From assembly GCA_018402155.1 (NCBI GenBank), contig JAGYJG010000001.1, forward strand, positions 1,252,198 to 1,316,197: a DNA stretch of 64,000 nucleotides. The letters run 5' to 3'. Below, one piece after another: positions 1-64,000 of this stretch. A program made the translations under genes and the position numbers. Numbering within the stretch: the stretch's first letter is position 1; every line of letters starts with the position of its first letter. The notes under the pieces were generated by a model. The model was not told the origin of the DNA, searched no databases, and saw only the letters and a list, made by a program, of their open reading frames with translations. This DNA comes from Bacteroidia bacterium (GTDB lineage: Bacteria > Bacteroidota > Bacteroidia > NS11-12g > UBA9320).

Positions 1-18
1 GCAGATCAAATGAAATAA
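1..18 (+). CDS. rpsR: 30S ribosomal protein S18, last codons (partial)
   Basis: The first 18 bases read in frame 1 as Ala-Asp-Gln-Met-Lys-stop. Bacteroidota S18 proteins usually end in a similar short motif (…VADLLK or close variants), and rpsF-rpsR-rplI is the normal gene order directly before rplI. Only five residues are visible, so the call rests mainly on position, 26 bp ahead of rplI. Confidence 0.5.
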   Translation, partial: ADQMK

Positions 19-44
19 ATCTAACCCAATAATTTTAAAACTAT

Positions 45-485
45 ATGAAAGTAATATTAAAAGATTTTGTTAAAGGGTTTGGTGAGAAAAATGACATCGT
101 AGAAGTTAAAAACGGATACGGTAGAAACTACCTCATACCTCAAGGCCTAGCTACCATTGCCACTTCTTCTGCCGTTAAAATGGCCCAAGAAAACGTAAGA
201 CAAGCAGCTCACAAACAAGAGAAAATAAAAGCTGATGCACAAGCAATGGCTGATAAACTAGAAGGACTAAAACTTATTGTACCTACAAAAGCAGGAAGCA
301 ACGGTAAAATATTTGGTTCTGTTACTACTATTCAGTTAGCTCAAAGCTTAGCTGATAGAGGCTTCGACATTGATAAAAGAAAAATCAGTGCTCCAGAGAT
401 GAAAAATCTTGGAGAATACAAGGCCTCTGTAGGTTTGCACAGGGATGTGACAGTTGAGATAGACGTAGAAGTGACTCAAGAGTAA
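45..485 (+). CDS. rplI: 50S ribosomal protein L9
   Basis: L9 binds domain V of 23S rRNA and helps keep the reading frame during translation. The 146-residue protein has the normal bacterial length. It opens with the conserved N-terminal RNA-binding lobe (KVILKDFVKGFGEKNDIVEVKNGYGRN is recognisable, followed by YLIP), then a long central helix (about residues 42-75) and the C-terminal lobe with the GSNGKIFGSVT motif (about residues 84-94). The ATG is preceded by an A/T-rich leader without a Shine-Dalgarno site. It closes what is probably an rpsF-rpsR-rplI operon, and a strong hairpin terminator follows 30 bp downstream. Identification is certain. Confidence 0.97.
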   Translation: MKVILKDFVKGFGEKNDIVEVKNGYGRNYLIPQGLATIATSSAVKMAQENVRQAAHKQEKIKADAQAMADKLEGLKLIVPTKAGSNGKIFGSVTTIQLAQSLADRGFDIDKRKISAPEMKNLGEYKASVGLHRDVTVEIDVEVTQE

Positions 486-515
486 AATTCCTATTCTTTC
501 GAAGGGATAAATGTG

Positions 516-547
516 AATCCCGACACCTTGTGTCGGGATTTTTTTTT
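516..547 (+). terminator. Rho-independent terminator of the rplI operon
   Basis: An 11-bp perfect stem (arms 516-526 and 530-540, core CCCGACAC/GTGTCGGG) with a 3-nt CTT loop is followed by an uninterrupted run of T to 547. It lies 30 bp after the rplI stop. Confidence 0.93.
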
Positions 548-733
548 GCAATATTTAACTAGAAATATTGATTTCATTTACTGTGAGGCACTACCTTATT
601 ATAGCCTTGTAATAATGCCACAAACTACTCGTGGCTCATTTAATTGTTCTAACAGATTATTGCTTTCGACCTTCAAAAATTGGCTAAACTCCACTTAAAT
701 AATGAGCAGACTCATAAAATATATACAGTAAGA

Positions 734-1966
734 TTAGCCCTCATGACGAAGTGCTTCAATAGGATTTATTTTGGATGCCTTGTAAGCTGGCCAAATACCA
801 GCACCTAGACCAACCACTGTGCAAACTATACCAGCAAGCAACATCCAATTCCAAGGTACTATAAAACTACCACCAATAAATTTACTTGTAATATTGCCTA
901 TAATTAATCCTAATACTATACCACCAAAACCTCCTATTTGACATATGGTAATAGCCTCTATGACGAATTGATTTAGAACGGTTGAACTTTTAGCACCTAT
1001 AGCTTTGCGGGTACCAATCTCTTTGGTACGCTCGGTTACCGAAACGAGCATAATATTCATCAAAGCTATGGCTGCACCGACTAACGTAATGGCGGCAATA
1101 AATATCGCTCCCAACAATATAATCTGTAAGTTTTCCATAAGTGCAGCAGAGATACTATCAGATTTTATAATGCTAAAATTGGTCTCTTCTTTGACCCTAA
1201 GTTTGCGAACCTGACGAAACAAATTTTCAGAATATCCCACGGCAGACTCCATTTGTTTAACATCCAAGACACTCACACCGATGTTATAACTTTGGTTGTC
1301 TTTTGGAAACTGTGCACGAGCCAAAGAAACAGGCACCAACACAATTCGATCGCCACCAAAATCGAAGGCCCCGCCCTTAGCTGCAACCAATCCTACGACT
1401 CGAAGTTTAACACCACCTACTTTTATAAATTTATTTAGACAACTCTCTTCACCAAAAAGTGTTTGTTTTACCTCTTGTCCTATTACGGCGATGTTGGTAT
1501 TGCGCTCCACATCTCCTGCTGTTAGATTTCTTCCTTCATCCAAATCATACCCCGAAACAGATAGATATCCTTCGTCTCCCCCAATAATATTAGTATTTGG
1601 ATTTGTCTTTGCCGAACCTCGTTTTACTATTGCACTCCAAGAATTATTGCTATTTATAGAAACAACTGCTGGATAGTCAAACCTTGTCTTAAATTCCTGT
1701 GCTTCTTTATATGAAATAGTTTCATAATACACTCTTTTGGTATTTCTGCTTAGGCTAAAACCAGAACTTCTATTCTGAATATTAAATGAATTAGCACCCA
1801 TAAAACTAAAATTCTTTACTAGAGAAGACTCAACACCATCTATAGCCGTAAGTATACCTACCAGCGCCATAATACCAAATGAAATAATCAGGCAAGTAAT
1901 AACCGTGCGTGTAATATTGCCTCGTATAGAAGTTAGTGCCTCTCTTATATTTTGAAATACGGTCAT
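734..1966 (-). CDS. ABC transporter permease, MacB/FtsX type
   Basis: This 410-residue protein is a MacB-like permease: one N-terminal membrane helix (about residues 20-43), a large periplasmic MacB_PCD domain (about 45-260), then three helices of the FtsX domain (about 278-300, 335-360, 375-397). The start of the FtsX domain contains the typical TERTKEIGTRKAIGAK stretch that contacts the ATPase. Such permeases work as mechanotransmitters for efflux or lipoprotein transport, driven by a separate ATPase. No ATPase gene is adjacent, so its partner must be encoded elsewhere. The substrate cannot be told. It is transcribed alone, convergent with rplI. Confidence 0.88.
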   Translation of the reverse strand: MTVFQNIREALTSIRGNITRTVITCLIISFGIMALVGILTAIDGVESSLVKNFSFMGANSFNIQNRSSGFSLSRNTKRVYYETISYKEAQEFKTRFDYPAVVSINSNNSWSAIVKRGSAKTNPNTNIIGGDEGYLSVSGYDLDEGRNLTAGDVERNTNIAVIGQEVKQTLFGEESCLNKFIKVGGVKLRVVGLVAAKGGAFDFGGDRIVLVPVSLARAQFPKDNQSYNIGVSVLDVKQMESAVGYSENLFRQVRKLRVKEETNFSIIKSDSISAALMENLQIILLGAIFIAAITLVGAAIALMNIMLVSVTERTKEIGTRKAIGAKSSTVLNQFVIEAITICQIGGFGGIVLGLIIGNITSKFIGGSFIVPWNWMLLAGIVCTVVGLGAGIWPAYKASKINPIEALRHEG

Positions 1967-2074
1967 ACCCTACAAAGTAAGTGCTAAAAAACTGTTGATC
2001 CTTTAAGATCTATCAAATTTAGAATTTATTCGATTTTTTTTTAAAAAGGGTATTCTAAAAAATTAGATATTACG

Positions 2075-2082
2075 TAATTTCG
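2075..2082 (+). promoter_or_regulatory. -7 promoter element for the DUF7935/5'-nucleotidase operon
   Basis: TAATTTCG matches the Bacteroidota -7 consensus (TAnnTTYG) and lies 11 nt before the ATG at 2094. No clear -33 element is claimed. Confidence 0.5.
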
Positions 2083-2093
2083 TTGGCATATTT

Positions 2094-2639
2094 ATGCTAT
2101 TATCACACATAAACGGTTGGCCAATTATAGTAAATGCCTTAAACTTATTAATACCCGCAGGCATCATATTTGGAATAACCTATTACCTGATGGATAAATT
2201 ACTGGGTGAGCAACGCAAAATGCGCTTGTTAGAACTAAAAAAAGAGCAGCTCAGAGAATTGACACCACTAAAACTACAGGCCTACGAAAGACTTACACTT
2301 TTATTGGATAGAATCAGTCCAGAAAATTTGGTCCTACGACTTTCTAAATCTGGACAAAGTGCAACAAGTTTACGTCACGCATTAATACAAACAATAAATA
2401 GCGAATACAATCACAATATTAGCCAACAAATATATATCAGCAATGATGCCTGGAAAATGATACAAGCTGTTAAAGAAAAATTACTAGAAACTATAGAAGA
2501 TTGCTACAAAAACTGCAATGATACAAGCTCTGGACCAGACTTAGGTAGGTTGATTCTAGCTAGGATGATGACTGGCAACTATACTGATACGCAGCGCGCC
2601 ATAGAACTACTTAAAACTGAAATTGAGATTGCATTGTAA
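2094..2639 (+). CDS. Small membrane-anchored protein, DUF7935-like
   Basis: The 181-residue protein has one membrane helix near the N terminus (about residues 13-35) and a helical cytoplasmic part with charged heptad-like stretches (LLELKKEQLRELTPLKLQAYERL). I recognise it as a family found throughout Bacteroidota (DUF7935) with no known function. Its 3' end overlaps the next gene by 17 nt, so it probably heads a three-gene operon with the split 5'-nucleotidase. That does not prove a shared function. The name is a recollection of the family, not a search result. Confidence 0.75.
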   Translation: MLLSHINGWPIIVNALNLLIPAGIIFGITYYLMDKLLGEQRKMRLLELKKEQLRELTPLKLQAYERLTLLLDRISPENLVLRLSKSGQSATSLRHALIQTINSEYNHNISQQIYISNDAWKMIQAVKEKLLETIEDCYKNCNDTSSGPDLGRLILARMMTGNYTDTQRAIELLKTEIEIAL

Positions 2640-3318
2640 AATATTCATTTTGGGTTTGATTCTCGGTGGCTGTCACCCTGTTTCAGAAATATATGTATAC
2701 CCTAGCGAAAATACGACCATAACGGCTGCATTAGAAGACGATAAATCTATCAGCCTACTCGTAGATCCGTACAAACAAGGAATGAGTGAAGCAATGGAAG
2801 AGATCATAGGTTTTAGTCCTGCTTTTATAGAGAAAAAAAAACCAAGTAGTGCATTGGGTAATTTTATGGCAGACGCTGTATTAGAAGCAGCTAAGTACTT
2901 TAACCCAGAGGTGTCTATTTGTCTTTTGAACTACGGAGGTATTAGAAGTACTCTAGACTCTGGCGATATTACTATCAGTGATGTATATAAATTGATGCCC
3001 TTCGAAAACGAACTAGTATTACTAAGATTTCCTTTAGGTTTTCTGGACACACTGCGAACTTTTGTCGCCAGCAAAGGTGGAGAGCCTTTAGCTATTGAGA
3101 GGACTACTACTTTAAATGTAACAGACTACAAGCAAAGCGCTGAGCCCTATTTTATTTTAGTGACCAATGACTACATGGCAAACGGTGGTGATAACTATGC
3201 CTTACTATTAAAAGCCACAAATAGGCAAGATACTGACTTGAAACTAAGGGATGCAATCATAGCTTATATCAAAAAAAATAAAACACTGACTTACGACTAT
3301 GCGCCTCGAAAACTGTGA
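2623..3318 (+). CDS. 5'-nucleotidase C-terminal (substrate-binding) domain lipoprotein
   Basis: This matches the C-terminal domain of UshA-type 5'-nucleotidases, which binds the nucleoside. Visible hallmarks are LGNFMADAVLEAA, NYGGIRSTLDSGDIT, the FENELVLL segment and TNDYMANGGDNY. It begins with a lipoprotein signal (LGLILGGC, lipid-anchored Cys about residue 17), so it should be attached to an envelope membrane. The start is TTG at 2623 or, equally possible, TTG at 2629; both lie inside the upstream gene. It overlaps the following metallophosphatase by the GTGA tetranucleotide, so translation is probably coupled. In most bacteria this domain is fused behind the phosphatase domain; here it is a separate gene and comes first. 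Confidence 0.88.
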   Translation: MRLHCKIFILGLILGGCHPVSEIYVYPSENTTITAALEDDKSISLLVDPYKQGMSEAMEEIIGFSPAFIEKKKPSSALGNFMADAVLEAAKYFNPEVSICLLNYGGIRSTLDSGDITISDVYKLMPFENELVLLRFPLGFLDTLRTFVASKGGEPLAIERTTTLNVTDYKQSAEPYFILVTNDYMANGGDNYALLLKATNRQDTDLKLRDAIIAYIKKNKTLTYDYAPRKL

Positions 3319-4217
3319 ATCGTAAAGAATTTATACAAAAAGCTGGACTACTTGCAGCAGGCGCTACCTTGGCGCCACGTTATACCTTTGGTATGAACCC
3401 AGATCACCTTGTGATACTACATACCAATGACTGGCATAGCCATATAGAACCGTTTGATGATAATCATAAGCAATATCCGGCACAAGGAGGCGCTGCAAGA
3501 CGAGCAACACTTATAAAACAAATACGCCAAGAATATAAAAATGTATTGGTTCTTGACAGTGGAGATATTTTTCAGGGCACACCATATTTCAATTATTATG
3601 GTGGAGAGTTAGAATTTAAACTAATGAGTGAAATGGGCTATGATTTTGCAACATTGGGAAACCATGATTTTGATGCAGGGATAGAGGGATTGGTAAAACA
3701 ATTACCTCACGCAAGTTTTCAGTTTTTAAACTGCAATTATGACTTTCGAAAAACTAAACTAGATAACCATATCAAACCATATGCTATAGTGAGAAAAGGG
3801 AAATTCAAAATAGGTATATTCGGTCTTGGAATAGAGCTAAACGGATTGGTTCCCGCCAAACTATACGAGAATATTACATACCACGATCCAATAAAAAAAG
3901 CTAATGAAACTGCTTTTTTTTTGCGTAGTAAAGGTTGTAATCTGATTGTTTGTTTGTCACATTTGGGCTATCAATATAATTCTAACAAAGTGAGCGACAT
4001 AAGTTTAGCCAAATCGTCTAATAATATAGACTTAATATTAGGGGGTCATACTCACACATTTTTAAGTTCTCCACAATCCATTTTGAACCAAAATAAAAAA
4101 GAAATTTTTATTGGCCAAACGGGCTGGGCAGGAATAAACGTAGGAAGAGTTGATTATGAGGTTAATAGCTCACAACAGGCTTATATACTAGGTTCTACTA
4201 TGTTAAATATTTCATAA
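3315..4217 (+). CDS. Metallophosphatase, 5'-nucleotidase catalytic domain
   Basis: This is the catalytic half of an UshA-like 5'-nucleotidase, which hydrolyses nucleoside monophosphates or related nucleotides outside the cytoplasm. Calcineurin-like metal motifs are complete: HTNDWHSH (about residues 35-42), DSGDIFQG, LGNHDFDAG, CLSHLG and GGHTHT. It starts NRKEFIQKAGLLAAGATLAP, which resembles a Tat-type leader but has NRK instead of a twin arginine. GTG start within GTGA overlapping the previous stop. It follows and probably pairs with the separate substrate-binding-domain lipoprotein. 300 residues is right for the catalytic domain alone. Confidence 0.9.
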   Translation: MNRKEFIQKAGLLAAGATLAPRYTFGMNPDHLVILHTNDWHSHIEPFDDNHKQYPAQGGAARRATLIKQIRQEYKNVLVLDSGDIFQGTPYFNYYGGELEFKLMSEMGYDFATLGNHDFDAGIEGLVKQLPHASFQFLNCNYDFRKTKLDNHIKPYAIVRKGKFKIGIFGLGIELNGLVPAKLYENITYHDPIKKANETAFFLRSKGCNLIVCLSHLGYQYNSNKVSDISLAKSSNNIDLILGGHTHTFLSSPQSILNQNKKEIFIGQTGWAGINVGRVDYEVNSSQQAYILGSTMLNIS

Positions 4218-4339
4218 AATCAAGACAAAAAAGATTTTTTTAGAAACTTTTTTTGCCGCAACTTGCGACCATATTAGATTTTAAAGAGTCATCTAATGTG
4301 CAAAATATTCATTTAACATTTCAATTATAAAAAACTTAC

Positions 4340-5776
4340 ATGAGCGAACAACACGAAGCGGTGTGGAAAAACTGTATACAAACCATTAAAGATAATGTAA
4401 ATCCACAAAGTTTTAAGACTTGGTTCACACCAATAAAACCACTGAAGCTAGAAGATAAAGTTTTAACTATTCAGGTACCTAGTCAATTTTTTTATGAATG
4501 GTTAGAAGAACATTATGTGGCTTTGCTCAAAAAAACACTAGAGAAAGAACTTGGAGCGGGATCGAAATTGGAGTACAATGTAATTGTTGAAAATAGTGGA
4601 GGTGCAAATAGTAGACCATACACTGTAAGTATGCCAACCAGAAATGTAACTCATAATAACATGAATGAAATGGGAATGCCAATTAATCTATCCAATAATA
4701 TCCATAATCCATTCATTATACCTGGTTTAAAGAAGTTAAATGTTGACTCACAATTAAATTCTAACTACACCTTTGATAATTTTATAGAAGGGGAATGCAA
4801 CAGGCTCGCAAGATCAGCCGGATATGCAGTAGCAAATAAACCTGGAGGTACAGCATTTAATCCTTTGATGATATTCGGTGGTGTAGGTCTAGGAAAAACA
4901 CACCTAGTACACGCAATAGGAAATCGCATAAAAGAAATATCCGGAAGTAAATCCGTTTTATATGTATCTTCTGAGCGTTTCATAAACCAGTATGTGGATA
5001 GTGCCAAAAATGGTAACTACAACGATTTTCTTCATTTCTATCAAATGATAGATGTATTAATTGTTGATGATGTTCAATTTTTTGCAAAAAAAGAGAAGAC
5101 TCAAGAAATATTTTTTCAAATATTTAACTATCTGCATCAAAATGGCAAACAACTGATATTGACATCAGACAGACCACCAAAAGATCTGAAAGATGTGGAC
5201 GAGCGTCTGTTGTCTAGATTCAAATGGGGTTTATCCGCAGATTTACAAAACCCGGATTTTGATACGAGAGTATCCATTCTAGAGCAAAAAATGTATCAAG
5301 ATGGTATAAAGTTTGAGCCAGAAGTAATAGAATATGTAGCAAACAAGGTAGACAGTAACATACGTGAACTAGAGGGTGCACTTATATCGTTGATTGCACA
5401 AGCGTCGCTAAACAGAAAAGAAATAGACTTGGATATGACCAAGAAAATGATGAAGAATTTTGTAAAAAACTCTTCTCGAGAAATTTCTATAGAATACATT
5501 CAAAAACTAGTATCTGACTATTTCGGTGTTAGCGTAGACCTTATGAAATCCAAAACACGTAAAAGAGAAATAGTACAAGCTCGCCAGATATCAATGTTTT
5601 TTGCAAAACAATTGACCCAAGCAAGTTTAAAAAACATAGGTATGTACTTTGGGGGTAGAGACCACTCTACGGTTATACACGCTTGTCAAACTGTAAATGA
5701 CCTAATAGATACTGATAAAAAATTTAAATCAGATGTTGATGAACTTACAAAGCGAATTAAAATAAATACCTATTAA
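4340..5776 (+). CDS. dnaA: Chromosomal replication initiator protein DnaA
   Basis: DnaA binds DnaA boxes at oriC and melts the origin in its ATP form. All four domains are visible in 478 residues: domain I (1-80), a variable Asn/Met-rich linker (about 85-135), the AAA+ ATPase with Walker A GGVGLGKTH (about 180-188) and Walker B LIVDDVQF, and the DNA-binding domain IV with the signature GGRDHSTVIHA near the C terminus. It is a single gene without dnaN beside it, and is followed by a hairpin terminator. No cluster of DnaA boxes was found near it, so oriC need not be here. Confidence 0.98.
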   Translation: MSEQHEAVWKNCIQTIKDNVNPQSFKTWFTPIKPLKLEDKVLTIQVPSQFFYEWLEEHYVALLKKTLEKELGAGSKLEYNVIVENSGGANSRPYTVSMPTRNVTHNNMNEMGMPINLSNNIHNPFIIPGLKKLNVDSQLNSNYTFDNFIEGECNRLARSAGYAVANKPGGTAFNPLMIFGGVGLGKTHLVHAIGNRIKEISGSKSVLYVSSERFINQYVDSAKNGNYNDFLHFYQMIDVLIVDDVQFFAKKEKTQEIFFQIFNYLHQNGKQLILTSDRPPKDLKDVDERLLSRFKWGLSADLQNPDFDTRVSILEQKMYQDGIKFEPEVIEYVANKVDSNIRELEGALISLIAQASLNRKEIDLDMTKKMMKNFVKNSSREISIEYIQKLVSDYFGVSVDLMKSKTRKREIVQARQISMFFAKQLTQASLKNIGMYFGGRDHSTVIHACQTVNDLIDTDKKFKSDVDELTKRIKINTY

Positions 5777-5807
5777 ATCTCTTAAAATTTTTAGTAAACC
5801 AAAAAAT

Positions 5808-5834
5808 AAAACACGCTAATGCGTGTTTTTTTTT
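5808..5834 (+). terminator. Rho-independent terminator after dnaA
   Basis: A 9-bp stem (arms 5808-5816 and 5821-5829, AAAACACGC/GCGTGTTTT) with a TAAT loop runs into a T tract ending at 5834, 31 bp after the dnaA stop. Confidence 0.85.
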
Positions 5835-6206
5835 ATACCCTGTTTTTTATAAAGTACTACTATACCGTAAAGACTTTCAACTTTTTGAGTTGAACACAGC
5901 TTTAAAAACCCACTCACTAATACTACTAATTACATCCCATTAGCCTCAATGTTATACAACAGAATCCTCAAACCGGTATAACCATAATTACAACTTCATC
6001 GGCACTTCTATGCTTAATCTAGGCTGCTACTATTACTAAGTATGGAGCCAAAAACATCAATTTCTGTGCATAAAAACATAAAATCACCTACTTTCTAACC
6101 ACACAAAATTATTGTTTAAAGAGTAATGGACCGGCACAAACAAATATAGTTCCTTATAAAACGAACAACGTGAAACAAAACGTTTACGGATGTTAATATA
6201 AAACAG
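5835..6206. other. Non-coding spacer between dnaA and typA
   Basis: About 370 bp with no credible reading frame. It contains one sequence matching the reverse complement of a DnaA box (TGTGCATAA at 6065-6073) but no cluster, so there is no basis for calling an origin. No tRNA or other RNA gene was recognised. Confidence 0.6.
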
Positions 6207-6214
6207 TACCTTTG
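6207..6214 (+). promoter_or_regulatory. -7 promoter element of typA
   Basis: TACCTTTG matches the Bacteroidota -7 consensus exactly, 21 nt before the typA ATG. Confidence 0.65.
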
Positions 6215-6235
6215 CAGCCATTTTAGATACGCATT

Positions 6236-8044
6236 ATGCAGAACATAAGAAACGTGGCAATTATTGCACACGTTGATCACGGAAAGACTACCCTAGTTGA
6301 CAAAATTCTAGAGGCTTGCAAATTTTTTAAAGATCACCAGAAACCCGGTGAACTAGTAATGGACAATAACGATTTAGAAAAAGAGCGAGGGATAACCATT
6401 CTTTCAAAAAACGTATCTGTACAATACAAAGACACCAAAATAAATATAATAGATACCCCTGGACACTCAGATTTTGGGGGTGAAGTAGAGCGAGTGATGA
6501 ATATGGCAGACGGCGTTCTACTTCTTGTTGACGCATTTGAAGGCCCGATGCCCCAAACTCGTTTTGTAATGGAAAAAGCACTACAAGCTGGACTAAAGCC
6601 TGTTGTGGTGGTAAATAAAGTAGATAAAGAGAACTGCACACCAGACGAAGTTCACGAGAAAGTATTTGATTTAATGTTTGCTTTAGATGCTAGTGAAGAC
6701 CAATTGGATTTTGCAACGGTATACGGAAGTGCAAAAAACGGTTGGATGAGCACGGACTGGCAAAAACCAACCGACAATATGTTTGCTGCCCTAGATGCAA
6801 TTTTGGAACACGTACCACCACCGATACAAGAGGATGGCGAGACACAAATGATGATTACCTCCTTAGATTTTAGCAAGTATACAGGGCGTATAGCCATAGG
6901 TAAATTAAAGAGAGGTGAATTGGTGATTAACCAAACTGTATCATTGGTGAAAAGAGACGGGTCAGTGTCTAAAACAAAAGTTAAAGAGTTGTTCCTATAT
7001 GATGGTTTGGCTAAAGTAAAGGTAGAAAAAGTAACTGCAGGAGACATTTGTGCTGTAACCGGCTTGGAGGGTTTTGAAATAGGTGATACTATATCTGACC
7101 CTGAAAATCCAGAAGCACTGCCAGCCATATCGATAGACGAACCTACTATCAGTATGTTATTTACTATTAATGATTCTCCATTTTTTGGCAAAGAAGGTAA
7201 ATATGTAACAAGTAGACATATCAAAGACCGATTGGAGCAGGAGTTGGAACGAAACCTAGCTATGCGGCTAGAAGAAACTAACGCCGCTGATTCATTTTTG
7301 GTTTTCGGTAGAGGTGTTCTTCATTTAGCCGTGCTTATAGAAACTATGAGAAGAGAAGGATATGAACTACAAATCGGACAACCACGAGTTATTATAAAAG
7401 AGATTGACGGTATAAAATGTGAACCTATTGAGGAACTAACTATCGATGTACCTGATCACCACAGTGGCAAAGTAATTGAATTTGTATCTATGCGAAAAGG
7501 TAACATGCTCACTATGGAGCCTAAAGGTGATGTAATGCACTTAGAGTTTGAAATACCTTCAAGAGGCATTATCGGTTTAAGAAATACCCTATTAACGGCG
7601 ACACAAGGTGAGGCAATTATTTCGCACAGGTTTAAGGAGTTTCAAGCGCATAAAGGAGATATTCCTCAACGAATAAATGGATCATTGATCAGCATGGAAA
7701 ATGGCAACGCTATTCCTTACTCACTCAATAATTTACAAGAACGAGGTAAATTTTTTGTAGAACCAAACCAAGAAATTTACGAAGGTCAAGTAGTTGGGGA
7801 GCATTCCCGCCCAGGAGATGTGGTAGTCAACCTTACCAAGGCAAAAAAACAAAGTAACGTTAGGAGTAGTGGAGCTGATGAAAAAATAAAACTGATACCA
7901 CCGCAACTTTTCACATTAGAAGAAGCGCTAGAATACATTCAAGCAGATGAGTACGTAGAAGTAACACCTGAAAACATTCGCCTGAGAAAAATACATCTAA
8001 AAGAGCACGAAAGAAAACGTGCTAAAAGCGCTTCTATGTCGTGA
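6236..8044 (+). CDS. typA: Translational GTPase TypA/BipA
   Basis: TypA (BipA) is a ribosome-binding GTPase of the EF-G family needed for ribosome assembly and stress adaptation. The 602 residues include the P-loop AHVDHGKTTL (about 9-18), switch I with RGITI, DTPGHSDF and NKVDKE, then domain II, the EF-G-like domains and the family's C-terminal domain (PPQLFTLEEALEYI). Length and order are canonical. It has its own promoter after a terminated dnaA transcript, so it is a separate unit. Confidence 0.97.
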   Translation: MQNIRNVAIIAHVDHGKTTLVDKILEACKFFKDHQKPGELVMDNNDLEKERGITILSKNVSVQYKDTKINIIDTPGHSDFGGEVERVMNMADGVLLLVDAFEGPMPQTRFVMEKALQAGLKPVVVVNKVDKENCTPDEVHEKVFDLMFALDASEDQLDFATVYGSAKNGWMSTDWQKPTDNMFAALDAILEHVPPPIQEDGETQMMITSLDFSKYTGRIAIGKLKRGELVINQTVSLVKRDGSVSKTKVKELFLYDGLAKVKVEKVTAGDICAVTGLEGFEIGDTISDPENPEALPAISIDEPTISMLFTINDSPFFGKEGKYVTSRHIKDRLEQELERNLAMRLEETNAADSFLVFGRGVLHLAVLIETMRREGYELQIGQPRVIIKEIDGIKCEPIEELTIDVPDHHSGKVIEFVSMRKGNMLTMEPKGDVMHLEFEIPSRGIIGLRNTLLTATQGEAIISHRFKEFQAHKGDIPQRINGSLISMENGNAIPYSLNNLQERGKFFVEPNQEIYEGQVVGEHSRPGDVVVNLTKAKKQSNVRSSGADEKIKLIPPQLFTLEEALEYIQADEYVEVTPENIRLRKIHLKEHERKRAKSASMS

Positions 8045-8121
8045 AAAATGAAGATGTACATAAAATAAAATATGCAATCTGAGAGCAGTTAAGCGTTGCT
8101 CCCCTTTAATACGAGATTAGG

Positions 8122-8129
8122 TATATTTG
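8122..8129 (+). promoter_or_regulatory. -7 promoter element of the acyltransferase gene
   Basis: TATATTTG ends only 6 nt before the ATG at 8136, so the transcript would be leaderless or nearly so. It also argues against the TTG at 8127, which lies inside the element. Confidence 0.65.
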
Positions 8130-8135
8130 CATACT

Positions 8136-8999
8136 ATGACAAAAGTTTTGTTTTATTGTCTTATTAAACCTCTATCGTACTTACCTTATAGTGTATTATA
8201 CGCGATCTCAGATGTTTTGTACGTAGTTATTTATTATATAATTCCCTACCGAAAGAAAGTAGTTTTAGAAAATCTCATGAACTCTTTTCCGGACAAAAAT
8301 AAGAGCACAATAAATTCTATTTGCAAAAAATTTTACACTCATTTATGCGATCTAATTGTTGAAAGTGTTAAACTCTTTAGTATCACAGATCTCGAGATAT
8401 CAAAACGTTTTACAGTAGTTAATCCAACATTTTTGCAGACCTATTTTGAAGCTAATAAAAGTGTACTGCTGGTCGGAGGACATTATAATAACTGGGAAAT
8501 GCTTGCAGCAGGAATAAGCAAACAAGTGCCACATGACGCGGTAGCTTTGTATAGTAAATTAAGTAATGTATTTTTTGATAAAAAAATGAAGACTTCTCGC
8601 AGTGCATTTGGTCTAAGAATGGTCACGACAAAAGAATCATTTGACTATTTTAAAGAACAATACGAAACACCCCGGATGACAATTTTTGGAGCAGATCAAA
8701 GCCCCACCTATAGTAAATCTGTGCATTGGACCACATTTTTAAATCAAGAAACAGCTGTAGCATTGGGCACAGAACGTTTCGCTAGAAAATACCATTTACC
8801 AGTGGTATATGGTACAATTGCAAAACTAAGTAGAGGACATTACACTCTTACTTTTCATCGGCTTTGTGATAATCCTGAAGAAACAAAAGATGGAGAGATC
8901 ACAGAGATGCACACACGCTTATTAGAGCAGCAAATATTAGCTGAGCCTCAATACTGGCTGTGGACCCACAAACGCTGGAAGCGTAAAAATAAAGAGTAA
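8136..8999 (+). CDS. Lysophospholipid/lipid A acyltransferase (LpxL/HtrB family)
   Basis: Members of this family transfer secondary acyl chains to lipid A at the inner face of the cytoplasmic membrane. The 287-residue protein has a hydrophobic N-terminal segment (about residues 5-36) and the HX4E catalytic motif in GGHYNNWE (His116, Glu121), followed by GADQSPTYSK and a typical C-terminal WLWTHKRWKR. The last motif is diagnostic of LpxL-like enzymes (YFWTHRRWK). The ATG at 8136 is chosen over an upstream TTG because the -7 promoter covers the TTG. It stands alone after typA. The acyl donor and exact acceptor cannot be read from sequence. Confidence 0.92.
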   Translation: MTKVLFYCLIKPLSYLPYSVLYAISDVLYVVIYYIIPYRKKVVLENLMNSFPDKNKSTINSICKKFYTHLCDLIVESVKLFSITDLEISKRFTVVNPTFLQTYFEANKSVLLVGGHYNNWEMLAAGISKQVPHDAVALYSKLSNVFFDKKMKTSRSAFGLRMVTTKESFDYFKEQYETPRMTIFGADQSPTYSKSVHWTTFLNQETAVALGTERFARKYHLPVVYGTIAKLSRGHYTLTFHRLCDNPEETKDGEITEMHTRLLEQQILAEPQYWLWTHKRWKRKNKE

Positions 9000-9218
9000 G
9001 CCAAAAAAGTAGTAGCCTATTTTGATCACAAAATTATCATTAGCAATCGTTACTCCACTCCAAAACCATTTAAGTTTTCGTTACCGAGTATTTTAAAAAG
9101 AAATCAAAAAAATAGAATCCTGATGATTCAATACATAACCGTAAATTGAATTAACAAACTAAATCGCTTTTTTAACTTTTAAAAAACTTATTTTGTAAAG
9201 AAAAAAAATACTCTTTTA

Positions 9219-9731
9219 ATGAAGACATATGTTCCAAAATTTTCATCCATATTCATAGCTCCAACTGCCACAGTGATAGGAAATGTTTTCCTTGGAGAGA
9301 GCGTCAGTATTTGGTTTGGCGCTGTGCTACGTGGAGACAATGATAAAATTACAATTGGGGCACGTACCAATGTTCAAGATAATGCAGTGATACACTGCGA
9401 CCCACATGAACCAACTAATATTGGCCAAGATTGTATTATAGGCCACGGAGCAATTGTACACGGCGCTACCTTACTCAATAATGTACTGGTAGGCATGAAT
9501 GCTACGGTGTTAAACAATGCTGAAATAGGTGAATACTGCATTATAGGGGCAAACGCTTTAGTAACTTCCGGCACTGTAATCCCTCCACGATCATTAGTAT
9601 TGGGTGCTCCTGCCAAAGTGGTAAAGCAGCTAACAGACGAACAAATTTTGGCACTAAAAAATAATGCAGAAGTGTATGTAGCTAAAGCAAAGGTGTACAA
9701 AGAGTATTATGAAAAAAACAAAAAAATATAG
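9219..9731 (+). CDS. Gamma-class carbonic anhydrase-like hexapeptide protein
   Basis: The 170-residue protein is a left-handed beta-helix with hexapeptide repeats from about residue 10 to 130 and a C-terminal helix. The three zinc ligands of gamma carbonic anhydrases are in place (His59 in VIHCD, His76 and His81 in IGHGAIVHG), as is the RGDNDKITIG segment. This is the YrdA/PaaY/CcmM-like group; carbonic anhydrase activity is established for some members only, and others act in unknown roles. It forms a trimer in the cytoplasm. Monocistronic; no clear promoter match was found. Confidence 0.9.
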   Translation: MKTYVPKFSSIFIAPTATVIGNVFLGESVSIWFGAVLRGDNDKITIGARTNVQDNAVIHCDPHEPTNIGQDCIIGHGAIVHGATLLNNVLVGMNATVLNNAEIGEYCIIGANALVTSGTVIPPRSLVLGAPAKVVKQLTDEQILALKNNAEVYVAKAKVYKEYYEKNKKI

Positions 9732-9777
9732 CTAACCCATAAGGATAGCGATACTTCTACTAGAACTCTAAAGTCTA

Positions 9778-10242
9778 CTACTGTTTAGTGAACGACTTGA
9801 TGGTCAGTTGCCCTTCTTCATCCCACATTTTCCAAGTACCTACTTTCTCTCCATCAAGGTAGTACATTTCAAAACGAAGATTACCCTTTGAGTCTCTTAC
9901 CATCCACTTACCATGTTTCTTATCAGCCTTAAAAGAGGCCATACAACTAATCTGCCCAAGCTCGTTATATTGCGTCCAATTTCCACTTCGTTTACCAGCC
10001 AAGTAGCCTCCCTCCTCTCGGAGTTTTCCATCCGCATAGAAATAAAGTGATGCACCAGATAAAACTCCATTTTCGACAGATAGCTCTGCTATTCTCACAT
10101 CACCATCGTATTGGGAATATCGCCCACTAAATAGAGTTCCATTAAGATTGTAATATACACCATTTTCTATTTTGAGGCTATTCGTTTGAGCAGATGCAGT
10201 TGTAGCAAAAGCGAGCAATATTAGTGTTATAAATTTTTTCAT
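9778..10242 (-). CDS. MORN-repeat (YwqK-like) secreted protein
   Basis: A signal peptide (residues 1-19, ending ASAQ) is followed by four to five MORN-type repeats such as GKRSGNWTQYNELG, DKKHGKWMVRDSKG and GEKVGTWKMWDEEG. Databases call this group toxin-antitoxin system YwqK family antitoxin, but no toxin gene is adjacent and in Bacteroidota these exported repeat proteins have no established function. It is likely periplasmic or outer membrane-associated. A matching -7 element lies 27 nt upstream of the start. Confidence 0.82.
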   Translation of the reverse strand: MKKFITLILLAFATTASAQTNSLKIENGVYYNLNGTLFSGRYSQYDGDVRIAELSVENGVLSGASLYFYADGKLREEGGYLAGKRSGNWTQYNELGQISCMASFKADKKHGKWMVRDSKGNLRFEMYYLDGEKVGTWKMWDEEGQLTIKSFTKQ

Positions 10243-10269
10243 ACGGATGTTTTAATAATGTTAACGTAA

Positions 10270-10277
10270 CAAAGATA
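10270..10277 (-). promoter_or_regulatory. -7 promoter element of the MORN-repeat gene
   Basis: On the minus strand this reads TATCTTTG, an exact TAnnTTTG match, 27 nt before the ATG. Confidence 0.55.
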
Positions 10278-10511
10278 ACATTAATTTAACATTAAATCGT
10301 AGTTTTTTAAAAAAAATACACAATGTCACCCCGAAATTGGAACTTTAATAATTTTAATTTATCACAAAAAATAATTCTAAGTAACTAGTCTGTTTACCTG
10401 GTAATTAGATATTTATATAGAACAAGATGCTATAGAATTCCAGCTTAAGAAGCAATAAATAATTAATACATAACAATTACGTAATATTAGGCTCGTTTTA
10501 TTGTGGTTCAA

Positions 10512-12653
10512 ATGATATCGAACTTGCAACGCTACCAGCTCAAAAAAACAATTCTTGTCGCTTTAAGTCTATTATTTTTTTTTACATCAACGAAAGCAGA
10601 AGACATCATACGAGATAGTAGCCCTATTACCTCAAGTATTTTTCACAATCTATACGCTGAACCCGTCATAAAAGGAGTTAAGCTTTTTTGGTCAGTAGAT
10701 TATGACGCCGTAGACACGCTTAATAATCTTGTAATTCGGTACCGAAAAGCAGTAGATAAAAATTCATCTTGGAATTATTCTCCAATACTTAATGCCAAGA
10801 CTGACAGCTATGTACTAAAAAATCTCGTTGGAGGAGAAAATTATGTCTGGCAGCTAGGAACTTGTGCTGCTCGGCACAATTTAGCACAGTTGCTTGATAA
10901 AGGTATGAACAAAGAAAGTGAGCTAATTTGGTCTGAAAAGAAAGCTTATGAGACCAAGCGTGCTTGGGGTCTATTCAAGATACTGCTGCTCATTGGTTCA
11001 TTGGGGCTTTTTATATTTGGAATGAAACTAATGAGCGAAGGTCTGCAACAAACTGCGGGAAGCGGACTGCGAAAGATTTTAAGTAGTATGACGTCTAATC
11101 GTTTTTTGGGTGTTTTCAGTGGCTTTTTGATTACGGCTGTAGTACAGTCTTCATCTGCCACCTCAGTTATGACAGTTAGCTTTGTAAATGCTGGACTCCT
11201 TACTCTATTAGAATCTGCAGGTGTAATGATGGGAGCAAATATTGGCACTACAATCACTGGCTGGTTGGTTTCATTATTTGGTTTCAAAATAGATTTATCC
11301 ACTTACGCTCTTATTTTCATTGCTTTTGGAGCGCCTCTACTATTTATATCTCGGCAAAATATAAAAGGATGGGCAAATGCAATTATCGGGTTTTCGATAC
11401 TCTTTATGGGACTTGGTTTTCTCAAAGATTCTGTACCGGATCTAACGGAAGATTCTCCACTAGTGAAATTTTTCACTGCATTTTCAGATAAACCATTTCT
11501 AGGTCGTTTAGCGTTTGTGTTATTGGGTACATTGGTGACCGTCATCGTACAATCATCTAGTGCAGCAATGGCCTTAACATTAACACTGGTGCTTAAAGGA
11601 ATTATTCCATTTGAGGTAGGTGCAGCAATGATTTTAGGTGAAAATATAGGTACGACAATAACCGCAGCCTTAGCAGCAATGGTGGGCAATGTTTATGCAA
11701 AACGCTCTGCACGAATTCATACGATGTTTAATGTAGTGGGTGTCATCTGGATGATATTTATGATGCCACTGTTCTTAGAGGGTATCACCGTATTTATGGA
11801 ATGGTCTTGGGGTATTAATCCTGCTGACGGAAAAGAGGGTGCAACCTTGGGTTTGGCTGCCTTTCACACGGCTTTTAATCTTACCAATGTCTTGATTCTA
11901 ATTTGGTTTGTACCTCAATTTGTAACGCTTTCTGAGCGACTAGTAAAATCAAAAGGTGAAGACGATGAAATATTTAAATTAGACTACATTGCCGGTGGTA
12001 TAACCTCTACACCTGAACTATCGCTGTTAGAAGCTAAAAAAGAGGTTGCTAAATTTGGAGAGATTACTCTGAAAATGCACCATAAAACCAAAAGTCTAAT
12101 CAACGAAACAGATAAGAAAAAGCGAGTAAAACTGATTGCTGCAATCGGCAAATATGAGGAGATAACTGACAGATTAGAAGCAGAAATATCTACGTATTTG
12201 GGAAATGTATCCGTAAAAACTCTCTCTGAAGAATCATCGTCTGAATTGAGATCTATGCTTAGTATAACTAATGATTTGGAACGTATTGGTGATATTTACT
12301 ATGAAATAGCCATTGCCATAGAAACAAAAAGTAATCATAAGTTATGGTTTGACCAAAAGCAGCGAAATAGTCTAAACGGTTTATTGGACGAAGTAGAAAC
12401 TGCATTTAATCAAATGGCAAAAAATTTACTCGGTAGCTATTCTAAAATAGATATGGATGAAGCGCGCACAATGGATGAATCTATAAAAGAACTTAAAAGT
12501 AGGATTCGTAAAAAACATCTTAAGAGTATGGAGAAAAAAGAATACAATGCTCAAAGTGGACTCCTTTACAGTAACATTTTTTCTGGGATCGAACGTGTAG
12601 GTGACCACATCATCAATGTTTCAGAAGCCGCTAGTGGTATTAATCTTAATTAA
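10512..12653 (+). CDS. Na/Pi cotransporter family protein with extracytoplasmic and PhoU domains
   Basis: This is an NptA/YjbB-type sodium-phosphate symporter. After a signal peptide (about residues 10-30) there is a roughly 110-residue extracytoplasmic region resembling a fibronectin type III fold (KLFWSV…LVIRYRK…YVLKNLVGGENYVWQLGT). The transport part follows with two inverted repeats, each carrying the signature QSSSA (VVQSSSATSVM and IVQSSSAAMAL), and a C-terminal helical PhoU domain (about 530-710). NptA proteins usually start directly with the membrane part, so the N-terminal domain is an addition. The ATG at 10512 is preferred over the GTG three codons earlier. Not linked to pst or pho genes here. 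Confidence 0.9.
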   Translation: MISNLQRYQLKKTILVALSLLFFFTSTKAEDIIRDSSPITSSIFHNLYAEPVIKGVKLFWSVDYDAVDTLNNLVIRYRKAVDKNSSWNYSPILNAKTDSYVLKNLVGGENYVWQLGTCAARHNLAQLLDKGMNKESELIWSEKKAYETKRAWGLFKILLLIGSLGLFIFGMKLMSEGLQQTAGSGLRKILSSMTSNRFLGVFSGFLITAVVQSSSATSVMTVSFVNAGLLTLLESAGVMMGANIGTTITGWLVSLFGFKIDLSTYALIFIAFGAPLLFISRQNIKGWANAIIGFSILFMGLGFLKDSVPDLTEDSPLVKFFTAFSDKPFLGRLAFVLLGTLVTVIVQSSSAAMALTLTLVLKGIIPFEVGAAMILGENIGTTITAALAAMVGNVYAKRSARIHTMFNVVGVIWMIFMMPLFLEGITVFMEWSWGINPADGKEGATLGLAAFHTAFNLTNVLILIWFVPQFVTLSERLVKSKGEDDEIFKLDYIAGGITSTPELSLLEAKKEVAKFGEITLKMHHKTKSLINETDKKKRVKLIAAIGKYEEITDRLEAEISTYLGNVSVKTLSEESSSELRSMLSITNDLERIGDIYYEIAIAIETKSNHKLWFDQKQRNSLNGLLDEVETAFNQMAKNLLGSYSKIDMDEARTMDESIKELKSRIRKKHLKSMEKKEYNAQSGLLYSNIFSGIERVGDHIINVSEAASGINLN

Positions 12654-12771
12654 ACCTTTGCTTTTTTTAGCCAAGGAATCTATTGAATAGTGGCGTACCA
12701 TGTATTAATTTATCTTATTCCACTATGTGAATTATATATTCTTTTCAAAAACAAATACCGGGTGACGGTGT

Positions 12772-12779
12772 TAACTTTG
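12772..12779 (+). promoter_or_regulatory. -7 promoter element of the peroxiredoxin gene
   Basis: TAACTTTG, an exact consensus match, 31 nt before the ATG, followed by an A-rich leader typical of highly expressed Bacteroidota genes. Confidence 0.65.
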
Positions 12780-12810
12780 CAACACACTAAAAAAAAACAA
12801 AAACAACATT

Positions 12811-13443
12811 ATGTCAGTATTAGTAGGAAAAAAAGCTCCAACTTTCACAGCAGGAGCAGTAATTAACGGAGAAGAAATCGTAGAAAATTTTTCATTGCAA
12901 GAGTATGCAAAGGACAGCTACGCTATATTTTTCTTTTATCCAAAGGATTTCACCTTTGTGTGTCCCACAGAGCTCCACGCTTTCCAAGCAAGATTAGCTG
13001 AGTTTGAAGCCAAAGGATGTAAAATAGTAGCCTGCTCAACAGATACAGAAGAAAGCCACTGGGGATGGCTTCAAATGACCAAAGATAATGGAGGTATAGC
13101 AGGTGTTACCTATCCAATAGTAGCAGATACCGCCAAAACAATTAGTACAAACTACGGTGTATTGGGTGGCGATTATGACTATAATGAGAATAATGAACTC
13201 ATAGCCACTGGCCCAATGATTGCCTACAGAGGATTGTTTCTGATAGACAAAAATGGTGTAGTTCGTCATCAGTTGGTAAATGACTTCCCTTTGGGTAGAA
13301 ACGTAGACGAAGCTATGCGAATGTTAGACTCACTTATTCATCTAGAAACGCATGGAGAAGTTTGCCCTGCGAACTGGAGTGAGGGTAAAGACGCAATGAA
13401 TGCTACGTTTGACGGAGTAGCTGATTATTTATCTAAGAATTAA
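12811..13443 (+). CDS. Peroxiredoxin, typical 2-Cys (AhpC/Prx1 type)
   Basis: This cytoplasmic thiol peroxidase reduces H2O2 and organic peroxides. The peroxidatic Cys51 is in FTFVCPTE, and the resolving Cys is in GEVCPANW near residue 180, which defines the typical 2-Cys type; the C-terminal tail after it is about 30 residues. It has 210 residues, normal for the Prx1/AhpC group. The convergent thioredoxin gene just downstream is a plausible reductant, since no AhpF gene is present. Strong promoter, A-rich leader and a clear terminator suggest high monocistronic expression. Confidence 0.95.
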   Translation: MSVLVGKKAPTFTAGAVINGEEIVENFSLQEYAKDSYAIFFFYPKDFTFVCPTELHAFQARLAEFEAKGCKIVACSTDTEESHWGWLQMTKDNGGIAGVTYPIVADTAKTISTNYGVLGGDYDYNENNELIATGPMIAYRGLFLIDKNGVVRHQLVNDFPLGRNVDEAMRMLDSLIHLETHGEVCPANWSEGKDAMNATFDGVADYLSKN

Positions 13444-13464
13444 ATACCAAGATTTATAAATTTT

Positions 13465-13502
13465 AAAAAGTCGCTCTCCGAAATTTGGTGAGCGACTTTT
13501 TT
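13465..13502 (+). terminator. Rho-independent terminator after the peroxiredoxin gene
   Basis: Arms AAAAAGTCGCTC (13465-13476) and GAGCGACTTTTT (from 13490) form a 12-bp stem with a 13-nt loop and a T tail. The A-rich left arm means it could also stop transcription of the converging DUF6952 gene. Confidence 0.9.
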
Positions 13503-13587
13503 CTGCCTTAAGGACAAACCCTAATTTACCGAAAAAGAACACCTATGAATTAAAGACAAAGAAGATCAAACAATTTGATCAAAATTA

Positions 13588-13830
13588 TTAGCTAATACTG
13601 TTTCTTACCTTTAGCGTGTACTCCCTAAGTGCCGTCTTAAGGTCAGATTTATAATCAGCCATATACTCTTTTATAAATAATGCAGCTATGACGTGAGTGA
13701 GCTGTTCACCTTCATCATCACCTATTATTTCTATAGCAGGAGTCTCTTCATTATACAAAGCCTCTTCTGCTGCGCGCAATTCTGATGCGCTATGTGCCTC
13801 AGCAAGTTTTTTAATTACCGGTATTTTCAT
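13588..13830 (-). CDS. Small conserved protein, DUF6952-like
   Basis: An 80-residue acidic cytoplasmic protein without a signal peptide or Cys residues (MKIPVIKKLAEAHSASEL…). I recall such proteins (DUF6952) next to thioredoxin and peroxiredoxin genes in Flavobacteriia, which is the arrangement here: it lies 72 bp behind the thioredoxin gene on the same strand. Function is unknown; a link to peroxide stress is an inference from context. Confidence 0.75.
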   Translation of the reverse strand: MKIPVIKKLAEAHSASELRAAEEALYNEETPAIEIIGDDEGEQLTHVIAALFIKEYMADYKSDLKTALREYTLKVRNSIS

Positions 13831-13902
13831 TCCTAAAATTTAAATCTTATTTAATAAAAAGGTTAAATCCCTCTAAAAGTTTATAAATATTGATTAGACT
13901 GA

Positions 13903-14217
13903 TTATAATCGTTCTATCATCTCCACTACCTTGCTTTCTAGGCTAGTGGCAGCTCCTTCTAAGAGTTTTCCTTCTTTGAATACAGCAAAGAATGGCAGAC
14001 TATTTACTTCTGCCAATTTCCTAGCTTCCGGATTTTCCTCCGCATTGACATCCAAAAAGACTACATCTGAGAATCGTTCATCACTAGATATTCGCTTATA
14101 TTTGGGTGAAAAAAGCTTACAGCTACCACACCAGTTGGCAAAATATTTTACTACTACTTTATCATTTGAAGATAACGCCTCGTTAAAATCACTATCTGTT
14201 ACAAGTTGTATTGACAT
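13903..14217 (-). CDS. Thioredoxin family protein
   Basis: A 104-residue thioredoxin fold with the redox motif WCGSCK (about residues 29-34), the cis-proline region NSLPFFAVFKEGK and the expected DVNAEENPEARKLAEV segment. Serine replaces the usual proline of WCGPC, which in other thioredoxins raises or lowers the redox potential depending on context. It is cytoplasmic and probably co-transcribed with the DUF6952 gene. The promoter sits 4 nt before the ATG. Given the convergent peroxiredoxin, a role as its reductant is likely but inferred. Confidence 0.92.
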   Translation of the reverse strand: MSIQLVTDSDFNEALSSNDKVVVKYFANWCGSCKLFSPKYKRISSDERFSDVVFLDVNAEENPEARKLAEVNSLPFFAVFKEGKLLEGAATSLESKVVEMIERL

Positions 14218-14221
14218 AGCA

Positions 14222-14229
14222 CAAAGGTA
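14222..14229 (-). promoter_or_regulatory. -7 promoter element of the thioredoxin operon
   Basis: Minus-strand TACCTTTG ends 4 nt before the ATG, implying a leaderless transcript. Confidence 0.65.
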
Positions 14230-14403
14230 GGACGGAATTAATCTGAAAAGAGAAAAATAAAATTGATTTCAGTATAAGGTAGTTTGATAGGTTCGCATTC
14301 TTTGAGTACAAACTGTCAAGTAAATGCCCCGCACTTTAATACAGCATTAGGTAGCAGTGAAGCTAAAAGTAACTTATAAAATTATTTTTTTAGGATCGCT
14401 GAT

Positions 14404-14694
14404 CTACTTTTTACGAAGCACTATTTTTATCTCACTATCAGAATTTGGAGATACTTTTATGTATCCAGACTCGTAGCCAATATATTCAACCAAAAAAACT
14501 TTGGTATCCTCTACATCGGACAACTCACTGATTCCGTCAAAATTGGTAAAAAGAGTCGTTTTATTTTTCATCTCTTGAAGTTTTACGCCTGTAAGTGGCA
14601 TGTTGTTCTCATCAAGCACTACCACTTTTATGATGGGGGTTGCCCAAGACATAAGACAAAAAAGCACGAATACTAAGGTGTATATTTTTTTCAA
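14404..14694 (-). CDS. Small secreted protein with carboxypeptidase regulatory-like domain
   Basis: This 96-residue protein has a signal peptide (about residues 1-18) and one CarboxypepD_reg-like beta-sandwich repeat (VVLDENNMPLTGVKL…TNFDGISELSDVEDTKVFLVEYIGYE). That is the same module found at the N terminus of SusC/TonB-linked receptors, but here it stands alone. The start is TTG at 14694; a near-consensus TACCATTG lies 5 nt upstream. Function unknown; it is probably periplasmic or on the cell surface. Confidence 0.7.
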   Translation of the reverse strand: MKKIYTLVFVLFCLMSWATPIIKVVVLDENNMPLTGVKLQEMKNKTTLFTNFDGISELSDVEDTKVFLVEYIGYESGYIKVSPNSDSEIKIVLRKK

Positions 14695-14766
14695 CTATGC
14701 AATGGTATTTTATCAATGTTAAGTAAACGTTACCGTTACGATAATTAAATAGACATAAAGAAATAT

Positions 14767-14774
14767 TATTTTCG
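14767..14774 (+). promoter_or_regulatory. -7 promoter element of the HEAT-cyclophilin gene
   Basis: TATTTTCG ends 5 nt before the ATG at 14780, again implying a leaderless message. Confidence 0.6.
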
Positions 14775-14779
14775 CCCCA

Positions 14780-16381
14780 ATGAAATATAGTTTTTTCCTT
14801 CTCGTATTTTTAGCTGCTTGCAGTCCAAAAAATCAAGGCCCAAATAAATTTTCAGATGCCAAGTTGATAAATATATACGAGTTGCAAGACCGAAGAGATG
14901 TGGATGCCCTTCTACCGCTACTCAAAGCCAAAAAAGAAAACCATAGAATAGCTGCGGCTATGGCATTTGCGAGCATACAAGACACTATTGCCATTCCTTA
15001 TCTGAATCAGATGCTACAAATAGACCAAGACCCAATGCCTCGAAGAGCTGCTGCATATGCTTTAGGGCAGATAGGTAGTTCCAAAGCATTGAGCATTTTA
15101 ATTGCGGCTTTCGATCAAGAACTCTTTCCTGCCAACAGACCTTTTGTCATGGAGGCTATAGGCAAATGTGGAGATACTAGTACAATTAATCTATTTGAAA
15201 ATGTCGAATATCAAGAGATTTTATTGCAAAAAGGTTGGGCATATGGTGTATTCAGATTAGGGCTAAAAGGGTATAAAAGCGATATTCTTCACCATAGAAT
15301 GATGAAATTTCTTAACAATGATGACAAAGAATTAGCAATTCTTGCTAGTCATTATATATATAGAAATTTGAGAGAAAAGGGTGACAGAACATGGATAGAT
15401 TCTCTAATTCGTATTGCGAAATACGATGAAATAAAGGAAAGATTTGCGACATTAAGAGAAGATAAACTTATAAGTGGTTTGCTTAAATGGGAGCACTTAT
15501 ACTCGCTATCGGACTATAAAAAAATAGAACTCATAAACAAAAAGGAATCTTGGGATAAAGATGAAATAACTGAATTAGAGCAACTGTTTGCTGATGTAAA
15601 AGCATCAGCCGTCTTGAGAGGTACTGCTTTTACTTCTTTACTTGCAAACACTCCTTCCTCGACTCACCAAGCACATTTGGAGGCGGCGCTCACATCAGAA
15701 GATATGGCACTGCAAAGTATGGCCGCCAAATATTTGCAAAAAACTAGTAAAACTTCTCACGATTGGTTGCCTATCTTGAATCAAATAAAATCGCAATTAC
15801 AACTACCCCGGCAGGCAGAAACTTACATAGATGTATGTAAGGCTCTGGCTCATCTGGGCGGAGAACCCTTTGATGGCTACCAACCAAATTATAACAATCC
15901 CATTGATTGGGATTTTGTAAAGACGATTTCCAAAAACCAACAAGTGCTTATTAAAACCAATAAAGGTGATATTAGAATCCAGCTTTTGGTTGAGGATTCT
16001 CCCGGGAGTGTGAGTAATTTTTTAAAATTAGTAGATTCAGGATTTTATAGTAACAAATTCTTTCATCGCGTAGTTCCGCAATTTGTAGTACAAGTTGGCT
16101 GCCCACGAGGAGATGGCTGGGGAAGTTTGGACTGGACCCAACGTAGTGAATTTAGTAATTACCAGTCTTACGAAGCGGGTACTGTAGGGATAGCTTCAGC
16201 TGGTAAAGACACCGAAGGCGTGCAGTTTTTTATCACCCACTGCCCTACTCCTCATCTGGACGGCCGCTACACCATTTTTGCGAGAGTGATCCAGGGAATG
16301 GATGTAGTGAACGCTATCAATGTAGGGGATCGAATAATTGAGATAAAAAGAGTCCATAAGGACGTGAACGGGGCACTTTAA
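14780..16381 (+). CDS. HEAT-repeat peptidyl-prolyl isomerase lipoprotein (cyclophilin)
   Basis: A lipoprotein signal (FFLLVFLAAC, lipid-anchored Cys about residue 14) is followed by HEAT/armadillo-like helical repeats (about 30-370, clearest in HRIAAAMAFASIQDTIAIPYL and RRAAAYALGQIG) and a C-terminal cyclophilin domain (about 390-530). The cyclophilin part has FFHRVVPQFVVQ, QFFITHCPTPHLDGRYTIFARV and the active-site Arg in FHR. It should catalyse proline cis-trans isomerisation of envelope proteins, with the helical part possibly binding clients. This domain pairing is known in Bacteroidota. It is a single-gene unit ahead of an ABC system. Confidence 0.9.
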   Translation: MKYSFFLLVFLAACSPKNQGPNKFSDAKLINIYELQDRRDVDALLPLLKAKKENHRIAAAMAFASIQDTIAIPYLNQMLQIDQDPMPRRAAAYALGQIGSSKALSILIAAFDQELFPANRPFVMEAIGKCGDTSTINLFENVEYQEILLQKGWAYGVFRLGLKGYKSDILHHRMMKFLNNDDKELAILASHYIYRNLREKGDRTWIDSLIRIAKYDEIKERFATLREDKLISGLLKWEHLYSLSDYKKIELINKKESWDKDEITELEQLFADVKASAVLRGTAFTSLLANTPSSTHQAHLEAALTSEDMALQSMAAKYLQKTSKTSHDWLPILNQIKSQLQLPRQAETYIDVCKALAHLGGEPFDGYQPNYNNPIDWDFVKTISKNQQVLIKTNKGDIRIQLLVEDSPGSVSNFLKLVDSGFYSNKFFHRVVPQFVVQVGCPRGDGWGSLDWTQRSEFSNYQSYEAGTVGIASAGKDTEGVQFFITHCPTPHLDGRYTIFARVIQGMDVVNAINVGDRIIEIKRVHKDVNGAL

Positions 16382-16498
16382 TTATTGGAATTACCTTCAT
16401 AATTTCCAAAAGTGTTTTTTTTTGCTTATCCAAATTTTTTAGGATCATCTAACCCATTTAGAGTCTGTTATCTGATTTACATTAGAACTCTATGTCCC

Positions 16499-16506
16499 TA
16501 CCTTTG
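16499..16506 (+). promoter_or_regulatory. -7 promoter element of the ABC transporter operon
   Basis: TACCTTTG, an exact consensus match, 14 nt before the ATG of the first permease. Confidence 0.6.
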
Positions 16507-16520
16507 TTCTTCTTCTAGTA

Positions 16521-17729
16521 ATGTTACTCAAACTCGCTTGGCGAAACATTTTTAGAAATAAGAGAAGAAGTATAATTACGACTTCATCCGTCATTTTTGC
16601 GGTGCTTTTTGCCGTATTTATGCGCAGTTTGCAACAAGGCGCCTATGGCAACATGCTCAAAAATATAGTAGGTAGCTATATGGGGTACATTCAAATACAC
16701 AGTAAAGGTTTTTGGGCTGAAAAAACGTTGGACAACAGTTTTAATGTGAGCGATATAATGCACCTCACAGAACAAGAAGGTATAACGCATGTAAGCCCGC
16801 GTGTAGAGGGATTTGCATTAGCTAGTGTTGGAGATATATCAAAACCAGTGGCCCTACTGGGACTAGATGCAAATTTAGAAAAAGAGTACATCCATTTAGA
16901 CAAAAAATTGGTCTCAGGCAAGTACTTTTCGGACGACAATCAAGGACTACTCATAGGTAAAGGGTTACAAGAGATAATGCAGCTTTCTTTGGGTGATTCT
17001 TTAGTATTTTTAGGCCAAGGATACCAAGGCTCTGTGGCTAGCGGTTCATATCCTATAATTGGCGTAGTTGATCTCAAAACCCCTGAGCTCAACAAACGAA
17101 CTGTACTTATGAATCTAGATCTAGCGCAATCATTTTATGGACTACCAAACTTGGTAACCACGGCTGTTGTAGGTATCAATCATGAAAATTGGCAAGCAGC
17201 CCAAGCAACGACCATTGGGGCAGTAGACACAACACTACTCGAGGTAATGAATTGGCAAGAGATGCTCCCCGAGCTCAAACAACTCATCTCTGTAGATAAA
17301 GCGGGTGGCACTTTTGTACTAATTATTTTGTACAGCATTATCACCTTTAGTTTATTTGGAACTGTACTTATGCTCACCGAAGAGCGAAGTTTTGAGTATG
17401 GTGTACTCATAGCTGTAGGAATGGCTAAAACCAAAGTCATACAAGTGGCAGTACTAGAGACGCTTATACTCGCTGCCGTTGGAGTCATAGCAGGATTGGT
17501 AGTCGCATTTCCTTTTGTGCTTTATTTCTACATAAACCCCATAAATCTTAGTGGTCAAATGCAAGAAGTAGTAGAACGTTTTGGTTTTGAAGCATTAATT
17601 CCGACATCACTAAATCCTAGTATCGCCCTCACCCATTCAGGTATAATATTTTGTATAGTTTTGATTGTGAATATTTATACGGTGGTTAAAATCAAACGCC
17701 TAAATCCTATAACATCTATGAGAAAATGA
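16521..17729 (+). CDS. ABC transporter permease (FtsX/LolC type), first subunit
   Basis: A 402-residue FtsX-like permease with the usual plan: helix 1 (about residues 20-40), a large periplasmic domain, then three helices (about 270-295, 315-345, 370-390). It starts with LKLAWRNIFRNKRRS, the amphipathic elbow typical of LolC/E and MacB-like proteins. Its stop overlaps the ATG of the next permease (ATGA), and the ATPase follows, so the three form one exporter. Family members extract lipoproteins or export small molecules; the substrate is not evident. Confidence 0.9.
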   Translation: MLLKLAWRNIFRNKRRSIITTSSVIFAVLFAVFMRSLQQGAYGNMLKNIVGSYMGYIQIHSKGFWAEKTLDNSFNVSDIMHLTEQEGITHVSPRVEGFALASVGDISKPVALLGLDANLEKEYIHLDKKLVSGKYFSDDNQGLLIGKGLQEIMQLSLGDSLVFLGQGYQGSVASGSYPIIGVVDLKTPELNKRTVLMNLDLAQSFYGLPNLVTTAVVGINHENWQAAQATTIGAVDTTLLEVMNWQEMLPELKQLISVDKAGGTFVLIILYSIITFSLFGTVLMLTEERSFEYGVLIAVGMAKTKVIQVAVLETLILAAVGVIAGLVVAFPFVLYFYINPINLSGQMQEVVERFGFEALIPTSLNPSIALTHSGIIFCIVLIVNIYTVVKIKRLNPITSMRK

Positions 17730-18940
17730 TTTTCAAGATAGCGTTTAAAAATATTTGGAGAAATAAGCTTCGCAGCTGGACGGTTATTACAGCCATAGCA
17801 CTTGGTATATTTGGTGGTTTAGCCGTTATCAGCACAGCAACAGGCCTGAGCGAAATGAGGCAAAATAATGCCATACGCACTTATGTGAGTCACCTGCAAA
17901 TACATGATAGCGCGTATCTAAAATACGGTGCGCTCGATGATACAATAGCAAAAGAAAAGGACATTTTAAAGTTTATAAAAAAAAATAGCAATACCGCGGG
18001 AGTAAGTGCAAGACTGCGTATTGAAAGTTTTGTACAAAGTGCAGGAGGAACAAGTGGTATTCTATTAAATGGAATAAACCCTACAGATGAAAAGCGAGTA
18101 ACTATCATTTCTGAAATGCTGCAAGAGGGCAATTTTCTAGAAGATTTTAATCGAAAACCTCCCATACTAATCAGCCAAAAACTTGCGACGAAGCTCAATG
18201 CAAAAGTAAAAACGACCATCCAATGCTCATTTACCGGCGCTGGCGGTTTACCCGTCACAGGTGTTTTTAAGGTTGTTGATATATTTAGTACTAGCAACTC
18301 CATGTACGATGAGATAAATGCCTTTGTGCGGATAGAAGACTTGCGGGCTATGAGTCAAGTTTATGGTAGCCACGAAATAGCTATCACTCTGCAAGACGAG
18401 GAACAGGTAGAAAGTTTCCGGGACGAACTGATAGAACATTTTCCAACACACCATATAGCAACCTGGCGAGGAATAGCACCTGAGCTTGGCTATGCGGATA
18501 AAATGATGGACCTAGTGATGACTATTTTCCTCATAATCATTATGCTCGCATTAGCCTTTGGTATTGTCAATACTATGCTTATGGCTGTACTAGAACGCAA
18601 AAAAGAATTGGGTATGTTAATATCTGTTGGGATGAATAAACAAAAGGTTTTCTGGATGATCGTTTGGGAAAGCATTTTTTTGGCACTCATCGCGGGGCCA
18701 CTTGGTATAGCGGCATCTTTTCTAGCCATTCAGTTTTTTGGTAGGCAAGGAATAGATTTGAGCTTTGCCGCAGAAGGTCTCAGGAGTGTGGGCTTAGATA
18801 GCATTATTTATCCTAAACTAAATCCTGTGTACTATATAGTAATAGGAATATTAGTAGTAATTACTGCAATAATAAGTTGCATATACCCCGCCAAAAAAGC
18901 CTTAGAATTAAATCCTTCAGAAACGCTACGGACGGCATAA
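17726..18940 (+). CDS. ABC transporter permease (FtsX/LolE type), second subunit
   Basis: A second FtsX-like permease of 404 residues, related to the preceding one (start FKIAFKNIWRNKLRS) with the same helix-periplasmic domain-three helix plan. A heterodimeric permease plus one ATPase is the LolCDE arrangement, in which the complex lifts lipoproteins from the inner membrane. Whether this is true LolCDE or a related exporter cannot be decided without phylogeny. The ATGA overlap with the upstream gene indicates translational coupling. Confidence 0.9.
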   Translation: MIFKIAFKNIWRNKLRSWTVITAIALGIFGGLAVISTATGLSEMRQNNAIRTYVSHLQIHDSAYLKYGALDDTIAKEKDILKFIKKNSNTAGVSARLRIESFVQSAGGTSGILLNGINPTDEKRVTIISEMLQEGNFLEDFNRKPPILISQKLATKLNAKVKTTIQCSFTGAGGLPVTGVFKVVDIFSTSNSMYDEINAFVRIEDLRAMSQVYGSHEIAITLQDEEQVESFRDELIEHFPTHHIATWRGIAPELGYADKMMDLVMTIFLIIIMLALAFGIVNTMLMAVLERKKELGMLISVGMNKQKVFWMIVWESIFLALIAGPLGIAASFLAIQFFGRQGIDLSFAAEGLRSVGLDSIIYPKLNPVYYIVIGILVVITAIISCIYPAKKALELNPSETLRTA

Positions 18941-18964
18941 ACTAAATATATAAGCCAGTAAAAA

Positions 18965-19657
18965 ATGATACAAGTAACCGATATTCAAAAGACTTATAAC
19001 GACGGAAAAGTGCAAGTGCAAGCATTGCGCGGCATAGATTTAGTAATCAAAGAGGGAGAGTTTACTGCCATAGTAGGCCCAAGTGGCAGCGGTAAAACAA
19101 CTCTACTCAATATTATAGGCGGGCTAGACAGCCCTAATTATGGGAAAGTAAAAATAGGAAACACGGATATTGCCCAACTCACAGAAAACGAATTAATTGA
19201 TTTTAGACTCAATCACATTGGCTTTGTTTTTCAAAGTTACAATCTCATACCGGTACTCACTGCAAAAGAAAATGTTGAATTTTTGATGCTTTTGCAAAAA
19301 AAAGATGATAAAGAACGTAATGAGCGAACCACCAAGCTGCTGGTTTCTGTGGGATTAGAAGATCAAATAAATAAAAAGCCAAACGAAATGAGCGGAGGAC
19401 AACAGCAGCGAGTAGCAGTAGCGCGCGCTTTGGCCAGTAAACCAGACTTCGTCCTTGCTGATGAACCTACGGCCAATTTGGACAGTACTGCCACCGCTAA
19501 TCTTTTGGATATCATGCTGCGTCTAAATCAAGAGGAAAACATTACATTTATTTTTAGTACGCATGACCAGCGAGTGATAGACAGAGCCAGACGCGTAATA
19601 ACTATGGAAGATGGTAAAATACTATCAGACAGTATGAAGCAAATGACGGACAAATAA
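18965..19657 (+). CDS. ABC transporter ATP-binding protein (LolD/MacB type)
   Basis: A 230-residue ATPase with Walker [10 protein letters not shown] (about 37-45), Q-loop FVFQSYNL, the ABC signature [15 protein letters not shown], Walker [12 protein letters not shown] and a switch His in STHDQRV. It is of the LolD/MacB/FtsE clade that drives FtsX-type permeases. It lies 24 bp after the second permease and surely powers that pair from the cytoplasmic side. Confidence 0.95.
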
Positions 19658-19706
19658 TTTTTTTTGAGTTGAAAATAATAAAGCATAATAACACCCAATA
19701 TTTTTT

Positions 19707-19714
19707 TAATTTTG
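19707..19714 (+). promoter_or_regulatory. -7 promoter element of porQ
   Basis: TAATTTTG, an exact TAnnTTTG match, 16 nt before the ATG. Confidence 0.6.
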
Positions 19715-19730
19715 ACCGTTAATTCTTTTA

Positions 19731-20798
19731 ATGAGAAAATTCATAACCGTATTTGCTTTTTTATGTTTTGTATCAAGTAGAGCTCAAATAGGAGGTACGA
19801 GTGCTTTTACCTTTGTACTGTTAGAAAATAGTGCTAGACACACAGCATTAGGAGGTGTGTCTATAGCCAATACTGATGCCGACCCCGCTGCTGGTTTCCA
19901 AAATCCTGCCCTCATCAATACGCGTATGCACAATTCAACATCCTTGTCTTATGCAAATCACGTTGCGGATATCAGCTACGGTTTTGCCAGCTATGGTTAT
20001 TCTTTTGATACTGCAAGTGCATGGCTTTTTAGTGTAGGATACTATGATTATGGAAAATTTATACGTACCAATAGCGCTGGAGACATTTTAGGCGAATTTA
20101 CCGTAGACGATTACAATTTTCAGATAGGTTATAGTAAGCAATATACGGATAAAATATCTTGGGGTATAAACGGAAAATTTCTTTACAGCGTATACGAGGC
20201 TTATGTAAGTACTGCTGGCGCAATAGATGTAGGGGCCGCATACAATGATCCATTAAATCTTTTAACTGCGGGCGTATTGGTCAAAAACATGGGCTATCAG
20301 TTTATTCGCTATGCCGACAATAGCCCGAGAGAGCCATTACCTTTTGATATTCAAGCTAGCATTAGTAAAAAACTTGCACACAATCCACTCCGCTTTACCC
20401 TTACTTTACATAACCTCCACCGATGGAATAACTCCTATGTAAACGTCAACGCGAGAAATAAAGAAATTGATTTAGCCACAGGTCAAATAAAAAACCAAGA
20501 GTTAACATTTGGTCAAAAGGCCATGCGTCACGTAATTTTTAATACTGAATTAGTATTTTCAGATAATTTCCAACTTAGAATGGGTTATAATCATCAACGT
20601 AGGGCAGAATTAGGCCCCGAAGACCGAAGAGCTACTACAGGTTTTAGTTGGGGTTTTGGAATTGGGGTAAAAAAACTAATGCTCAGCTATGGCAGCGCTG
20701 GGTATTTCCCGGGTATTGCATCCAATTATTTTTCTGTGAGCAGAGATTTAAGCAGATTTAAAAAGCGTAATGTTCTAAAAAAATCTGTTGATTTGTAA
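19731..20798 (+). CDS. porQ: Type IX secretion system protein PorQ
   Basis: This is an outer-membrane beta-barrel of the PorP/PorV-like FadL superfamily with a signal peptide (residues 1-18, ending SRAQ). The opening IGGTSAFTFVLLENSARHTALGGVSIAN, ending DADPAAGFQNPAL, is characteristic of PorQ, and porQ next to cmk is a common Bacteroidota order, also seen here. PorQ is needed for type IX secretion. Many short alternating beta strands run to the C terminus. It agrees with the T9SS type B protein encoded 2.5 kb downstream. Confidence 0.85.
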   Translation: MRKFITVFAFLCFVSSRAQIGGTSAFTFVLLENSARHTALGGVSIANTDADPAAGFQNPALINTRMHNSTSLSYANHVADISYGFASYGYSFDTASAWLFSVGYYDYGKFIRTNSAGDILGEFTVDDYNFQIGYSKQYTDKISWGINGKFLYSVYEAYVSTAGAIDVGAAYNDPLNLLTAGVLVKNMGYQFIRYADNSPREPLPFDIQASISKKLAHNPLRFTLTLHNLHRWNNSYVNVNARNKEIDLATGQIKNQELTFGQKAMRHVIFNTELVFSDNFQLRMGYNHQRRAELGPEDRRATTGFSWGFGIGVKKLMLSYGSAGYFPGIASNYFSVSRDLSRFKKRNVLKKSVDL

Positions 20799-21017
20799 TA
20801 GAATAATAAGCCTGTTTTGGCTTGACAAAAGACAGATCTAGCTCAAACATCTAATCTGTAGTGGTTATATTTTCTGTACTATTGTTTTATCCCATTTGAC
20901 TTATCGAAAACTCACATTATTTTCAACCCAGTACTACATCAGTCGAGCTATTATTCAGCTTTGTAGTGCGTGCTCTACTTTTTTTTACTTGAAACTTTCA
21001 AAATCAAAAAAATGCTT

Positions 21018-21025
21018 TAAGTTTG
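21018..21025 (+). promoter_or_regulatory. -7 promoter element of cmk
   Basis: TAAGTTTG ends 7 nt before the GTG start at 21033. It supports this start and a leaderless transcript. Confidence 0.6.
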
Positions 21026-21032
21026 ACCTACA

Positions 21033-21728
21033 GTGAGCGGTAAAATAAATATAGCAATAGACGGGCATAGCAGTTGCGGAAAAGGAACTCTCGCCAAAAA
21101 TATAGCAAAAGAGTTAGGCTACATTTTCATAGACAGTGGAGCTATGTACCGAGCAGTTACTTTATATATGCTTAATACTGGACTAGACCTAGAAGAAGTA
21201 GCGCAAGACCCTGCTGTACTTGGTAACATCAAAATACATTTTGAGTTTAACTCAGAAAAATCTTTTTATGAAACCCACTTAAATGGTACAAATGTGGAAG
21301 ACGAAATACGGAGCATGCGAGTGAGTAGATTTGTAAGCCAAGTGAGTACCTTGAGAGTAGTACGTGATTTTTTGGTAATACAGCAACAAGAAATAGGCAA
21401 AAATAAAGGGGTCGTAATGGATGGACGCGATATAGGAACAGTTGTTTTCCCCGATGCAGAGCTCAAAATTTTTATGACGGCTAGCCCTGAAATACGAGCC
21501 AAGCGTAGATATGAAGAACTCATAAAAAAAGGAGTGCACGTTAACTATCAGGAGGTACTGCACAACATACGTGAGCGAGATCATATAGATAGCACCCGTA
21601 AAGAGAGCCCGCTAGCCAAAGCTCCTGATGCTATTACACTTGACAATAGTTCTATGACAAAAACCGAGCAAGCTCGCTTGTCACTATCTTGGGCTAAGGG
21701 AGTTATAAAATCACGTGAAAACCAGTAA
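21033..21728 (+). CDS. cmk: (d)CMP kinase
   Basis: Cytidylate kinase phosphorylates CMP and dCMP with ATP in pyrimidine salvage and de novo nucleotide supply. The 231-residue protein has the P-loop GHSSCGKGTLAK (about 10-21), SGAMYRAVT, DGRDIGTVVFPDA and RRYEEL of the Cmk family. The start is GTG with a promoter 7 nt upstream. Its 3' end overlaps the next gene by 14 nt. Confidence 0.96.
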   Translation: MSGKINIAIDGHSSCGKGTLAKNIAKELGYIFIDSGAMYRAVTLYMLNTGLDLEEVAQDPAVLGNIKIHFEFNSEKSFYETHLNGTNVEDEIRSMRVSRFVSQVSTLRVVRDFLVIQQQEIGKNKGVVMDGRDIGTVVFPDAELKIFMTASPEIRAKRRYEELIKKGVHVNYQEVLHNIRERDHIDSTRKESPLAKAPDAITLDNSSMTKTEQARLSLSWAKGVIKSRENQ

Positions 21729-23214
21729 GCAACAAAAAATTGCTACCTATGGCCTACTAGTGTATGTCATAATTTACCTCTTTTTTCTATTTTTTAACCT
21801 AGACCGCATGCCCATTGTTTGGCTTGACGAAATAGCAGGTCTAGAGCCATGTATAAATTTTTTGCAAGGAAAAGGATATATCTCTAAACTGTGGCCCTAT
21901 GAGGGTGTAGACAAACAATTTTTAGCGTATCTCCCTCTTCAAGGTTGGCTTCATATAGCAGGTCAATTGGTGCTACCTGATACAGTACTAGGTGTAAGAA
22001 TTCCTTATGTAATATTCTTATTAGCAGGTTCTGTTTTTTTATTCTTAACGCTGCATACCAGAGATATCACGTCGCTTATTATCGTTGGCGTACTTGTTTT
22101 GATACTCAATGAAAAATCGCTATTTGAGACCACCAGAGGTACACGTGTGGAGCCAATTGCTTTTTTTTTATTAAACTGGGCATATTGGGCCTACACTGTC
22201 AAAAAAAATCACCAATTGGCATTAGCTGCTTCCTTAATGCTACTGCTTCATCCTTATTTATATCCAGCTGCTCTTGTTTTTTTTATTCAAGCCCATTCTT
22301 CATACATTACATTACAAAATAAGGCCTTTTTACGGCCTTCGGTTTTATGGATTTACCCTCTTTTAATTTTACTGAGTTTTCTCTTCTTTATTAATTTTGA
22401 CATCACTCTTTTCGTTGATCAATTTACGGCACAAGGTAGACTACACTCTAATTTTGGAGGTTTTTTCACCTTATTTTATAATCATTTCATCCAGCGGTTT
22501 TGGCCCTACTACCTAACACAACCGTATATCCCATTATTGATTTACGGTGCTTTTTTTTATTCCATTTATAGTGTTTTCAAGCGTACTGCAAATACAGCTA
22601 GCTATGCCTTATTAGCTACTCACGCAGTATGGCTCATAGCACTAGGCCCTATGCATAGGTACAATAGTATTTTAGTTGTTTTGAGTTTGTTTTCTCTTAT
22701 CCCAGATATGGCTTTTATGCCAAAAGTTTTAAACTGGAAACAACGTATAGTAGTTGGCATTATACTGTCTTTGAGCGTATTAGATGTAGGAATCAGGCAG
22801 GTAATGTGCACAGCACAACGCTCTGAGCGAAATCCTACTATGTTCATTCGTTTTCTCAACACTAACTTACCGAATGGAAAGTCTGTAATCACAGGCCAAG
22901 AGATAGCCTACTATGCAAGCATCAAAAATCCTTCGCTTGATTTCTTTCTTTTTAATACCACCCCTTACCGATTTTTATTTAGTAATTACGATAATCTACT
23001 CATTTTGCATTACGATACGTTAGCTGGATTTTCAGAGCTAGCTAAATATGAAGTACCTAAACCTGTTAATTGGTCTTGGATAAAGAAAGCAGGCACCAAA
23101 ACATACCAAGGGGTCTATCTTTTGAGCACAAAAGACGTGCAACTCTATGAAAAAACATTAGCAATTTTAAAAGCTAAAAATACTGAAGAGCGCAAAGCAT
23201 TTAAATATCAGTAA
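21715..23214 (+). CDS. GT-C-like multi-pass membrane protein
   Basis: A 499-residue protein with about ten membrane helices across residues 10-360 and a hydrophilic C-terminal tail. The first loop contains WLDEIAGLEP, resembling the acidic catalytic pair of GT39/PMT-like GT-C glycosyltransferases that use lipid-linked sugars. This is suggestive, not proof. GTG start, 14-nt overlap with cmk, so the two are probably co-transcribed. It ends 2 bp from the convergent surface-protein gene. A role in glycosylating surface polysaccharides or proteins is an inference. Confidence 0.65.
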   Translation: MKTSKQQKIATYGLLVYVIIYLFFLFFNLDRMPIVWLDEIAGLEPCINFLQGKGYISKLWPYEGVDKQFLAYLPLQGWLHIAGQLVLPDTVLGVRIPYVIFLLAGSVFLFLTLHTRDITSLIIVGVLVLILNEKSLFETTRGTRVEPIAFFLLNWAYWAYTVKKNHQLALAASLMLLLHPYLYPAALVFFIQAHSSYITLQNKAFLRPSVLWIYPLLILLSFLFFINFDITLFVDQFTAQGRLHSNFGGFFTLFYNHFIQRFWPYYLTQPYIPLLIYGAFFYSIYSVFKRTANTASYALLATHAVWLIALGPMHRYNSILVVLSLFSLIPDMAFMPKVLNWKQRIVVGIILSLSVLDVGIRQVMCTAQRSERNPTMFIRFLNTNLPNGKSVITGQEIAYYASIKNPSLDFFLFNTTPYRFLFSNYDNLLILHYDTLAGFSELAKYEVPKPVNWSWIKKAGTKTYQGVYLLSTKDVQLYEKTLAILKAKNTEERKAFKYQ

Positions 23215-23216
23215 TC

Positions 23217-26200
23217 TTACTTTAAAATAGTGACAGTTCCATTTTCAACGTATCTAATGCCATCCCACCCTGTGAAGTTAGCTATCCAAAAATATACATT
23301 ACTATACATATCTTTGTCTGTTTTGTAAGTACCATCCCATCTATCGTTTTTATTGATTGTTTCAAAAACTTTCTCACCCCACCTATTGTAAAGCTTCATT
23401 TCAAATTCTCTTACAAATACATCTGCCCATCCAAACATGTCGTTTAAATTATCACCATTGGCAGTTACAGCATTTGGCACATAGATGGTCGGTGGCTGTA
23501 TGAGGTAAATATCATTACTTCTGCTTGTAGCATTATACTTGCTTGGATTTTCAAAAGCCACCACGCGGTACAAGTATCCGCCCCAATCATAATCTAGCTG
23601 TCCGTCTGTATAAGACAATGCAGAACTATTTACTCGCACTATAGGTTCTAGCTTTCCTGTGTCTACGGCTCGTTCGAGCGCATAAGACGAAACTCCAGAT
23701 GGCCAATCTATGTAATTGTCCCAGCTCAGATCCATGCGATATCGAGGTGTTGTCCCTTTCTCATTAATAGACTCTCCACGTATAACTATAGAGCAAGCCT
23801 CATTGCTGTATGGGCTTATCCTTCCGCAGTTATCCAATACCTTTATTTTATAACAATAAGAAATTTGGTCTACCAAAACATCCTTATCCGTAAAACTAGT
23901 TTGTGCTATATCAAAAACGGAGGCAAAGTAGGAATATGCTTTGTCACCGCGCTTCTTTCTATATATTTCATAGCTTTGGAAATCATCCTCTTCTGACCGT
24001 TCAAAAGTTATACGAACAGAATCTTCTACCACCGTAGCAGCAATAATATAAGTAGGCGACACAGGAACTTCACTTTCTTTTACACTACTCAGATTATACG
24101 TTTGAGCGCCTAATTTGTTGCAAATATTTTCCACTACCAAATAGTAGGTGTAGTTGTTTTCTCGTGGATTTTGCACCTCAAAATCGGTATAACTACCATC
24201 TCCTGTATTATCTATTTCGTGGAGCATAGTTTTATTTCCCGAGGGATCAATTTTATAAAGAAACATCTTACTAAAATAAGCACTTTGTGGTATAGCCTGC
24301 CAATTGATAGTAAGTTCGTCTGACCTACCAAAGTTTAGACACAAAACATCAGGTGGGGGAAGTATGGGCACCGTATCTACGATAATGGTAATAGTGGCGG
24401 TATTTTGCTCAGAAAAGGGGCATCCTATATCCCTAGCTCCCACCTCAATTTTAAAGGTATCACCTGCACTAGCACAGTCAAAATTAAATCCAAAATCTAC
24501 CAATGATCTTGCTATTGCTGTATCAGCTATGAGGCTTGATGTCATATAAGATCTGAGCCGAGAATCAATGGTATAGTCCACATACAAACTATCATTTTCT
24601 GGGTCAGTCACTTCAAAATCAAATAAAAGAGGCCCCAAAATAGAGGCGGTAAATGTTTGATTTTCCATTACAGGTTTTTCATTTCTTGGCACTACTTGTA
24701 TTTTAAATGATGCGTTACTACATCTTGGACTTGGGTTTGTAGGGCTGTAAGAACCCGTAGTAGTAGGAAAATCGCTTATTTGTCCACCATTTCCTGTGGG
24801 GCAGCTGCTACAAACACTTTGGTAAATAGCCCCACGCTTATCAAATCGGCTCGTACCTCCGTCAACGTGGTCATCTGTCCTACTACCTCCAAAGTATGTT
24901 GCATATAGAATGTCCGACATATTCTCTTCTAACACCATTATATGAAAATCTTGTCCGTCAGTGCTTCGTTGATATGCATCCTGGGTGAGCGGCATGTTGC
25001 GAAGTCTTGAATTTCCGGTCTCATCAAAATTTGTACCCCATCCACTGATGTACACCCTATCACAATTGTCTACAAGAAGTGCATTTATGGTTAAATCGGT
25101 GAAGGCCCTACCACTTCCATAGACAGTGCTTACACTGAGGGAATTCAAGTCATTGGTAAGTTTAGCGATAAACTGCCTCCCATTGGCATTGCTATATACG
25201 TCACCCTTTATAGGCATTGCTCCAGTGGAGTGCCCCGCCAGATATACCGCATTGTGTTGGTCACTTTCTGAGGCCAATACTTGATCGTACTGTGATGTGC
25301 CAAAATAGGTACATGCTACTAAATCAGTTCCAATATTACTTAAAATCGCTGCAAAACCGTCTACAGTGCCTCCTTGATAATTTTCTTGGTAAGCGCCAGC
25401 GTGTGTAGGCAAATCTTGGCTTGTTGTTCCACCAGAAATCAATATATTGCCATCAGGCATCATATCTATACCGTACAAAGCTTCTGCATTTAACCCGCCA
25501 AAATAGGTACTCCATCGCAATGTACTTAAATCTTCATTTAGACTAAATGCTACTCCTTCTTGTCCGCCATTACTAGTCGTTTGAAAAGCGCCTACCGTTG
25601 TCGGAAAATTGAAAGAGTAGGTACAAGAAGCTACTAAAATATTTTCATTTTGATCTAAATTTACCTCTCCCCTATACTCATCAGCATTATAAAAGTTCAT
25701 ATTTTCTTGGCTATTCAGGCCATCATTTGCATCTCCTCCTATAAACGTAGAACCCACCAATGAAGCGCCATCTGCTGAAAATTTTGTAACCACCATATCT
25801 ACACCGCCATTTATAGCCGAACTAAAAGCACCAGGAGTTGTGGGATAATTTGGAGATTCGCTTGTTCCAAATACAACCAATTCTTCATTTTTATTCACAA
25901 CCAAACTGTGAGGATATTCGTTTCGTTCACCTCCTAAGTATGTGGCATATACCAATGTGCTGCCGTCTGCTGAGTACTTACTAATGGCTATATCCCAGGG
26001 AATTCTATTAGTTTGAGTTATGGTAGGTTTATCTCCTCCGTTAAAGGTTTCGTTAAACGCTCCCGGTGTAGCAGGATACCTCCCAAGAGCAACTGTTGTA
26101 GGGCTTGTGACAATACCTCCTGCATAAAGTGCCCCTTCTAAGTCGAAAGTGGCAGTAAATCCAAAATTATCAGCTGTGCTTCCGGAGTAGGTGGAAAATA

Positions 26201-26948
26201 TAAGTTCAGGATCTATCACTGTCTTGACCTTTGTTCTAAAAAAACTTGTTTTAAAACCTATGAGATTGCCATACCTTTCATAGGTCATATTAATTTGAGT
26301 TCTTTCTCCTCCTGTCTCTTCATAAGACAGCGGCATTACTTCAGACAATTCACCGAAACGGGTATAGGTGGTTATTCTATTTTGCGCTACCTTAAAACTG
26401 TCAGCACCTACCACTTTTATTCGGATATTATTAATGTCTGCGTCTTTATGTAGTATAAAATTATATTTAAACCGCTTGTCGATACACTCGTATTCTAGGT
26501 CTATATTTGGGTATATATTTTTATAGAGCACTTTGGTGAAACTCTGCACTTTTCCCGCCCATTGTGTGGGATCATTGCCAAGAAAGTAATTATAATATGC
26601 CTCTTGTTTATCTGTGCCAGAAAACTGGCTGAGGTTAGCCCCTACAAGTTCGTATTTGATGTGCTGCATGGCCAATGCTTCAGAAATAGCAGCCGTATCC
26701 TGGTGTTCATGGATGTGATTATGGTGAATTTGGTTAACTATAGATGCCCAAGCTGGCTCATCATAAAGCAATAAACTAAAACCTTCTTTATCTAAAAACA
26801 CTACGTGCGAGCCAAAATTTGCACGGAAAGAAATAGGTGAATCGAACTGGCCTTTGTTTTCTTGAAAACCAATTTGCGCACTAACCGCATTCACTAGGAG
26901 TGACAGAATAAATATCGCAAAAACCTTTATATGAGCGTTGTATATCAC
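23217..26948 (-). CDS. T9SS type B secreted protein with DUF7948, SBBP repeats and FN3-like domains
   Basis: This 1243-residue protein has a signal peptide (1-24), an N-terminal DUF7948-type domain (FQENKGQFDSPISFRANFG, about 28-245), a run of SBBP beta-propeller-like repeats (about 250-800; recurring YATYLGG, STFIGG, WSTYFGG, CTYFGTSQYD and ATYFGGSRTDD), then beta-sandwich/FN3-like domains (about 830-1150) and the gliding-motility-type C-terminal domain (YVPNAVTANGDNLND…LYNRWGEKVFE…GTVTILK, about 1155-1243). The last is the type B sorting signal that directs export through the type IX system and surface attachment. Probably a surface or adhesion protein; ligand unknown. Monocistronic, convergent with the GT-C-like gene. 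Confidence 0.92.
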   Translation of the reverse strand: MIYNAHIKVFAIFILSLLVNAVSAQIGFQENKGQFDSPISFRANFGSHVVFLDKEGFSLLLYDEPAWASIVNQIHHNHIHEHQDTAAISEALAMQHIKYELVGANLSQFSGTDKQEAYYNYFLGNDPTQWAGKVQSFTKVLYKNIYPNIDLEYECIDKRFKYNFILHKDADINNIRIKVVGADSFKVAQNRITTYTRFGELSEVMPLSYEETGGERTQINMTYERYGNLIGFKTSFFRTKVKTVIDPELIFSTYSGSTADNFGFTATFDLEGALYAGGIVTSPTTVALGRYPATPGAFNETFNGGDKPTITQTNRIPWDIAISKYSADGSTLVYATYLGGERNEYPHSLVVNKNEELVVFGTSESPNYPTTPGAFSSAINGGVDMVVTKFSADGASLVGSTFIGGDANDGLNSQENMNFYNADEYRGEVNLDQNENILVASCTYSFNFPTTVGAFQTTSNGGQEGVAFSLNEDLSTLRWSTYFGGLNAEALYGIDMMPDGNILISGGTTSQDLPTHAGAYQENYQGGTVDGFAAILSNIGTDLVACTYFGTSQYDQVLASESDQHNAVYLAGHSTGAMPIKGDVYSNANGRQFIAKLTNDLNSLSVSTVYGSGRAFTDLTINALLVDNCDRVYISGWGTNFDETGNSRLRNMPLTQDAYQRSTDGQDFHIMVLEENMSDILYATYFGGSRTDDHVDGGTSRFDKRGAIYQSVCSSCPTGNGGQISDFPTTTGSYSPTNPSPRCSNASFKIQVVPRNEKPVMENQTFTASILGPLLFDFEVTDPENDSLYVDYTIDSRLRSYMTSSLIADTAIARSLVDFGFNFDCASAGDTFKIEVGARDIGCPFSEQNTATITIIVDTVPILPPPDVLCLNFGRSDELTINWQAIPQSAYFSKMFLYKIDPSGNKTMLHEIDNTGDGSYTDFEVQNPRENNYTYYLVVENICNKLGAQTYNLSSVKESEVPVSPTYIIAATVVEDSVRITFERSEEDDFQSYEIYRKKRGDKAYSYFASVFDIAQTSFTDKDVLVDQISYCYKIKVLDNCGRISPYSNEACSIVIRGESINEKGTTPRYRMDLSWDNYIDWPSGVSSYALERAVDTGKLEPIVRVNSSALSYTDGQLDYDWGGYLYRVVAFENPSKYNATSRSNDIYLIQPPTIYVPNAVTANGDNLNDMFGWADVFVREFEMKLYNRWGEKVFETINKNDRWDGTYKTDKDMYSNVYFWIANFTGWDGIRYVENGTVTILK

Positions 26949-27005
26949 TTATCAAAATAAAAAAGCCTCGGCAATATAACTAATATAAACTACAACAGAA
27001 CAGAC

Positions 27006-29300
27006 CTACCGCAAGGGGTTATACGAAAATGACTTTACAGTGTAATTGAATGTACTATCATCCTTTAAGGTAATTGTAACGTCAAAATCACTTTTATCTG
27101 GCAAAGCAGATTTATCATACGTAGGTTTAAAAACCAAAGTAGGTGCACCATAGCCTTTCACAAAAGGTTCTACCTGCACAGGGATAGACTTACCGTCTTG
27201 TTTTACCTCCACTTTGGCATCATTTAGATCTCTATACAAAGCAAAAGTCCAATTACTGAAAAGCATTAGCTGAGGTACATGTCCTTTTGGAGGCCACAAA
27301 ATAGGCTCGTCTATATAAACTGTTGTATCAGCGCTACCACTATCATCCAACGCCCAAATGACAGCCATATTATTTGTGCTACCGTGGCCATAAACGCGAC
27401 CATTAGGATATAGTAACCATCGGCGGTTTCCTGCAGCAGGGTTTTTGTCATCCATGATATAGGTAATAGCAAGCGAGGTATTGGCATCTTTTATTAGTAA
27501 GGAGTGTTTTGCAGCATATGCACCCTCACTGCTCCAGCATCTCCAAGTCTTAGGTGGCTCATGACTCAAACCATTATTTGCTGTCATCATAAGTGCTGCC
27601 TTTTGACAATACTCATTTGTAGCCTCATCAAAAAGTACTTCTGGAACTCCAGCATTTCGTCTAAAGTAATTGACCCTATTTGCCACTTTCGATTGTATTT
27701 CAAGATCTAATGTACCTGGGTCGCAACCGCTGACTCTACCATTCCACGCATAGGATTTTATTTCATCTCCATTTAGGTCTTTACCTTGGGTTCGGGTATT
27801 AAAGTAATTTTCAAAAAAGTCTTCTCTAGCAATGAGCCTCTCTCGTTCGCTATGATCTACATTAGGTGCAAATTGTTTTTGATCTGCCATAACATCTCGT
27901 GCAGTGCTAAACCTATTTTCTGACACCAATAGACCAATATACTTATCATTGATATTTAGCAGTTTTTCGAGATTAGCTTCTGTTTTATCTTGTGCGTACT
28001 CATCTAGCATCAGGCTGTATAGTGCACCTTGTTCGTTTACATTTGTTCGCACTACTTCTTTTTCTGCTATCACCTTACTCCTCATAGCTTTTAAATCCAA
28101 GTTACTTGGGTATTTTGATAACGCTTGTTGCAGTATAAAGCTAGCATACGGCATTCCTTTTGTGTCAAAAGCAAAGTTGGTAATTACGTTCCATCTATCG
28201 GCTATACTATTTTCAGATGAGTCATTAGCAGTAGTGAGAATGTACTGATTTAAAACATGCTTAGCGCTTTCAAAATGGCTATATGTTTGAAAATACTCCG
28301 TTAATTTCCAGCGCACATTTTCTGGTTTATTTTCTACAAAAACATCAGTTTCTTTAATTTTGTCTACTTCTTTTCTTACAGATTTTGCAACTTTTTCTCT
28401 AACAAAAGTGCTAATTAATGTATCCGCCTCTACCATTCTATTCTTAATGATATGATTTTTGATAAGATACACGAACAAGGAGTTCTCTTTGCGAAGCAAA
28501 TCAGCATCTGCAGGGTCGTAAAACAATACTTCTTGGACATAGTCAAGCATTAAGCTGCTAGGTGGCATTGTTTTTATTTGATCTAAAACCACACTTTTAT
28601 GATAAAAGTTGAGTTTAGAGTCAAATTCAAATAGCTTCCTGCCCTCTGCTATCATATATTTTGCACTATCATAGTTTTTAGCTTGCCAAAATTTATCAGC
28701 GAAATAGATATAAGGGTCGATTACCTGTACAGCCTTTTCATTATTTTCTAGAATATCAGCAGCATACCACTGAAGCAATTGTTTATATATAGCCTCGCCA
28801 GTGGGAGTATCGAGGGAAGCAATCGCACTTTTACCTTGCATGAAATACGGATATCTTAGTGAGCTATCAAGCTCGTAAGCCAAGCCAAATAATTTAACAG
28901 CTTTTGCCATTTTATTTATATTGTATTGCGCTTCAGCTTCTTGAATTTGTCCTTTGACTACATTATCCAGCACGTTAGAAAAATCATATTCCAACATTTC
29001 TTTACCACCATCGCGTTTTTTCCCTTTGAGCATATATTTCACGGCAAGCTTCACAGCATCCTCGTTTTTACTGAGATAAATGGGATCCTTAGCTTGTTCA
29101 ATGTAAGCCTGCGCCAAATAGAAGTAAGTTTCAGGCTTCTTTTTTAGGTCCTTATCTTCTAAGGCATCAAGGCAAACCTTTTCCAATCTTTTGAAGTTTT
29201 CCATTTCTACGGCTTCCTTCATTTTATAAATTTGACCAAAAACTGAGTTGGCCACTAATAAGCTAATTGCTATTAATACGGATTTATAGATTAAATTCAT
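27006..29300 (-). CDS. Exported TPR-like protein with C-terminal CAP (SCP/PR-1) domain
   Basis: The ATG at 29300 starts a clear signal peptide (about 1-23, LVANSVFGQ) and avoids overlap with the upstream gene, so I prefer it to the in-frame start 81 nt earlier. About 450 residues of TPR-like helical repeats follow, then a CAP-like domain (about 520-680): VANRVNYFRRNAGVPEVLFD, ATNEYCQKAALMM, GLSHEPP and GNRRWLLYPNGRVYGHG. CAP domains in bacteria are often linked to cell-wall or protease-like functions, but the activity is uncertain. Third gene of an operon with the SAM hydroxide adenosyltransferase and the ABM-domain protein; no functional tie is obvious. Confidence 0.78.
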   Translation of the reverse strand: MNLIYKSVLIAISLLVANSVFGQIYKMKEAVEMENFKRLEKVCLDALEDKDLKKKPETYFYLAQAYIEQAKDPIYLSKNEDAVKLAVKYMLKGKKRDGGKEMLEYDFSNVLDNVVKGQIQEAEAQYNINKMAKAVKLFGLAYELDSSLRYPYFMQGKSAIASLDTPTGEAIYKQLLQWYAADILENNEKAVQVIDPYIYFADKFWQAKNYDSAKYMIAEGRKLFEFDSKLNFYHKSVVLDQIKTMPPSSLMLDYVQEVLFYDPADADLLRKENSLFVYLIKNHIIKNRMVEADTLISTFVREKVAKSVRKEVDKIKETDVFVENKPENVRWKLTEYFQTYSHFESAKHVLNQYILTTANDSSENSIADRWNVITNFAFDTKGMPYASFILQQALSKYPSNLDLKAMRSKVIAEKEVVRTNVNEQGALYSLMLDEYAQDKTEANLEKLLNINDKYIGLLVSENRFSTARDVMADQKQFAPNVDHSERERLIAREDFFENYFNTRTQGKDLNGDEIKSYAWNGRVSGCDPGTLDLEIQSKVANRVNYFRRNAGVPEVLFDEATNEYCQKAALMMTANNGLSHEPPKTWRCWSSEGAYAAKHSLLIKDANTSLAITYIMDDKNPAAGNRRWLLYPNGRVYGHGSTNNMAVIWALDDSGSADTTVYIDEPILWPPKGHVPQLMLFSNWTFALYRDLNDAKVEVKQDGKSIPVQVEPFVKGYGAPTLVFKPTYDKSALPDKSDFDVTITLKDDSTFNYTVKSFSYNPLR

Positions 29301-29317
29301 TTCTGCTACAATAATAT

Positions 29318-29602
29318 TTACTTTAAAGTCAAACTCCAAGCTATTGGTTTTTCTGCAAACAGAGCTTTGGTCTTTGGCCATACTTCCCCAAATAATTTTG
29401 AGTTGCGGTAGTCATCTAAATAGCTCTCTTTCAACCAAATACTGTGAGTAAAAACAATATTCGGATTTTTTGTGTCTTGGTATAATTTTACGTGAATAAC
29501 ACCAGGCATATTCGCAATATCGTTTTGAACAGTGTCAAAATATTCCAAAAAGTTGGTAATTTCTTCCTGTTTAAAGGTCATTTTTACTAATCGAAGTATC
29601 AT
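29318..29602 (-). CDS. ABM-domain protein (antibiotic biosynthesis monooxygenase-like)
   Basis: A 94-residue dimeric ferredoxin-like fold protein: MILRLVKMTFK, FLEYFDTVQNDIANMPGVIHVKL, FTHSIWLKESYLDDYRNSKLF. It matches the ABM superfamily (YgiN, heme- or quinol-acting small monooxygenases), a group in which many members lack a known substrate. Its ATG overlaps the TGA of the upstream SAM hydroxide adenosyltransferase gene, which supports this start and translational coupling. Confidence 0.75.
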   Translation of the reverse strand: MILRLVKMTFKQEEITNFLEYFDTVQNDIANMPGVIHVKLYQDTKNPNIVFTHSIWLKESYLDDYRNSKLFGEVWPKTKALFAEKPIAWSLTLK

Positions 29603-30363
29603 CGTTTTTTTATAATAATTGGTTTTGATTTCCTCAAATTTAGCATGTTTTTTGCACTACTTTGCTTAATTGCAATCACCAAAAACCCGTGGTCAGAAAA
29701 GTATCCTAGGCTGTCTCCCACCTCTGCATCTGCAAAATTTTCACTAATACTGTATAAACTAGTGTGTCTACTTAGCACAATTTCATACGACGAACTATTA
29801 ACAAAGGAATCGAAATCAAATTTAGAAACATTGGTATATGCATTACCAAAATGGTCTACAAAAAGTACAGTTCCACGCAATTCTAGTCCGTCATTAGTAG
29901 GTCTTTGTTTAATTTTCAATACAACACTTTCAGCTTTCCGAGCAACAGCCGCTAGTTCTTTATTACCCTTTAAATTCTGAATAAAAGGAAGGTAAACGTT
30001 TTGTATTTTCTGCTCATACTTTTCTGTAGGTATAAGGTAATACTCTTTAAACTCTTCGCCAAATATTAGTCCCAAAATACCATTATCTGGCGCTAAGAAA
30101 TAATGACCGTTATACTTGGCTGCAAGATGACCGTGAAATGAAGTTGCTACTACATTAGTAGCTAATATATGAATACTACCCTGGGGAAAATCTTGATATA
30201 CCATAGAACTCAGGTAGGCAGCCTCTACTATGTCAAAAGGTTCAATACCACTTGTTATTTCAATAAAAGGCATGTCTATACCGGCGCAATGCATCGCACC
30301 TCTAAAGGAAGCCATGTAATGAGAATCAGCTCCAAAGTCACTCAAAAAAGTTAGTACAGACAA
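29599..30363 (-). CDS. S-adenosyl-L-methionine hydroxide adenosyltransferase (DUF62 family)
   Basis: Members split SAM with water to adenosine and methionine, a reaction of unclear physiological role; related enzymes are fluorinase and chlorinase. Recognisable motifs are FLSDFGADSHYMASFRGAM (residues 6-24), VVATSFHG, APDNGILGLIF and VDHFGNAYTNV, all around the SAM site of the family. 254 residues is normal. The start is TTG at 30363; no in-frame ATG exists upstream. It heads an operon with the ABM and TPR-CAP genes. Confidence 0.88.
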   Translation of the reverse strand: MSVLTFLSDFGADSHYMASFRGAMHCAGIDMPFIEITSGIEPFDIVEAAYLSSMVYQDFPQGSIHILATNVVATSFHGHLAAKYNGHYFLAPDNGILGLIFGEEFKEYYLIPTEKYEQKIQNVYLPFIQNLKGNKELAAVARKAESVVLKIKQRPTNDGLELRGTVLFVDHFGNAYTNVSKFDFDSFVNSSSYEIVLSRHTSLYSISENFADAEVGDSLGYFSDHGFLVIAIKQSSAKNMLNLRKSKPIIIKKR

Positions 30364-30390
30364 TGTAATATATTTACCTATTTTAGCCGA

Positions 30391-30398
30391 CGAAAATA
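30391..30398 (-). promoter_or_regulatory. -7 promoter element of the SAM hydroxide adenosyltransferase operon
   Basis: Minus-strand TATTTTCG, 27 nt before the TTG start, in the 66-bp gap divergent from phoH. Confidence 0.5.
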
Positions 30399-30429
30399 AG
30401 GACAGAACCCAACATATTTATAAAAACCA

Positions 30430-31383
30430 TTGGCAGAAAGAAAATATTCCATTGAGGAAATCGACCCATCCCGTTTTTTTGGACCATACAATACTCATTT
30501 TAAGGTATATAAAGCTAAATATCCTTCTCTTTTACTTTCGAGCAGAGGCAATACAATAACAGTAAAAGGAGAAAATAAGGACATAGATGAATTTGTAAAA
30601 GCAGTGGACTCCATTATTAGATACATGCAAATAAATAAAAAAGTAACCCTAGCCGATGTAGAACGTTTAGTGCAAGGAGAGGAAAACCGTAGCCAAGTAG
30701 AGACTGGCGCAGAAAGAGGAATAATAATTCACGGGCAGAGCGGCAGAGTAATAACAGCACGCACAAAAAATCAACAAGAACTTGTAGACCAGGTAAACAA
30801 AAATGACTTGGTTTTTGCCATAGGCCCAGCAGGCACAGGAAAGACCTACACAGCAGTAGCCCTGGCTGTGCGTGCATTAAAAAATAAAGAGATAAAGCGT
30901 ATTATACTTTGTAGGCCTGCAGTAGAGGCCGGAGAGAGCTTAGGATTTTTACCTGGAGATATGAAAGATAAAGTAGACCCTTACCTGCGTCCACTTTACG
31001 ATGCCTTGGGCGACATGATTCCTCCTGAAAAAATGAAAGCATATATAGAAAAAGGAATCATTGAAGTGGCACCTCTAGCTTTTATGAGAGGCAGAACTCT
31101 CAATAATTGTTTTGCTATATTGGACGAAGGACAAAACGCAACCAATACACAATTGAAAATGTTTTTAACTCGGATGGGTCCAATATCAAAAGTAGTGGTA
31201 ACCGGCGATCTCAGTCAAATAGATTTACCACAGCGCGTGCAAAGTGGTTTGGAGCCTGCATTAAACTTACTAAAATCCGTAAACGGCATAGGTATTGTAA
31301 GACTGAATGAAAATGATGTTGTCCGACACAGACTGGTAAAAGATATAATAAAAGCATACCACAAACTTGACAAAACACCTTAA
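30430..31383 (+). CDS. PhoH family ATPase/ribonuclease-like protein
   Basis: PhoH proteins are cytoplasmic P-loop ATPases of the SF1-helicase-like group, connected with RNA processing. The 317-residue protein has a KH-like N-terminal segment (about 30-70), then the PhoH domain with KNQQELVDQV, Walker A GPAGTGKTYTA, CRPAVEAGESLGFLPG and Walker B FAILDEGQNA. The start codon is TTG at 30430; the following AERKYSIEEI fits the family start. It is divergent from the SAM hydroxide adenosyltransferase operon. Confidence 0.94.
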   Translation: MAERKYSIEEIDPSRFFGPYNTHFKVYKAKYPSLLLSSRGNTITVKGENKDIDEFVKAVDSIIRYMQINKKVTLADVERLVQGEENRSQVETGAERGIIIHGQSGRVITARTKNQQELVDQVNKNDLVFAIGPAGTGKTYTAVALAVRALKNKEIKRIILCRPAVEAGESLGFLPGDMKDKVDPYLRPLYDALGDMIPPEKMKAYIEKGIIEVAPLAFMRGRTLNNCFAILDEGQNATNTQLKMFLTRMGPISKVVVTGDLSQIDLPQRVQSGLEPALNLLKSVNGIGIVRLNENDVVRHRLVKDIIKAYHKLDKTP

Positions 31384-31578
31384 ATAAAAATAGATCTATT
31401 CATGTCTGATACTAATTATTATGGGATAAAAAAATATAGTTTTGTGTAAATTTTACCACAAAAAAAATATGCAAAGTACAGCCTACAATGCATTGAATAC
31501 AAAATATTTATATAAAACAAATTAATCTATTTGAAAACCTTCTAAATTGAAAAAATGTGTATATCTCAAAGTGGCTCA

Positions 31579-31612
31579 TTTTAACCGCTAACTATATTTG
31601 CAGCGGTTAAAA
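31579..31612 (+). promoter_or_regulatory. act operon promoter inside a perfect inverted repeat (putative operator)
   Basis: The -7 element TATATTTG (31593-31600) sits in the 12-nt centre of a perfect 11-bp inverted repeat: TTTTAACCGCT (31579-31589) and AGCGGTTAAAA (31602-31612). The predicted transcription start falls inside the right arm, about 24 nt before actA. A protein binding both arms would cover the promoter, so this looks like an operator. A 5' hairpin is less likely since the left arm lies upstream of the start site. Confidence 0.6.
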
Positions 31613-31630
31613 AGCAGAGAACCAAACTGA

Positions 31631-32560
31631 ATGATCAAGAAAAAAAAACAAGTTGCCCTGGCAACAATTTTCACATTAGTAAATACCTTATCTTATTCAC
31701 AAAATAATATGTCATCCTTTTATTCGGAATCAACATTCCTTGCATTAATTATCCTATCTGTGGTTTTGGCAGCTATTGCTGCATTACTATATGGCATAAA
31801 GAGACACTTAACTGTACTCAATAATGAGAAATTTAATGAACAAATAGAGCCATCATTTTATGATGCCAAGATACGACCGATAGTAGAAAAATGGAATCCA
31901 ACTATTGCAACTTTGATTGTTGCTGGAGCTTTATTAGTTATTTTGGGTGGTTTCGGATATAAATTTGGGATGGATGAAGTAGGGGTACAACAAGGATATG
32001 CACCATCTCAGCCTATCAATTTCAGCCATAAGATACACGCAGGTCAGTATGAGATAGATTGTAAATACTGCCACAGCACAGTAGAAAAGTCTAAGTCTGC
32101 AAGTATACCGTCACTAAATACATGTATGAACTGCCATAAGTATGTGAAAGCAGCTGAAAAATATAACGGGAAAACATCTCCAGAAATACAAAAAATATAT
32201 AACGCTATAGGGTATGATGGCGAAAATATGGAGTATATCGAGGGATATGAGCAAAAGCCAATTGAGTGGATACGCATACATAATTTGCCCGATTTAGCGT
32301 ACTTTAACCACTCACAACATGTCGTTGTTGGTAAATTAGATTGCCAAACGTGCCACGGACCAATAGAAGAGATGGAAAAAGTATACCAATACTCTACCTT
32401 ACAAATGGGTTGGTGTATTGATTGTCATAGAGAACGTGGCATAGATTCAGAAAACAACGATTACTACGAAGAGGCTCACAAGAACATGATAGCAGAAGGT
32501 AAAGATTTTATATCTGTTGCTGATAACGGAGGCTTAGAATGTAGCAAATGTCACTACTAA
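31631..32560 (+). CDS. actA: Alternative complex III subunit ActA (pentaheme cytochrome c)
   Basis: First gene of the alternative complex III, which oxidises menaquinol and reduces cytochrome c or a coupled oxidase. The 309-residue protein has two N-terminal hydrophobic segments (about 35-55 and 95-115) and five heme-binding CXXCH motifs: CKYCH, CMNCH, CQTCH, CIDCH and CSKCH, matching the five hemes of ActA. Hemes face the periplasm. The next gene starts 25 bp downstream, and all six act genes follow in canonical order. Confidence 0.92.
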   Translation: MIKKKKQVALATIFTLVNTLSYSQNNMSSFYSESTFLALIILSVVLAAIAALLYGIKRHLTVLNNEKFNEQIEPSFYDAKIRPIVEKWNPTIATLIVAGALLVILGGFGYKFGMDEVGVQQGYAPSQPINFSHKIHAGQYEIDCKYCHSTVEKSKSASIPSLNTCMNCHKYVKAAEKYNGKTSPEIQKIYNAIGYDGENMEYIEGYEQKPIEWIRIHNLPDLAYFNHSQHVVVGKLDCQTCHGPIEEMEKVYQYSTLQMGWCIDCHRERGIDSENNDYYEEAHKNMIAEGKDFISVADNGGLECSKCHY

Positions 32561-32585
32561 ATATTAACAAAAGAAAAACCACAAT

Positions 32586-35500
32586 ATGTCTTCAAATAAT
32601 TATTGGAAAGGGGTAGAAGAGTTAGACCAAACAAAGGAATTTGTATCTTCCAACGCCAACGAATTTTCAGAAGGATTACCACTAGATAAAGTCTTTTCAA
32701 ACGATGACTCAACACGAGCCAACAGACGTGACTTTTTAAAATATTTCGGATTTGGTTTAGGCGCTGTCACTTTAGCAGCTTGTAATAAAGCACCAATACG
32801 CAAGGCCATCCCTTATACTGAAAAACCTGACAATGTAACTCCAGGCGTGCCGCTATATTATGCGAGTAGCTCCGTAAGTAACACTGAGGGTTTTCCTGTT
32901 ATTGTAAAAGTGCGAGAAGGTAGACCCATAAAATTTGAGCCAAATAAAGAAGCCACTTATTTTGGGGGTGGTCTTGATGGCTTGGGACATTCAGCTATTC
33001 TTTCGTTGTATGATACGAATAGACTCCGAGGTCCCATGGTATCTGGTAAAAGAAAACCATTATCTTGGGAAGATTTTGATAAAGAGGTTAAACAAGGTCT
33101 TGCCAAAACCGTATCTTTAGGTAAGTCAATAGCCATAATCACCAATGGAAGCAACAGTTTGGTGACGAATAAAGCAATATCAGATTTCAAGGCTAAATAT
33201 AACAACACCGAAGTTATAGCTTACGAACCAATTTCCTACAGTGGTATTTTAAGAGCTAATACTAAATCCTTTGGCCAACGAATTATTCCTGCATATAATT
33301 TTGATCAAGCCGATGTTATTGTAAGTTTTGGAGCAGATTTCTTAGGTACGTGGATTAGTCCTATCAAATTTCACTCAGACTACAGCAAAAACAGAGTACC
33401 AAAAGAAGGTAAAATGTCTAAGCACTATCAATTTGAGTCGTTGATGTCTCTCACAGGTAGTAATGCTGATGTGCGCGTGCCCATGAAAATGAGTAATGTA
33501 GGTCAACACCTCATTGCACTATACAGGGAGTTAGGAGGCGCTACGCCTCACCAAGGTATGGAGGTTGCTGGCAACACTATAAAGGTAGCAGCAGCAGAAC
33601 TAAAAGCTGCTGGCAACAAAGGTTTAGTTGTGTGTGGAAGCAATAATGAAGCTGACCAACTGTTGGTAAACTCTATCAATATGATGCTAGGTTCGTATGG
33701 TACTTGTATAGACACTACAAACTATTATAAGGGTCAAACAGCAGATGAAGCAGACTTTAATGCATTTTTAACGAGAGCAAAATCTGGCAACTATGGTGCA
33801 GTTATAAATTTAGATACCAATCCACTCTATTCACACCCGGCTGCAAAAGAAGCATTTAATGCTATACCTATGCGTATAACTACTGCCCTCACACTGGATG
33901 AGACTTCAGTGAACGCAACACACATTGCTACTAACTTACACCCACTAGAAAATTGGGATGTAAAAGAACCCTATAAAGGCCGCTATGTTATTGCTCAACC
34001 CACTATTTCGCCTGTATTTGAGGGTAGATCCTCTGCAAGTTCGCTTGTAGCGTGGGCCGGCGGAGATGTAGCGGATAAAGCCGAAACTACACATGCTTAT
34101 AACTATACTAAACAGACTTTTGAGGCAATTGTAGGAGGTAATTTTAATAAAGCGCTAGAAATAGGAATTGTCGAAAATCTATCTGCTGCTTCTGTTCCTT
34201 CGTTTAATATAACTGGTAGAGCAGCAGCTGACGCTATAGCGACAAAAAAAGGCGTTGATACAGAACTTATTATTTATCAAAAAGTAGGCGTAAGAGATGG
34301 TGCTTTTGGTAATACCCCTTGGGCACATGAAATGCCAGATCCAGTAAGTAAAGTAACGTGGGATAACTACATTAGCATTGCTATGCCAGATGCAAAAGCC
34401 CAAGATTTGGAAACTGGAGATGTTGTAAAACTTACTACTAAGACTGGAACTATTGAGCTTCCGGTATTGGTACAACCCGGACAGACCAAGTCTACATACG
34501 GTATTGCTTTGGGTTATGGTAGATTGTTGCCAGAGGAAGTTAAAAATGATTTAAAAGATTTAGGCAAAAACGCCTATCCGTTAGTAGATATGACTGCGGG
34601 ATATTCAGATTATACCATAGGCGGTGTAAAACTAGAAAAGGTGCTAACTCCTTACAAATATGAGTTTGGAATAACACAAACGCATTACTCTATAGAAGGT
34701 AGAGATATAATACGTGAAGCAACACTCGATGAGTATAATAAAGACCCGAGATCTGGAAGCTACGTTCACAAGCCAAAAATGATTTCACTTTGGGATGATT
34801 ATGACTACAGCAAAGGCCACCATTGGGCTATGGCTATAGATTTAAATTCGTGCACTGGCTGCAGCGCTTGTATTGTAAGTTGTAGCATAGAAAATAACGT
34901 ACCAATAGTAGGAAGAGATGAAGTAAGACGCCGTCGTGAAATGCACTGGTTACGCATAGATAGGTATTATAGTTTTGAGGCGCCAAGCCAGAAAGATCTA
35001 AGTTTAAGTATCGTTCACGGTGGAGAACAAACCGTGGAGGCAGGTGAGCAAATGACTAGAGAAAAAGTAATGGAGGCATACTCTGCAGCATCAGAAGACA
35101 CTGACTCTGCATATGACTACTATCAGAATGTACGTGTTGCTCATCAACCTATGATGTGTCAACATTGCGATAATGCTCCTTGTGAAACAGTATGCCCTGT
35201 ACTAGCGACAACACACAGTAGCGAAGGACTAAACCAAATGACATACAACAGGTGCATAGGAACAAAGTACTGTGGAAATAACTGTCCTTATAAAGTACGT
35301 AGGTTTAACTGGTTCAGATATAACGAAAATGAGAAGTTTGATTATCACTTTAGTAATGATCTTGGGAAAATGGTAATTAACCCAGATGTAACGGTACGAT
35401 CTAGAGGAGTAATGGAAAAGTGTAGTTTCTGTGTTCAACGAATTCAGGCAACCAAATTGACAGCCAAGCGAGAAAATCGAAAAATGAAGACAGATGAATT

Positions 35501-35675
35501 TACCACTGCTTGTGCGCAGACATGCCCATCAAACGCCATAGTGTTTGGAGACCTCAATAATAAAGAAAGTGAGATAGCTAAACTTTATGCTAATGATAGA
35601 TCTTATCACGTGCTAGAAGAGTTAGGTGTAAAACCTTCTGTTCAGTATATGACTAAGATTAGAAACAAAAAATAA
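32586..35675 (+). CDS. actB: Alternative complex III subunit ActB (iron-sulfur, molybdopterin-oxidoreductase-like)
   Basis: ActB fuses a molybdopterin-oxidoreductase-like domain without cofactor to an NrfC-like iron-sulfur domain. The 1029 residues start with an internal Tat-type signal (Arg47-Arg48 in NRRDFLKYF) ending in a lipobox with Cys66 (TLAAC), so it should be a Tat-exported lipoprotein. The C-terminal third (from about residue 750) has four Cys clusters: CTGCSACIVSC, CQHCDNAPCETVCP, CIGTKYCGNNCP and CSFCVQRI with a later CAQTCP. These bind three 4Fe-4S clusters and one 3Fe-4S cluster in known ActB. They form the electron wire to the hemes. Confidence 0.94.
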   Translation: MSSNNYWKGVEELDQTKEFVSSNANEFSEGLPLDKVFSNDDSTRANRRDFLKYFGFGLGAVTLAACNKAPIRKAIPYTEKPDNVTPGVPLYYASSSVSNTEGFPVIVKVREGRPIKFEPNKEATYFGGGLDGLGHSAILSLYDTNRLRGPMVSGKRKPLSWEDFDKEVKQGLAKTVSLGKSIAIITNGSNSLVTNKAISDFKAKYNNTEVIAYEPISYSGILRANTKSFGQRIIPAYNFDQADVIVSFGADFLGTWISPIKFHSDYSKNRVPKEGKMSKHYQFESLMSLTGSNADVRVPMKMSNVGQHLIALYRELGGATPHQGMEVAGNTIKVAAAELKAAGNKGLVVCGSNNEADQLLVNSINMMLGSYGTCIDTTNYYKGQTADEADFNAFLTRAKSGNYGAVINLDTNPLYSHPAAKEAFNAIPMRITTALTLDETSVNATHIATNLHPLENWDVKEPYKGRYVIAQPTISPVFEGRSSASSLVAWAGGDVADKAETTHAYNYTKQTFEAIVGGNFNKALEIGIVENLSAASVPSFNITGRAAADAIATKKGVDTELIIYQKVGVRDGAFGNTPWAHEMPDPVSKVTWDNYISIAMPDAKAQDLETGDVVKLTTKTGTIELPVLVQPGQTKSTYGIALGYGRLLPEEVKNDLKDLGKNAYPLVDMTAGYSDYTIGGVKLEKVLTPYKYEFGITQTHYSIEGRDIIREATLDEYNKDPRSGSYVHKPKMISLWDDYDYSKGHHWAMAIDLNSCTGCSACIVSCSIENNVPIVGRDEVRRRREMHWLRIDRYYSFEAPSQKDLSLSIVHGGEQTVEAGEQMTREKVMEAYSAASEDTDSAYDYYQNVRVAHQPMMCQHCDNAPCETVCPVLATTHSSEGLNQMTYNRCIGTKYCGNNCPYKVRRFNWFRYNENEKFDYHFSNDLGKMVINPDVTVRSRGVMEKCSFCVQRIQATKLTAKRENRKMKTDEFTTACAQTCPSNAIVFGDLNNKESEIAKLYANDRSYHVLEELGVKPSVQYMTKIRNKK

Positions 35676-35699
35676 ACAAAACAAAGAGCACTAACAAAT

Positions 35700-37046
35700 A
35701 TGTATTCAGCAGATATAAGACAGCCATTAGTTACTGGTGGCAAAACGTACTCAGATGTTACCGCAGATGTATGCAGACCCATAGAAAATAAACCGACCAG
35801 TTCGTGGTGGCTTGGATTCATAACGGGTGTAGTACTACTGATGGTTTTAGTAGTAACACTAGCCTGGACAGTATGGGAAGGAATAGGGACTTGGAATACC
35901 AATAAATCTGTAATGTGGGGTTGGGATATAACAAACTTTGTATTTTGGGTAGGAATAGGACACGCTGGCACATTGATTTCAGCTATTCTTCTTCTATTCA
36001 GACAAAAATGGAGAATGTCAATCAATCGCTCTGCGGAAGCCATGACGATTTTCGCAGTATTTTGTGCAGCAATATTTCCTCTTTTTCATATGGGTCGGGT
36101 GTGGTTAGGCTTTTGGCCTTTGCCACTACCCAATGCATTTGGTTCACTTTGGGTCAACTTTAACTCACCCTTACTCTGGGATGTATTTGCCATTTCTACT
36201 TATCTTTCCGTTTCACTAGTATTTTGGTATTTAGGTCTTATTCCTGACATAGCCACCGTAAGAGACAGAGCAACTTCTAAAGCACGCAAATTTTGGTACG
36301 GCTTTTTTGCAATGGGCTGGAACGGTTCTGCTAAATCTTGGGGACGATACGAAGTAGTAGCTCTAATTCTCGCAGGTATATCTACTCCACTTGTACTTTC
36401 TGTTCACACAATTGTGTCTATGGACTTTGCAACATCGGTAATACCCGGATGGCATACTACTATATTCCCCCCTTATTTCGTAGCTGGTGCTATTTTCTCG
36501 GGCTTTGGCATGGTACTTACTCTATTACTAATAGCCCGATACGTAATGAATTATCAAGATTATATCACTAAAGAGCATCTGGAAGCAATGACCAAAGTGA
36601 TTTTGCTCACAGGCTCTATAGTAGGTGTAGCTTACATTACGGAGTTTGTAATTGCGGCTTACTCCGGATATGAATATGAGCAGTACGCATTTGCAAATAG
36701 AATGTTTGGTCCTTATGCTTGGGCATACTGGACTATGATGTTCTGTAATCTATTAGCCCCTCAGGTATTTTGGAGTAAGTGGGCAAGAACCACCCCTTGG
36801 TTTATTTTCGTTATTTCTATTGTAGTGAATATAGGGATGTGGTTTGAACGTTTCGTAATTATTGTAACCTCTCTGCACCGAGATTTTCTGCCAAGTAGCT
36901 GGGTTATGTACCACGCCACTTGGGTAGAGGTAGGGATATTTTTAGGAACATTTGGACTATTTTTCACTTGCTTCTTCTTGTTTGCTAAATTTCTGCCCGT
37001 AATCAATATGGCAGAGGTTAAAACCATAATTAAAGATAAAGAGTAA
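35700..37046 (+). CDS. actC: Alternative complex III subunit ActC (NrfD-like quinol-binding membrane protein)
   Basis: A 448-residue NrfD/PsrC-family integral membrane protein with about ten helices. It includes GWDITNFVFWVGIGHAGTLISAILLLF, wording close to ActC, and STPLVLSVHTIVSMDFATSVIPGWHTT. ActC holds the menaquinol-binding site and may take part in proton movement. It lies 24 bp after actB and 1 bp before actD in the operon. Confidence 0.93.
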   Translation: MYSADIRQPLVTGGKTYSDVTADVCRPIENKPTSSWWLGFITGVVLLMVLVVTLAWTVWEGIGTWNTNKSVMWGWDITNFVFWVGIGHAGTLISAILLLFRQKWRMSINRSAEAMTIFAVFCAAIFPLFHMGRVWLGFWPLPLPNAFGSLWVNFNSPLLWDVFAISTYLSVSLVFWYLGLIPDIATVRDRATSKARKFWYGFFAMGWNGSAKSWGRYEVVALILAGISTPLVLSVHTIVSMDFATSVIPGWHTTIFPPYFVAGAIFSGFGMVLTLLLIARYVMNYQDYITKEHLEAMTKVILLTGSIVGVAYITEFVIAAYSGYEYEQYAFANRMFGPYAWAYWTMMFCNLLAPQVFWSKWARTTPWFIFVISIVVNIGMWFERFVIIVTSLHRDFLPSSWVMYHATWVEVGIFLGTFGLFFTCFFLFAKFLPVINMAEVKTIIKDKE

Positions 37047-37047
37047 T

Positions 37048-37980
37048 ATGATCGATAAAAGTATATTGTTAGATAACAAAAAGTTTACCGTAGGTATATT
37101 TGATGACTCGGATAAACTTTTACATGCTGTGCACACACTGCAAAAAAAAGGAGTAAAAATATTTGATTGCTATACTCCCTTTCCTGTACATCACCTAGAC
37201 AAGGCTTTGGGTTATACTAGAACCAATCTTACTATTGGCGCATTCTTGTGTGGTATGTTGGGTTCTCTTACTGGTTTCACTCTTGCTTACTACATGAATG
37301 TGGTAGATTGGCCTATGATCATAGGAGGAAAACCCCAAGACATATCTGTATTTACGAGTTTTATTCCGGTTATATTTGAATTGACAATTCTTTTCACTGC
37401 ATTTGGAATGGTCATTATGTTTTTTGCTAGAAGCAGAATGATACACGGGATTAAGGAAGATCTGCTTTCTCGAAGACAGACTGATGACCACTTGGTTTTG
37501 GCAATTGACAATAGTGAAGAACAATCCTTAAGCAATGAAGAAATACAGTCACTTTTGGTAAACGAAGGTGCTTTGGAGGTAGACGGTTGTCGCCAAGCAT
37601 TCAATACATCTTTAACAGGTGAGGAAGCGCTTGCACTAAACTTGTCTAACAGTGAAAATATAGCAATAGAAACTATGACTATTGAAAATGACAATTCTGC
37701 TGTTATAAATCCAAACGATGAGACCAATGCTAATTTTCTTAATATAATAAAATCTACTCTTGGCGAATTTTCCGGTACTAAAGATGATTTGAAGCAGATA
37801 AATGGTATAGGACCAAAATACGAACAAACATTAAACTCAATTGGTATTTTCACATTCGAACAAGTGTCTAGAATGACGCAAGATGTCATTAAAGCACTAG
37901 AAGAAATTACTAATTACTTTCCAGGTAAGATAGAAAGAGAAGATTGGATAAGCCAAGCAAAACAACTAATGACGAATTAA
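37048..37980 (+). CDS. actD: Alternative complex III subunit ActD with C-terminal helix-hairpin-helix extension
   Basis: The first 170 residues are a normal DUF3341/ActD: a cytoplasmic start (FTVGIFDDSDKLLHAV), two membrane helices (about 60-83 and 105-128) and PFPVHHLDKALG. Known ActD proteins are about this long. Here a Glu/Asn-rich linker (about 150-240) leads to a helix-hairpin-helix-like domain (about 245-310): DDLKQINGIGPKYEQTLNSI, then IFTFEQVSRM and YFPGKIEREDWISQAK. That domain is familiar from fusions to ribosomal L21 and other Bacteroidota proteins. The reading frame is continuous, so it is a true fusion, not a frameshift product. The role of the extension is unknown. Confidence 0.9.
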   Translation: MIDKSILLDNKKFTVGIFDDSDKLLHAVHTLQKKGVKIFDCYTPFPVHHLDKALGYTRTNLTIGAFLCGMLGSLTGFTLAYYMNVVDWPMIIGGKPQDISVFTSFIPVIFELTILFTAFGMVIMFFARSRMIHGIKEDLLSRRQTDDHLVLAIDNSEEQSLSNEEIQSLLVNEGALEVDGCRQAFNTSLTGEEALALNLSNSENIAIETMTIENDNSAVINPNDETNANFLNIIKSTLGEFSGTKDDLKQINGIGPKYEQTLNSIGIFTFEQVSRMTQDVIKALEEITNYFPGKIEREDWISQAKQLMTN

Positions 37981-37984
37981 TACA

Positions 37985-39049
37985 ATGAAGCTAAATAATA
38001 TATTTAAATATACTATCATACTTGGCTTGCTAGCTATAGGTATGGTCTCGTGTGTCAGCTCTGGAGATAATCCCGGAATAGAATATGCACCTAATATGTA
38101 CACTTCTCAAGCATACGAACCTTTTACCCAAGAGCAGAAGTTTGATTACAACCCAAACGGTATGACTATGCGACTTCCCGTAAATGGAACTGTCGCAAGA
38201 GGTCAAGCAAACTTCATATACCCTCACCCAAATACAGGAGACGGATATGCCGCTAGTGCGTCATACATTCCTTGGGTAGAACCAAACAAAACAAATGTTG
38301 AAGAAGGGGAACGCCTCTATGGTATCTTTTGCGTAAATTGTCACGGGAAAAAAGGCAAAAATGACGGAACAATATTTAAATCAAAAAAAATTCCTGCGCC
38401 ATCTTGGCCAAATTATCAATCTGACTATATCAAAGAATTGCCATTGGGCAAAGCGTATCATACAATAGTCTATGGTAAAGGTCTAATGGGATCTCACGCT
38501 TTTATGCTTGACCCAGAAGAGAGATGGAAAGTAATACACTACGTAAAAGCTTTAGCCTTTGGTGATGACTTTGAATATTCTCCTGAAAATACAAGTGAAG
38601 ATGTAATAAACGATGACGCTGATACAAATGAGACGAAAGATTTAGAAAAACAACAAGATGAGTCTATCTCCTATGGCAATTTTCCTGATTTTTCGGAAGG
38701 ACAAGCAATTATAGGTTCTTCAAATTTTGAGACATACCAAGACCGAAGAGTTACAAAAATTGATTCAGAAAGTTCAATAATTAAAATAAAAGAATACCGA
38801 AAAATTCATCCATCTTTTGAGACTACTAAATTTATGGATGGATATACCGATATAACTATGCTTCAAAAAGTAGACGAAACTTTAGGCATAGAAAGAATAA
38901 ATAACGTGATCCGCCTCATTGAGAATAACGTTATGAGCGCAGCAAACTTTGAGATACGTAACGAGACAGATACAAACTTGTACGGAAATACTGCCGATAG
39001 CGAAGATAGCAAGGCAAACAGACGAGTAGAATTAGAATATTACATATAA
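37985..39049 (+). CDS. actE: Alternative complex III subunit ActE (monoheme cytochrome c lipoprotein) with C-terminal extension
   Basis: A lipoprotein signal (LLAIGMVSC, lipid-anchored Cys about residue 23) is followed by a monoheme cytochrome c domain with CVNCH (about residues 117-121) and a probable axial Met in KGLMGSHAFML. The cytochrome ends near residue 195 (VIHYVKALAFG). The remaining 155 residues are an addition: an acidic linker and a region ending RINNVIRLIENN…NRRVELEYYI that resembles a degenerate OmpA-like peptidoglycan-binding domain. ActE carries electrons out of the complex in the periplasm. Fifth act gene, 4 bp after actD. Confidence 0.88.
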   Translation: MKLNNIFKYTIILGLLAIGMVSCVSSGDNPGIEYAPNMYTSQAYEPFTQEQKFDYNPNGMTMRLPVNGTVARGQANFIYPHPNTGDGYAASASYIPWVEPNKTNVEEGERLYGIFCVNCHGKKGKNDGTIFKSKKIPAPSWPNYQSDYIKELPLGKAYHTIVYGKGLMGSHAFMLDPEERWKVIHYVKALAFGDDFEYSPENTSEDVINDDADTNETKDLEKQQDESISYGNFPDFSEGQAIIGSSNFETYQDRRVTKIDSESSIIKIKEYRKIHPSFETTKFMDGYTDITMLQKVDETLGIERINNVIRLIENNVMSAANFEIRNETDTNLYGNTADSEDSKANRRVELEYYI

Positions 39050-39064
39050 CCGAAGCTGAGAACA

Positions 39065-40477
39065 ATGGGACACCATATAATAGAAGACGTATCGCAAGAA
39101 AAATTTGAGTTCACTGGTAGATCAAAACTAATCGCCATATCTTTAATTGTAGTAGGAGCACTACTCGCAGGAGTAGGCGCAATGCAAGTTAAAAACAACT
39201 GGGACGCAATTGGCCACCACGCCAGTGGAGCACACGAAGAGACAACAAATCACGCAGCGCACGGAGATCACCATGCTAGCCAAGTAGCATACGCTAAAGA
39301 CATGCATGCTGAAGACACACACGGGAAAAAGGCTCACGGGGAAATAGACCACGGTGAGCACCACGAATCAACGTGGATGAGTAGAGTATGGGCCAACTTA
39401 CTTATGAATAGCTATTATTTTTGGCTATTCTCTGTTGCTGCAGTATTTTTTATAGCTGTAAACTATGTGGCCAATGCAGGATGGGCAGTGATGCTGAAGC
39501 GTGTAATGGAAGCACAAAGTGCCTATTTACTTGTTGGCTCAGTTTTATTATTCGGCACTATCATAGGTGCTAAAGATACATTGTACCACTGGTCGCAGTA
39601 TTTTCATAGCCAAGCAAGTGGCAATGAAGCAGCGGCTGGTTATGATGCTATTTTGGAAAGTAAAGCATGGTTGCTCAATAACACCTCCATTTTCTTCTTC
39701 ATACCCTTTGTACTCATCGTATGGATATTGATACGCATGAAATTGAGAAATAACAGCTTGGCCGAAGATAAAACTACTGGTCTGGCAATGTTTAAAAACT
39801 CGACACGGTGGTCTGCTGGATTTATATTTTTCTTTGCCTTTTCATTCTCCGCTCTATCATGGCTTATCATTATGAGTATAGATGCTCACTGGTATTCTAC
39901 GATGTTCTCGGTTTACAATTTTGCAATTTCTTTTGTTACAGGTCTTTCTGTAATGATGGTCATAGTACAGTATCTCAAATCTAAGGGTTATATGGAAATG
40001 GTGTCTGACGATGTAGTGCATGATTTAGGTAAATTCATGTTTGCTTTCTGTATATTTTGGGGTTATATTTTTTTAAGTCAATGGCTACTTATTTGGTATA
40101 CAAATTTACCAGAAGAAACAGTGTACTTTGCAGCAAGACTCGAAGGCGGATACCAAACTTTATTTGCCGTAAATATTTTTATGTGCTTCTTAGCTCCATT
40201 TTTAGTCTTGATGATGAGAAATGCAAAACGATCTCCAAAAGTACTATTGACTGCAGCAGCAATTATATTGATAGGACATTGGGTAGACACCTATCTACTT
40301 ATAATGCCAGGCACCGTTGGAGATAAAGCAGGTATAGGAATGCTTGAAATAGGAACTACAATGGCTTTTGCTGGTATTTTTATTTATGTAGTGCTAAACT
40401 CATTGAGTAAAGCAAATTTGTACCCTACAAATCATCCATACATATTAGAATCTGCAAATCACGATGTAGGACCATAG
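39065..40477 (+). CDS. actF: Alternative complex III subunit ActF with His-rich loop
   Basis: ActF is the second large quinol-oxidoreductase-type membrane subunit, related to ActC. The 470-residue protein has about ten helices, the first at about 22-40. Between helices 1 and 2 (about residues 50-105) lies a loop of which roughly a third is histidine (HHASGAHEE, HGDHHAS, HGEIDHGEHHE). This could bind metal ions. The core contains LPEETVYFAARLEGGYQ and IGHWVDTYLLIMPG, typical of ActF. It closes the operon and is followed by a strong terminator, with no cytochrome oxidase genes attached. Confidence 0.92.
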   Translation: MGHHIIEDVSQEKFEFTGRSKLIAISLIVVGALLAGVGAMQVKNNWDAIGHHASGAHEETTNHAAHGDHHASQVAYAKDMHAEDTHGKKAHGEIDHGEHHESTWMSRVWANLLMNSYYFWLFSVAAVFFIAVNYVANAGWAVMLKRVMEAQSAYLLVGSVLLFGTIIGAKDTLYHWSQYFHSQASGNEAAAGYDAILESKAWLLNNTSIFFFIPFVLIVWILIRMKLRNNSLAEDKTTGLAMFKNSTRWSAGFIFFFAFSFSALSWLIIMSIDAHWYSTMFSVYNFAISFVTGLSVMMVIVQYLKSKGYMEMVSDDVVHDLGKFMFAFCIFWGYIFLSQWLLIWYTNLPEETVYFAARLEGGYQTLFAVNIFMCFLAPFLVLMMRNAKRSPKVLLTAAAIILIGHWVDTYLLIMPGTVGDKAGIGMLEIGTTMAFAGIFIYVVLNSLSKANLYPTNHPYILESANHDVGP

Positions 40478-40487
40478 CATAGGTAAC

Positions 40488-40542
40488 AGAATACATAAAA
40501 AAGTCTCTTGATGGTGTATCAAGAGACTTTTTTATGTATTCT
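40488..40542. terminator. Bidirectional terminator between actF and the DEAD-box gene
   Basis: A perfect 25-bp inverted repeat (40488-40512 and 40518-40542) with a 5-nt GGTGT loop. Core AAGTCTCTTGAT/ATCAAGAGACTT is flanked by A and T runs on both sides, so it can end transcription in both directions, as expected between convergent genes. Confidence 0.93.
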
Positions 40543-40581
40543 TTGGTGATAACAAACTGTAAGCCAGATAAAAGAATCTGG

Positions 40582-41817
40582 TTAACGTTTTTTCTTTCGC
40601 ACTGGTTTTTTAATTTCTTGCTTCATTAGTTCTTTCCAATTGTCTGTTCCATCGTTTGCTAGTTCTACTGTATCTGCATATTCTGATTTGGTCACGGTCG
40701 CCCTAGTAATCGCTACAGTTGTATATCCCTCAATAGCTTCGACTAGCGGCTTTTCTTCTTTTGCACAAAAGGTAATTGCTTTTCCCTTGGCCCTACCCCT
40801 ACCCGTTCTACCTACGCGGTGAACATAGTTCTCAGCTACTTCTGGAACATCATAATTTATCACAAAATCTACTCCTTCTACATCTATACCTCTAGCGGAC
40901 ACATCAGTAGCTATCAATATTTTGCAGGCGTTGGTTCTAAAAGCTTGTAAATTTGTTTCGCGCTCTGCCTGATCCACATCGCCATGCAAGGTGAGCGAGT
41001 CTATTCCCACCCGCTGCATTGCCAATTTTACACGCTCAGCCCTCACCTTTGTCCGAACAAAAATCATAAATTTCAGTCCCTCATTTTCAGTGATAAGCCG
41101 TTGCAAAAAAAATCGCTTATCGTCCATTTCTACAAACACTATCTGATGATTTACATTTTTACTCACAGGATCTTTTGGCGATATCTGGATGCGAATTGCC
41201 GCACTACTTACCATTTTATATGCCTGTTGCTTGATTTTTTTACTAATAGTAGCACTAAAAAATAACGTTTGTCGCCTGCCCGGTATTTTTGCTACCAAAT
41301 CATCTATGTCTTTTGCAAAGCCCAAATCAAGCATATGATCAGCTTCATCCAAAACTAAAATTTCCACCTTGTTGAGCTTCAGATACCCCTGACTAGCAAG
41401 GTCAAAAAGCCTGCCGGGTGTGCTGACTATAATGTCCGTACCTTCTAGTAATTTAGCTATTTGATAATCCTGCTCCACCCCACCATAAATGCAAAGTGCT
41501 TTAACTTTGGTATTTCTACCTATTTGGTTAAATACCTTAGTTATTTGTTGTGCCAATTCTCTTGTTGGCGCCATCACTACCGCACGTATCACACTACCTT
41601 TTTCAAAAGCTTTGTATTGTATTTGCTGAATTTTATCAATAATAGGTATGGCAAAAGCGGCTGTTTTTCCTGTGCCTGTCTGCGCTATGGCAAGCAAATC
41701 TTCACCCCGTTGTATATGAGGTAAACATTTGAACTGAATGTCTGTAGGACGCTTGAATCCCATTTCATCCAAATTCCTTTTTACTTCTTTTGATAAACGA
41801 TACTCTTCAAACTTCAT
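40582..41817 (-). CDS. DEAD-box RNA helicase
   Basis: An ATP-dependent RNA helicase of the RhlE/CshA-like group that unwinds RNA during ribosome assembly or decay. The 411 residues show the Q motif (GFKRPTDIQ), motif I AQTGTGKT (about 45-52), PTRELAQQ, STPGRLFDL, motif II DEAD, SAT, and motif VI HRVGRTGRG. The C-terminal tail is short and basic (KKPVRKKKR). Exact subfamily not resolved. A promoter lies on its 5' side, and its 3' end shares the act terminator. Confidence 0.94.
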   Translation of the reverse strand: MKFEEYRLSKEVKRNLDEMGFKRPTDIQFKCLPHIQRGEDLLAIAQTGTGKTAAFAIPIIDKIQQIQYKAFEKGSVIRAVVMAPTRELAQQITKVFNQIGRNTKVKALCIYGGVEQDYQIAKLLEGTDIIVSTPGRLFDLASQGYLKLNKVEILVLDEADHMLDLGFAKDIDDLVAKIPGRRQTLFFSATISKKIKQQAYKMVSSAAIRIQISPKDPVSKNVNHQIVFVEMDDKRFFLQRLITENEGLKFMIFVRTKVRAERVKLAMQRVGIDSLTLHGDVDQAERETNLQAFRTNACKILIATDVSARGIDVEGVDFVINYDVPEVAENYVHRVGRTGRGRAKGKAITFCAKEEKPLVEAIEGYTTVAITRATVTKSEYADTVELANDGTDNWKELMKQEIKKPVRKKKR

Positions 41818-41826
41818 TTTACGCTA

Positions 41827-41834
41827 CAAACATA
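41827..41834 (-). promoter_or_regulatory. -7 promoter element of the DEAD-box gene
   Basis: Minus-strand TATGTTTG, an exact TAnnTTTG match, 9 nt before the ATG at 41817. Confidence 0.55.
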
Positions 41835-42533
41835 CGTTAATCCTAGCACCCGCTAGCGTTTTTAGATTGACGCTCTCATCCAGTTTTTAAAACCAACCAA
41901 ATTTTAACAGGAAGTAAGAAGAAATTAAACTTTTTTAGACTGTCTGCCCCAGATTAAGATTATTCGAGCTTCCTAAATGATTCTCCTAAAAGCATAAAAC
42001 TACATAACCTATGACTATAGAACTTTGTACTACACTACGTATAAAAACTACTAAATTATCTGTATTCAATCACTTCACTTTGGAGATTTTTCCTAACACA
42101 TCATAAATTGTGCATCATTTATGTTCCTTAAATAAAAAAGATTAATAGTGGTACCGTTACTAAAATTAGATTTTACATCCCCTTAAAATGTTGAGTAACA
42201 CACTAGTGTTTTCTAAAAAGAAATCTCTGCCAATGAGGAAATAACTTCCTATTAAATCTTGTACGCTAATTTGGGTTAGTATTATTCTCTAGAGTTACAG
42301 ATTATCATAAATGATTCTAAATAAGATGAATTAATGAGAATTTAGACAGTTAAATTGAGAAAATTCGGTGACCTTTTCAACTTTTTTTCCATAATGAAAG
42401 GTGAGTTGCTTTCTGTGATTAGCAACATATTGCCTTTAAATATGTGCAATAAAAAACAAATACTTTATAATTTAAGTTCCCACTAATTAAGTCGGTCATT
42501 ATCCTAAATAATATCTGAACTCAGCTTTTAGTT
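41835..42533. other. Long non-coding spacer between DEAD-box and desaturase genes
   Basis: About 700 bp of AT-rich DNA with no credible reading frame on either strand and no recognised RNA gene. A small hairpin (CTAGC/GCTAG with an ACCC loop) is at 41848-41861. Nothing else stands out. Confidence 0.6.
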
Positions 42534-42541
42534 TAACTTTG
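42534..42541 (+). promoter_or_regulatory. -7 promoter element of the acyl-ACP desaturase gene
   Basis: TAACTTTG, an exact consensus match, 10 nt before the ATG. Confidence 0.65.
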
Positions 42542-42551
42542 TGGTTTATAT

Positions 42552-43556
42552 ATGAATTTACACGACCTAAGACTAGAAGTTATGGCAACCATTGGCAAGT
42601 CCATGGATGACCTTTTAGACAAATTTTTAAAACCTGTAGATACTAATTGGCAGCCGGCAGACTTATTGCCCGACTCTAGAAACCCAGAATTTATAGCTGA
42701 GGTGAAAGAAATACAAGAAATAGCCAAAGAAATGGACTATGACCTTCTCACAGTGCTAATAGGTGATACTATAACAGAAGAAGCACTGCCTACTTACGAG
42801 TCTTGGCTTATGGATGTAGATGGCGTAAACCAACAGTATAATAATGGGCAACCAAATGGATGGAGTAAATGGGTACGTGCGTGGACAGCAGAGGAAAACC
42901 GCCACGGTGATTTACTAAACAAATACTTGTACCTATGCGGTAGAGTAGATATGCGCGAGATGGAAGTTACGACTCAGCATCTAATTAGCGACGGTTTTGA
43001 CATAGGCACAGGAAAAGATCCGTATAAAAACTTCGTATATACTAGTTTTCAAGAATTGGCAACAAACGTGTCACACCGCAGGGTAGCCACTTTAGTAAAA
43101 CAAACGGGCAATACACTACTAGCTAAAATAAATGGTATAATAGCCGCAGATGAAGCACGCCACGCAGGAGCTTATGCCACTTTTGTAAAACGTATTTTCG
43201 AGTTAGATCCTAGTCAGATGATGACTGCTTTTGACGATATGATGCGCCGAAAAATAGTGATGCCTGCACATTTTATGCGCCAAAGTGGAGAAAAAGTAGG
43301 CGAGCTGTGGAGTCATTTTAGCGACGCTGCACAACGCACAAAAGTGTATACTGCCCAAGATTATATTGACATTCTTTTATCACTAATAAAAGATTGGAAT
43401 ATAGAACACATTTCCGATTTGAATGAAGCTGGCGAAAAAGCGCGCGATTACCTGATGGCGCTGCCACACAGACTACAACGTGTAACTGACCGAATGAAAG
43501 AACCCGAGAAGGATTATGAATTCAAATGGATAGGGCCAAATGTGGCTCTACGATAA
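42552..43556 (+). CDS. Acyl-[acyl-carrier-protein] desaturase (soluble, di-iron)
   Basis: A 334-residue soluble desaturase of the FA_desaturase_2/stearoyl-ACP desaturase family, which puts a cis double bond into acyl-ACP using O2 and reduced ferredoxin. The two di-iron helices are intact: EENRHGD (about residues 115-121) and DEARHAG (about 200-206); the first ExxH is in WTAEENRHG. PNGWSKWVRAW and the C-terminal IGPN fit the family. It gives this bacterium an aerobic route to unsaturated fatty acids. It lies 25 bp before ywbE and may be co-transcribed. Confidence 0.92.
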   Translation: MNLHDLRLEVMATIGKSMDDLLDKFLKPVDTNWQPADLLPDSRNPEFIAEVKEIQEIAKEMDYDLLTVLIGDTITEEALPTYESWLMDVDGVNQQYNNGQPNGWSKWVRAWTAEENRHGDLLNKYLYLCGRVDMREMEVTTQHLISDGFDIGTGKDPYKNFVYTSFQELATNVSHRRVATLVKQTGNTLLAKINGIIAADEARHAGAYATFVKRIFELDPSQMMTAFDDMMRRKIVMPAHFMRQSGEKVGELWSHFSDAAQRTKVYTAQDYIDILLSLIKDWNIEHISDLNEAGEKARDYLMALPHRLQRVTDRMKEPEKDYEFKWIGPNVALR

Positions 43557-43581
43557 TCAAGTTTCATAGATTTTATGTGAA

Positions 43582-43806
43582 ATGGAAAAGCAAATACCGG
43601 GAACTCAGCGCAGCAATATCAGAATTGGAAGCTCAGTTGACATTGTGCAAAAACACCATCAATCCACTAGAGAAGTAACCAACGGTATAGTGAGTCGCAT
43701 ACTTACAAAGTCTGCTACACATCCGCATGGCATAAAAGTAGCCTTAGAAACTGGTGAAATAGGTCGTGTAAAAATAATTTACTTAGACAATTTGCTGAGC
43801 ACCTAG
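43582..43806 (+). CDS. ywbE: YwbE family protein
   Basis: A 74-residue basic protein: RSNIRIGSSVDIVQKHHQST, REVTNGIVSRILTKSATHPHGIKV and GRVKIIYLD match the YwbE family of unknown function (a small beta-barrel-like fold; possible nucleic acid binding is only an inference). Its last 24 bp overlap the 3' end of the convergent diphosphomevalonate decarboxylase gene. Confidence 0.85.
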   Translation: MEKQIPGTQRSNIRIGSSVDIVQKHHQSTREVTNGIVSRILTKSATHPHGIKVALETGEIGRVKIIYLDNLLST

Positions 43807-44814
43807 CCCGATTTCGTCGTGGAGATAAGCACCGTCTTCACAATACTTACTAAGTACAGTATCTATAAATACTTCGGCACTTTCCTTATCTGCCTTCGGA
43901 TATAAAAAATGTACATTGGCACCCGCATCCAATGTAAAACACCATTTCACAGCATCAGATTTTCTTTTTTGCCAAATGGCTTCTATTATCTTCAACGTAT
44001 TGGGTTTCATCAAAATGAAATAAGGATTACTACTCATCATCAAGCTGTGCAGTGTCAATGCTTCACTCTCAACTATGGCTACGAATCGATCTAAATCTCC
44101 TGTTGCAAGTACGCCTTTGAGCGCTGTCATATTATTCTGTGCTTGCTCAAAACGTGCCTGCGCAAAAGAGTGATTATCTATTAAATTGTGACCTATTGTG
44201 CTGCTCACTGTTTTTTGTCCTTGATGCACCAATAGTATAGTGTCGCAGTAGTTTTGAAATACAGGGTGCATAGTGTCAAAACGTATGGCAAAGTCGTCGC
44301 TGCTTCCCTCAAAATCTGTATGTTTTCCCCAAACAGCCATAGGTCCAAACACAGACCTACTGGCGCTACCGCTACCTAATCTTGCCAAAATAGAAGCTGT
44401 TTGTAAAAAATTTTCGTCTGACAGAAGACCTTTTTCTTTGGCAATATCACAAATACACAAGGCTAACGCACTCATACCACTAGCACTACTGGCTATACCG
44501 CTACTATGCGGAAAAGTGTTGGACGTTTTTACGACGTATTTTCCAGTTTTCACAAACGAAAAATAGGGTGTTACACGTTCTAAAAATTTTCTTATTTTAG
44601 GAACAAAGCTTCCTTCTACCCTGCCGTCTAACAACACTTCTATATCTAAGTTTTCTTGCTCAGTGTAAGAGAGTTCTGTGATAGTAGTACAATTTTTTAA
44701 AGTAAAACTAATACTAGCGTTGGCGGGCAGTTGTGTGCCTTCTGGCTTTTTGCCCCAGTACTTTACCAATGCGATGTTGCTTGGGCTTTGCCACGTTGTG
44801 GTGTAGGTTGTCAT
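43783..44814 (-). CDS. mvaD: Diphosphomevalonate decarboxylase
   Basis: This enzyme makes isopentenyl diphosphate from mevalonate diphosphate with ATP. The 343 residues contain SPSNIALVKYWGK near the N terminus, the GHMP-kinase-like phosphate loop in FPHSSGIASSASGMSAL, RLGSGSASRS and the DAGANVHFLYP segment. The ATG at 44814 is chosen because the GTG at 44832 overlaps the -7 promoter element. It is the last step of the cluster's pathway, downstream of the GHMP kinase but with its own promoter. Confidence 0.95.
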   Translation of the reverse strand: MTTYTTTWQSPSNIALVKYWGKKPEGTQLPANASISFTLKNCTTITELSYTEQENLDIEVLLDGRVEGSFVPKIRKFLERVTPYFSFVKTGKYVVKTSNTFPHSSGIASSASGMSALALCICDIAKEKGLLSDENFLQTASILARLGSGSASRSVFGPMAVWGKHTDFEGSSDDFAIRFDTMHPVFQNYCDTILLVHQGQKTVSSTIGHNLIDNHSFAQARFEQAQNNMTALKGVLATGDLDRFVAIVESEALTLHSLMMSSNPYFILMKPNTLKIIEAIWQKRKSDAVKWCFTLDAGANVHFLYPKADKESAEVFIDTVLSKYCEDGAYLHDEIGLGAQQIV

Positions 44815-44831
44815 GTAATATAGAATATTCA

Positions 44832-44839
44832 CAAAGGTA
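44832..44839 (-). promoter_or_regulatory. -7 promoter element of mvaD
   Basis: Minus-strand TACCTTTG, 17 nt before the chosen ATG at 44814; it rules out the GTG at 44832 as a start. Confidence 0.65.
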
Positions 44840-45186
44840 AACGTTGATAGATTTTTAACACTAATGTTCTAGCGTGTATTTTAAACACAAAGGCACTTAT
44901 CCGTACACATTCCCATTTTACGTATAAGAAGATGATTCTAGTAGCTCAACCTTTTAGAAAGGTCCCTACGTTTTTCACATAGTGGAAATGATTTAGAGCA
45001 AAGCGAGAAATCTCATTTTAATCTCTGTTGAACATTGCCAATCCATCTACTTGCGAATAGATTTTCAAAAATATAAGCTACATGACAGGTGAATTAAAAA
45101 TTCCGAACCACAACTTGAAATGTCTGACTTTGCTACTCTAAAATCATAGTTCACCTTTTGTCTCCACTCAAGATGACTAATACACA
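44840..45186. other. Non-coding spacer between mvaD and the GHMP kinase gene
   Basis: About 350 bp without a gene. It contains GAGCAAAGCGAGAAATCTCA at 44996-45015, which resembles a dispersed repeat motif (GAGATTTCTCGCT…) that I recall from Bacteroidota genomes; it could be a decayed repeat copy. Confidence 0.5.
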
Positions 45187-46152
45187 TTACTTTACCAACT
45201 CAGAATAAGTCAATACCGTAGTATAACCTTTATCTTTGAAATAGTGTGGCGTGTTTTCGTCTCCACACGCGAGTATGAAATCTCCTCCCCACGCTCCGAG
45301 ACTTTTGATGGCGAATGGATAATCACCAAAGAGCTTTTCTTTCACTGTGGGCATTTCTATCTGGCCAGCTATGAGCGATTCGTGCTCATTGATCAGCTCC
45401 TGAAAAGTATCAAAATCTTGGCAGGCTATCAGCTCCTCGGTAAGATTAGAAATACGCTCTATCAATTTAGCGTTTCTAACTTTCTGCTTGTACATGGCAA
45501 TTCCTTCGCGGCTATTCTGTTTCTCATTGAGATGCACCAAGTACAAGTGCCCTCTAAACGGCGGATTATATACGTAGCCTTCCCACATCTCTGGACTGCG
45601 GTAGAGAATATCTCCGCCTAACATCCCAACTGCTATATCGTATCCGCTTCCACCAAAGCTAGCTTCGGAAAGTTCGAAAGCGTCTACTTCTGCCCATTTA
45701 GCCATATTGCAAATGAGTGTACTACTGCTTCCTAGCCCCCAATTATTCGGAAAATCCAGATAAGTGCGCACCGTATAGCTTCCCCCTTCTAAGAACCACG
45801 AGTTCATAGCACAAGCCTTGTTCAGTATTTTTACGAGTGAGTCGCTTACTGCATTGATGTTGCAGAGGTCCGTAGGGTTGAGTTTAACACTTCGACAACT
45901 CTGGGTCAGGCTGAGCGGAGTCGAAGCCTCGCCACGAGAGCCTTCCTCAATAAGAAACTCTTCTCTATACCAAGTTTCGCCTTCACTGTCTATGCTGTAC
46001 CATGTTATGGTATTCTCACCGCCCAGATTCTCGCTAAAATCCACTTCCATGCGCTGACCGTATTTGGTAGGAACAGCTAGAGAGAGTGCTCCGTCTAGGA
46101 CCACATACTCCCCTGTGATTAATAATTTGCCGTGTGAAAAGAAAGATTGCAC
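45187..46152 (-). CDS. GYDIA family GHMP kinase (putative mevalonate or phosphomevalonate kinase)
   Basis: A 321-residue GHMP-superfamily kinase with FFSHGKLLITGEYVVLDGA (3-21), the ATP loop NNWGLGSSSTL (about 135-145), GGSGYDIAVGMLGGD, which names the family, and a C-terminal GAWGGDFILACGD. It lies among HMG-CoA reductase, mvaD and IPP isomerase genes, so it should phosphorylate mevalonate or phosphomevalonate; which one is not established. GTG start, promoter 4 nt upstream. Residues about 75-90 (STPLSLTQSCRSVK) are encoded by a REP-like palindrome, which lengthens a variable loop before the ATP site without breaking the frame. Confidence 0.9.
   Translation of the reverse strand: MQSFFSHGKLLITGEYVVLDGALSLAVPTKYGQRMEVDFSENLGGENTITWYSIDSEGETWYREEFLIEEGSRGEASTPLSLTQSCRSVKLNPTDLCNINAVSDSLVKILNKACAMNSWFLEGGSYTVRTYLDFPNNWGLGSSSTLICNMAKWAEVDAFELSEASFGGSGYDIAVGMLGGDILYRSPEMWEGYVYNPPFRGHLYLVHLNEKQNSREGIAMYKQKVRNAKLIERISNLTEELIACQDFDTFQELINEHESLIAGQIEMPTVKEKLFGDYPFAIKSLGAWGGDFILACGDENTPHYFKDKGYTTVLTYSELVK
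45890..45926. repeat. REP-like palindromic repeat within the GHMP kinase gene
   Basis: A 37-bp element with 7-bp arms CTTCGAC (45890-45896) and GTCGAAG (45920-45926) and inner complementary TCAG/CTGA around one G. The plus-strand core GTCAGGCTGAGCGGAGTCGA is the widely dispersed intergenic repeat motif seen in many environmental bacterial genomes. It is in frame in the kinase coding sequence. Confidence 0.75.
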
Positions 46153-46156
46153 GCTG

Positions 46157-46164
46157 CGAAGGTA
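46157..46164 (-). promoter_or_regulatory. -7 promoter element of the GHMP kinase gene
   Basis: Minus-strand TACCTTCG ends 4 nt before the GTG start at 46152, implying leaderless transcription. Confidence 0.6.
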
Positions 46165-46197
46165 GTTACTTAGGTGATTAGTTGCTTGGCGGCTTTG

Positions 46198-46749
46198 TTA
46201 CGGTGTGATGATAATTGGGTCTGTGGTGGTTTCGAAGATTTTACCTTCAGTAGTTTCAATTCTAATCTTAAACTGATAAGACTCCGTTTTAGCGGGAGGT
46301 GACTTAGGTCTCAAGTACATTTCTATGGGCACATTCCAAAACTCATTTCCTCTAAGAGAATCAATATTTATAAAGCTTTCATAATATCTCTCTGCCATCT
46401 CCCAGACCGTAGTATATGTTTCATCTAAGTCTACTATAGAAATTTTATCTATAAACCAATTTGAATTTGGCGGTGGACAAGGTGCTGTCGCATATAAAGA
46501 TGATGAGTTGCTCAGATATGAAATTAATTCTGTTTTAAAATTCACTTTCAGTACAAATTCATCAAAGGCTACCGAATCTATTCTAAGCGATTTCAAATAG
46601 CTGTTACTATCCGTCATTAAGAACTGAGTGCTATCAATTGCTACCACATTGTAAGAATTAGATTTACAAGCAGAGGGGTTATCATCACACCCCCACTCCA
46701 ACGCTATGAGCCCTATCAGTCCCAAAAGTAGAAGTATATTTCGTTTCAT
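46198..46749 (-). CDS. Lipoprotein of unknown function
   Basis: A 183-residue protein with a lipoprotein signal (LIGLIALEWGC, lipid-anchored Cys about residue 21). I do not recognise the mature part; it is beta-rich, with a C-terminal stretch ESYQFKIRIETTEGKIFETTT that looks like an immunoglobulin-like strand pattern. It sits between HMG-CoA reductase and the GHMP kinase on the same strand with its own -7 element. A role in isoprenoid synthesis is unlikely for an envelope protein. Confidence 0.65.
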   Translation of the reverse strand: MKRNILLLLGLIGLIALEWGCDDNPSACKSNSYNVVAIDSTQFLMTDSNSYLKSLRIDSVAFDEFVLKVNFKTELISYLSNSSSLYATAPCPPPNSNWFIDKISIVDLDETYTTVWEMAERYYESFINIDSLRGNEFWNVPIEMYLRPKSPPAKTESYQFKIRIETTEGKIFETTTDPIIITP

Positions 46750-46757
46750 ATTTTTAA

Positions 46758-46765
46758 CAAATTTA
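46758..46765 (-). promoter_or_regulatory. -7 promoter element of the lipoprotein gene
   Basis: Minus-strand TAAATTTG, an exact TAnnTTTG match, 8 nt before the ATG. Confidence 0.5.
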
Positions 46766-46902
46766 TAGAAATAAAATGACTAATGGCTGTCGACAAAAGA
46801 AAATTAGCCGACTGATATAGCAGATAAACACCAATCGAAATGCGAAAAAGCCTACCCTTAAGAACAAGACTGCAATAAGTAAAGTTGAAGTGATTAGGAC
46901 GA

Positions 46903-48219
46903 CTACGCTATCACCTCACCTCCTCGAACTCTTTTAAAAGCTTCTACCACCTCGGCATGATGTGGCGTATTTTTGATGAAGTAGCGAACTATCATTGCTT
47001 TTTCTTCTTCGGTGGCTTCTAGCTGGTTCAGAATATTGAGCAAATGCATTTTCATATGACCTTGCTGTATTCCCGTAGTTGTCAAGCTTCGGAGTGCCGA
47101 AAAGTTTTGTGCGAGGCCCACTGCTGCACTTATCATCATTAGCTCAGCTGCGCTTGGATTTCCGAGCAGTTGGTGTGCAAATTTCACCATAGGATGTAGA
47201 CCCGTAATTCCACCCACAGTGCCTAGTGCAAGTGGCACTTCTATCCAAAACTTAAACAGTCCATCACTCATATCTGCGTGGGTAAGACTAGTATATCGTC
47301 CGTCTTTGCTCGCGTATGCGTGCGCACTCGCTTCTATCGCTCTAAAATCATTGCCTGTAGCCAGTATTACTGAATCGATGCCGTTCATTATTCCCTTGTT
47401 GTGCGTTACCGCACGGTAGGGTTGTGTTTCCGCTATGCGTACCGCCGTAGTAAATCGCTCTGCAAATGCTTCGGCAGTCATTTCTGTCCCTTCTACCATT
47501 TGCTCTATCGGGCAACATACCTCTACGTGCACAAGGCACTTTGGTGTGAAGTTACTGAGGATACACATCACCACTTCCACCTCATTGGGTGCTAAGCTAG
47601 ATTGTGCTATCTCTGCTTTGAGTACATCGGCAAATTTCTCTAAACACGAATTGATGAAATTGGCGCCCATACTATCGCACGTCTCAAACTCCGCTTCTAG
47701 CTGATAGTAATGCGGCACATCTTCGGTTTTATCTACGAGATCTATGCCTAAGATTCCCCCTCCACGCTTTCGCATGTTTTTGGTAATGCCTTCCGTTTCT
47801 GTATAGAATTTTTCGTTTATACTTTGTATTAAAGCTATAAGTGCAAGCTTATCTTCTCCTTTCCAAAGAAAGTGAACGTGACCAATTTTCGTGGTGCTCT
47901 TTACGGTAGCTTTAAACCCTCCTTTATCGGCCCAAAAGCCCGCTGACTTAGCTGCTGCAGCCACTACAGAACTCTCCTCTGTTACCATAGGTACTGCATA
48001 TTCTTTTCCGTTGATCAAAAAATTGGGAGCTATACCCATAGGCATGTAGAAATTGGTGATAGTATTTTCTATAAACTCATCATGGAGCTTTTGCAACTTT
48101 TCATCGCTGTGCCAGTAGTTTTCGAGTGTTTCTCGTGCAGACTGTTCGCTATTGAAGTAGTTATCAATTAGCCATTCTATTTTGGCGGCTTTGGTTAATT
48201 TACTGAATCCTTTTATCAT
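46903..48219 (-). CDS. Hydroxymethylglutaryl-CoA reductase, class II (degradative type)
   Basis: HMG-CoA reductase interconverts HMG-CoA and mevalonate. The 438-residue protein has the class II layout: ENTITNFYMPMGIAPNFLIN with the catalytic Glu (about residue 51), the AAAAKSAGFW segment, NKGIMNGID with the catalytic Lys, DMSDGLFKFW, and GIQQGHMKMH with the catalytic His (about 396). The annotation term degradative comes from the class; in a cluster with mvaD and IPP isomerase the enzyme almost certainly works biosynthetically. Located behind the four-helix-bundle insertion that separates it from the isomerase gene. Confidence 0.95.
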   Translation of the reverse strand: MIKGFSKLTKAAKIEWLIDNYFNSEQSARETLENYWHSDEKLQKLHDEFIENTITNFYMPMGIAPNFLINGKEYAVPMVTEESSVVAAAAKSAGFWADKGGFKATVKSTTKIGHVHFLWKGEDKLALIALIQSINEKFYTETEGITKNMRKRGGGILGIDLVDKTEDVPHYYQLEAEFETCDSMGANFINSCLEKFADVLKAEIAQSSLAPNEVEVVMCILSNFTPKCLVHVEVCCPIEQMVEGTEMTAEAFAERFTTAVRIAETQPYRAVTHNKGIMNGIDSVILATGNDFRAIEASAHAYASKDGRYTSLTHADMSDGLFKFWIEVPLALGTVGGITGLHPMVKFAHQLLGNPSAAELMMISAAVGLAQNFSALRSLTTTGIQQGHMKMHLLNILNQLEATEEEKAMIVRYFIKNTPHHAEVVEAFKRVRGGEVIA

Positions 48220-48223
48220 TTTA

Positions 48224-48262
48224 TTGAGACATTAGATATGAGCTTGGGAGATTTGAGATTTA
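48224..48262 (+). repeat. GAGATTTGAGA-type repeat, 3' flank of the four-helix-bundle gene
   Basis: The plus strand reads TTGAGACATTAGATATGAG followed by GGGAGATTTGAGATTT, a degenerate purine-rich repeat. It ends exactly where the conserved reading frame of the four-helix-bundle gene ends (TAA at 48263-48265) and is in inverted orientation to the repeats on the 5' side. Confidence 0.6.
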
Positions 48263-48307
48263 TTATTCTTTAAATTTATGGATTAGAGTGAAAAGCATTT
48301 GCTGTGT

Positions 48308-48628
48308 TCAACTCATAAGTGCAACAAACTTATTATTGAGTTTTTGAAAATCCGCAACACCTACAAACTCTAGATTGGCAGCTAAGATTAATACATTCTC
48401 AACTTCTATGGAAGAACCATAAGAGTAGTGCAAAAACTGAACAAGTTGTTTATTTGTATCCCTACCGCGTCGTTCAGCTATATTATTCGTAATTGAGATT
48501 GTTGCTCGACGTAATTGACTAGTAAGCCCAAACTTTTCATCGTCTTGGAAAGACTTAGATATTGAATAAATGTCTTTGGTAAAGACTCTAGCCTTCTTCC
48601 AAACGTTAAATTTCTTAAAATCGTGCAT
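48308..48628 (-). CDS. Four-helix-bundle protein (23S rRNA IVS/S23 family), C-terminally truncated by an in-frame TGA
   Basis: A 106-residue protein of the S23/IVP family, first known from 23S rRNA intervening sequences; relatives include the Avd protein of diversity-generating retroelements. HDFKKFNVWKKA, FGLTSQLRRATISITNNIAE and FLHYSYGSSIEVENVL are typical. Translation past the TGA at 48308-48310 gives TQQMLFTLIHKFKE and then TAA at 48263, which matches the normal end of this family (an amphipathic last helix). The full frame would be about 121 residues, the usual length. So the gene carries a recent nonsense mutation, or the base is a sequencing error. It sits between two mevalonate genes and is flanked by inverted repeats. 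Confidence 0.85.
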   Translation of the reverse strand: MHDFKKFNVWKKARVFTKDIYSISKSFQDDEKFGLTSQLRRATISITNNIAERRGRDTNKQLVQFLHYSYGSSIEVENVLILAANLEFVGVADFQKLNNKFVALMS

Positions 48629-48740
48629 CTAAATAATCTATGGTCTCAACTCTTTTCAACTCTTATCCCAAATCTTTTCATCTCTTATCTCAATTCTCTT
48701 AATATCTTTAACTCAAGTCTCTCAATCTCTCAATCTCAAA
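48629..48740 (-). repeat. GAGATTGAGA-type degenerate tandem repeats, 5' flank of the four-helix-bundle gene
   Basis: On the minus strand this stretch is a run of purine-rich units such as GAGATTGAGAGATTGAGAGA, GAATTGAGATAAGAGATGAA and AAAGAGTTGAGACC. It fills the whole gap to the isomerase gene and even encodes the isomerase's last five residues (LRLRD). The unit TTGAGACCATAGAT mirrors TTGAGACATTAGAT on the other side of the gene. Confidence 0.65.
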
Positions 48741-49723
48741 TAAGTATGAGCCAGCTTCAATCCATTCAACTGCAATTCTACATACTCCTCTAGCTCAGCA
48801 TAGCTGCCCCTTGCGTGTTTCAAAAAAGCCGAAGCTTGTCCGTAAATGGCATTAGCATTTATACGTTGGGTATGGTAATATCCATCCATAAAATCGCGTA
48901 CACCACCACTGATTATTATATCCGCACCATAGTTAGTCTCGTTCATTTCTGTGGTCAACTTATTATAAAAGCCTACCATTTCTTCGGCGCTGTGCCCCCA
49001 TGCTGCTACTTTATCATATGCTTCGTGCCTCATGGTATCGCTGCGGTGCATTTCTAGTTTGCTAAAATTGGTACCTCCATGAGCACCAAAATCAATAGCA
49101 GTGAGCGGTAATTTCATTAATGCTTCCAAACTTTCTGGTCCAAAACCTTGACCAACTTCTTTTACAATAACTTTGATACCTAAGTCTAGCGTACTTTTTA
49201 TAATATCGAGTGGTGATTTTCTAAAAATATCGCCTTCGGGTTGTAGCCACTCTTGCAGCGGATTTACGTGTATAATAAGCCCATCTGTTTCTGTGCGTTT
49301 GATCAGTTCTACTATTCGATTTTGATCACCAGCATCAAATAATTCTTCAATCTGTGCAACACCTAAATTAGCATAAAGCGGAAAATCACCCATCTCTTTT
49401 CGAAGCTGAAAATCAGGTAAAAATTCATCGTCTTTTAAAATTATTCGACAACTTCCTAGCCCCATTCCCAAACCAAACTGTCCACAAGCTTTGGCGAGAT
49501 TTCTGTTAATAATTCCGGCCTCTTTTGTTCCCCCCGTCATACTGCTCACCCAAAGCGGTGCTTTCATTTGCTTTCCTGCAAACGTAACAGGTTCTAAATC
49601 TCCTTTCGGGTGTCCGCTAAAAAGCGGCTCATAGTAAAAGCGTTGGTCTTGATTAGCTACCACAGACTCAAAAGCAAGTTCAATGTGGTCTTTTTTACGG
49701 TCGGATGTTTGTGTATGTCCCAA
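48722..49723 (-). CDS. fni: Type 2 isopentenyl-diphosphate delta-isomerase
   Basis: This FMN- and NADPH-dependent enzyme interconverts isopentenyl and dimethylallyl diphosphate. The 333 residues show RKKDHIELA at the N terminus, the TIM-barrel FMN-binding segments (WVSSMTGGTKEA, GLGMGLGS, ANLGVAQ, HVNPLQE and IDFGAHGGTNF) and IIISGGVRDFMDG. The start is TTG at 49723, 5 nt after a -7 element. The last codons lie in the repeat tract that borders the neighbouring four-helix-bundle gene. With mvaD, the kinase and HMG-CoA reductase it forms the mevalonate cluster. Confidence 0.94.
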   Translation of the reverse strand: MGHTQTSDRKKDHIELAFESVVANQDQRFYYEPLFSGHPKGDLEPVTFAGKQMKAPLWVSSMTGGTKEAGIINRNLAKACGQFGLGMGLGSCRIILKDDEFLPDFQLRKEMGDFPLYANLGVAQIEELFDAGDQNRIVELIKRTETDGLIIHVNPLQEWLQPEGDIFRKSPLDIIKSTLDLGIKVIVKEVGQGFGPESLEALMKLPLTAIDFGAHGGTNFSKLEMHRSDTMRHEAYDKVAAWGHSAEEMVGFYNKLTTEMNETNYGADIIISGGVRDFMDGYYHTQRINANAIYGQASAFLKHARGSYAELEEYVELQLNGLKLAHTYLRLRD

Positions 49724-49728
49724 AGGTG

Positions 49729-49736
49729 CGAAGATA
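49729..49736 (-). promoter_or_regulatory. -7 promoter element of the IPP isomerase gene
   Basis: Minus-strand TATCTTCG ends 5 nt before the TTG start, implying a leaderless message that begins near TTG. Confidence 0.55.
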
Positions 49737-50143
49737 TAATATTGTTTTTAGTTTAACTATTGACTGGCCAATAGGTTCGGTTAATACAAATATAGTGAGT
49801 CGAATATCAACTAAAACAGCACTACTAAAAACATCTGCACACACCATGGTATTAACTTATAAGCCAACCAAAATAAGACTTTATGACTTTCTACACGCAG
49901 AAAAGCTTATTTTTTAGAAGATGATTTTGGGACTTACTGATTCGAGATTAATTACTTTATCCAATATTCAATACCATTTAATTTTGTAGCCATTAATCAG
50001 GATAAATCAAGTTGAGACAATGCCTAAGGATATAATCAACTGTCTGACACTACAACCTATTTTAAAAGTAAAATTCACTCATTTAAAAGCATGCGATGCA
50101 AACATTTAAAAATAATTTATCGATATTAATTACGTGATAGTAC
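49737..50143. other. Non-coding spacer between the isomerase and hldD genes
   Basis: About 400 bp between divergent genes. No credible gene, repeat or RNA was seen apart from the two promoter elements at its ends. Confidence 0.6.
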
Positions 50144-50151
50144 TAATTTCG
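50144..50151 (+). promoter_or_regulatory. -7 promoter element of hldD
   Basis: TAATTTCG ends 5 nt before the ATG at 50157. Confidence 0.6.
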
Positions 50152-50156
50152 TAGCA

Positions 50157-51116
50157 ATGGCAATACTCATTACCGGTGCAGCAGGATTTATAGGCAGTTG
50201 CCTTGTTTCTTTCTTAAATGATAAAGGGATAATTGACCTAATTTTGGTAGATGATTTTAGCAAAAAAGAGAAAGATAGAAACCTCGTTAAAAAATCATAT
50301 TCCGCTAAGATAGACCGTTCTATTTTTTTGCAAGATATGCATCGTCATTCTATTGATTTTGTTTTTCACATTGGGGCGCGCACTGACACTACAGAGTTTG
50401 ATTACTCCATATTTGACAAGCTCAATTTGACTTACTCCAAAAAGCTATGGAACTACTGCACTGAGCACCAAATCCCTTTTTTATATGCCTCATCGGCAGC
50501 GACTTATGGTGATGGTCAACAGGGTTTTGACGACCAAAAAATAATAACTTCACTCATACCGCTCAATCCTTATGGCCAAAGTAAGCAAGATTTTGACCTT
50601 TGGGTTTTGAGCCAAGAGAAACACCCACCTTTTTGGGTAGGACTTAAATTTTTTAATGTATTTGGGCCAAATGAATACCATAAAGGAAGAATGGCCAGTG
50701 TAGTAATGCATGCGTACAACCAGATACAAAAAAACGGAACCTTAACTCTTTTTGAGAGCCACCATCCTGAGTATGGAAATGGAGACCAAATACGCGATTT
50801 TATATACGTAAAGGACCTCCTACATCTAATGTGGTTTTGGTATACAAAGCAAGCAAAAAGTGGCATTTATAATGCAGGAACAGGCAAAGCACGCACCTTC
50901 AACGATTTAGCTATTGCAATCTATTCGGCGCTTCAAAAAGAAACTCACATACGCTACATTCCTACGCCAGAAGACATCAGAGACAAATACCAATACTACA
51001 CACAAGCTACTATGACAAAAACTAGAAAAGCTGGCTACGATAAGCCATTTTACGACCTAGAAAGTGCAGTAAAAGACTATGTACTGCTATACTTAGCCAC
51101 AAACAGTACGTATTGA
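50157..51116 (+). CDS. hldD: ADP-L-glycero-D-manno-heptose 6-epimerase
   Basis: HldD makes the heptose donor for the lipopolysaccharide core. The 319-residue short-chain dehydrogenase-like epimerase has the NAD(P) loop GAAGFIGS (about 7-14), LVDDFSKKEKDRNL, HIGARTDTTE, the catalytic YGQSK (about Tyr141, Lys145), FNVFGPNEYHKGRMASV and RDFIYVKD. These are specific for HldD within the family. Its TGA overlaps the TTG start of the following histidine kinase gene. Confidence 0.95.
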   Translation: MAILITGAAGFIGSCLVSFLNDKGIIDLILVDDFSKKEKDRNLVKKSYSAKIDRSIFLQDMHRHSIDFVFHIGARTDTTEFDYSIFDKLNLTYSKKLWNYCTEHQIPFLYASSAATYGDGQQGFDDQKIITSLIPLNPYGQSKQDFDLWVLSQEKHPPFWVGLKFFNVFGPNEYHKGRMASVVMHAYNQIQKNGTLTLFESHHPEYGNGDQIRDFIYVKDLLHLMWFWYTKQAKSGIYNAGTGKARTFNDLAIAIYSALQKETHIRYIPTPEDIRDKYQYYTQATMTKTRKAGYDKPFYDLESAVKDYVLLYLATNSTY

Positions 51117-54100
51117 AAAAAACCATTACTATAGCGTGGATTTTGGGTATAGCACTCACTGCTTCGCTCCTACTAAAACTGGGCACAAAGAGTACAGCCC
51201 CACCTGCGACCGAATTTTTAGATATTTCGCCCTTTTTGGCAGAACTAAAACCCGAGTCTGACGCATTGTATGAAGAATTGACTCCCCTTGGTTTTCAGCA
51301 GCCCTCTCATCGGCGTGCACTAGAATTGAATAAAGAAAGATGGTATATCCTAGTTGTGCAAAACGACACTCTCCACTATTGGAATAGCAATAAACTTGAA
51401 ATAGACTCGAGCGCAAATGGAGCTAAAAATGAATCGTTTCTGCACTTTTTCGGTGATGATACCTACGCAGTTTTTGTAAAAAATAAAACAACATATTTTG
51501 CTTTTCGAATAGCCAATGATGAAAAAATACACCCAAGGCTTATAAATCATTCACCGAAGTTTGCAAATAAACAGCTGGCTATGAGTCAATTGAATACTAA
51601 AACTAATACCACTATACTGCCATTTGAAACGAAATATAAAAGCAACCAATTGTTTTTAAACTTAGGACTTCTCACCAGTTTCATTTTTTTGTTTTTGGTG
51701 TGGTGGTATGGCTCAAAAGAAAGTGTATTGATGTACTTTGCCGGCGTCGCTGTGTTTATTTCTAATACAGCAACATATTTTTATACTGACCTGTCAATTC
51801 TCTCCTATTTACTGATAAGTGCCGATAGTATAGCAAATTCAAGTACACTACAACTTAATGTTTTACTTTACATACATCTGGCAAGTATAGTATCCGGTGC
51901 ACTATTATTGTTTTCACTTATAAAAAAATTACCCACCTATTTAAGTGCTTTTGTGATGAGTGTGGGGGTACTATTTTTAGCAGATTTTTTCTTGGATTTG
52001 ACTGCTCACGTTGTAAGCAGATCTGCCATTCCATTTGATTTTGAAAAGCTTTTCAACTTGAACGGTGCAACATTTGCAGCATTTGGTTTTATCTGTCTTA
52101 GTTTCGTTTTTTTTTGGCTTATTTTAAACTACACAAAGCTATCTGCAATCCTATCTGACCGTGGGTATATCTCTGTTTTACTAGGCATATTAGCTTTCAC
52201 TCTTTTTCAATATTGGGATACTAGTAGATCGCTCGGTAGTTTATTTTATCCCATAGTCTTAACTGGGTTATCCCTTTTTATTTTTCAAATCACATTAAAA
52301 CCACGCTACAAGATTTATATCTTTTTTGTACTCACAACTTTACTTACGGCCACTATCATAGCGAAAAATCATGAAGAGCGAAATGAAAAAATAGCCCGTG
52401 AGTATGCTATACGATTGGTAAATAATGATGATCCTCGTGCAGAAAAAACCTTACAAAGTTTTGAAAATCAACTAGCACAAGAATTTTTGGTGCCAGAGGA
52501 TTACCAAAACTTTAGCGAAAAAAAAGAGCTAATAGAAAGCAGACTAAAACATTTGTATTTTAGTAATTATCTTGAGAAATACGAATTAAAACTTCTGAGT
52601 TTTGACCCCTACGGAAATAACATAAACGACAATAGTCTATATTCCTTTTCGCATCTAGACAGCTTATTTAATAATCATACCAACCGCACAAAAAGTGCTT
52701 ATTTTTATAAATTAGATAACTATTCTGGGCTAAATGGCTACTTGGCCAAGTACGAAAACTGCAACTTGGAAGGCAACTTTGGGACCACCTATATTTTGCT
52801 GCAGCCACGTATAGTGCAATCCGAATTTATATATCCCGAGGCATTCAAAAATCAAAAAGATGTGCCTTTACAATCGCTAAATGACTATTCCTTTGGTCTA
52901 TATTTTAAAACTAAGCTAGTAAGTCAACGCGGAAGTTTTGCATACAAACTGAATGAAGTACCCAAGACCGACAACTCTCTTTTTAACCTCACAAATCTGC
53001 ATCACTATACCTATAAAGTAGGGCAATATATTGTAGTGCTGAGCAAGCGAGAAAACATCGTAAGGGTATGGCTCTATACCTTTACATTTACCCTCACAGC
53101 TATGCTCGGACTGGGCTTATTGAGTTCTTTAGTATCGTTTTATCTTGTGGGCAAAGAACACACTTTTACGCGTGCTTTTTTACCGATCAAAAACCGTTTT
53201 TTAAGTGCTCGAATTCAAACTTCTCTCACCATCATATTGCTTACTGGTTTATTGCTTTCAGTGTATATAATTATAAGTTTTATACAAGCCAACTATAACC
53301 AAAATCTAGAAGACCAATTACTAAATAAGGTGAAAAGCATCACAACCAAGCTTCAGAACAGAATAGATTTGGCTGATAAAATGCAAAGTTTGGAGCAGCG
53401 CACACTTATATTTAACGAAGAAAGCAGTACGTTCAATGTCGACATAAATTTATATAGCCCAGCCGGTATATTGCAAAGCACTACAAAACTACACCTAATA
53501 GATGAGCAGATACTAGGAAGGCAAATGGACCCGAAAGCCTTCTTCCAATTATCATTAAAGAAGGCGTCTCAGTTGCTTATAGAAGAGGAGATAGAGGGCT
53601 CGAAGTATAAAAGCGCTTATGTTCCTCTTTTTGATGAAAACCGAAATATTTTAGGTTTTGTAAACACTCCATTTTTTGGGAAAAGTGAAGAATTAAATAA
53701 ACAGATATCCAATTTAGTAGTGAACATCGTTAACATCTATTTTTTATTGTTGTTGGGTGGCGTCATTCTTGCTTATTTAATTTCAAAGCAAATATCAAAA
53801 CCATTGTTGCTGATACGTGAGAAGATAGCTAAAACTGCTTTGGGAGGCTCTAATGAGCTTATTGTGTACACGCGAGACGATGAGATAGGCCTGCTTGTGA
53901 AGCAATACAACAAAATGGTAATGGAACTCGAAGAAAGCGTCAACCAAATGGCAGAGAGCGAACGCGAAGGAGCATGGAGAGAAATGGCCAAGCAGGTAGC
54001 CCACGAAATAAAAAATCCGCTTACGCCAATGAAACTAAGTATGCAACATTTGCAACGTGCATACACTAATGGACCTAGCGAAAACCTCGATGTACTTTTT

Positions 54101-54637
54101 GACAAAACAAGCAGACTCATTATAGAGCAAATAGAAAGTTTAAGTAATATGGCAACTGAATTCAGCCATTTTGCTAAAATGCCTGAAGATCAATTTGTAA
54201 AATTCAATCTATCTGATATAGTGAGGAGTACAACAGACCTTTTTAAACAATCTGAAAATATAGAAATAAGGGTGAAAATAGCACCCGAGGTATACATCAA
54301 CGGTGACTCTGAGCAAATGCAGAGAGTTTTTAATAATTTGATAAAAAATGGTATCCAAGCAATACCGGATGATAGAAAAGGGAAAATAGAAGTAAGGCTA
54401 AGCTCATCAAATAATAAGGTAAAAATAATTGTAAAAGACAATGGAAAAGGTATTCCAAGAGAGTTATATAAGAAAGTCTTTATTCCAAATTTTAGCACGA
54501 AAAACTCTGGTATGGGATTGGGTTTGGCCATCTGCCGCAAAATAGTAGAAACAGCCAAAGGCGAAATCACTTTCATCTCAGATCTAAACCAAGGGACCAC
54601 ATTTACCATAACGCTGCCTACAAGTGAAAAAAAATAG
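51113..54637 (+). CDS. Large membrane sensor histidine kinase (NtrY-like), orphan
   Basis: 1174 residues. An N-terminal helix (about 5-25) and a periplasmic region are followed by a bundle of seven or so helices (about 182-425), a second extracytoplasmic segment (about 430-655), helices at about 660-690 and 705-730, a third sensor segment, a helix at about 865-885, HAMP (about 895-945) and the kinase core: H box VAHEIKNPLTP with His964, N box FNNLIKNGIQA, DNGKGIPRE and GLGLAICRKIV. It should autophosphorylate on His964 in response to an envelope signal. No response regulator is adjacent. TTG start overlapping the hldD stop (TTGA), so it is translationally coupled to hldD. Family length is usually about half of this. 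Confidence 0.92.
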   Translation: MKKTITIAWILGIALTASLLLKLGTKSTAPPATEFLDISPFLAELKPESDALYEELTPLGFQQPSHRRALELNKERWYILVVQNDTLHYWNSNKLEIDSSANGAKNESFLHFFGDDTYAVFVKNKTTYFAFRIANDEKIHPRLINHSPKFANKQLAMSQLNTKTNTTILPFETKYKSNQLFLNLGLLTSFIFLFLVWWYGSKESVLMYFAGVAVFISNTATYFYTDLSILSYLLISADSIANSSTLQLNVLLYIHLASIVSGALLLFSLIKKLPTYLSAFVMSVGVLFLADFFLDLTAHVVSRSAIPFDFEKLFNLNGATFAAFGFICLSFVFFWLILNYTKLSAILSDRGYISVLLGILAFTLFQYWDTSRSLGSLFYPIVLTGLSLFIFQITLKPRYKIYIFFVLTTLLTATIIAKNHEERNEKIAREYAIRLVNNDDPRAEKTLQSFENQLAQEFLVPEDYQNFSEKKELIESRLKHLYFSNYLEKYELKLLSFDPYGNNINDNSLYSFSHLDSLFNNHTNRTKSAYFYKLDNYSGLNGYLAKYENCNLEGNFGTTYILLQPRIVQSEFIYPEAFKNQKDVPLQSLNDYSFGLYFKTKLVSQRGSFAYKLNEVPKTDNSLFNLTNLHHYTYKVGQYIVVLSKRENIVRVWLYTFTFTLTAMLGLGLLSSLVSFYLVGKEHTFTRAFLPIKNRFLSARIQTSLTIILLTGLLLSVYIIISFIQANYNQNLEDQLLNKVKSITTKLQNRIDLADKMQSLEQRTLIFNEESSTFNVDINLYSPAGILQSTTKLHLIDEQILGRQMDPKAFFQLSLKKASQLLIEEEIEGSKYKSAYVPLFDENRNILGFVNTPFFGKSEELNKQISNLVVNIVNIYFLLLLGGVILAYLISKQISKPLLLIREKIAKTALGGSNELIVYTRDDEIGLLVKQYNKMVMELEESVNQMAESEREGAWREMAKQVAHEIKNPLTPMKLSMQHLQRAYTNGPSENLDVLFDKTSRLIIEQIESLSNMATEFSHFAKMPEDQFVKFNLSDIVRSTTDLFKQSENIEIRVKIAPEVYINGDSEQMQRVFNNLIKNGIQAIPDDRKGKIEVRLSSSNNKVKIIVKDNGKGIPRELYKKVFIPNFSTKNSGMGLGLAICRKIVETAKGEITFISDLNQGTTFTITLPTSEKK

Positions 54638-55148
54638 TATAATACTCTTACTACTGTGCATGTGGTCATGTGGGAAAAAACCGCTAAGTGATAATTTTGC
54701 CAACCTACTTCAAAAAAATGAGTATACCGTGCTTATGTTTGTTGCCCCAGACTGTCCGCTTTGCATTACCTTGTCTACTCCTTTCACTGAACTGTCTGAT
54801 AATTTTTCAGATATCCAATTTTTGGTGGTACACAGCGGCATGCATTATGACGCTATGGAAATAAATATGTATGCTACCAGCACCAAACTAAAACCTCAAA
54901 TATACCGAGATTATGACTACCAAGTAGCAAATCATTTGGGCGCTAGTGTAACCCCAGAATTTTTTGTAGTAGACCGCTTTTCCAATGTACTATACCAAGG
55001 TTTGATGGATGATCGTATCGTTGAATTGGGTAGTTACAAACAGAAGTGGGAGAATCACTATCTAAGAGATGCTATACAAGCTCTTTTGGCAAATAAACCC
55101 GTTAAAGTAAAAAAAACAAAGCCAGTGGGTTGCGTACTAGAGTACTAA
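54624..55148 (+). CDS. Redoxin (AhpC/TSA-like) lipoprotein
   Basis: A 174-residue thioredoxin-fold protein with a lipoprotein signal (LLLLCMWSC, anchor Cys about 16), the redox motif APDCPLCITL (about 44-53) and the cis-Pro region ASVTPEFFVVD. It ends with LLANKPVKVKKTKPVGCVLEY; the GC-hydrophobic ending is what I know from redoxin modules that are fused to or precede cytochrome c-copper monooxygenase modules. Such a module is encoded 1.9 kb further on, behind an inverted two-gene block. GTG start, 14-nt overlap with the kinase gene. Confidence 0.82.
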   Translation: MKKNSIILLLLCMWSCGKKPLSDNFANLLQKNEYTVLMFVAPDCPLCITLSTPFTELSDNFSDIQFLVVHSGMHYDAMEINMYATSTKLKPQIYRDYDYQVANHLGASVTPEFFVVDRFSNVLYQGLMDDRIVELGSYKQKWENHYLRDAIQALLANKPVKVKKTKPVGCVLEY

Positions 55149-55214
55149 TATTAATTCGAAAAATGTAAATATATGTAAACTCAAAAGGGCAAAAAGCCTG
55201 ACTTTTCAAAAATT

Positions 55215-56150
55215 TTATTTTATGTAGCTATCTACATGGCGTGCTTTTTTGTCTGGATATATATCAGCTATTTTCACTAAAATCATTGTCTCCTCTACAT
55301 CACCAAAATCCTTATTTATGGCTGTACCAAATGTTTTCATAGTTGGTGACAAACTCATATAGCTATTAATGAGGGGTGGAATATTTTCGCCTCGTTCTCT
55401 CACAAAACCGTTGAGTAATTTATGAGCTTGTTTGTAATCTAGGCCTTTTATTGCTGATTTAAAAGTATCTATGTCTGAAAAAATCTTCTGTTTATTGATA
55501 GGACGGATAAGCTCTTCCTTATCCTCAAAAAAGTATTCCATAAAATACATCAAAGCATCTCTAGCTTCGGTATTGTAGCTAGTGTACATGGTTACTTTTC
55601 CGCTATAATACTGTATACTGGGAGTATCTACCACAATAGCACCTAGTCCATCCCACAGATTATCCAATGCAAAAATACCTCTACGAGAACCAGCAGCTGG
55701 TTGGAAATTGGGTTGCACCCAACTTCTTCCTAGCTCGACTGTAGTTGGCAAATACTCAGAAATAAATTTCTCTGAATACGAAAAATAATGCTGAGTCGAC
55801 AATTCTAAGGGACGAGTATGTAGAATTTTAGCACAATCTATAAAACGATAACCTCCAATAATTTCCTGTGCTTCGGGTGCCCATACGATTAGTTGCTCGT
55901 AGCAATTTTCACTTACGTCAAACTCGTCTATATCGTAGGGTTTTCCGGTACCTCCACCTGCGCTAGCAAACGTAAATTCGCGCAATATGCCTATTTCCAT
56001 CATGACATGTGGGCTGTTATGATGGTTAACGATGTAAATTTCATTTTCACCCTTATTAGTAGTTCGAATAAAACGATCTTTGGTAAGTTCATTTTTTATT
56101 GCCTCTAAAGGCTGGCGGGGTGCTATATAATCTAACTTTTGAATCGCCAT
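55215..56150 (-). CDS. GNAT-like N-acyltransferase, GlsB/OlsB type
   Basis: A 311-residue acyl-ACP-dependent N-acyltransferase of the OlsB/hemolysin-like GNAT family: GKPYDIDEFD, YEQLIVWAPEAQEIIGGYRF, PTTVELGRSWVQPNFQ and the SRRGIFALDNLWDGLG segment. In Bacteroides, the related GlsB puts a 3-hydroxy fatty acid on the amino group of glycine, the first step of glycine lipid synthesis. The pairing with an O-acyltransferase gene (4-bp gap) supports an aminolipid role. Amino acid substrate (glycine, serine-glycine or ornithine) is not visible. Confidence 0.82.
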   Translation of the reverse strand: MAIQKLDYIAPRQPLEAIKNELTKDRFIRTTNKGENEIYIVNHHNSPHVMMEIGILREFTFASAGGGTGKPYDIDEFDVSENCYEQLIVWAPEAQEIIGGYRFIDCAKILHTRPLELSTQHYFSYSEKFISEYLPTTVELGRSWVQPNFQPAAGSRRGIFALDNLWDGLGAIVVDTPSIQYYSGKVTMYTSYNTEARDALMYFMEYFFEDKEELIRPINKQKIFSDIDTFKSAIKGLDYKQAHKLLNGFVRERGENIPPLINSYMSLSPTMKTFGTAINKDFGDVEETMILVKIADIYPDKKARHVDSYIK

Positions 56151-56154
56151 TCTC

Positions 56155-56970
56155 TTACGCTTTAAGTGAGTAAGCTATTTCCTTTATTTTTTGAGCCCAA
56201 GCTCTGTCTTTCATTGTATTTAGGTCTAATTCCTCTGGATATATAGGCTTACCAAATATGATTTTTATTGTTGTATTTTTTTGCTTAAACAACTCATTCA
56301 CCAAATATAACATTTCGATGTTTGCTTTTATTCCTAATTTCTCTCTTAAATTACTTAGATTATAAAAAAAATTGGAAAGTTGTCCATCAATAATCACTGG
56401 CACAATGGGCACATTGTGTTTTCGAGCTCGGGTTACAAAAGTTTTTCTCCATTCTAAGTCCTTCACTTCTCCTTTTTTTTTGCGGCTCACCAAACCAGCG
56501 GGAAAAATAACCACACTTTCATCATTCGCTAATACAGCATCTACATTTTTGAGCGAAGGGAAAGCAGTATATCCGTGTTTGTTTACACCTACAAAAATAT
56601 CTTGCATAGGTTTTAAATTTAGCAAAATATCATTAGCTATAAATTTTATATCCTCTCTGTAATGAGAAAATTGATCGATAAAAGCTAAGGCGTCCATTCC
56701 TCCAAGAGGATGATTGCTAGCAAAAGTAACACCTCCAGTTTTTGGTGCGTTCTCTATGCCCTCAATTTTAGCTGTGATATTAAACTCCTTTATAACATTT
56801 CGACAGAACTGAATTCCACTAGCACCCTCGTTGTCTGCTATGATACGATTGACTTCGTCTTGCCAAAGTATTTTCTTCAAATAATCGAGTATAAACTTAG
56901 GAAGTCTTTTTAACAATAATGGATTTTTTTCCGCTATTATTTTTTCTATGTCTATAACCTTACTTGGCAT
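56155..56970 (-). CDS. Lysophospholipid-type O-acyltransferase, GlsA/OlsA type
   Basis: A PlsC-like acyltransferase of 271 residues. The catalytic motif is SNHPLGGMDALAF: the His and Asp are separated by five residues (HX5D) rather than the four of PlsC, a form I associate with the OlsA/GlsA and hemolysin-like group. FPAGLVSRKKKGEV is the second acyltransferase motif. It would O-acylate the N-acyl amino acid made by the next gene. ATG at 56970 is preferred over an in-frame GTG at 56979, which is only 1 nt from the promoter. First gene of the pair. Confidence 0.85.
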   Translation of the reverse strand: MPSKVIDIEKIIAEKNPLLLKRLPKFILDYLKKILWQDEVNRIIADNEGASGIQFCRNVIKEFNITAKIEGIENAPKTGGVTFASNHPLGGMDALAFIDQFSHYREDIKFIANDILLNLKPMQDIFVGVNKHGYTAFPSLKNVDAVLANDESVVIFPAGLVSRKKKGEVKDLEWRKTFVTRARKHNVPIVPVIIDGQLSNFFYNLSNLREKLGIKANIEMLYLVNELFKQKNTTIKIIFGKPIYPEELDLNTMKDRAWAQKIKEIAYSLKA

Positions 56971-56980
56971 TGTAAGCACG

Positions 56981-56988
56981 CGAAAATA
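56981..56988 (-). promoter_or_regulatory. -7 promoter element of the glsA/glsB-like operon
   Basis: Minus-strand TATTTTCG, 10 nt before the ATG at 56970, in the short divergent gap to the copper monooxygenase-like gene. Confidence 0.5.
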
Positions 56989-57041
56989 GCCAACTTGATT
57001 AAATTAACGCTATTCATTTTAGAAAGTTGCCGGCGGTAGTC

Positions 57042-57049
57042 TACTTTTG
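57042..57049 (+). promoter_or_regulatory. -7 promoter element of the copper monooxygenase-like gene
   Basis: TACTTTTG, consensus match. It overlaps the TTG at 57047, so the start must be the GTG at 57053 or the TTG at 57056, i.e. 3-6 nt from the promoter. Confidence 0.55.
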
Positions 57050-57052
57050 CAT

Positions 57053-58426
57053 GTGTTGAAATATATTGTATTCTTATCTTTGGTTATACTCGCTGCGCTG
57101 TCGTGCACTAAAAACACAGACTTGACATACAGCCAAGATATAGCGCCTATTATTCACAAGAATTGCACATCATGTCACCGTAGTGGCGGTGCTGCCCCAT
57201 TTCCTCTTACTACTTTTCAGCATGTAAATAGAAAAAAAAATACCATACTTGCTGTTACTCAAAGTGGGCTAATGCCCCCTTGGCCTGCCGATAGAAACTA
57301 CTCACATTTTTTGGGAGAACGATACCTGAGCCAAGATGATAAAGACAAAATAAAAGAATGGATAGAAGGCGGTGCACCATTAGGCGATACAAAAACGATG
57401 GCTAAACCTCCCCTCTATGACCAATATAGTAATATAGGGACGCCTGATACCACTGTATGGTTTGACAGCATAAAAGTTATTGGCAATAGTAGAGACAAAT
57501 TTTTTATTGCAACGCTACCCATTGTATTAAACGAAAAAAAGTACGTGCGAGCTATGGAATTTTTGCCCAATGAAAATAACTTAGTGCACCATATGAATGG
57601 ACGGTTACTAAACTACGAAGACACAAAAAAGGCAAGTATTACAAATGGACTACGCATTTTGGATTTAGAAGTAGACGAAGAAACGTATATAAAACAATTT
57701 GATGCGCTGAAACTTACCAACGATGATGGCACAAGGCCAGTACAAATAAACTCTGTAGTAAACTACCTTCCGGGTGTACAAGCGCAACTCTATCCTCGGG
57801 GGATAGGCGGATTTACAATGCACAAAAAATCAATATTAATAGCTGATGATATACATTTTGGCCCGATACCACAAGACAAGTGGGACCACAGCAGAGTTAA
57901 TATATTTTATACAGACTCCCCACCCAAACGTCCAATACGCGAAGTAATGTTGGGCACCAATGGCGCTAGCAAGATAATTCCGCCGCTGGTAATCCCGCCA
58001 AATCAAATAACCCAACATACTACTTTTTTGAAAATACCCGACGACATCAGTATTCTCACCATAAACCCACACATGCACTTGCTTGGCAAAAGTTTTAAGG
58101 CATATGCCCTCACGCCGAAGCAAGACACCATTCGACTCATTCACATACCGCGGTGGGACTTTAGATGGCAATATTTTTATACGTTTCCTACGATGCTCAA
58201 AATTCCTGCAGGCAGCGTGATTTATGTGGAAGCAGAATTTGATAATACGTCAAAAAACCAGAACAACCCTTATAATCCTCCACAGGAAATACGAGAACGG
58301 TACGAGTTTGGCGGAGCAGGAATGCGCACCACTGACGAGATGCTGCAGTTTATCATAACTTGGCTACCATACCAAGCTGGAGACGAACACATAAGCCTAC
58401 TGGTAAAAGAAGATAAATCAGAATAA
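57053..58426 (+). CDS. Cytochrome c / copper type II (PHM-like) monooxygenase lipoprotein
   Basis: A lipoprotein (LVILAALSC) with an N-terminal monoheme cytochrome c segment (NCTSCHRSGGAAPFPLTTF, about residues 38-56; APF and MPPWPAD are typical) and a PHM-like double beta-sandwich. Copper ligands can be seen: the HH pair in NLVHHMNG (CuA), HMH in NPHMHLLGK and Met in TTDEMLQF (CuB). So it could be a redox-active copper monooxygenase that takes electrons from its heme or from a redoxin. In other bacteria, such modules occur with an AhpC/TSA redoxin. The substrate is unknown. Start GTG at 57053 because of the promoter position. Confidence 0.82.
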   Translation: MLKYIVFLSLVILAALSCTKNTDLTYSQDIAPIIHKNCTSCHRSGGAAPFPLTTFQHVNRKKNTILAVTQSGLMPPWPADRNYSHFLGERYLSQDDKDKIKEWIEGGAPLGDTKTMAKPPLYDQYSNIGTPDTTVWFDSIKVIGNSRDKFFIATLPIVLNEKKYVRAMEFLPNENNLVHHMNGRLLNYEDTKKASITNGLRILDLEVDEETYIKQFDALKLTNDDGTRPVQINSVVNYLPGVQAQLYPRGIGGFTMHKKSILIADDIHFGPIPQDKWDHSRVNIFYTDSPPKRPIREVMLGTNGASKIIPPLVIPPNQITQHTTFLKIPDDISILTINPHMHLLGKSFKAYALTPKQDTIRLIHIPRWDFRWQYFYTFPTMLKIPAGSVIYVEAEFDNTSKNQNNPYNPPQEIRERYEFGGAGMRTTDEMLQFIITWLPYQAGDEHISLLVKEDKSE

Positions 58427-59377
58427 TATTAATAGTCTCTGAGCTATTCCATATCAGCAATAATTTCATCTAGTTTTTCTTATTACTCCTCCATAAACTA
58501 CCTTCAAATCCCAATTATATATTCTTCCTCATAGGGAAGGTCGTAGAACTATCATAATAATCGAGCCAATGATAATAAGTAGCGGTAAATCAAAAATAAG
58601 GATTGACCAGCTATAATGGCGTTCAGATTAATCTTGGTCTTTTATTAAACTCGTCTACTAAATGTATCGATTTTTGATAGTACAAATTATTCAGATTTGG
58701 AGCAACATTTGCATCACAATTTAAAAAATCCTTGTTTCCACATTAATTCAATTGACATTTCCGTTTAAAAGTTTCTTTAATAATTCTGAAATTACAGATA
58801 TTGCGCTCTGCTTGCATTTAGTCGTCTAAAGTTCTATGTGGCTTTTAAAGTCCGTTTTGATTCATTTTTACTCTTCAAGTAACTAGTCATCTTCAAAAGG
58901 GACATCACACTCTTGCTTAATTAATTGAAGAAGCAATATTCCTTTGTCAAAGTAACTTAAGTACTCCATTTACTAACCTCTCTTCTTTTGGGTATATGTC
59001 GATTGCGTGCTGGGCAGAAAACATTTGTCATTGAATCGTTGTATGTTTTTAATGAAAGTTTTTTAAAACTTTCTATTAATTCCGTCCAAAACTACTTAAA
59101 TACACCGTAAATGTAAACGACACATACATCAATGATATATTATTGCGATACATTACTAGACAGTATAAACTGCTGCCATGTGAATACTAGTTATGCTATT
59201 GATGGATCTGCATATTACAATATTTCATCACTTATTTTTCACTACCTCACATATGGATAACCTAGAACGGTTGTCTTTTTATATGCTACACAAAATTGAA
59301 GTTGGTAGGTTTTTTCAAGGCTTTTTTTCGTCTTTACATTTCTTTGTCTTACTATTGTCTTACGCAAATAAACATAG
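58427..59377. other. Long spacer without a convincing gene
   Basis: About 950 bp. On the minus strand, 58883-58969 reads as 28 codons from an ATG (MEYLSYFDKGILLLQLIKQE, then CDVPFEDD) and stays partly open beyond its stop, which might be the remains of a decayed gene, but I could not recognise it. A 62-codon plus-strand frame just before the CPBP-like gene is not protein-like enough to call. No RNA gene or repeat was found. Confidence 0.45.
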
Positions 59378-60346
59378 GTGAAAAACATCATAAACTACTT
59401 AAAAAACTACTATCGTGACCATTTTTCGTGGGGCGAAATTGTAGTGGCTTTGTTTTTTATTACTGGATTTTGCTTTTTAAAATACTACAAATATCTACCT
59501 AGCGAGTGGGGCTCTCAATCACTACTCACTAGCTGGTGGTATGCTGCCTACTTTGCCAACATGAAATGGAGTTTTCATGTGGCACTCTACGGTCTACCTC
59601 TCCTATTTGGATATTTTATGAGTAGTATTTTTCACCATCAATGGTACTTCTGGAAAAGTCCAAAATTTTGGTTTCTCATTTTTTTTGCCATCAGCATTAT
59701 TGCGTATAGAAGTACACTATCTGGCCATGTCACCAAGTGGATGTACAGCTATCGAAATTACGAGCACTTTCAGTGGATTATTAGCACAGTAGGCACTATT
59801 GCCCGAGGGCTATTCTTGTTTTTGGCCATCTGGATATATTGGTATTTTAACGACAAAAAAAAACAACCTTTTTATGGTTTTACACTCCAAAATTTCAACA
59901 CAAAACCCTATGTCATTATGCTACTGCTCATGTTACCGCTAATTGCGGCAGCTAGCACTCAGACAGATTTTTTGGCGTCTTATCCGCGTGTTCAGAAGTT
60001 TACTTCACTAGACTTTGCAAACGCAGCTCACTGGAAACACTTTGCGTTGTATGAATTTTTATATGGCTTAGATTTTTTCAGTATCGAGTTTTTCTTTAGA
60101 GGTTTTCTTATTCTCGCATTTGTGGGTATTGTAGGACCACATGCCATTATTCCTATGGCTTACATGTACGTTGTATTACATTGGAACAAGCCTATGGGTG
60201 AGCTCATTAGCTCATTTTTTGGCGGCAGTTTGCTAGGCATAGTAGCCTATTATAGCCGCAGTATTGTGGGAGGTATTATTGTGCATGTAGGCATCGCTTG
60301 GATGATGGAATTAGGAGCATTCACCAGCAAGTATTTTTTCCCTTGA
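59378..60346 (+). CDS. CPBP (Abi)-like multi-pass membrane protein
   Basis: 322 residues, about eight helices. The C-terminal part resembles CPBP intramembrane proteases: SIEFFFRGFLIL (motif 1, about 232-243), VLHWNKP (motif 2 His) and HVGIAW (motif 3 His). Canonical CPBP proteases carry EExxxR in motif 1; here the first Glu is Ile, so proteolytic activity is questionable. The start is GTG at 59378, the best-supported in-frame start. Its TGA overlaps the TTG start of recG (TTGA), coupling the two genes. Confidence 0.75.
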   Translation: MKNIINYLKNYYRDHFSWGEIVVALFFITGFCFLKYYKYLPSEWGSQSLLTSWWYAAYFANMKWSFHVALYGLPLLFGYFMSSIFHHQWYFWKSPKFWFLIFFAISIIAYRSTLSGHVTKWMYSYRNYEHFQWIISTVGTIARGLFLFLAIWIYWYFNDKKKQPFYGFTLQNFNTKPYVIMLLLMLPLIAAASTQTDFLASYPRVQKFTSLDFANAAHWKHFALYEFLYGLDFFSIEFFFRGFLILAFVGIVGPHAIIPMAYMYVVLHWNKPMGELISSFFGGSLLGIVAYYSRSIVGGIIVHVGIAWMMELGAFTSKYFFP

Positions 60347-62430
60347 ACGAGTTTTTAGATACAGACATTACGTTTTTGAAAGGAGTGGGTACTATGCGTG
60401 CCGAAATACTCCAAAAAGAGCTTAAGCTATTTCGGTTTGAGGATTTACTAAGTTACTTCCCATTTCGTTATGTAGACCGCAGCAAGTTTTATACCATAAA
60501 TGAAATAAATCAAGATACCAGTTACATACAACTGAAAGGAAAAATACTAAACATTGAAGAAGTAGGTCAACCACGCAGCACCCGTCTGGTAGCTTGTTTC
60601 TCTGATGGCAAACAAGAGATAGAACTCCTATGGTTTAAAGGTGTGAAATGGATGAAAACCAACCTTAGAATAGGCGAAGAGATAGTTGTTTTTGGAAAAC
60701 CTAACTTTTATAACGGTAGAATTAATATGAGCCACCCTGAAATAGAATCTGCCGCCAACAGAACAAAGAGTGCCCCACTAGAAGCGATATACCACACCAC
60801 AGAAATGATGAAAACACGGCGAGTAGATAGCAAAGCCATTCGCCTAATGATGACCAACCTAGTGCAGCATCAAAACTACCTCGTGCCCGAAATATTTAGT
60901 GTAGAAATGTGCAGAAAATATAAGCTCATATCACGCGGTAAAGCCTTTCGATTTATACACCAGCCCCCTAGTCACAAGCATATAGAAGCAGCACAATACC
61001 GGTTCAAATTTGAAGAATTGTTCTTTTTGCAACTCCCGTTTATAAATCAAAAAATAAATAGAAAGGAAGCAGTGAAAGGTATACACTTTATGCCAAAAAA
61101 TCCCCTTTTCAAAAATTTTGTTGCCAACCACCTTCCCTTTTCTCTCACCGGTGCCCAAGAGCGAGTGCTCCGCGAAATAAAAACGGATCTATGCTCTGGC
61201 CAGCAAATGAACCGACTGTTACAAGGCGATGTAGGCAGTGGCAAAACCATAGTCGCTTTTTTAAGCGTAATGATGGCAGTAGATAATGGCTACCAGGCCA
61301 GCCTAATGGCTCCTACAGAAATATTAGCTATACAACACTACATAAGCCTCAAAGAACTTGCAGAAAAAATAGATTTGGAAATAGGTTTGTTAACGGGATC
61401 TACCACCCCCAAAGAACGACGACAGCTACACGAAAAATTACAATCCGGAACTATAAAACTACTAGTGGGCACTCACGCTTTAATTGAAGATATGGTAATA
61501 TTTGATAACCTAGGCCTAGTTATCATAGACGAACAACACCGTTTTGGGGTAGCACAACGTGCTAAATTGCAAAGTAAAGGAAAACAAAATCCACACGCAC
61601 TGGTAATGACCGCTACGCCTATACCACGCACACTAGCCATGAGCGTATATGGGGATTTAGACTACAGTGTAATAGATGAAATGCCCGCGGGGCGAAAAGC
61701 GATAAAAACAGCACACCGTTTTGGTTTTGCGCGCCAAAAGGTATGGCAATTTATGAAAGATGAAATAGCCCGAGGACGACAAGCATACGTAGTTTATCCG
61801 CTCATAGAAGAAAGCGAGACGATGCATTATAAAGATCTCAATAATGGCTACGACGAGCTGCTACAATTTTTTCCGAGACCTACATATCAAGTAGAAATGC
61901 TACACGGCAAAATGAAAGCTGCCGACAAAGAGGCTAAAATGAAGGATTTTGCACAAGGAAAAAGCCACATACTAGTAAGCACTACCGTTATAGAAGTAGG
62001 AATAAATGTGCCAAACGCTAGCATTATGATTATAGAAAGTGCAGAGAAATTTGGATTGAGCCAGCTACACCAATTGCGGGGCCGAGTAGGAAGAGGTGCA
62101 GAGCAAAGCTACTGCATACTAATGAGCAGCAAAAAATTGAGTACGAATGCAGAAACAAGACTAAAAGCCATGGTAAAAACCAACAGTGGTTTTGAACTCA
62201 GCGAAATAGACATGAAGCTGCGTGGATTTGGAGATATAGCGGGGACACGTCAAAGTGGATTGGACCAACTAAAACTAGCGTCTTTGAATGAGGATGCACA
62301 TATAGCAGAGGAAGCACGAAAAGCCATTGTAGAGTTGCTGACCACCGACCCAGATTATGACCGCCATCAAAGTTTAAGACACTTTATGAAAAACAAGCAA
62401 GGCTACAAAGACTGGGAGAAAATAGCTTAA
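60343..62430 (+). CDS. recG: ATP-dependent DNA helicase RecG
   Basis: RecG remodels stalled forks and branch-migrates Holliday junctions. The 695-residue protein begins with the wedge/OB domain (FLKGVGTMRAEIL, about 10-22; SYFPFRYVDRS), then helicase motif I LQGDVGSGKT (about 290-300), DEQH box IIDEQHRFGV, TATPIPRT, and motif VI QLRGRVGRG, ending GYKDWEKIA. The in-frame TTG at 60343 overlaps the upstream stop and gives a normal N terminus; a longer in-frame start at 60298 lies deep inside the CPBP gene. It ends exactly where the convergent SRPBCC gene ends. Confidence 0.96.
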   Translation: MNEFLDTDITFLKGVGTMRAEILQKELKLFRFEDLLSYFPFRYVDRSKFYTINEINQDTSYIQLKGKILNIEEVGQPRSTRLVACFSDGKQEIELLWFKGVKWMKTNLRIGEEIVVFGKPNFYNGRINMSHPEIESAANRTKSAPLEAIYHTTEMMKTRRVDSKAIRLMMTNLVQHQNYLVPEIFSVEMCRKYKLISRGKAFRFIHQPPSHKHIEAAQYRFKFEELFFLQLPFINQKINRKEAVKGIHFMPKNPLFKNFVANHLPFSLTGAQERVLREIKTDLCSGQQMNRLLQGDVGSGKTIVAFLSVMMAVDNGYQASLMAPTEILAIQHYISLKELAEKIDLEIGLLTGSTTPKERRQLHEKLQSGTIKLLVGTHALIEDMVIFDNLGLVIIDEQHRFGVAQRAKLQSKGKQNPHALVMTATPIPRTLAMSVYGDLDYSVIDEMPAGRKAIKTAHRFGFARQKVWQFMKDEIARGRQAYVVYPLIEESETMHYKDLNNGYDELLQFFPRPTYQVEMLHGKMKAADKEAKMKDFAQGKSHILVSTTVIEVGINVPNASIMIIESAEKFGLSQLHQLRGRVGRGAEQSYCILMSSKKLSTNAETRLKAMVKTNSGFELSEIDMKLRGFGDIAGTRQSGLDQLKLASLNEDAHIAEEARKAIVELLTTDPDYDRHQSLRHFMKNKQGYKDWEKIA

Positions 62431-62943
62431 CTACCCCTTTTCCAAAAATATTTTAAGAGCTATTAGGCTTTTTTTCATATTATTACTGTGTGTATCCTTA
62501 GCCTTCAGTATCATTTTACTCTTGTTTTTTAACGCCTTCATTTTTACAGTGCAAGACACACGAGTAGTTGCGCTATCCAAAGCTTCTAAGTTGTATGTTT
62601 CTGTTTTAGAAAAAAAATCTTTCACTTCTCCATGCAGCACCAATTGTTCATTTTCAGTAGCCACCCGGAGCGTTCTTTTCATTACCATATCTTGTGGAAA
62701 ATAAACTTCTGTAATACTACCCGCTAAGAACCCGTCTCCATTTAGTTGTTTCACCTTCTCTATACCTTCTATCCAAATTTTCCACGTTGTAGGATTTGCA
62801 ATGCCACTATAAACCTCAATTATTGGTGCATTTATGTCCTCATTTACTCTGAACTCAATCTGAGTTGGAGAAAGCAAAATCATACCATAAAAAGCAGCTG
62901 CAATAAATAACATAACGATACCTGCATATTTGACTATATTCAT
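62431..62943 (-). CDS. SRPBCC (START-like) domain protein with N-terminal membrane anchor
   Basis: A 170-residue protein with one N-terminal helix (about 5-25) and a polyketide-cyclase/START-like fold: INAPIIEVYSGIANPTTWKIWIEGIEKV is the usual entrance of this fold, with KEFFSKTETYNLE-like strands after it. The hydrophobic cavity may bind a lipid or other small molecule. Function unknown. Its stop directly abuts the recG stop, and a -7 element lies 4 nt before the ATG. Confidence 0.78.
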   Translation of the reverse strand: MNIVKYAGIVMLFIAAAFYGMILLSPTQIEFRVNEDINAPIIEVYSGIANPTTWKIWIEGIEKVKQLNGDGFLAGSITEVYFPQDMVMKRTLRVATENEQLVLHGEVKDFFSKTETYNLEALDSATTRVSCTVKMKALKNKSKMILKAKDTHSNNMKKSLIALKIFLEKG

Positions 62944-62947
62944 TTAG

Positions 62948-62955
62948 CAAAAGTA
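62948..62955 (-). promoter_or_regulatory. -7 promoter element of the SRPBCC gene
   Basis: Minus-strand TACTTTTG ends 4 nt before the ATG at 62943. Confidence 0.6.
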
Positions 62956-63022
62956 ATCTATAAAAAAAACTTGATATTATGACATTATAATGATACTTTT
63001 AACCCCAACAAAATAGGTTATC

Positions 63023-64000
63023 ATGAAAAAACATTTACACAGATTTTTTGTCTCGTCCCTTTTGCTTCTCTGCCTCCAGGGATTTTCACAAGTTACTACC
63101 TATCCCTACACAGAAGATTTTGAAAACCCATCTGTATGGCAGGCCGCTCCAGCGAGTTGCGATGCAACAACCGCAGGTGCCACATTTACCGGCTGGATTC
63201 AAGACCCCAATGACGATGGAGACTGGCGTGCAGACACTGCTGGCACTACATCTGTAGGTACAGGACCAGGAGCGGGAAGGAACTTTAGTGGAATAGGTAC
63301 GGGTACTGATGCCAATCCTGGCACTACTAGCGGCACATATATTTATACAGAGGCTACCAATGCAACAACATGTGGAGGATCTGAAATAAATATCCTGTCA
63401 CCTTATTTTGATTTTAGTGCAACAGGCAAGTATTACCAAGCAAAAATAAACTACCACATGCTAGGTGCCGGTATGGGTTCACTGTACATAGACGCACGAC
63501 AAGGAAGCACCGGTACGTGGACTACCGGTTTACTCACAGTCGTAGGCGAACAAGATTCTGCTTGGCTTCTAGACTCCGCCAATCTTGCTGCATTTAACGG
63601 TGACAGCGTACAAATACGAATACGTGCTGTAATGGGAACCAATTTTTTGAGCGATTTGGCTGTAGATAATTTTGTGATTGACACTTTCTCACCTGTATTA
63701 GCTGATGCTATTTTAGTAAATGCAAATTTCATAAACTTAGAATATCCGATTATACCTCTTACCCAATTTGATTCACTAGAATTTACTGCTATAGTGAGAA
63801 ACAATGGCCTCTCTAATATAACGCTTACTCAGGTAGAAATAGCTGAAGGAGCTTTCCAATCTGTGGTAGATTTAGGTACTATCGCTCCGTTTACCAATGA
63901 CACGGGACAGTCTAACACCAAGTATTTTGCTACCAGCACAGGTATAAAAGAGTTTGTCTTTGAGGCAGTGATAAATGAAACAGAAACCAACACCACGAAT
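63023..64000 (+). CDS. Secreted MAM-domain protein, N-terminal part (runs off the window)
   Basis: An open frame from the ATG at 63023 to the window end gives 326 residues. It has a signal peptide (about 1-22, LLLCLQGFSQ) and then a MAM/concanavalin-like domain: TEDFENPSVW, WIQDPNDDGDWRADTAGTTS, TYIYTEATNATTCG, SEINILSPYFDFSATG, INYHMLGAGMGSLYID and DNFVID. From about residue 225 a CARDB/Ig-like domain starts. MAM plus Ig-like domains in Bacteroidota usually belong to surface proteins exported by the type IX system, but the sorting domain would lie beyond the window. Confidence 0.85.
   Translation, partial: MKKHLHRFFVSSLLLLCLQGFSQVTTYPYTEDFENPSVWQAAPASCDATTAGATFTGWIQDPNDDGDWRADTAGTTSVGTGPGAGRNFSGIGTGTDANPGTTSGTYIYTEATNATTCGGSEINILSPYFDFSATGKYYQAKINYHMLGAGMGSLYIDARQGSTGTWTTGLLTVVGEQDSAWLLDSANLAAFNGDSVQIRIRAVMGTNFLSDLAVDNFVIDTFSPVLADAILVNANFINLEYPIIPLTQFDSLEFTAIVRNNGLSNITLTQVEIAEGAFQSVVDLGTIAPFTNDTGQSNTKYFATSTGIKEFVFEAVINETETNTTN

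Follow-up and report, generated by a model that had tools for sequence, protein, structure and literature searches.

How does a palindromic repeat, of a kind normally seen between genes, come to be read as part of a kinase? The question arises in the window, that is, the whole 64,000-nt stretch of DNA analysed here, where a 37-bp imperfect palindrome, CTTCGACAACTCTGGGTCAGGCTGAGCGGAGTCGAAG, lies inside a minus-strand GHMP kinase gene (Table 1). An earlier reading of this DNA, made from the letters alone, had described the palindrome as a dispersed repeat that is translated in frame in a variable loop of a kinase with intact motifs, and had taken it for a recent insertion, caught in the act of becoming protein sequence. 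The outline of this description is borne out: both 7-bp arms, CTTCGAC (45890-45896) and GTCGAAG (45920-45926), are present, and the kinase frame stays open across the palindrome, reading ...EASTPLSLTQSCRSVK... and yielding, as predicted translation of the insert-spanning stretch, EASTPLSLTQSCR. The gene product matches the NCBIfam profile NF040656 (GYDIA family GHMP kinase) with 347.3 bits, passing the curated cut-off of 225, and its predicted fold is nearest to those of mevalonate and phosphomevalonate kinases. The motifs GKL (near the N-terminus), WGLGSSS and KSLGAWGGDF are all in place, as had been claimed, and are conserved among 26 relatives.

Table 1. Features of the kinase locus, in coordinates of the window.
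Feature	Position	Strand	Basis or remark
GYDIA-family GHMP kinase gene with insert	45187..46152	-	321-aa frame; NCBIfam profile, predicted fold
Extra kinase loop, residues 72-85 (SRGEASTPLSLTQS plus edge)	45895..45939	-	AlphaFold2 models with and without insert; alignment; interval extends one codon 3' of the loop (residue 86)
37-bp imperfect palindrome	45890..45926	.	Outer arm 45890-45896 unconserved in other carriers
REP-like hairpin unit, 25 bp	45905..45929	-	Stem covariation over copies; present in G005 and G013 kinases
Raised identity to G005 (kinase, intergenic stretch, small ORF 46198-46749)	44820..46750	.	Putative exchange; ends approximate

The palindrome does not coincide with the element that is conserved. 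Its CTTCGAC arm is altered in the genomes G005 and G013, both of which carry the insert, so that the 37-bp length is partly fortuitous; judged from the copies compared, the conserved element is the 25-bp unit alone. On the minus strand, this unit reads AGGC-TTCGACTCCGCTCA-GCCT followed by TGAC, corresponding to a stem AGGC/GCCT, a 14-nt loop TTCGACTCCGCTCA and an end that reads as a GTC tag on the opposite strand, and it is a perfect consensus copy. Across 71 copies the 14-nt loop, TTCGACTNCGCTCA, is fixed, while the closing stem bases vary jointly: position 2 of the stem pairs in 55 copies and position 3 in 49, with 23 and 21 expected if the bases were independent. When the copies were de-duplicated (51 copies from 26 genomes), Watson-Crick combinations filled 105 of 153 cells, a value that none of 10000 shuffles reached, and the pairing was lost when the stem register was slid. 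On this comparative evidence, the element is a hairpin with a covarying stem. GTC directly precedes the stem in 49/71 copies (TGTC in 21, CGTC in 7), a count inflated by copies that were found with a GTC-containing pattern, and the outer stem pair is A-T in 36/71. Neighbouring copies at most 150 bp apart are oppositely oriented in 20 of 27 pairs, an approximate figure, as some loci overlap. At G002:C58 (L076), G002:C73 (L081) and G010:C6 (L075), the repeat takes the form of a second subtype, roughly CACTTCGACTCCGCTCAGYACAGGCTT, without the TGAC end.

Is the unit then a dispersed repeat? In this genome it is not. Its 20-bp core has a single match in the window, where shuffles lead one to expect none, and, with as many as three mismatches allowed, no second copy anywhere in the 2.49-Mb genome; a looser 18-position pattern likewise finds one copy. 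The sequence-only reading had named the lack of further genomic copies beforehand as a finding that would tell against it, and here its picture fails. Among relatives it holds: with up to two mismatches, the core occurs in 23 of 197 genomes, this one counted, at up to 92 copies per genome, whereas the reversed control pattern has no match in the 197. Most copies in this class-wide sample lie outside long ORFs. Within the genus, the looser pattern counts 16 copies in G005, 5 in G010, 4 in G013 and 2 in G002, against 0 or 1 for its reversed control in the same genomes; the counts for G005 and G013 are uncertain because both genomes are fragmented and incomplete (73% and 70%). All genome copy counts come from pattern searches. 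Matches near the N-termini of L041 and L051, which may represent upstream non-coding DNA, were left uncounted. A match at L046 (G070), in which the TTCGAC part is missing, was set aside as a chance resemblance.

A mobilising partner did not emerge from these searches. No Y1 transposase was found in this genome, none of 28 Y1-transposase loci carries the repeat, G147, with its 92 copies, has no match to the Y1 transposase family PF01797, and an Rfam search with seven repeat-bearing loci returned no family matching the element; neither a transposition event nor a target duplication nor a mobilising enzyme was found. As a separate observation, the orthologous GHMP kinase gene of a different family in this order has a Y1-type transposase gene some 230 bp away (G053:C2:79248-80715, L117), with no repeat copy within 1.5 kb.

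What the insert does to the protein can be gauged from AlphaFold2 models. In the insert-free kinase of G012, strands 58-69 and 72-77 are linked by a 2-residue turn, whereas in the kinase studied here strands 60-71 and 86-91 are linked by a 14-residue loop, and pLDDT falls below 50 in this model only at residues 74-77 and 80-83, both within that loop. Together with the absence of the segment from more distant members of the genus, this agrees with the proposed variable loop, and the models are most simply read as showing a beta turn expanded into a disordered surface loop that the enzyme would tolerate. One could suppose instead that the segment is a functional feature of the kinase, for example an interaction loop, which is kept by selection and resembles the repeat only incidentally; the frame is, after all, maintained in three species, and the 25-bp unit is identical in this genome and in G005. 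We regard this as improbable, given that the unit matches the consensus of a dispersed hairpin exactly, with no match expected by chance, and given the presence of the same peptide in unrelated enzymes, the differing residues and lengths at this site in G002, G010 and G006, and the low model confidence in the loop. For a synonymous-site comparison, the insert offers just 14 codons.

The distribution of the insert across the genus bears on its age. The kinases of G005 and G013, which are 88% (G005) and 83% identical to the one studied here, carry the same insert at the same codons, with the 25-bp unit and the 20-bp core unchanged in G005 and two changes in the core in G013. At the same turn, the G002 kinase has the other repeat subtype in another frame, resembling the non-coding copy L076 of its own genome; G010 and G006 have short extra segments alone; and the insert is missing from the kinases of G012, G018, G004 and G001 as well as from those of more distant species. 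The homologue alignment that the sequence-only reading had proposed therefore cuts both ways, since the segment is absent from distant species, as foreseen, but present in G005 and G013. Being common to these two genomes, it is not a fresh insertion in this one. An insertion that took place recently in this genome would fit the absence of the segment from most of the genus and the perfect consensus sequence of the unit, but it would require three identical independent insertions into the same codons and has no source copy in the genome, so that we consider it very unlikely and the phrase "caught in the act" misplaced. The part of the claim that stands is that a repeat became protein sequence, as indicated by the in-frame unit, the predicted translation and the insert-free orthologues. 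Although the relatives are mostly metagenome-assembled genomes, the chance that an assembly or binning artefact has produced this pattern is practically negligible, given a genome that is 99.6% complete, a 2.4-Mb contig around the window and the same insert in two separate assemblies. The empty turn, the insert, the other subtype in another frame and the shortened forms make up a natural series in which the absorption of repeat DNA by proteins can be tested.

If the insertion event happened outside this genome, as we infer, the allele may have reached it by descent or by exchange. Identity to G005, measured per 90 bp, is 73-96% over a tract of about 1.9 kb, compared with 60-83%, mostly 60-76%, in the neighbouring mvaD. 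The protein encoded by the small minus-strand ORF in this tract is 87% identical to that of G005 and 30-57% to those of others in the genus, while the mvaD product, at 72%, is scarcely nearer to G005 than to the others; next to the 88% of the kinase, MeaB and MutA reach 77-79% and urocanase 84% (for a G005 fragment). In the kinase tree this genome (G000) groups with G005 and G013 (support 84/88), whereas three other genes place it, weakly, outside the G005/G013 group; the corresponding tree tests for exchange, with p-AU values of 0.037 for the kinase and 0.069 for the three other genes, are suggestive only. The unusual similarity of the 1.9-kb tract to G005 suggests that a kinase allele with the repeat was exchanged between lineages, and copy numbers would make a repeat-bearing relative the donor and this genome the recipient.

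Descent without exchange also deserves consideration. A single insertion before G000, G005 and G013 diverged (possibly early enough to include G002, G010 and G006, with later erosion), followed by loss of the other copies here, would accord with the kinase tree, with the extra codons at the site in G002, G010 and G006, and with the shared RS-V-x-L codons after it. It sits poorly with a fast-evolving neighbouring ORF that is close to G005 alone, with an mvaD that is no nearer to G005 than to others, and with the three genes that set G000, albeit weakly, outside the G005/G013 group; we therefore hold it to be a lesser possibility, rather doubtful than not. The account that we think is probably correct is that a unit of the REP-like family entered the coding sequence of the GHMP kinase in a species ancestral or related to this one, and that homologous exchange with a repeat-bearing relative such as G005 or G013 then brought the kinase allele, along with the small gene next to it, into this genome. 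It is also the most economical one, with the repeat arriving as part of the allele and in-frame insertion recurring as a trait of the genus. A lone repeat in a gene thus need not signal local transposition, as an allele can be imported.

The kinase is not the only enzyme with such a segment. Of the 23 copies inspected within the genus, 12 are in frame with an ORF of at least 120 codons. In-frame copies are found in the GHMP kinase of three species; in methylmalonyl-CoA mutase (MutA), with one linker affected in G005 and a second one in both G010 and G013, the repeat at this shared linker being read in the PSTQLKMT frame in G010 and in the NDSAQSDE frame in G013; in MeaB of G010 and, in a related form, of G005; in a TIGR02757-like protein of G015; at the C-terminus of a 508-codon ORF of G005; and in a uracil-DNA glycosylase ORF of G005, which has two copies in inverted orientation. 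Urocanase (HutU) of G010 also has one in its N-terminal region, a weaker case because this N-terminus is variable throughout the genus. Elsewhere in the class, copies occur in frame in LeuRS (G183) and ClpB (G128). Orthologues without the segment could be aligned for methylmalonyl-CoA mutase (both sites) and MeaB, and the unit is open in four of its six reading frames. Insertions of this kind would survive where the frame stays open through the unit and the net length is divisible by three, and such inserts would then persist in surface turns and linkers as near-neutral extra residues. Two features were unexpected, namely that the same linkers are struck repeatedly in different frames and that an altered allele has probably spread by recombination. 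Tentatively, one may generalise that a low-copy, transposase-less hairpin inserts time and again, in frame, into the same flexible linkers of core-metabolism enzymes and that the altered alleles spread between species by recombination, in which case selfish DNA would be a source of new peptide segments, which last longer in the recipient than the repeat family itself.

Among known systems, the nearest is the CGTC REP superfamily. REPs with a CGTC tag occur in several phyla, Bacteroidetes included, lack a transposase, form chiefly inverted dimers and have intragenic copies, which, as the authors suggest, may be tolerated in flexible linkers and loops (Di Nocera, De Gregorio, Rocco 2013, PMC3733652). 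The element described here shares with them the short hairpin, the common outer A-T pair, the inverted dimers, the intragenic copies and the absence of a linked transposase gene; its GTC-type end may correspond to their unpaired tag. In contrast to the 8-9 bp stem, with A-T pairs first, and the 4-5 nt loop of the CGTC families (PMC3733652), it has about 4-5 stem pairs and a 14-nt loop, the base before GTC varies, and no CCA tail was seen. Given these stem and loop lengths, we file it as a related family rather than a proven member: a dispersed, apparently transposase-less, GTC-tagged family of REP-like hairpins in Bacteroidota. GTAG REPs, which are linked to REP-associated tyrosine transposases (RAYT), are likewise dispersed short hairpins, often in inverted pairs, but the present element has neither a GTAG tag nor copies flanking a RAYT gene. 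In a similar fashion, the Rickettsia palindromic elements, of which RPE-4 and RPE-6 are CGTC elements (PMC3733652), lie in frame in unrelated genes (Ogata 2000 and 2002, reviewed in PMC10969869) and are apparently tolerated by the proteins; while classic RPEs measure about 150 bp, with 44 in R. conorii (PMC10969869), the units here have about 25 bp and are few per genome. A text search of an open library of papers found none with the repeat sequence, and on REP/RAYT or intragenic palindromes in Bacteroidetes only Di Nocera 2013 (PMC3733652) was clearly relevant. The locus adds a newly documented example to a known phenomenon, the protein-coding REP insertion, which is best known from Rickettsia and is here extended to an uncultured genus of Bacteroidota, with orthologues with and without the insert at hand.

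Some further observations concern individual loci. The LeuRS ORF with the in-frame repeat (L048, G183:C55, reverse strand) also holds a DUF559-like domain at residues 614-722. At L084 (G005:C363, 834-1919, minus strand), an ORF continues into uracil-DNA glycosylase across two inverted repeat copies; its first part presumably resembles a GIY-YIG nuclease, and read-through of the repeat dimer may have fused the two parts. The small ORF beside the kinase has a lipoprotein-like start and no Pfam match, and is fast-evolving except in comparison with G005. Finally, at 48308-48628 on the minus strand, a gene for a 23S rRNA intervening-sequence protein (PF05635, E 1.8e-29) is located between an HMG-CoA reductase-like ORF and the cluster ORF 48722-49723; the G002 copy of this protein is 54% identical.
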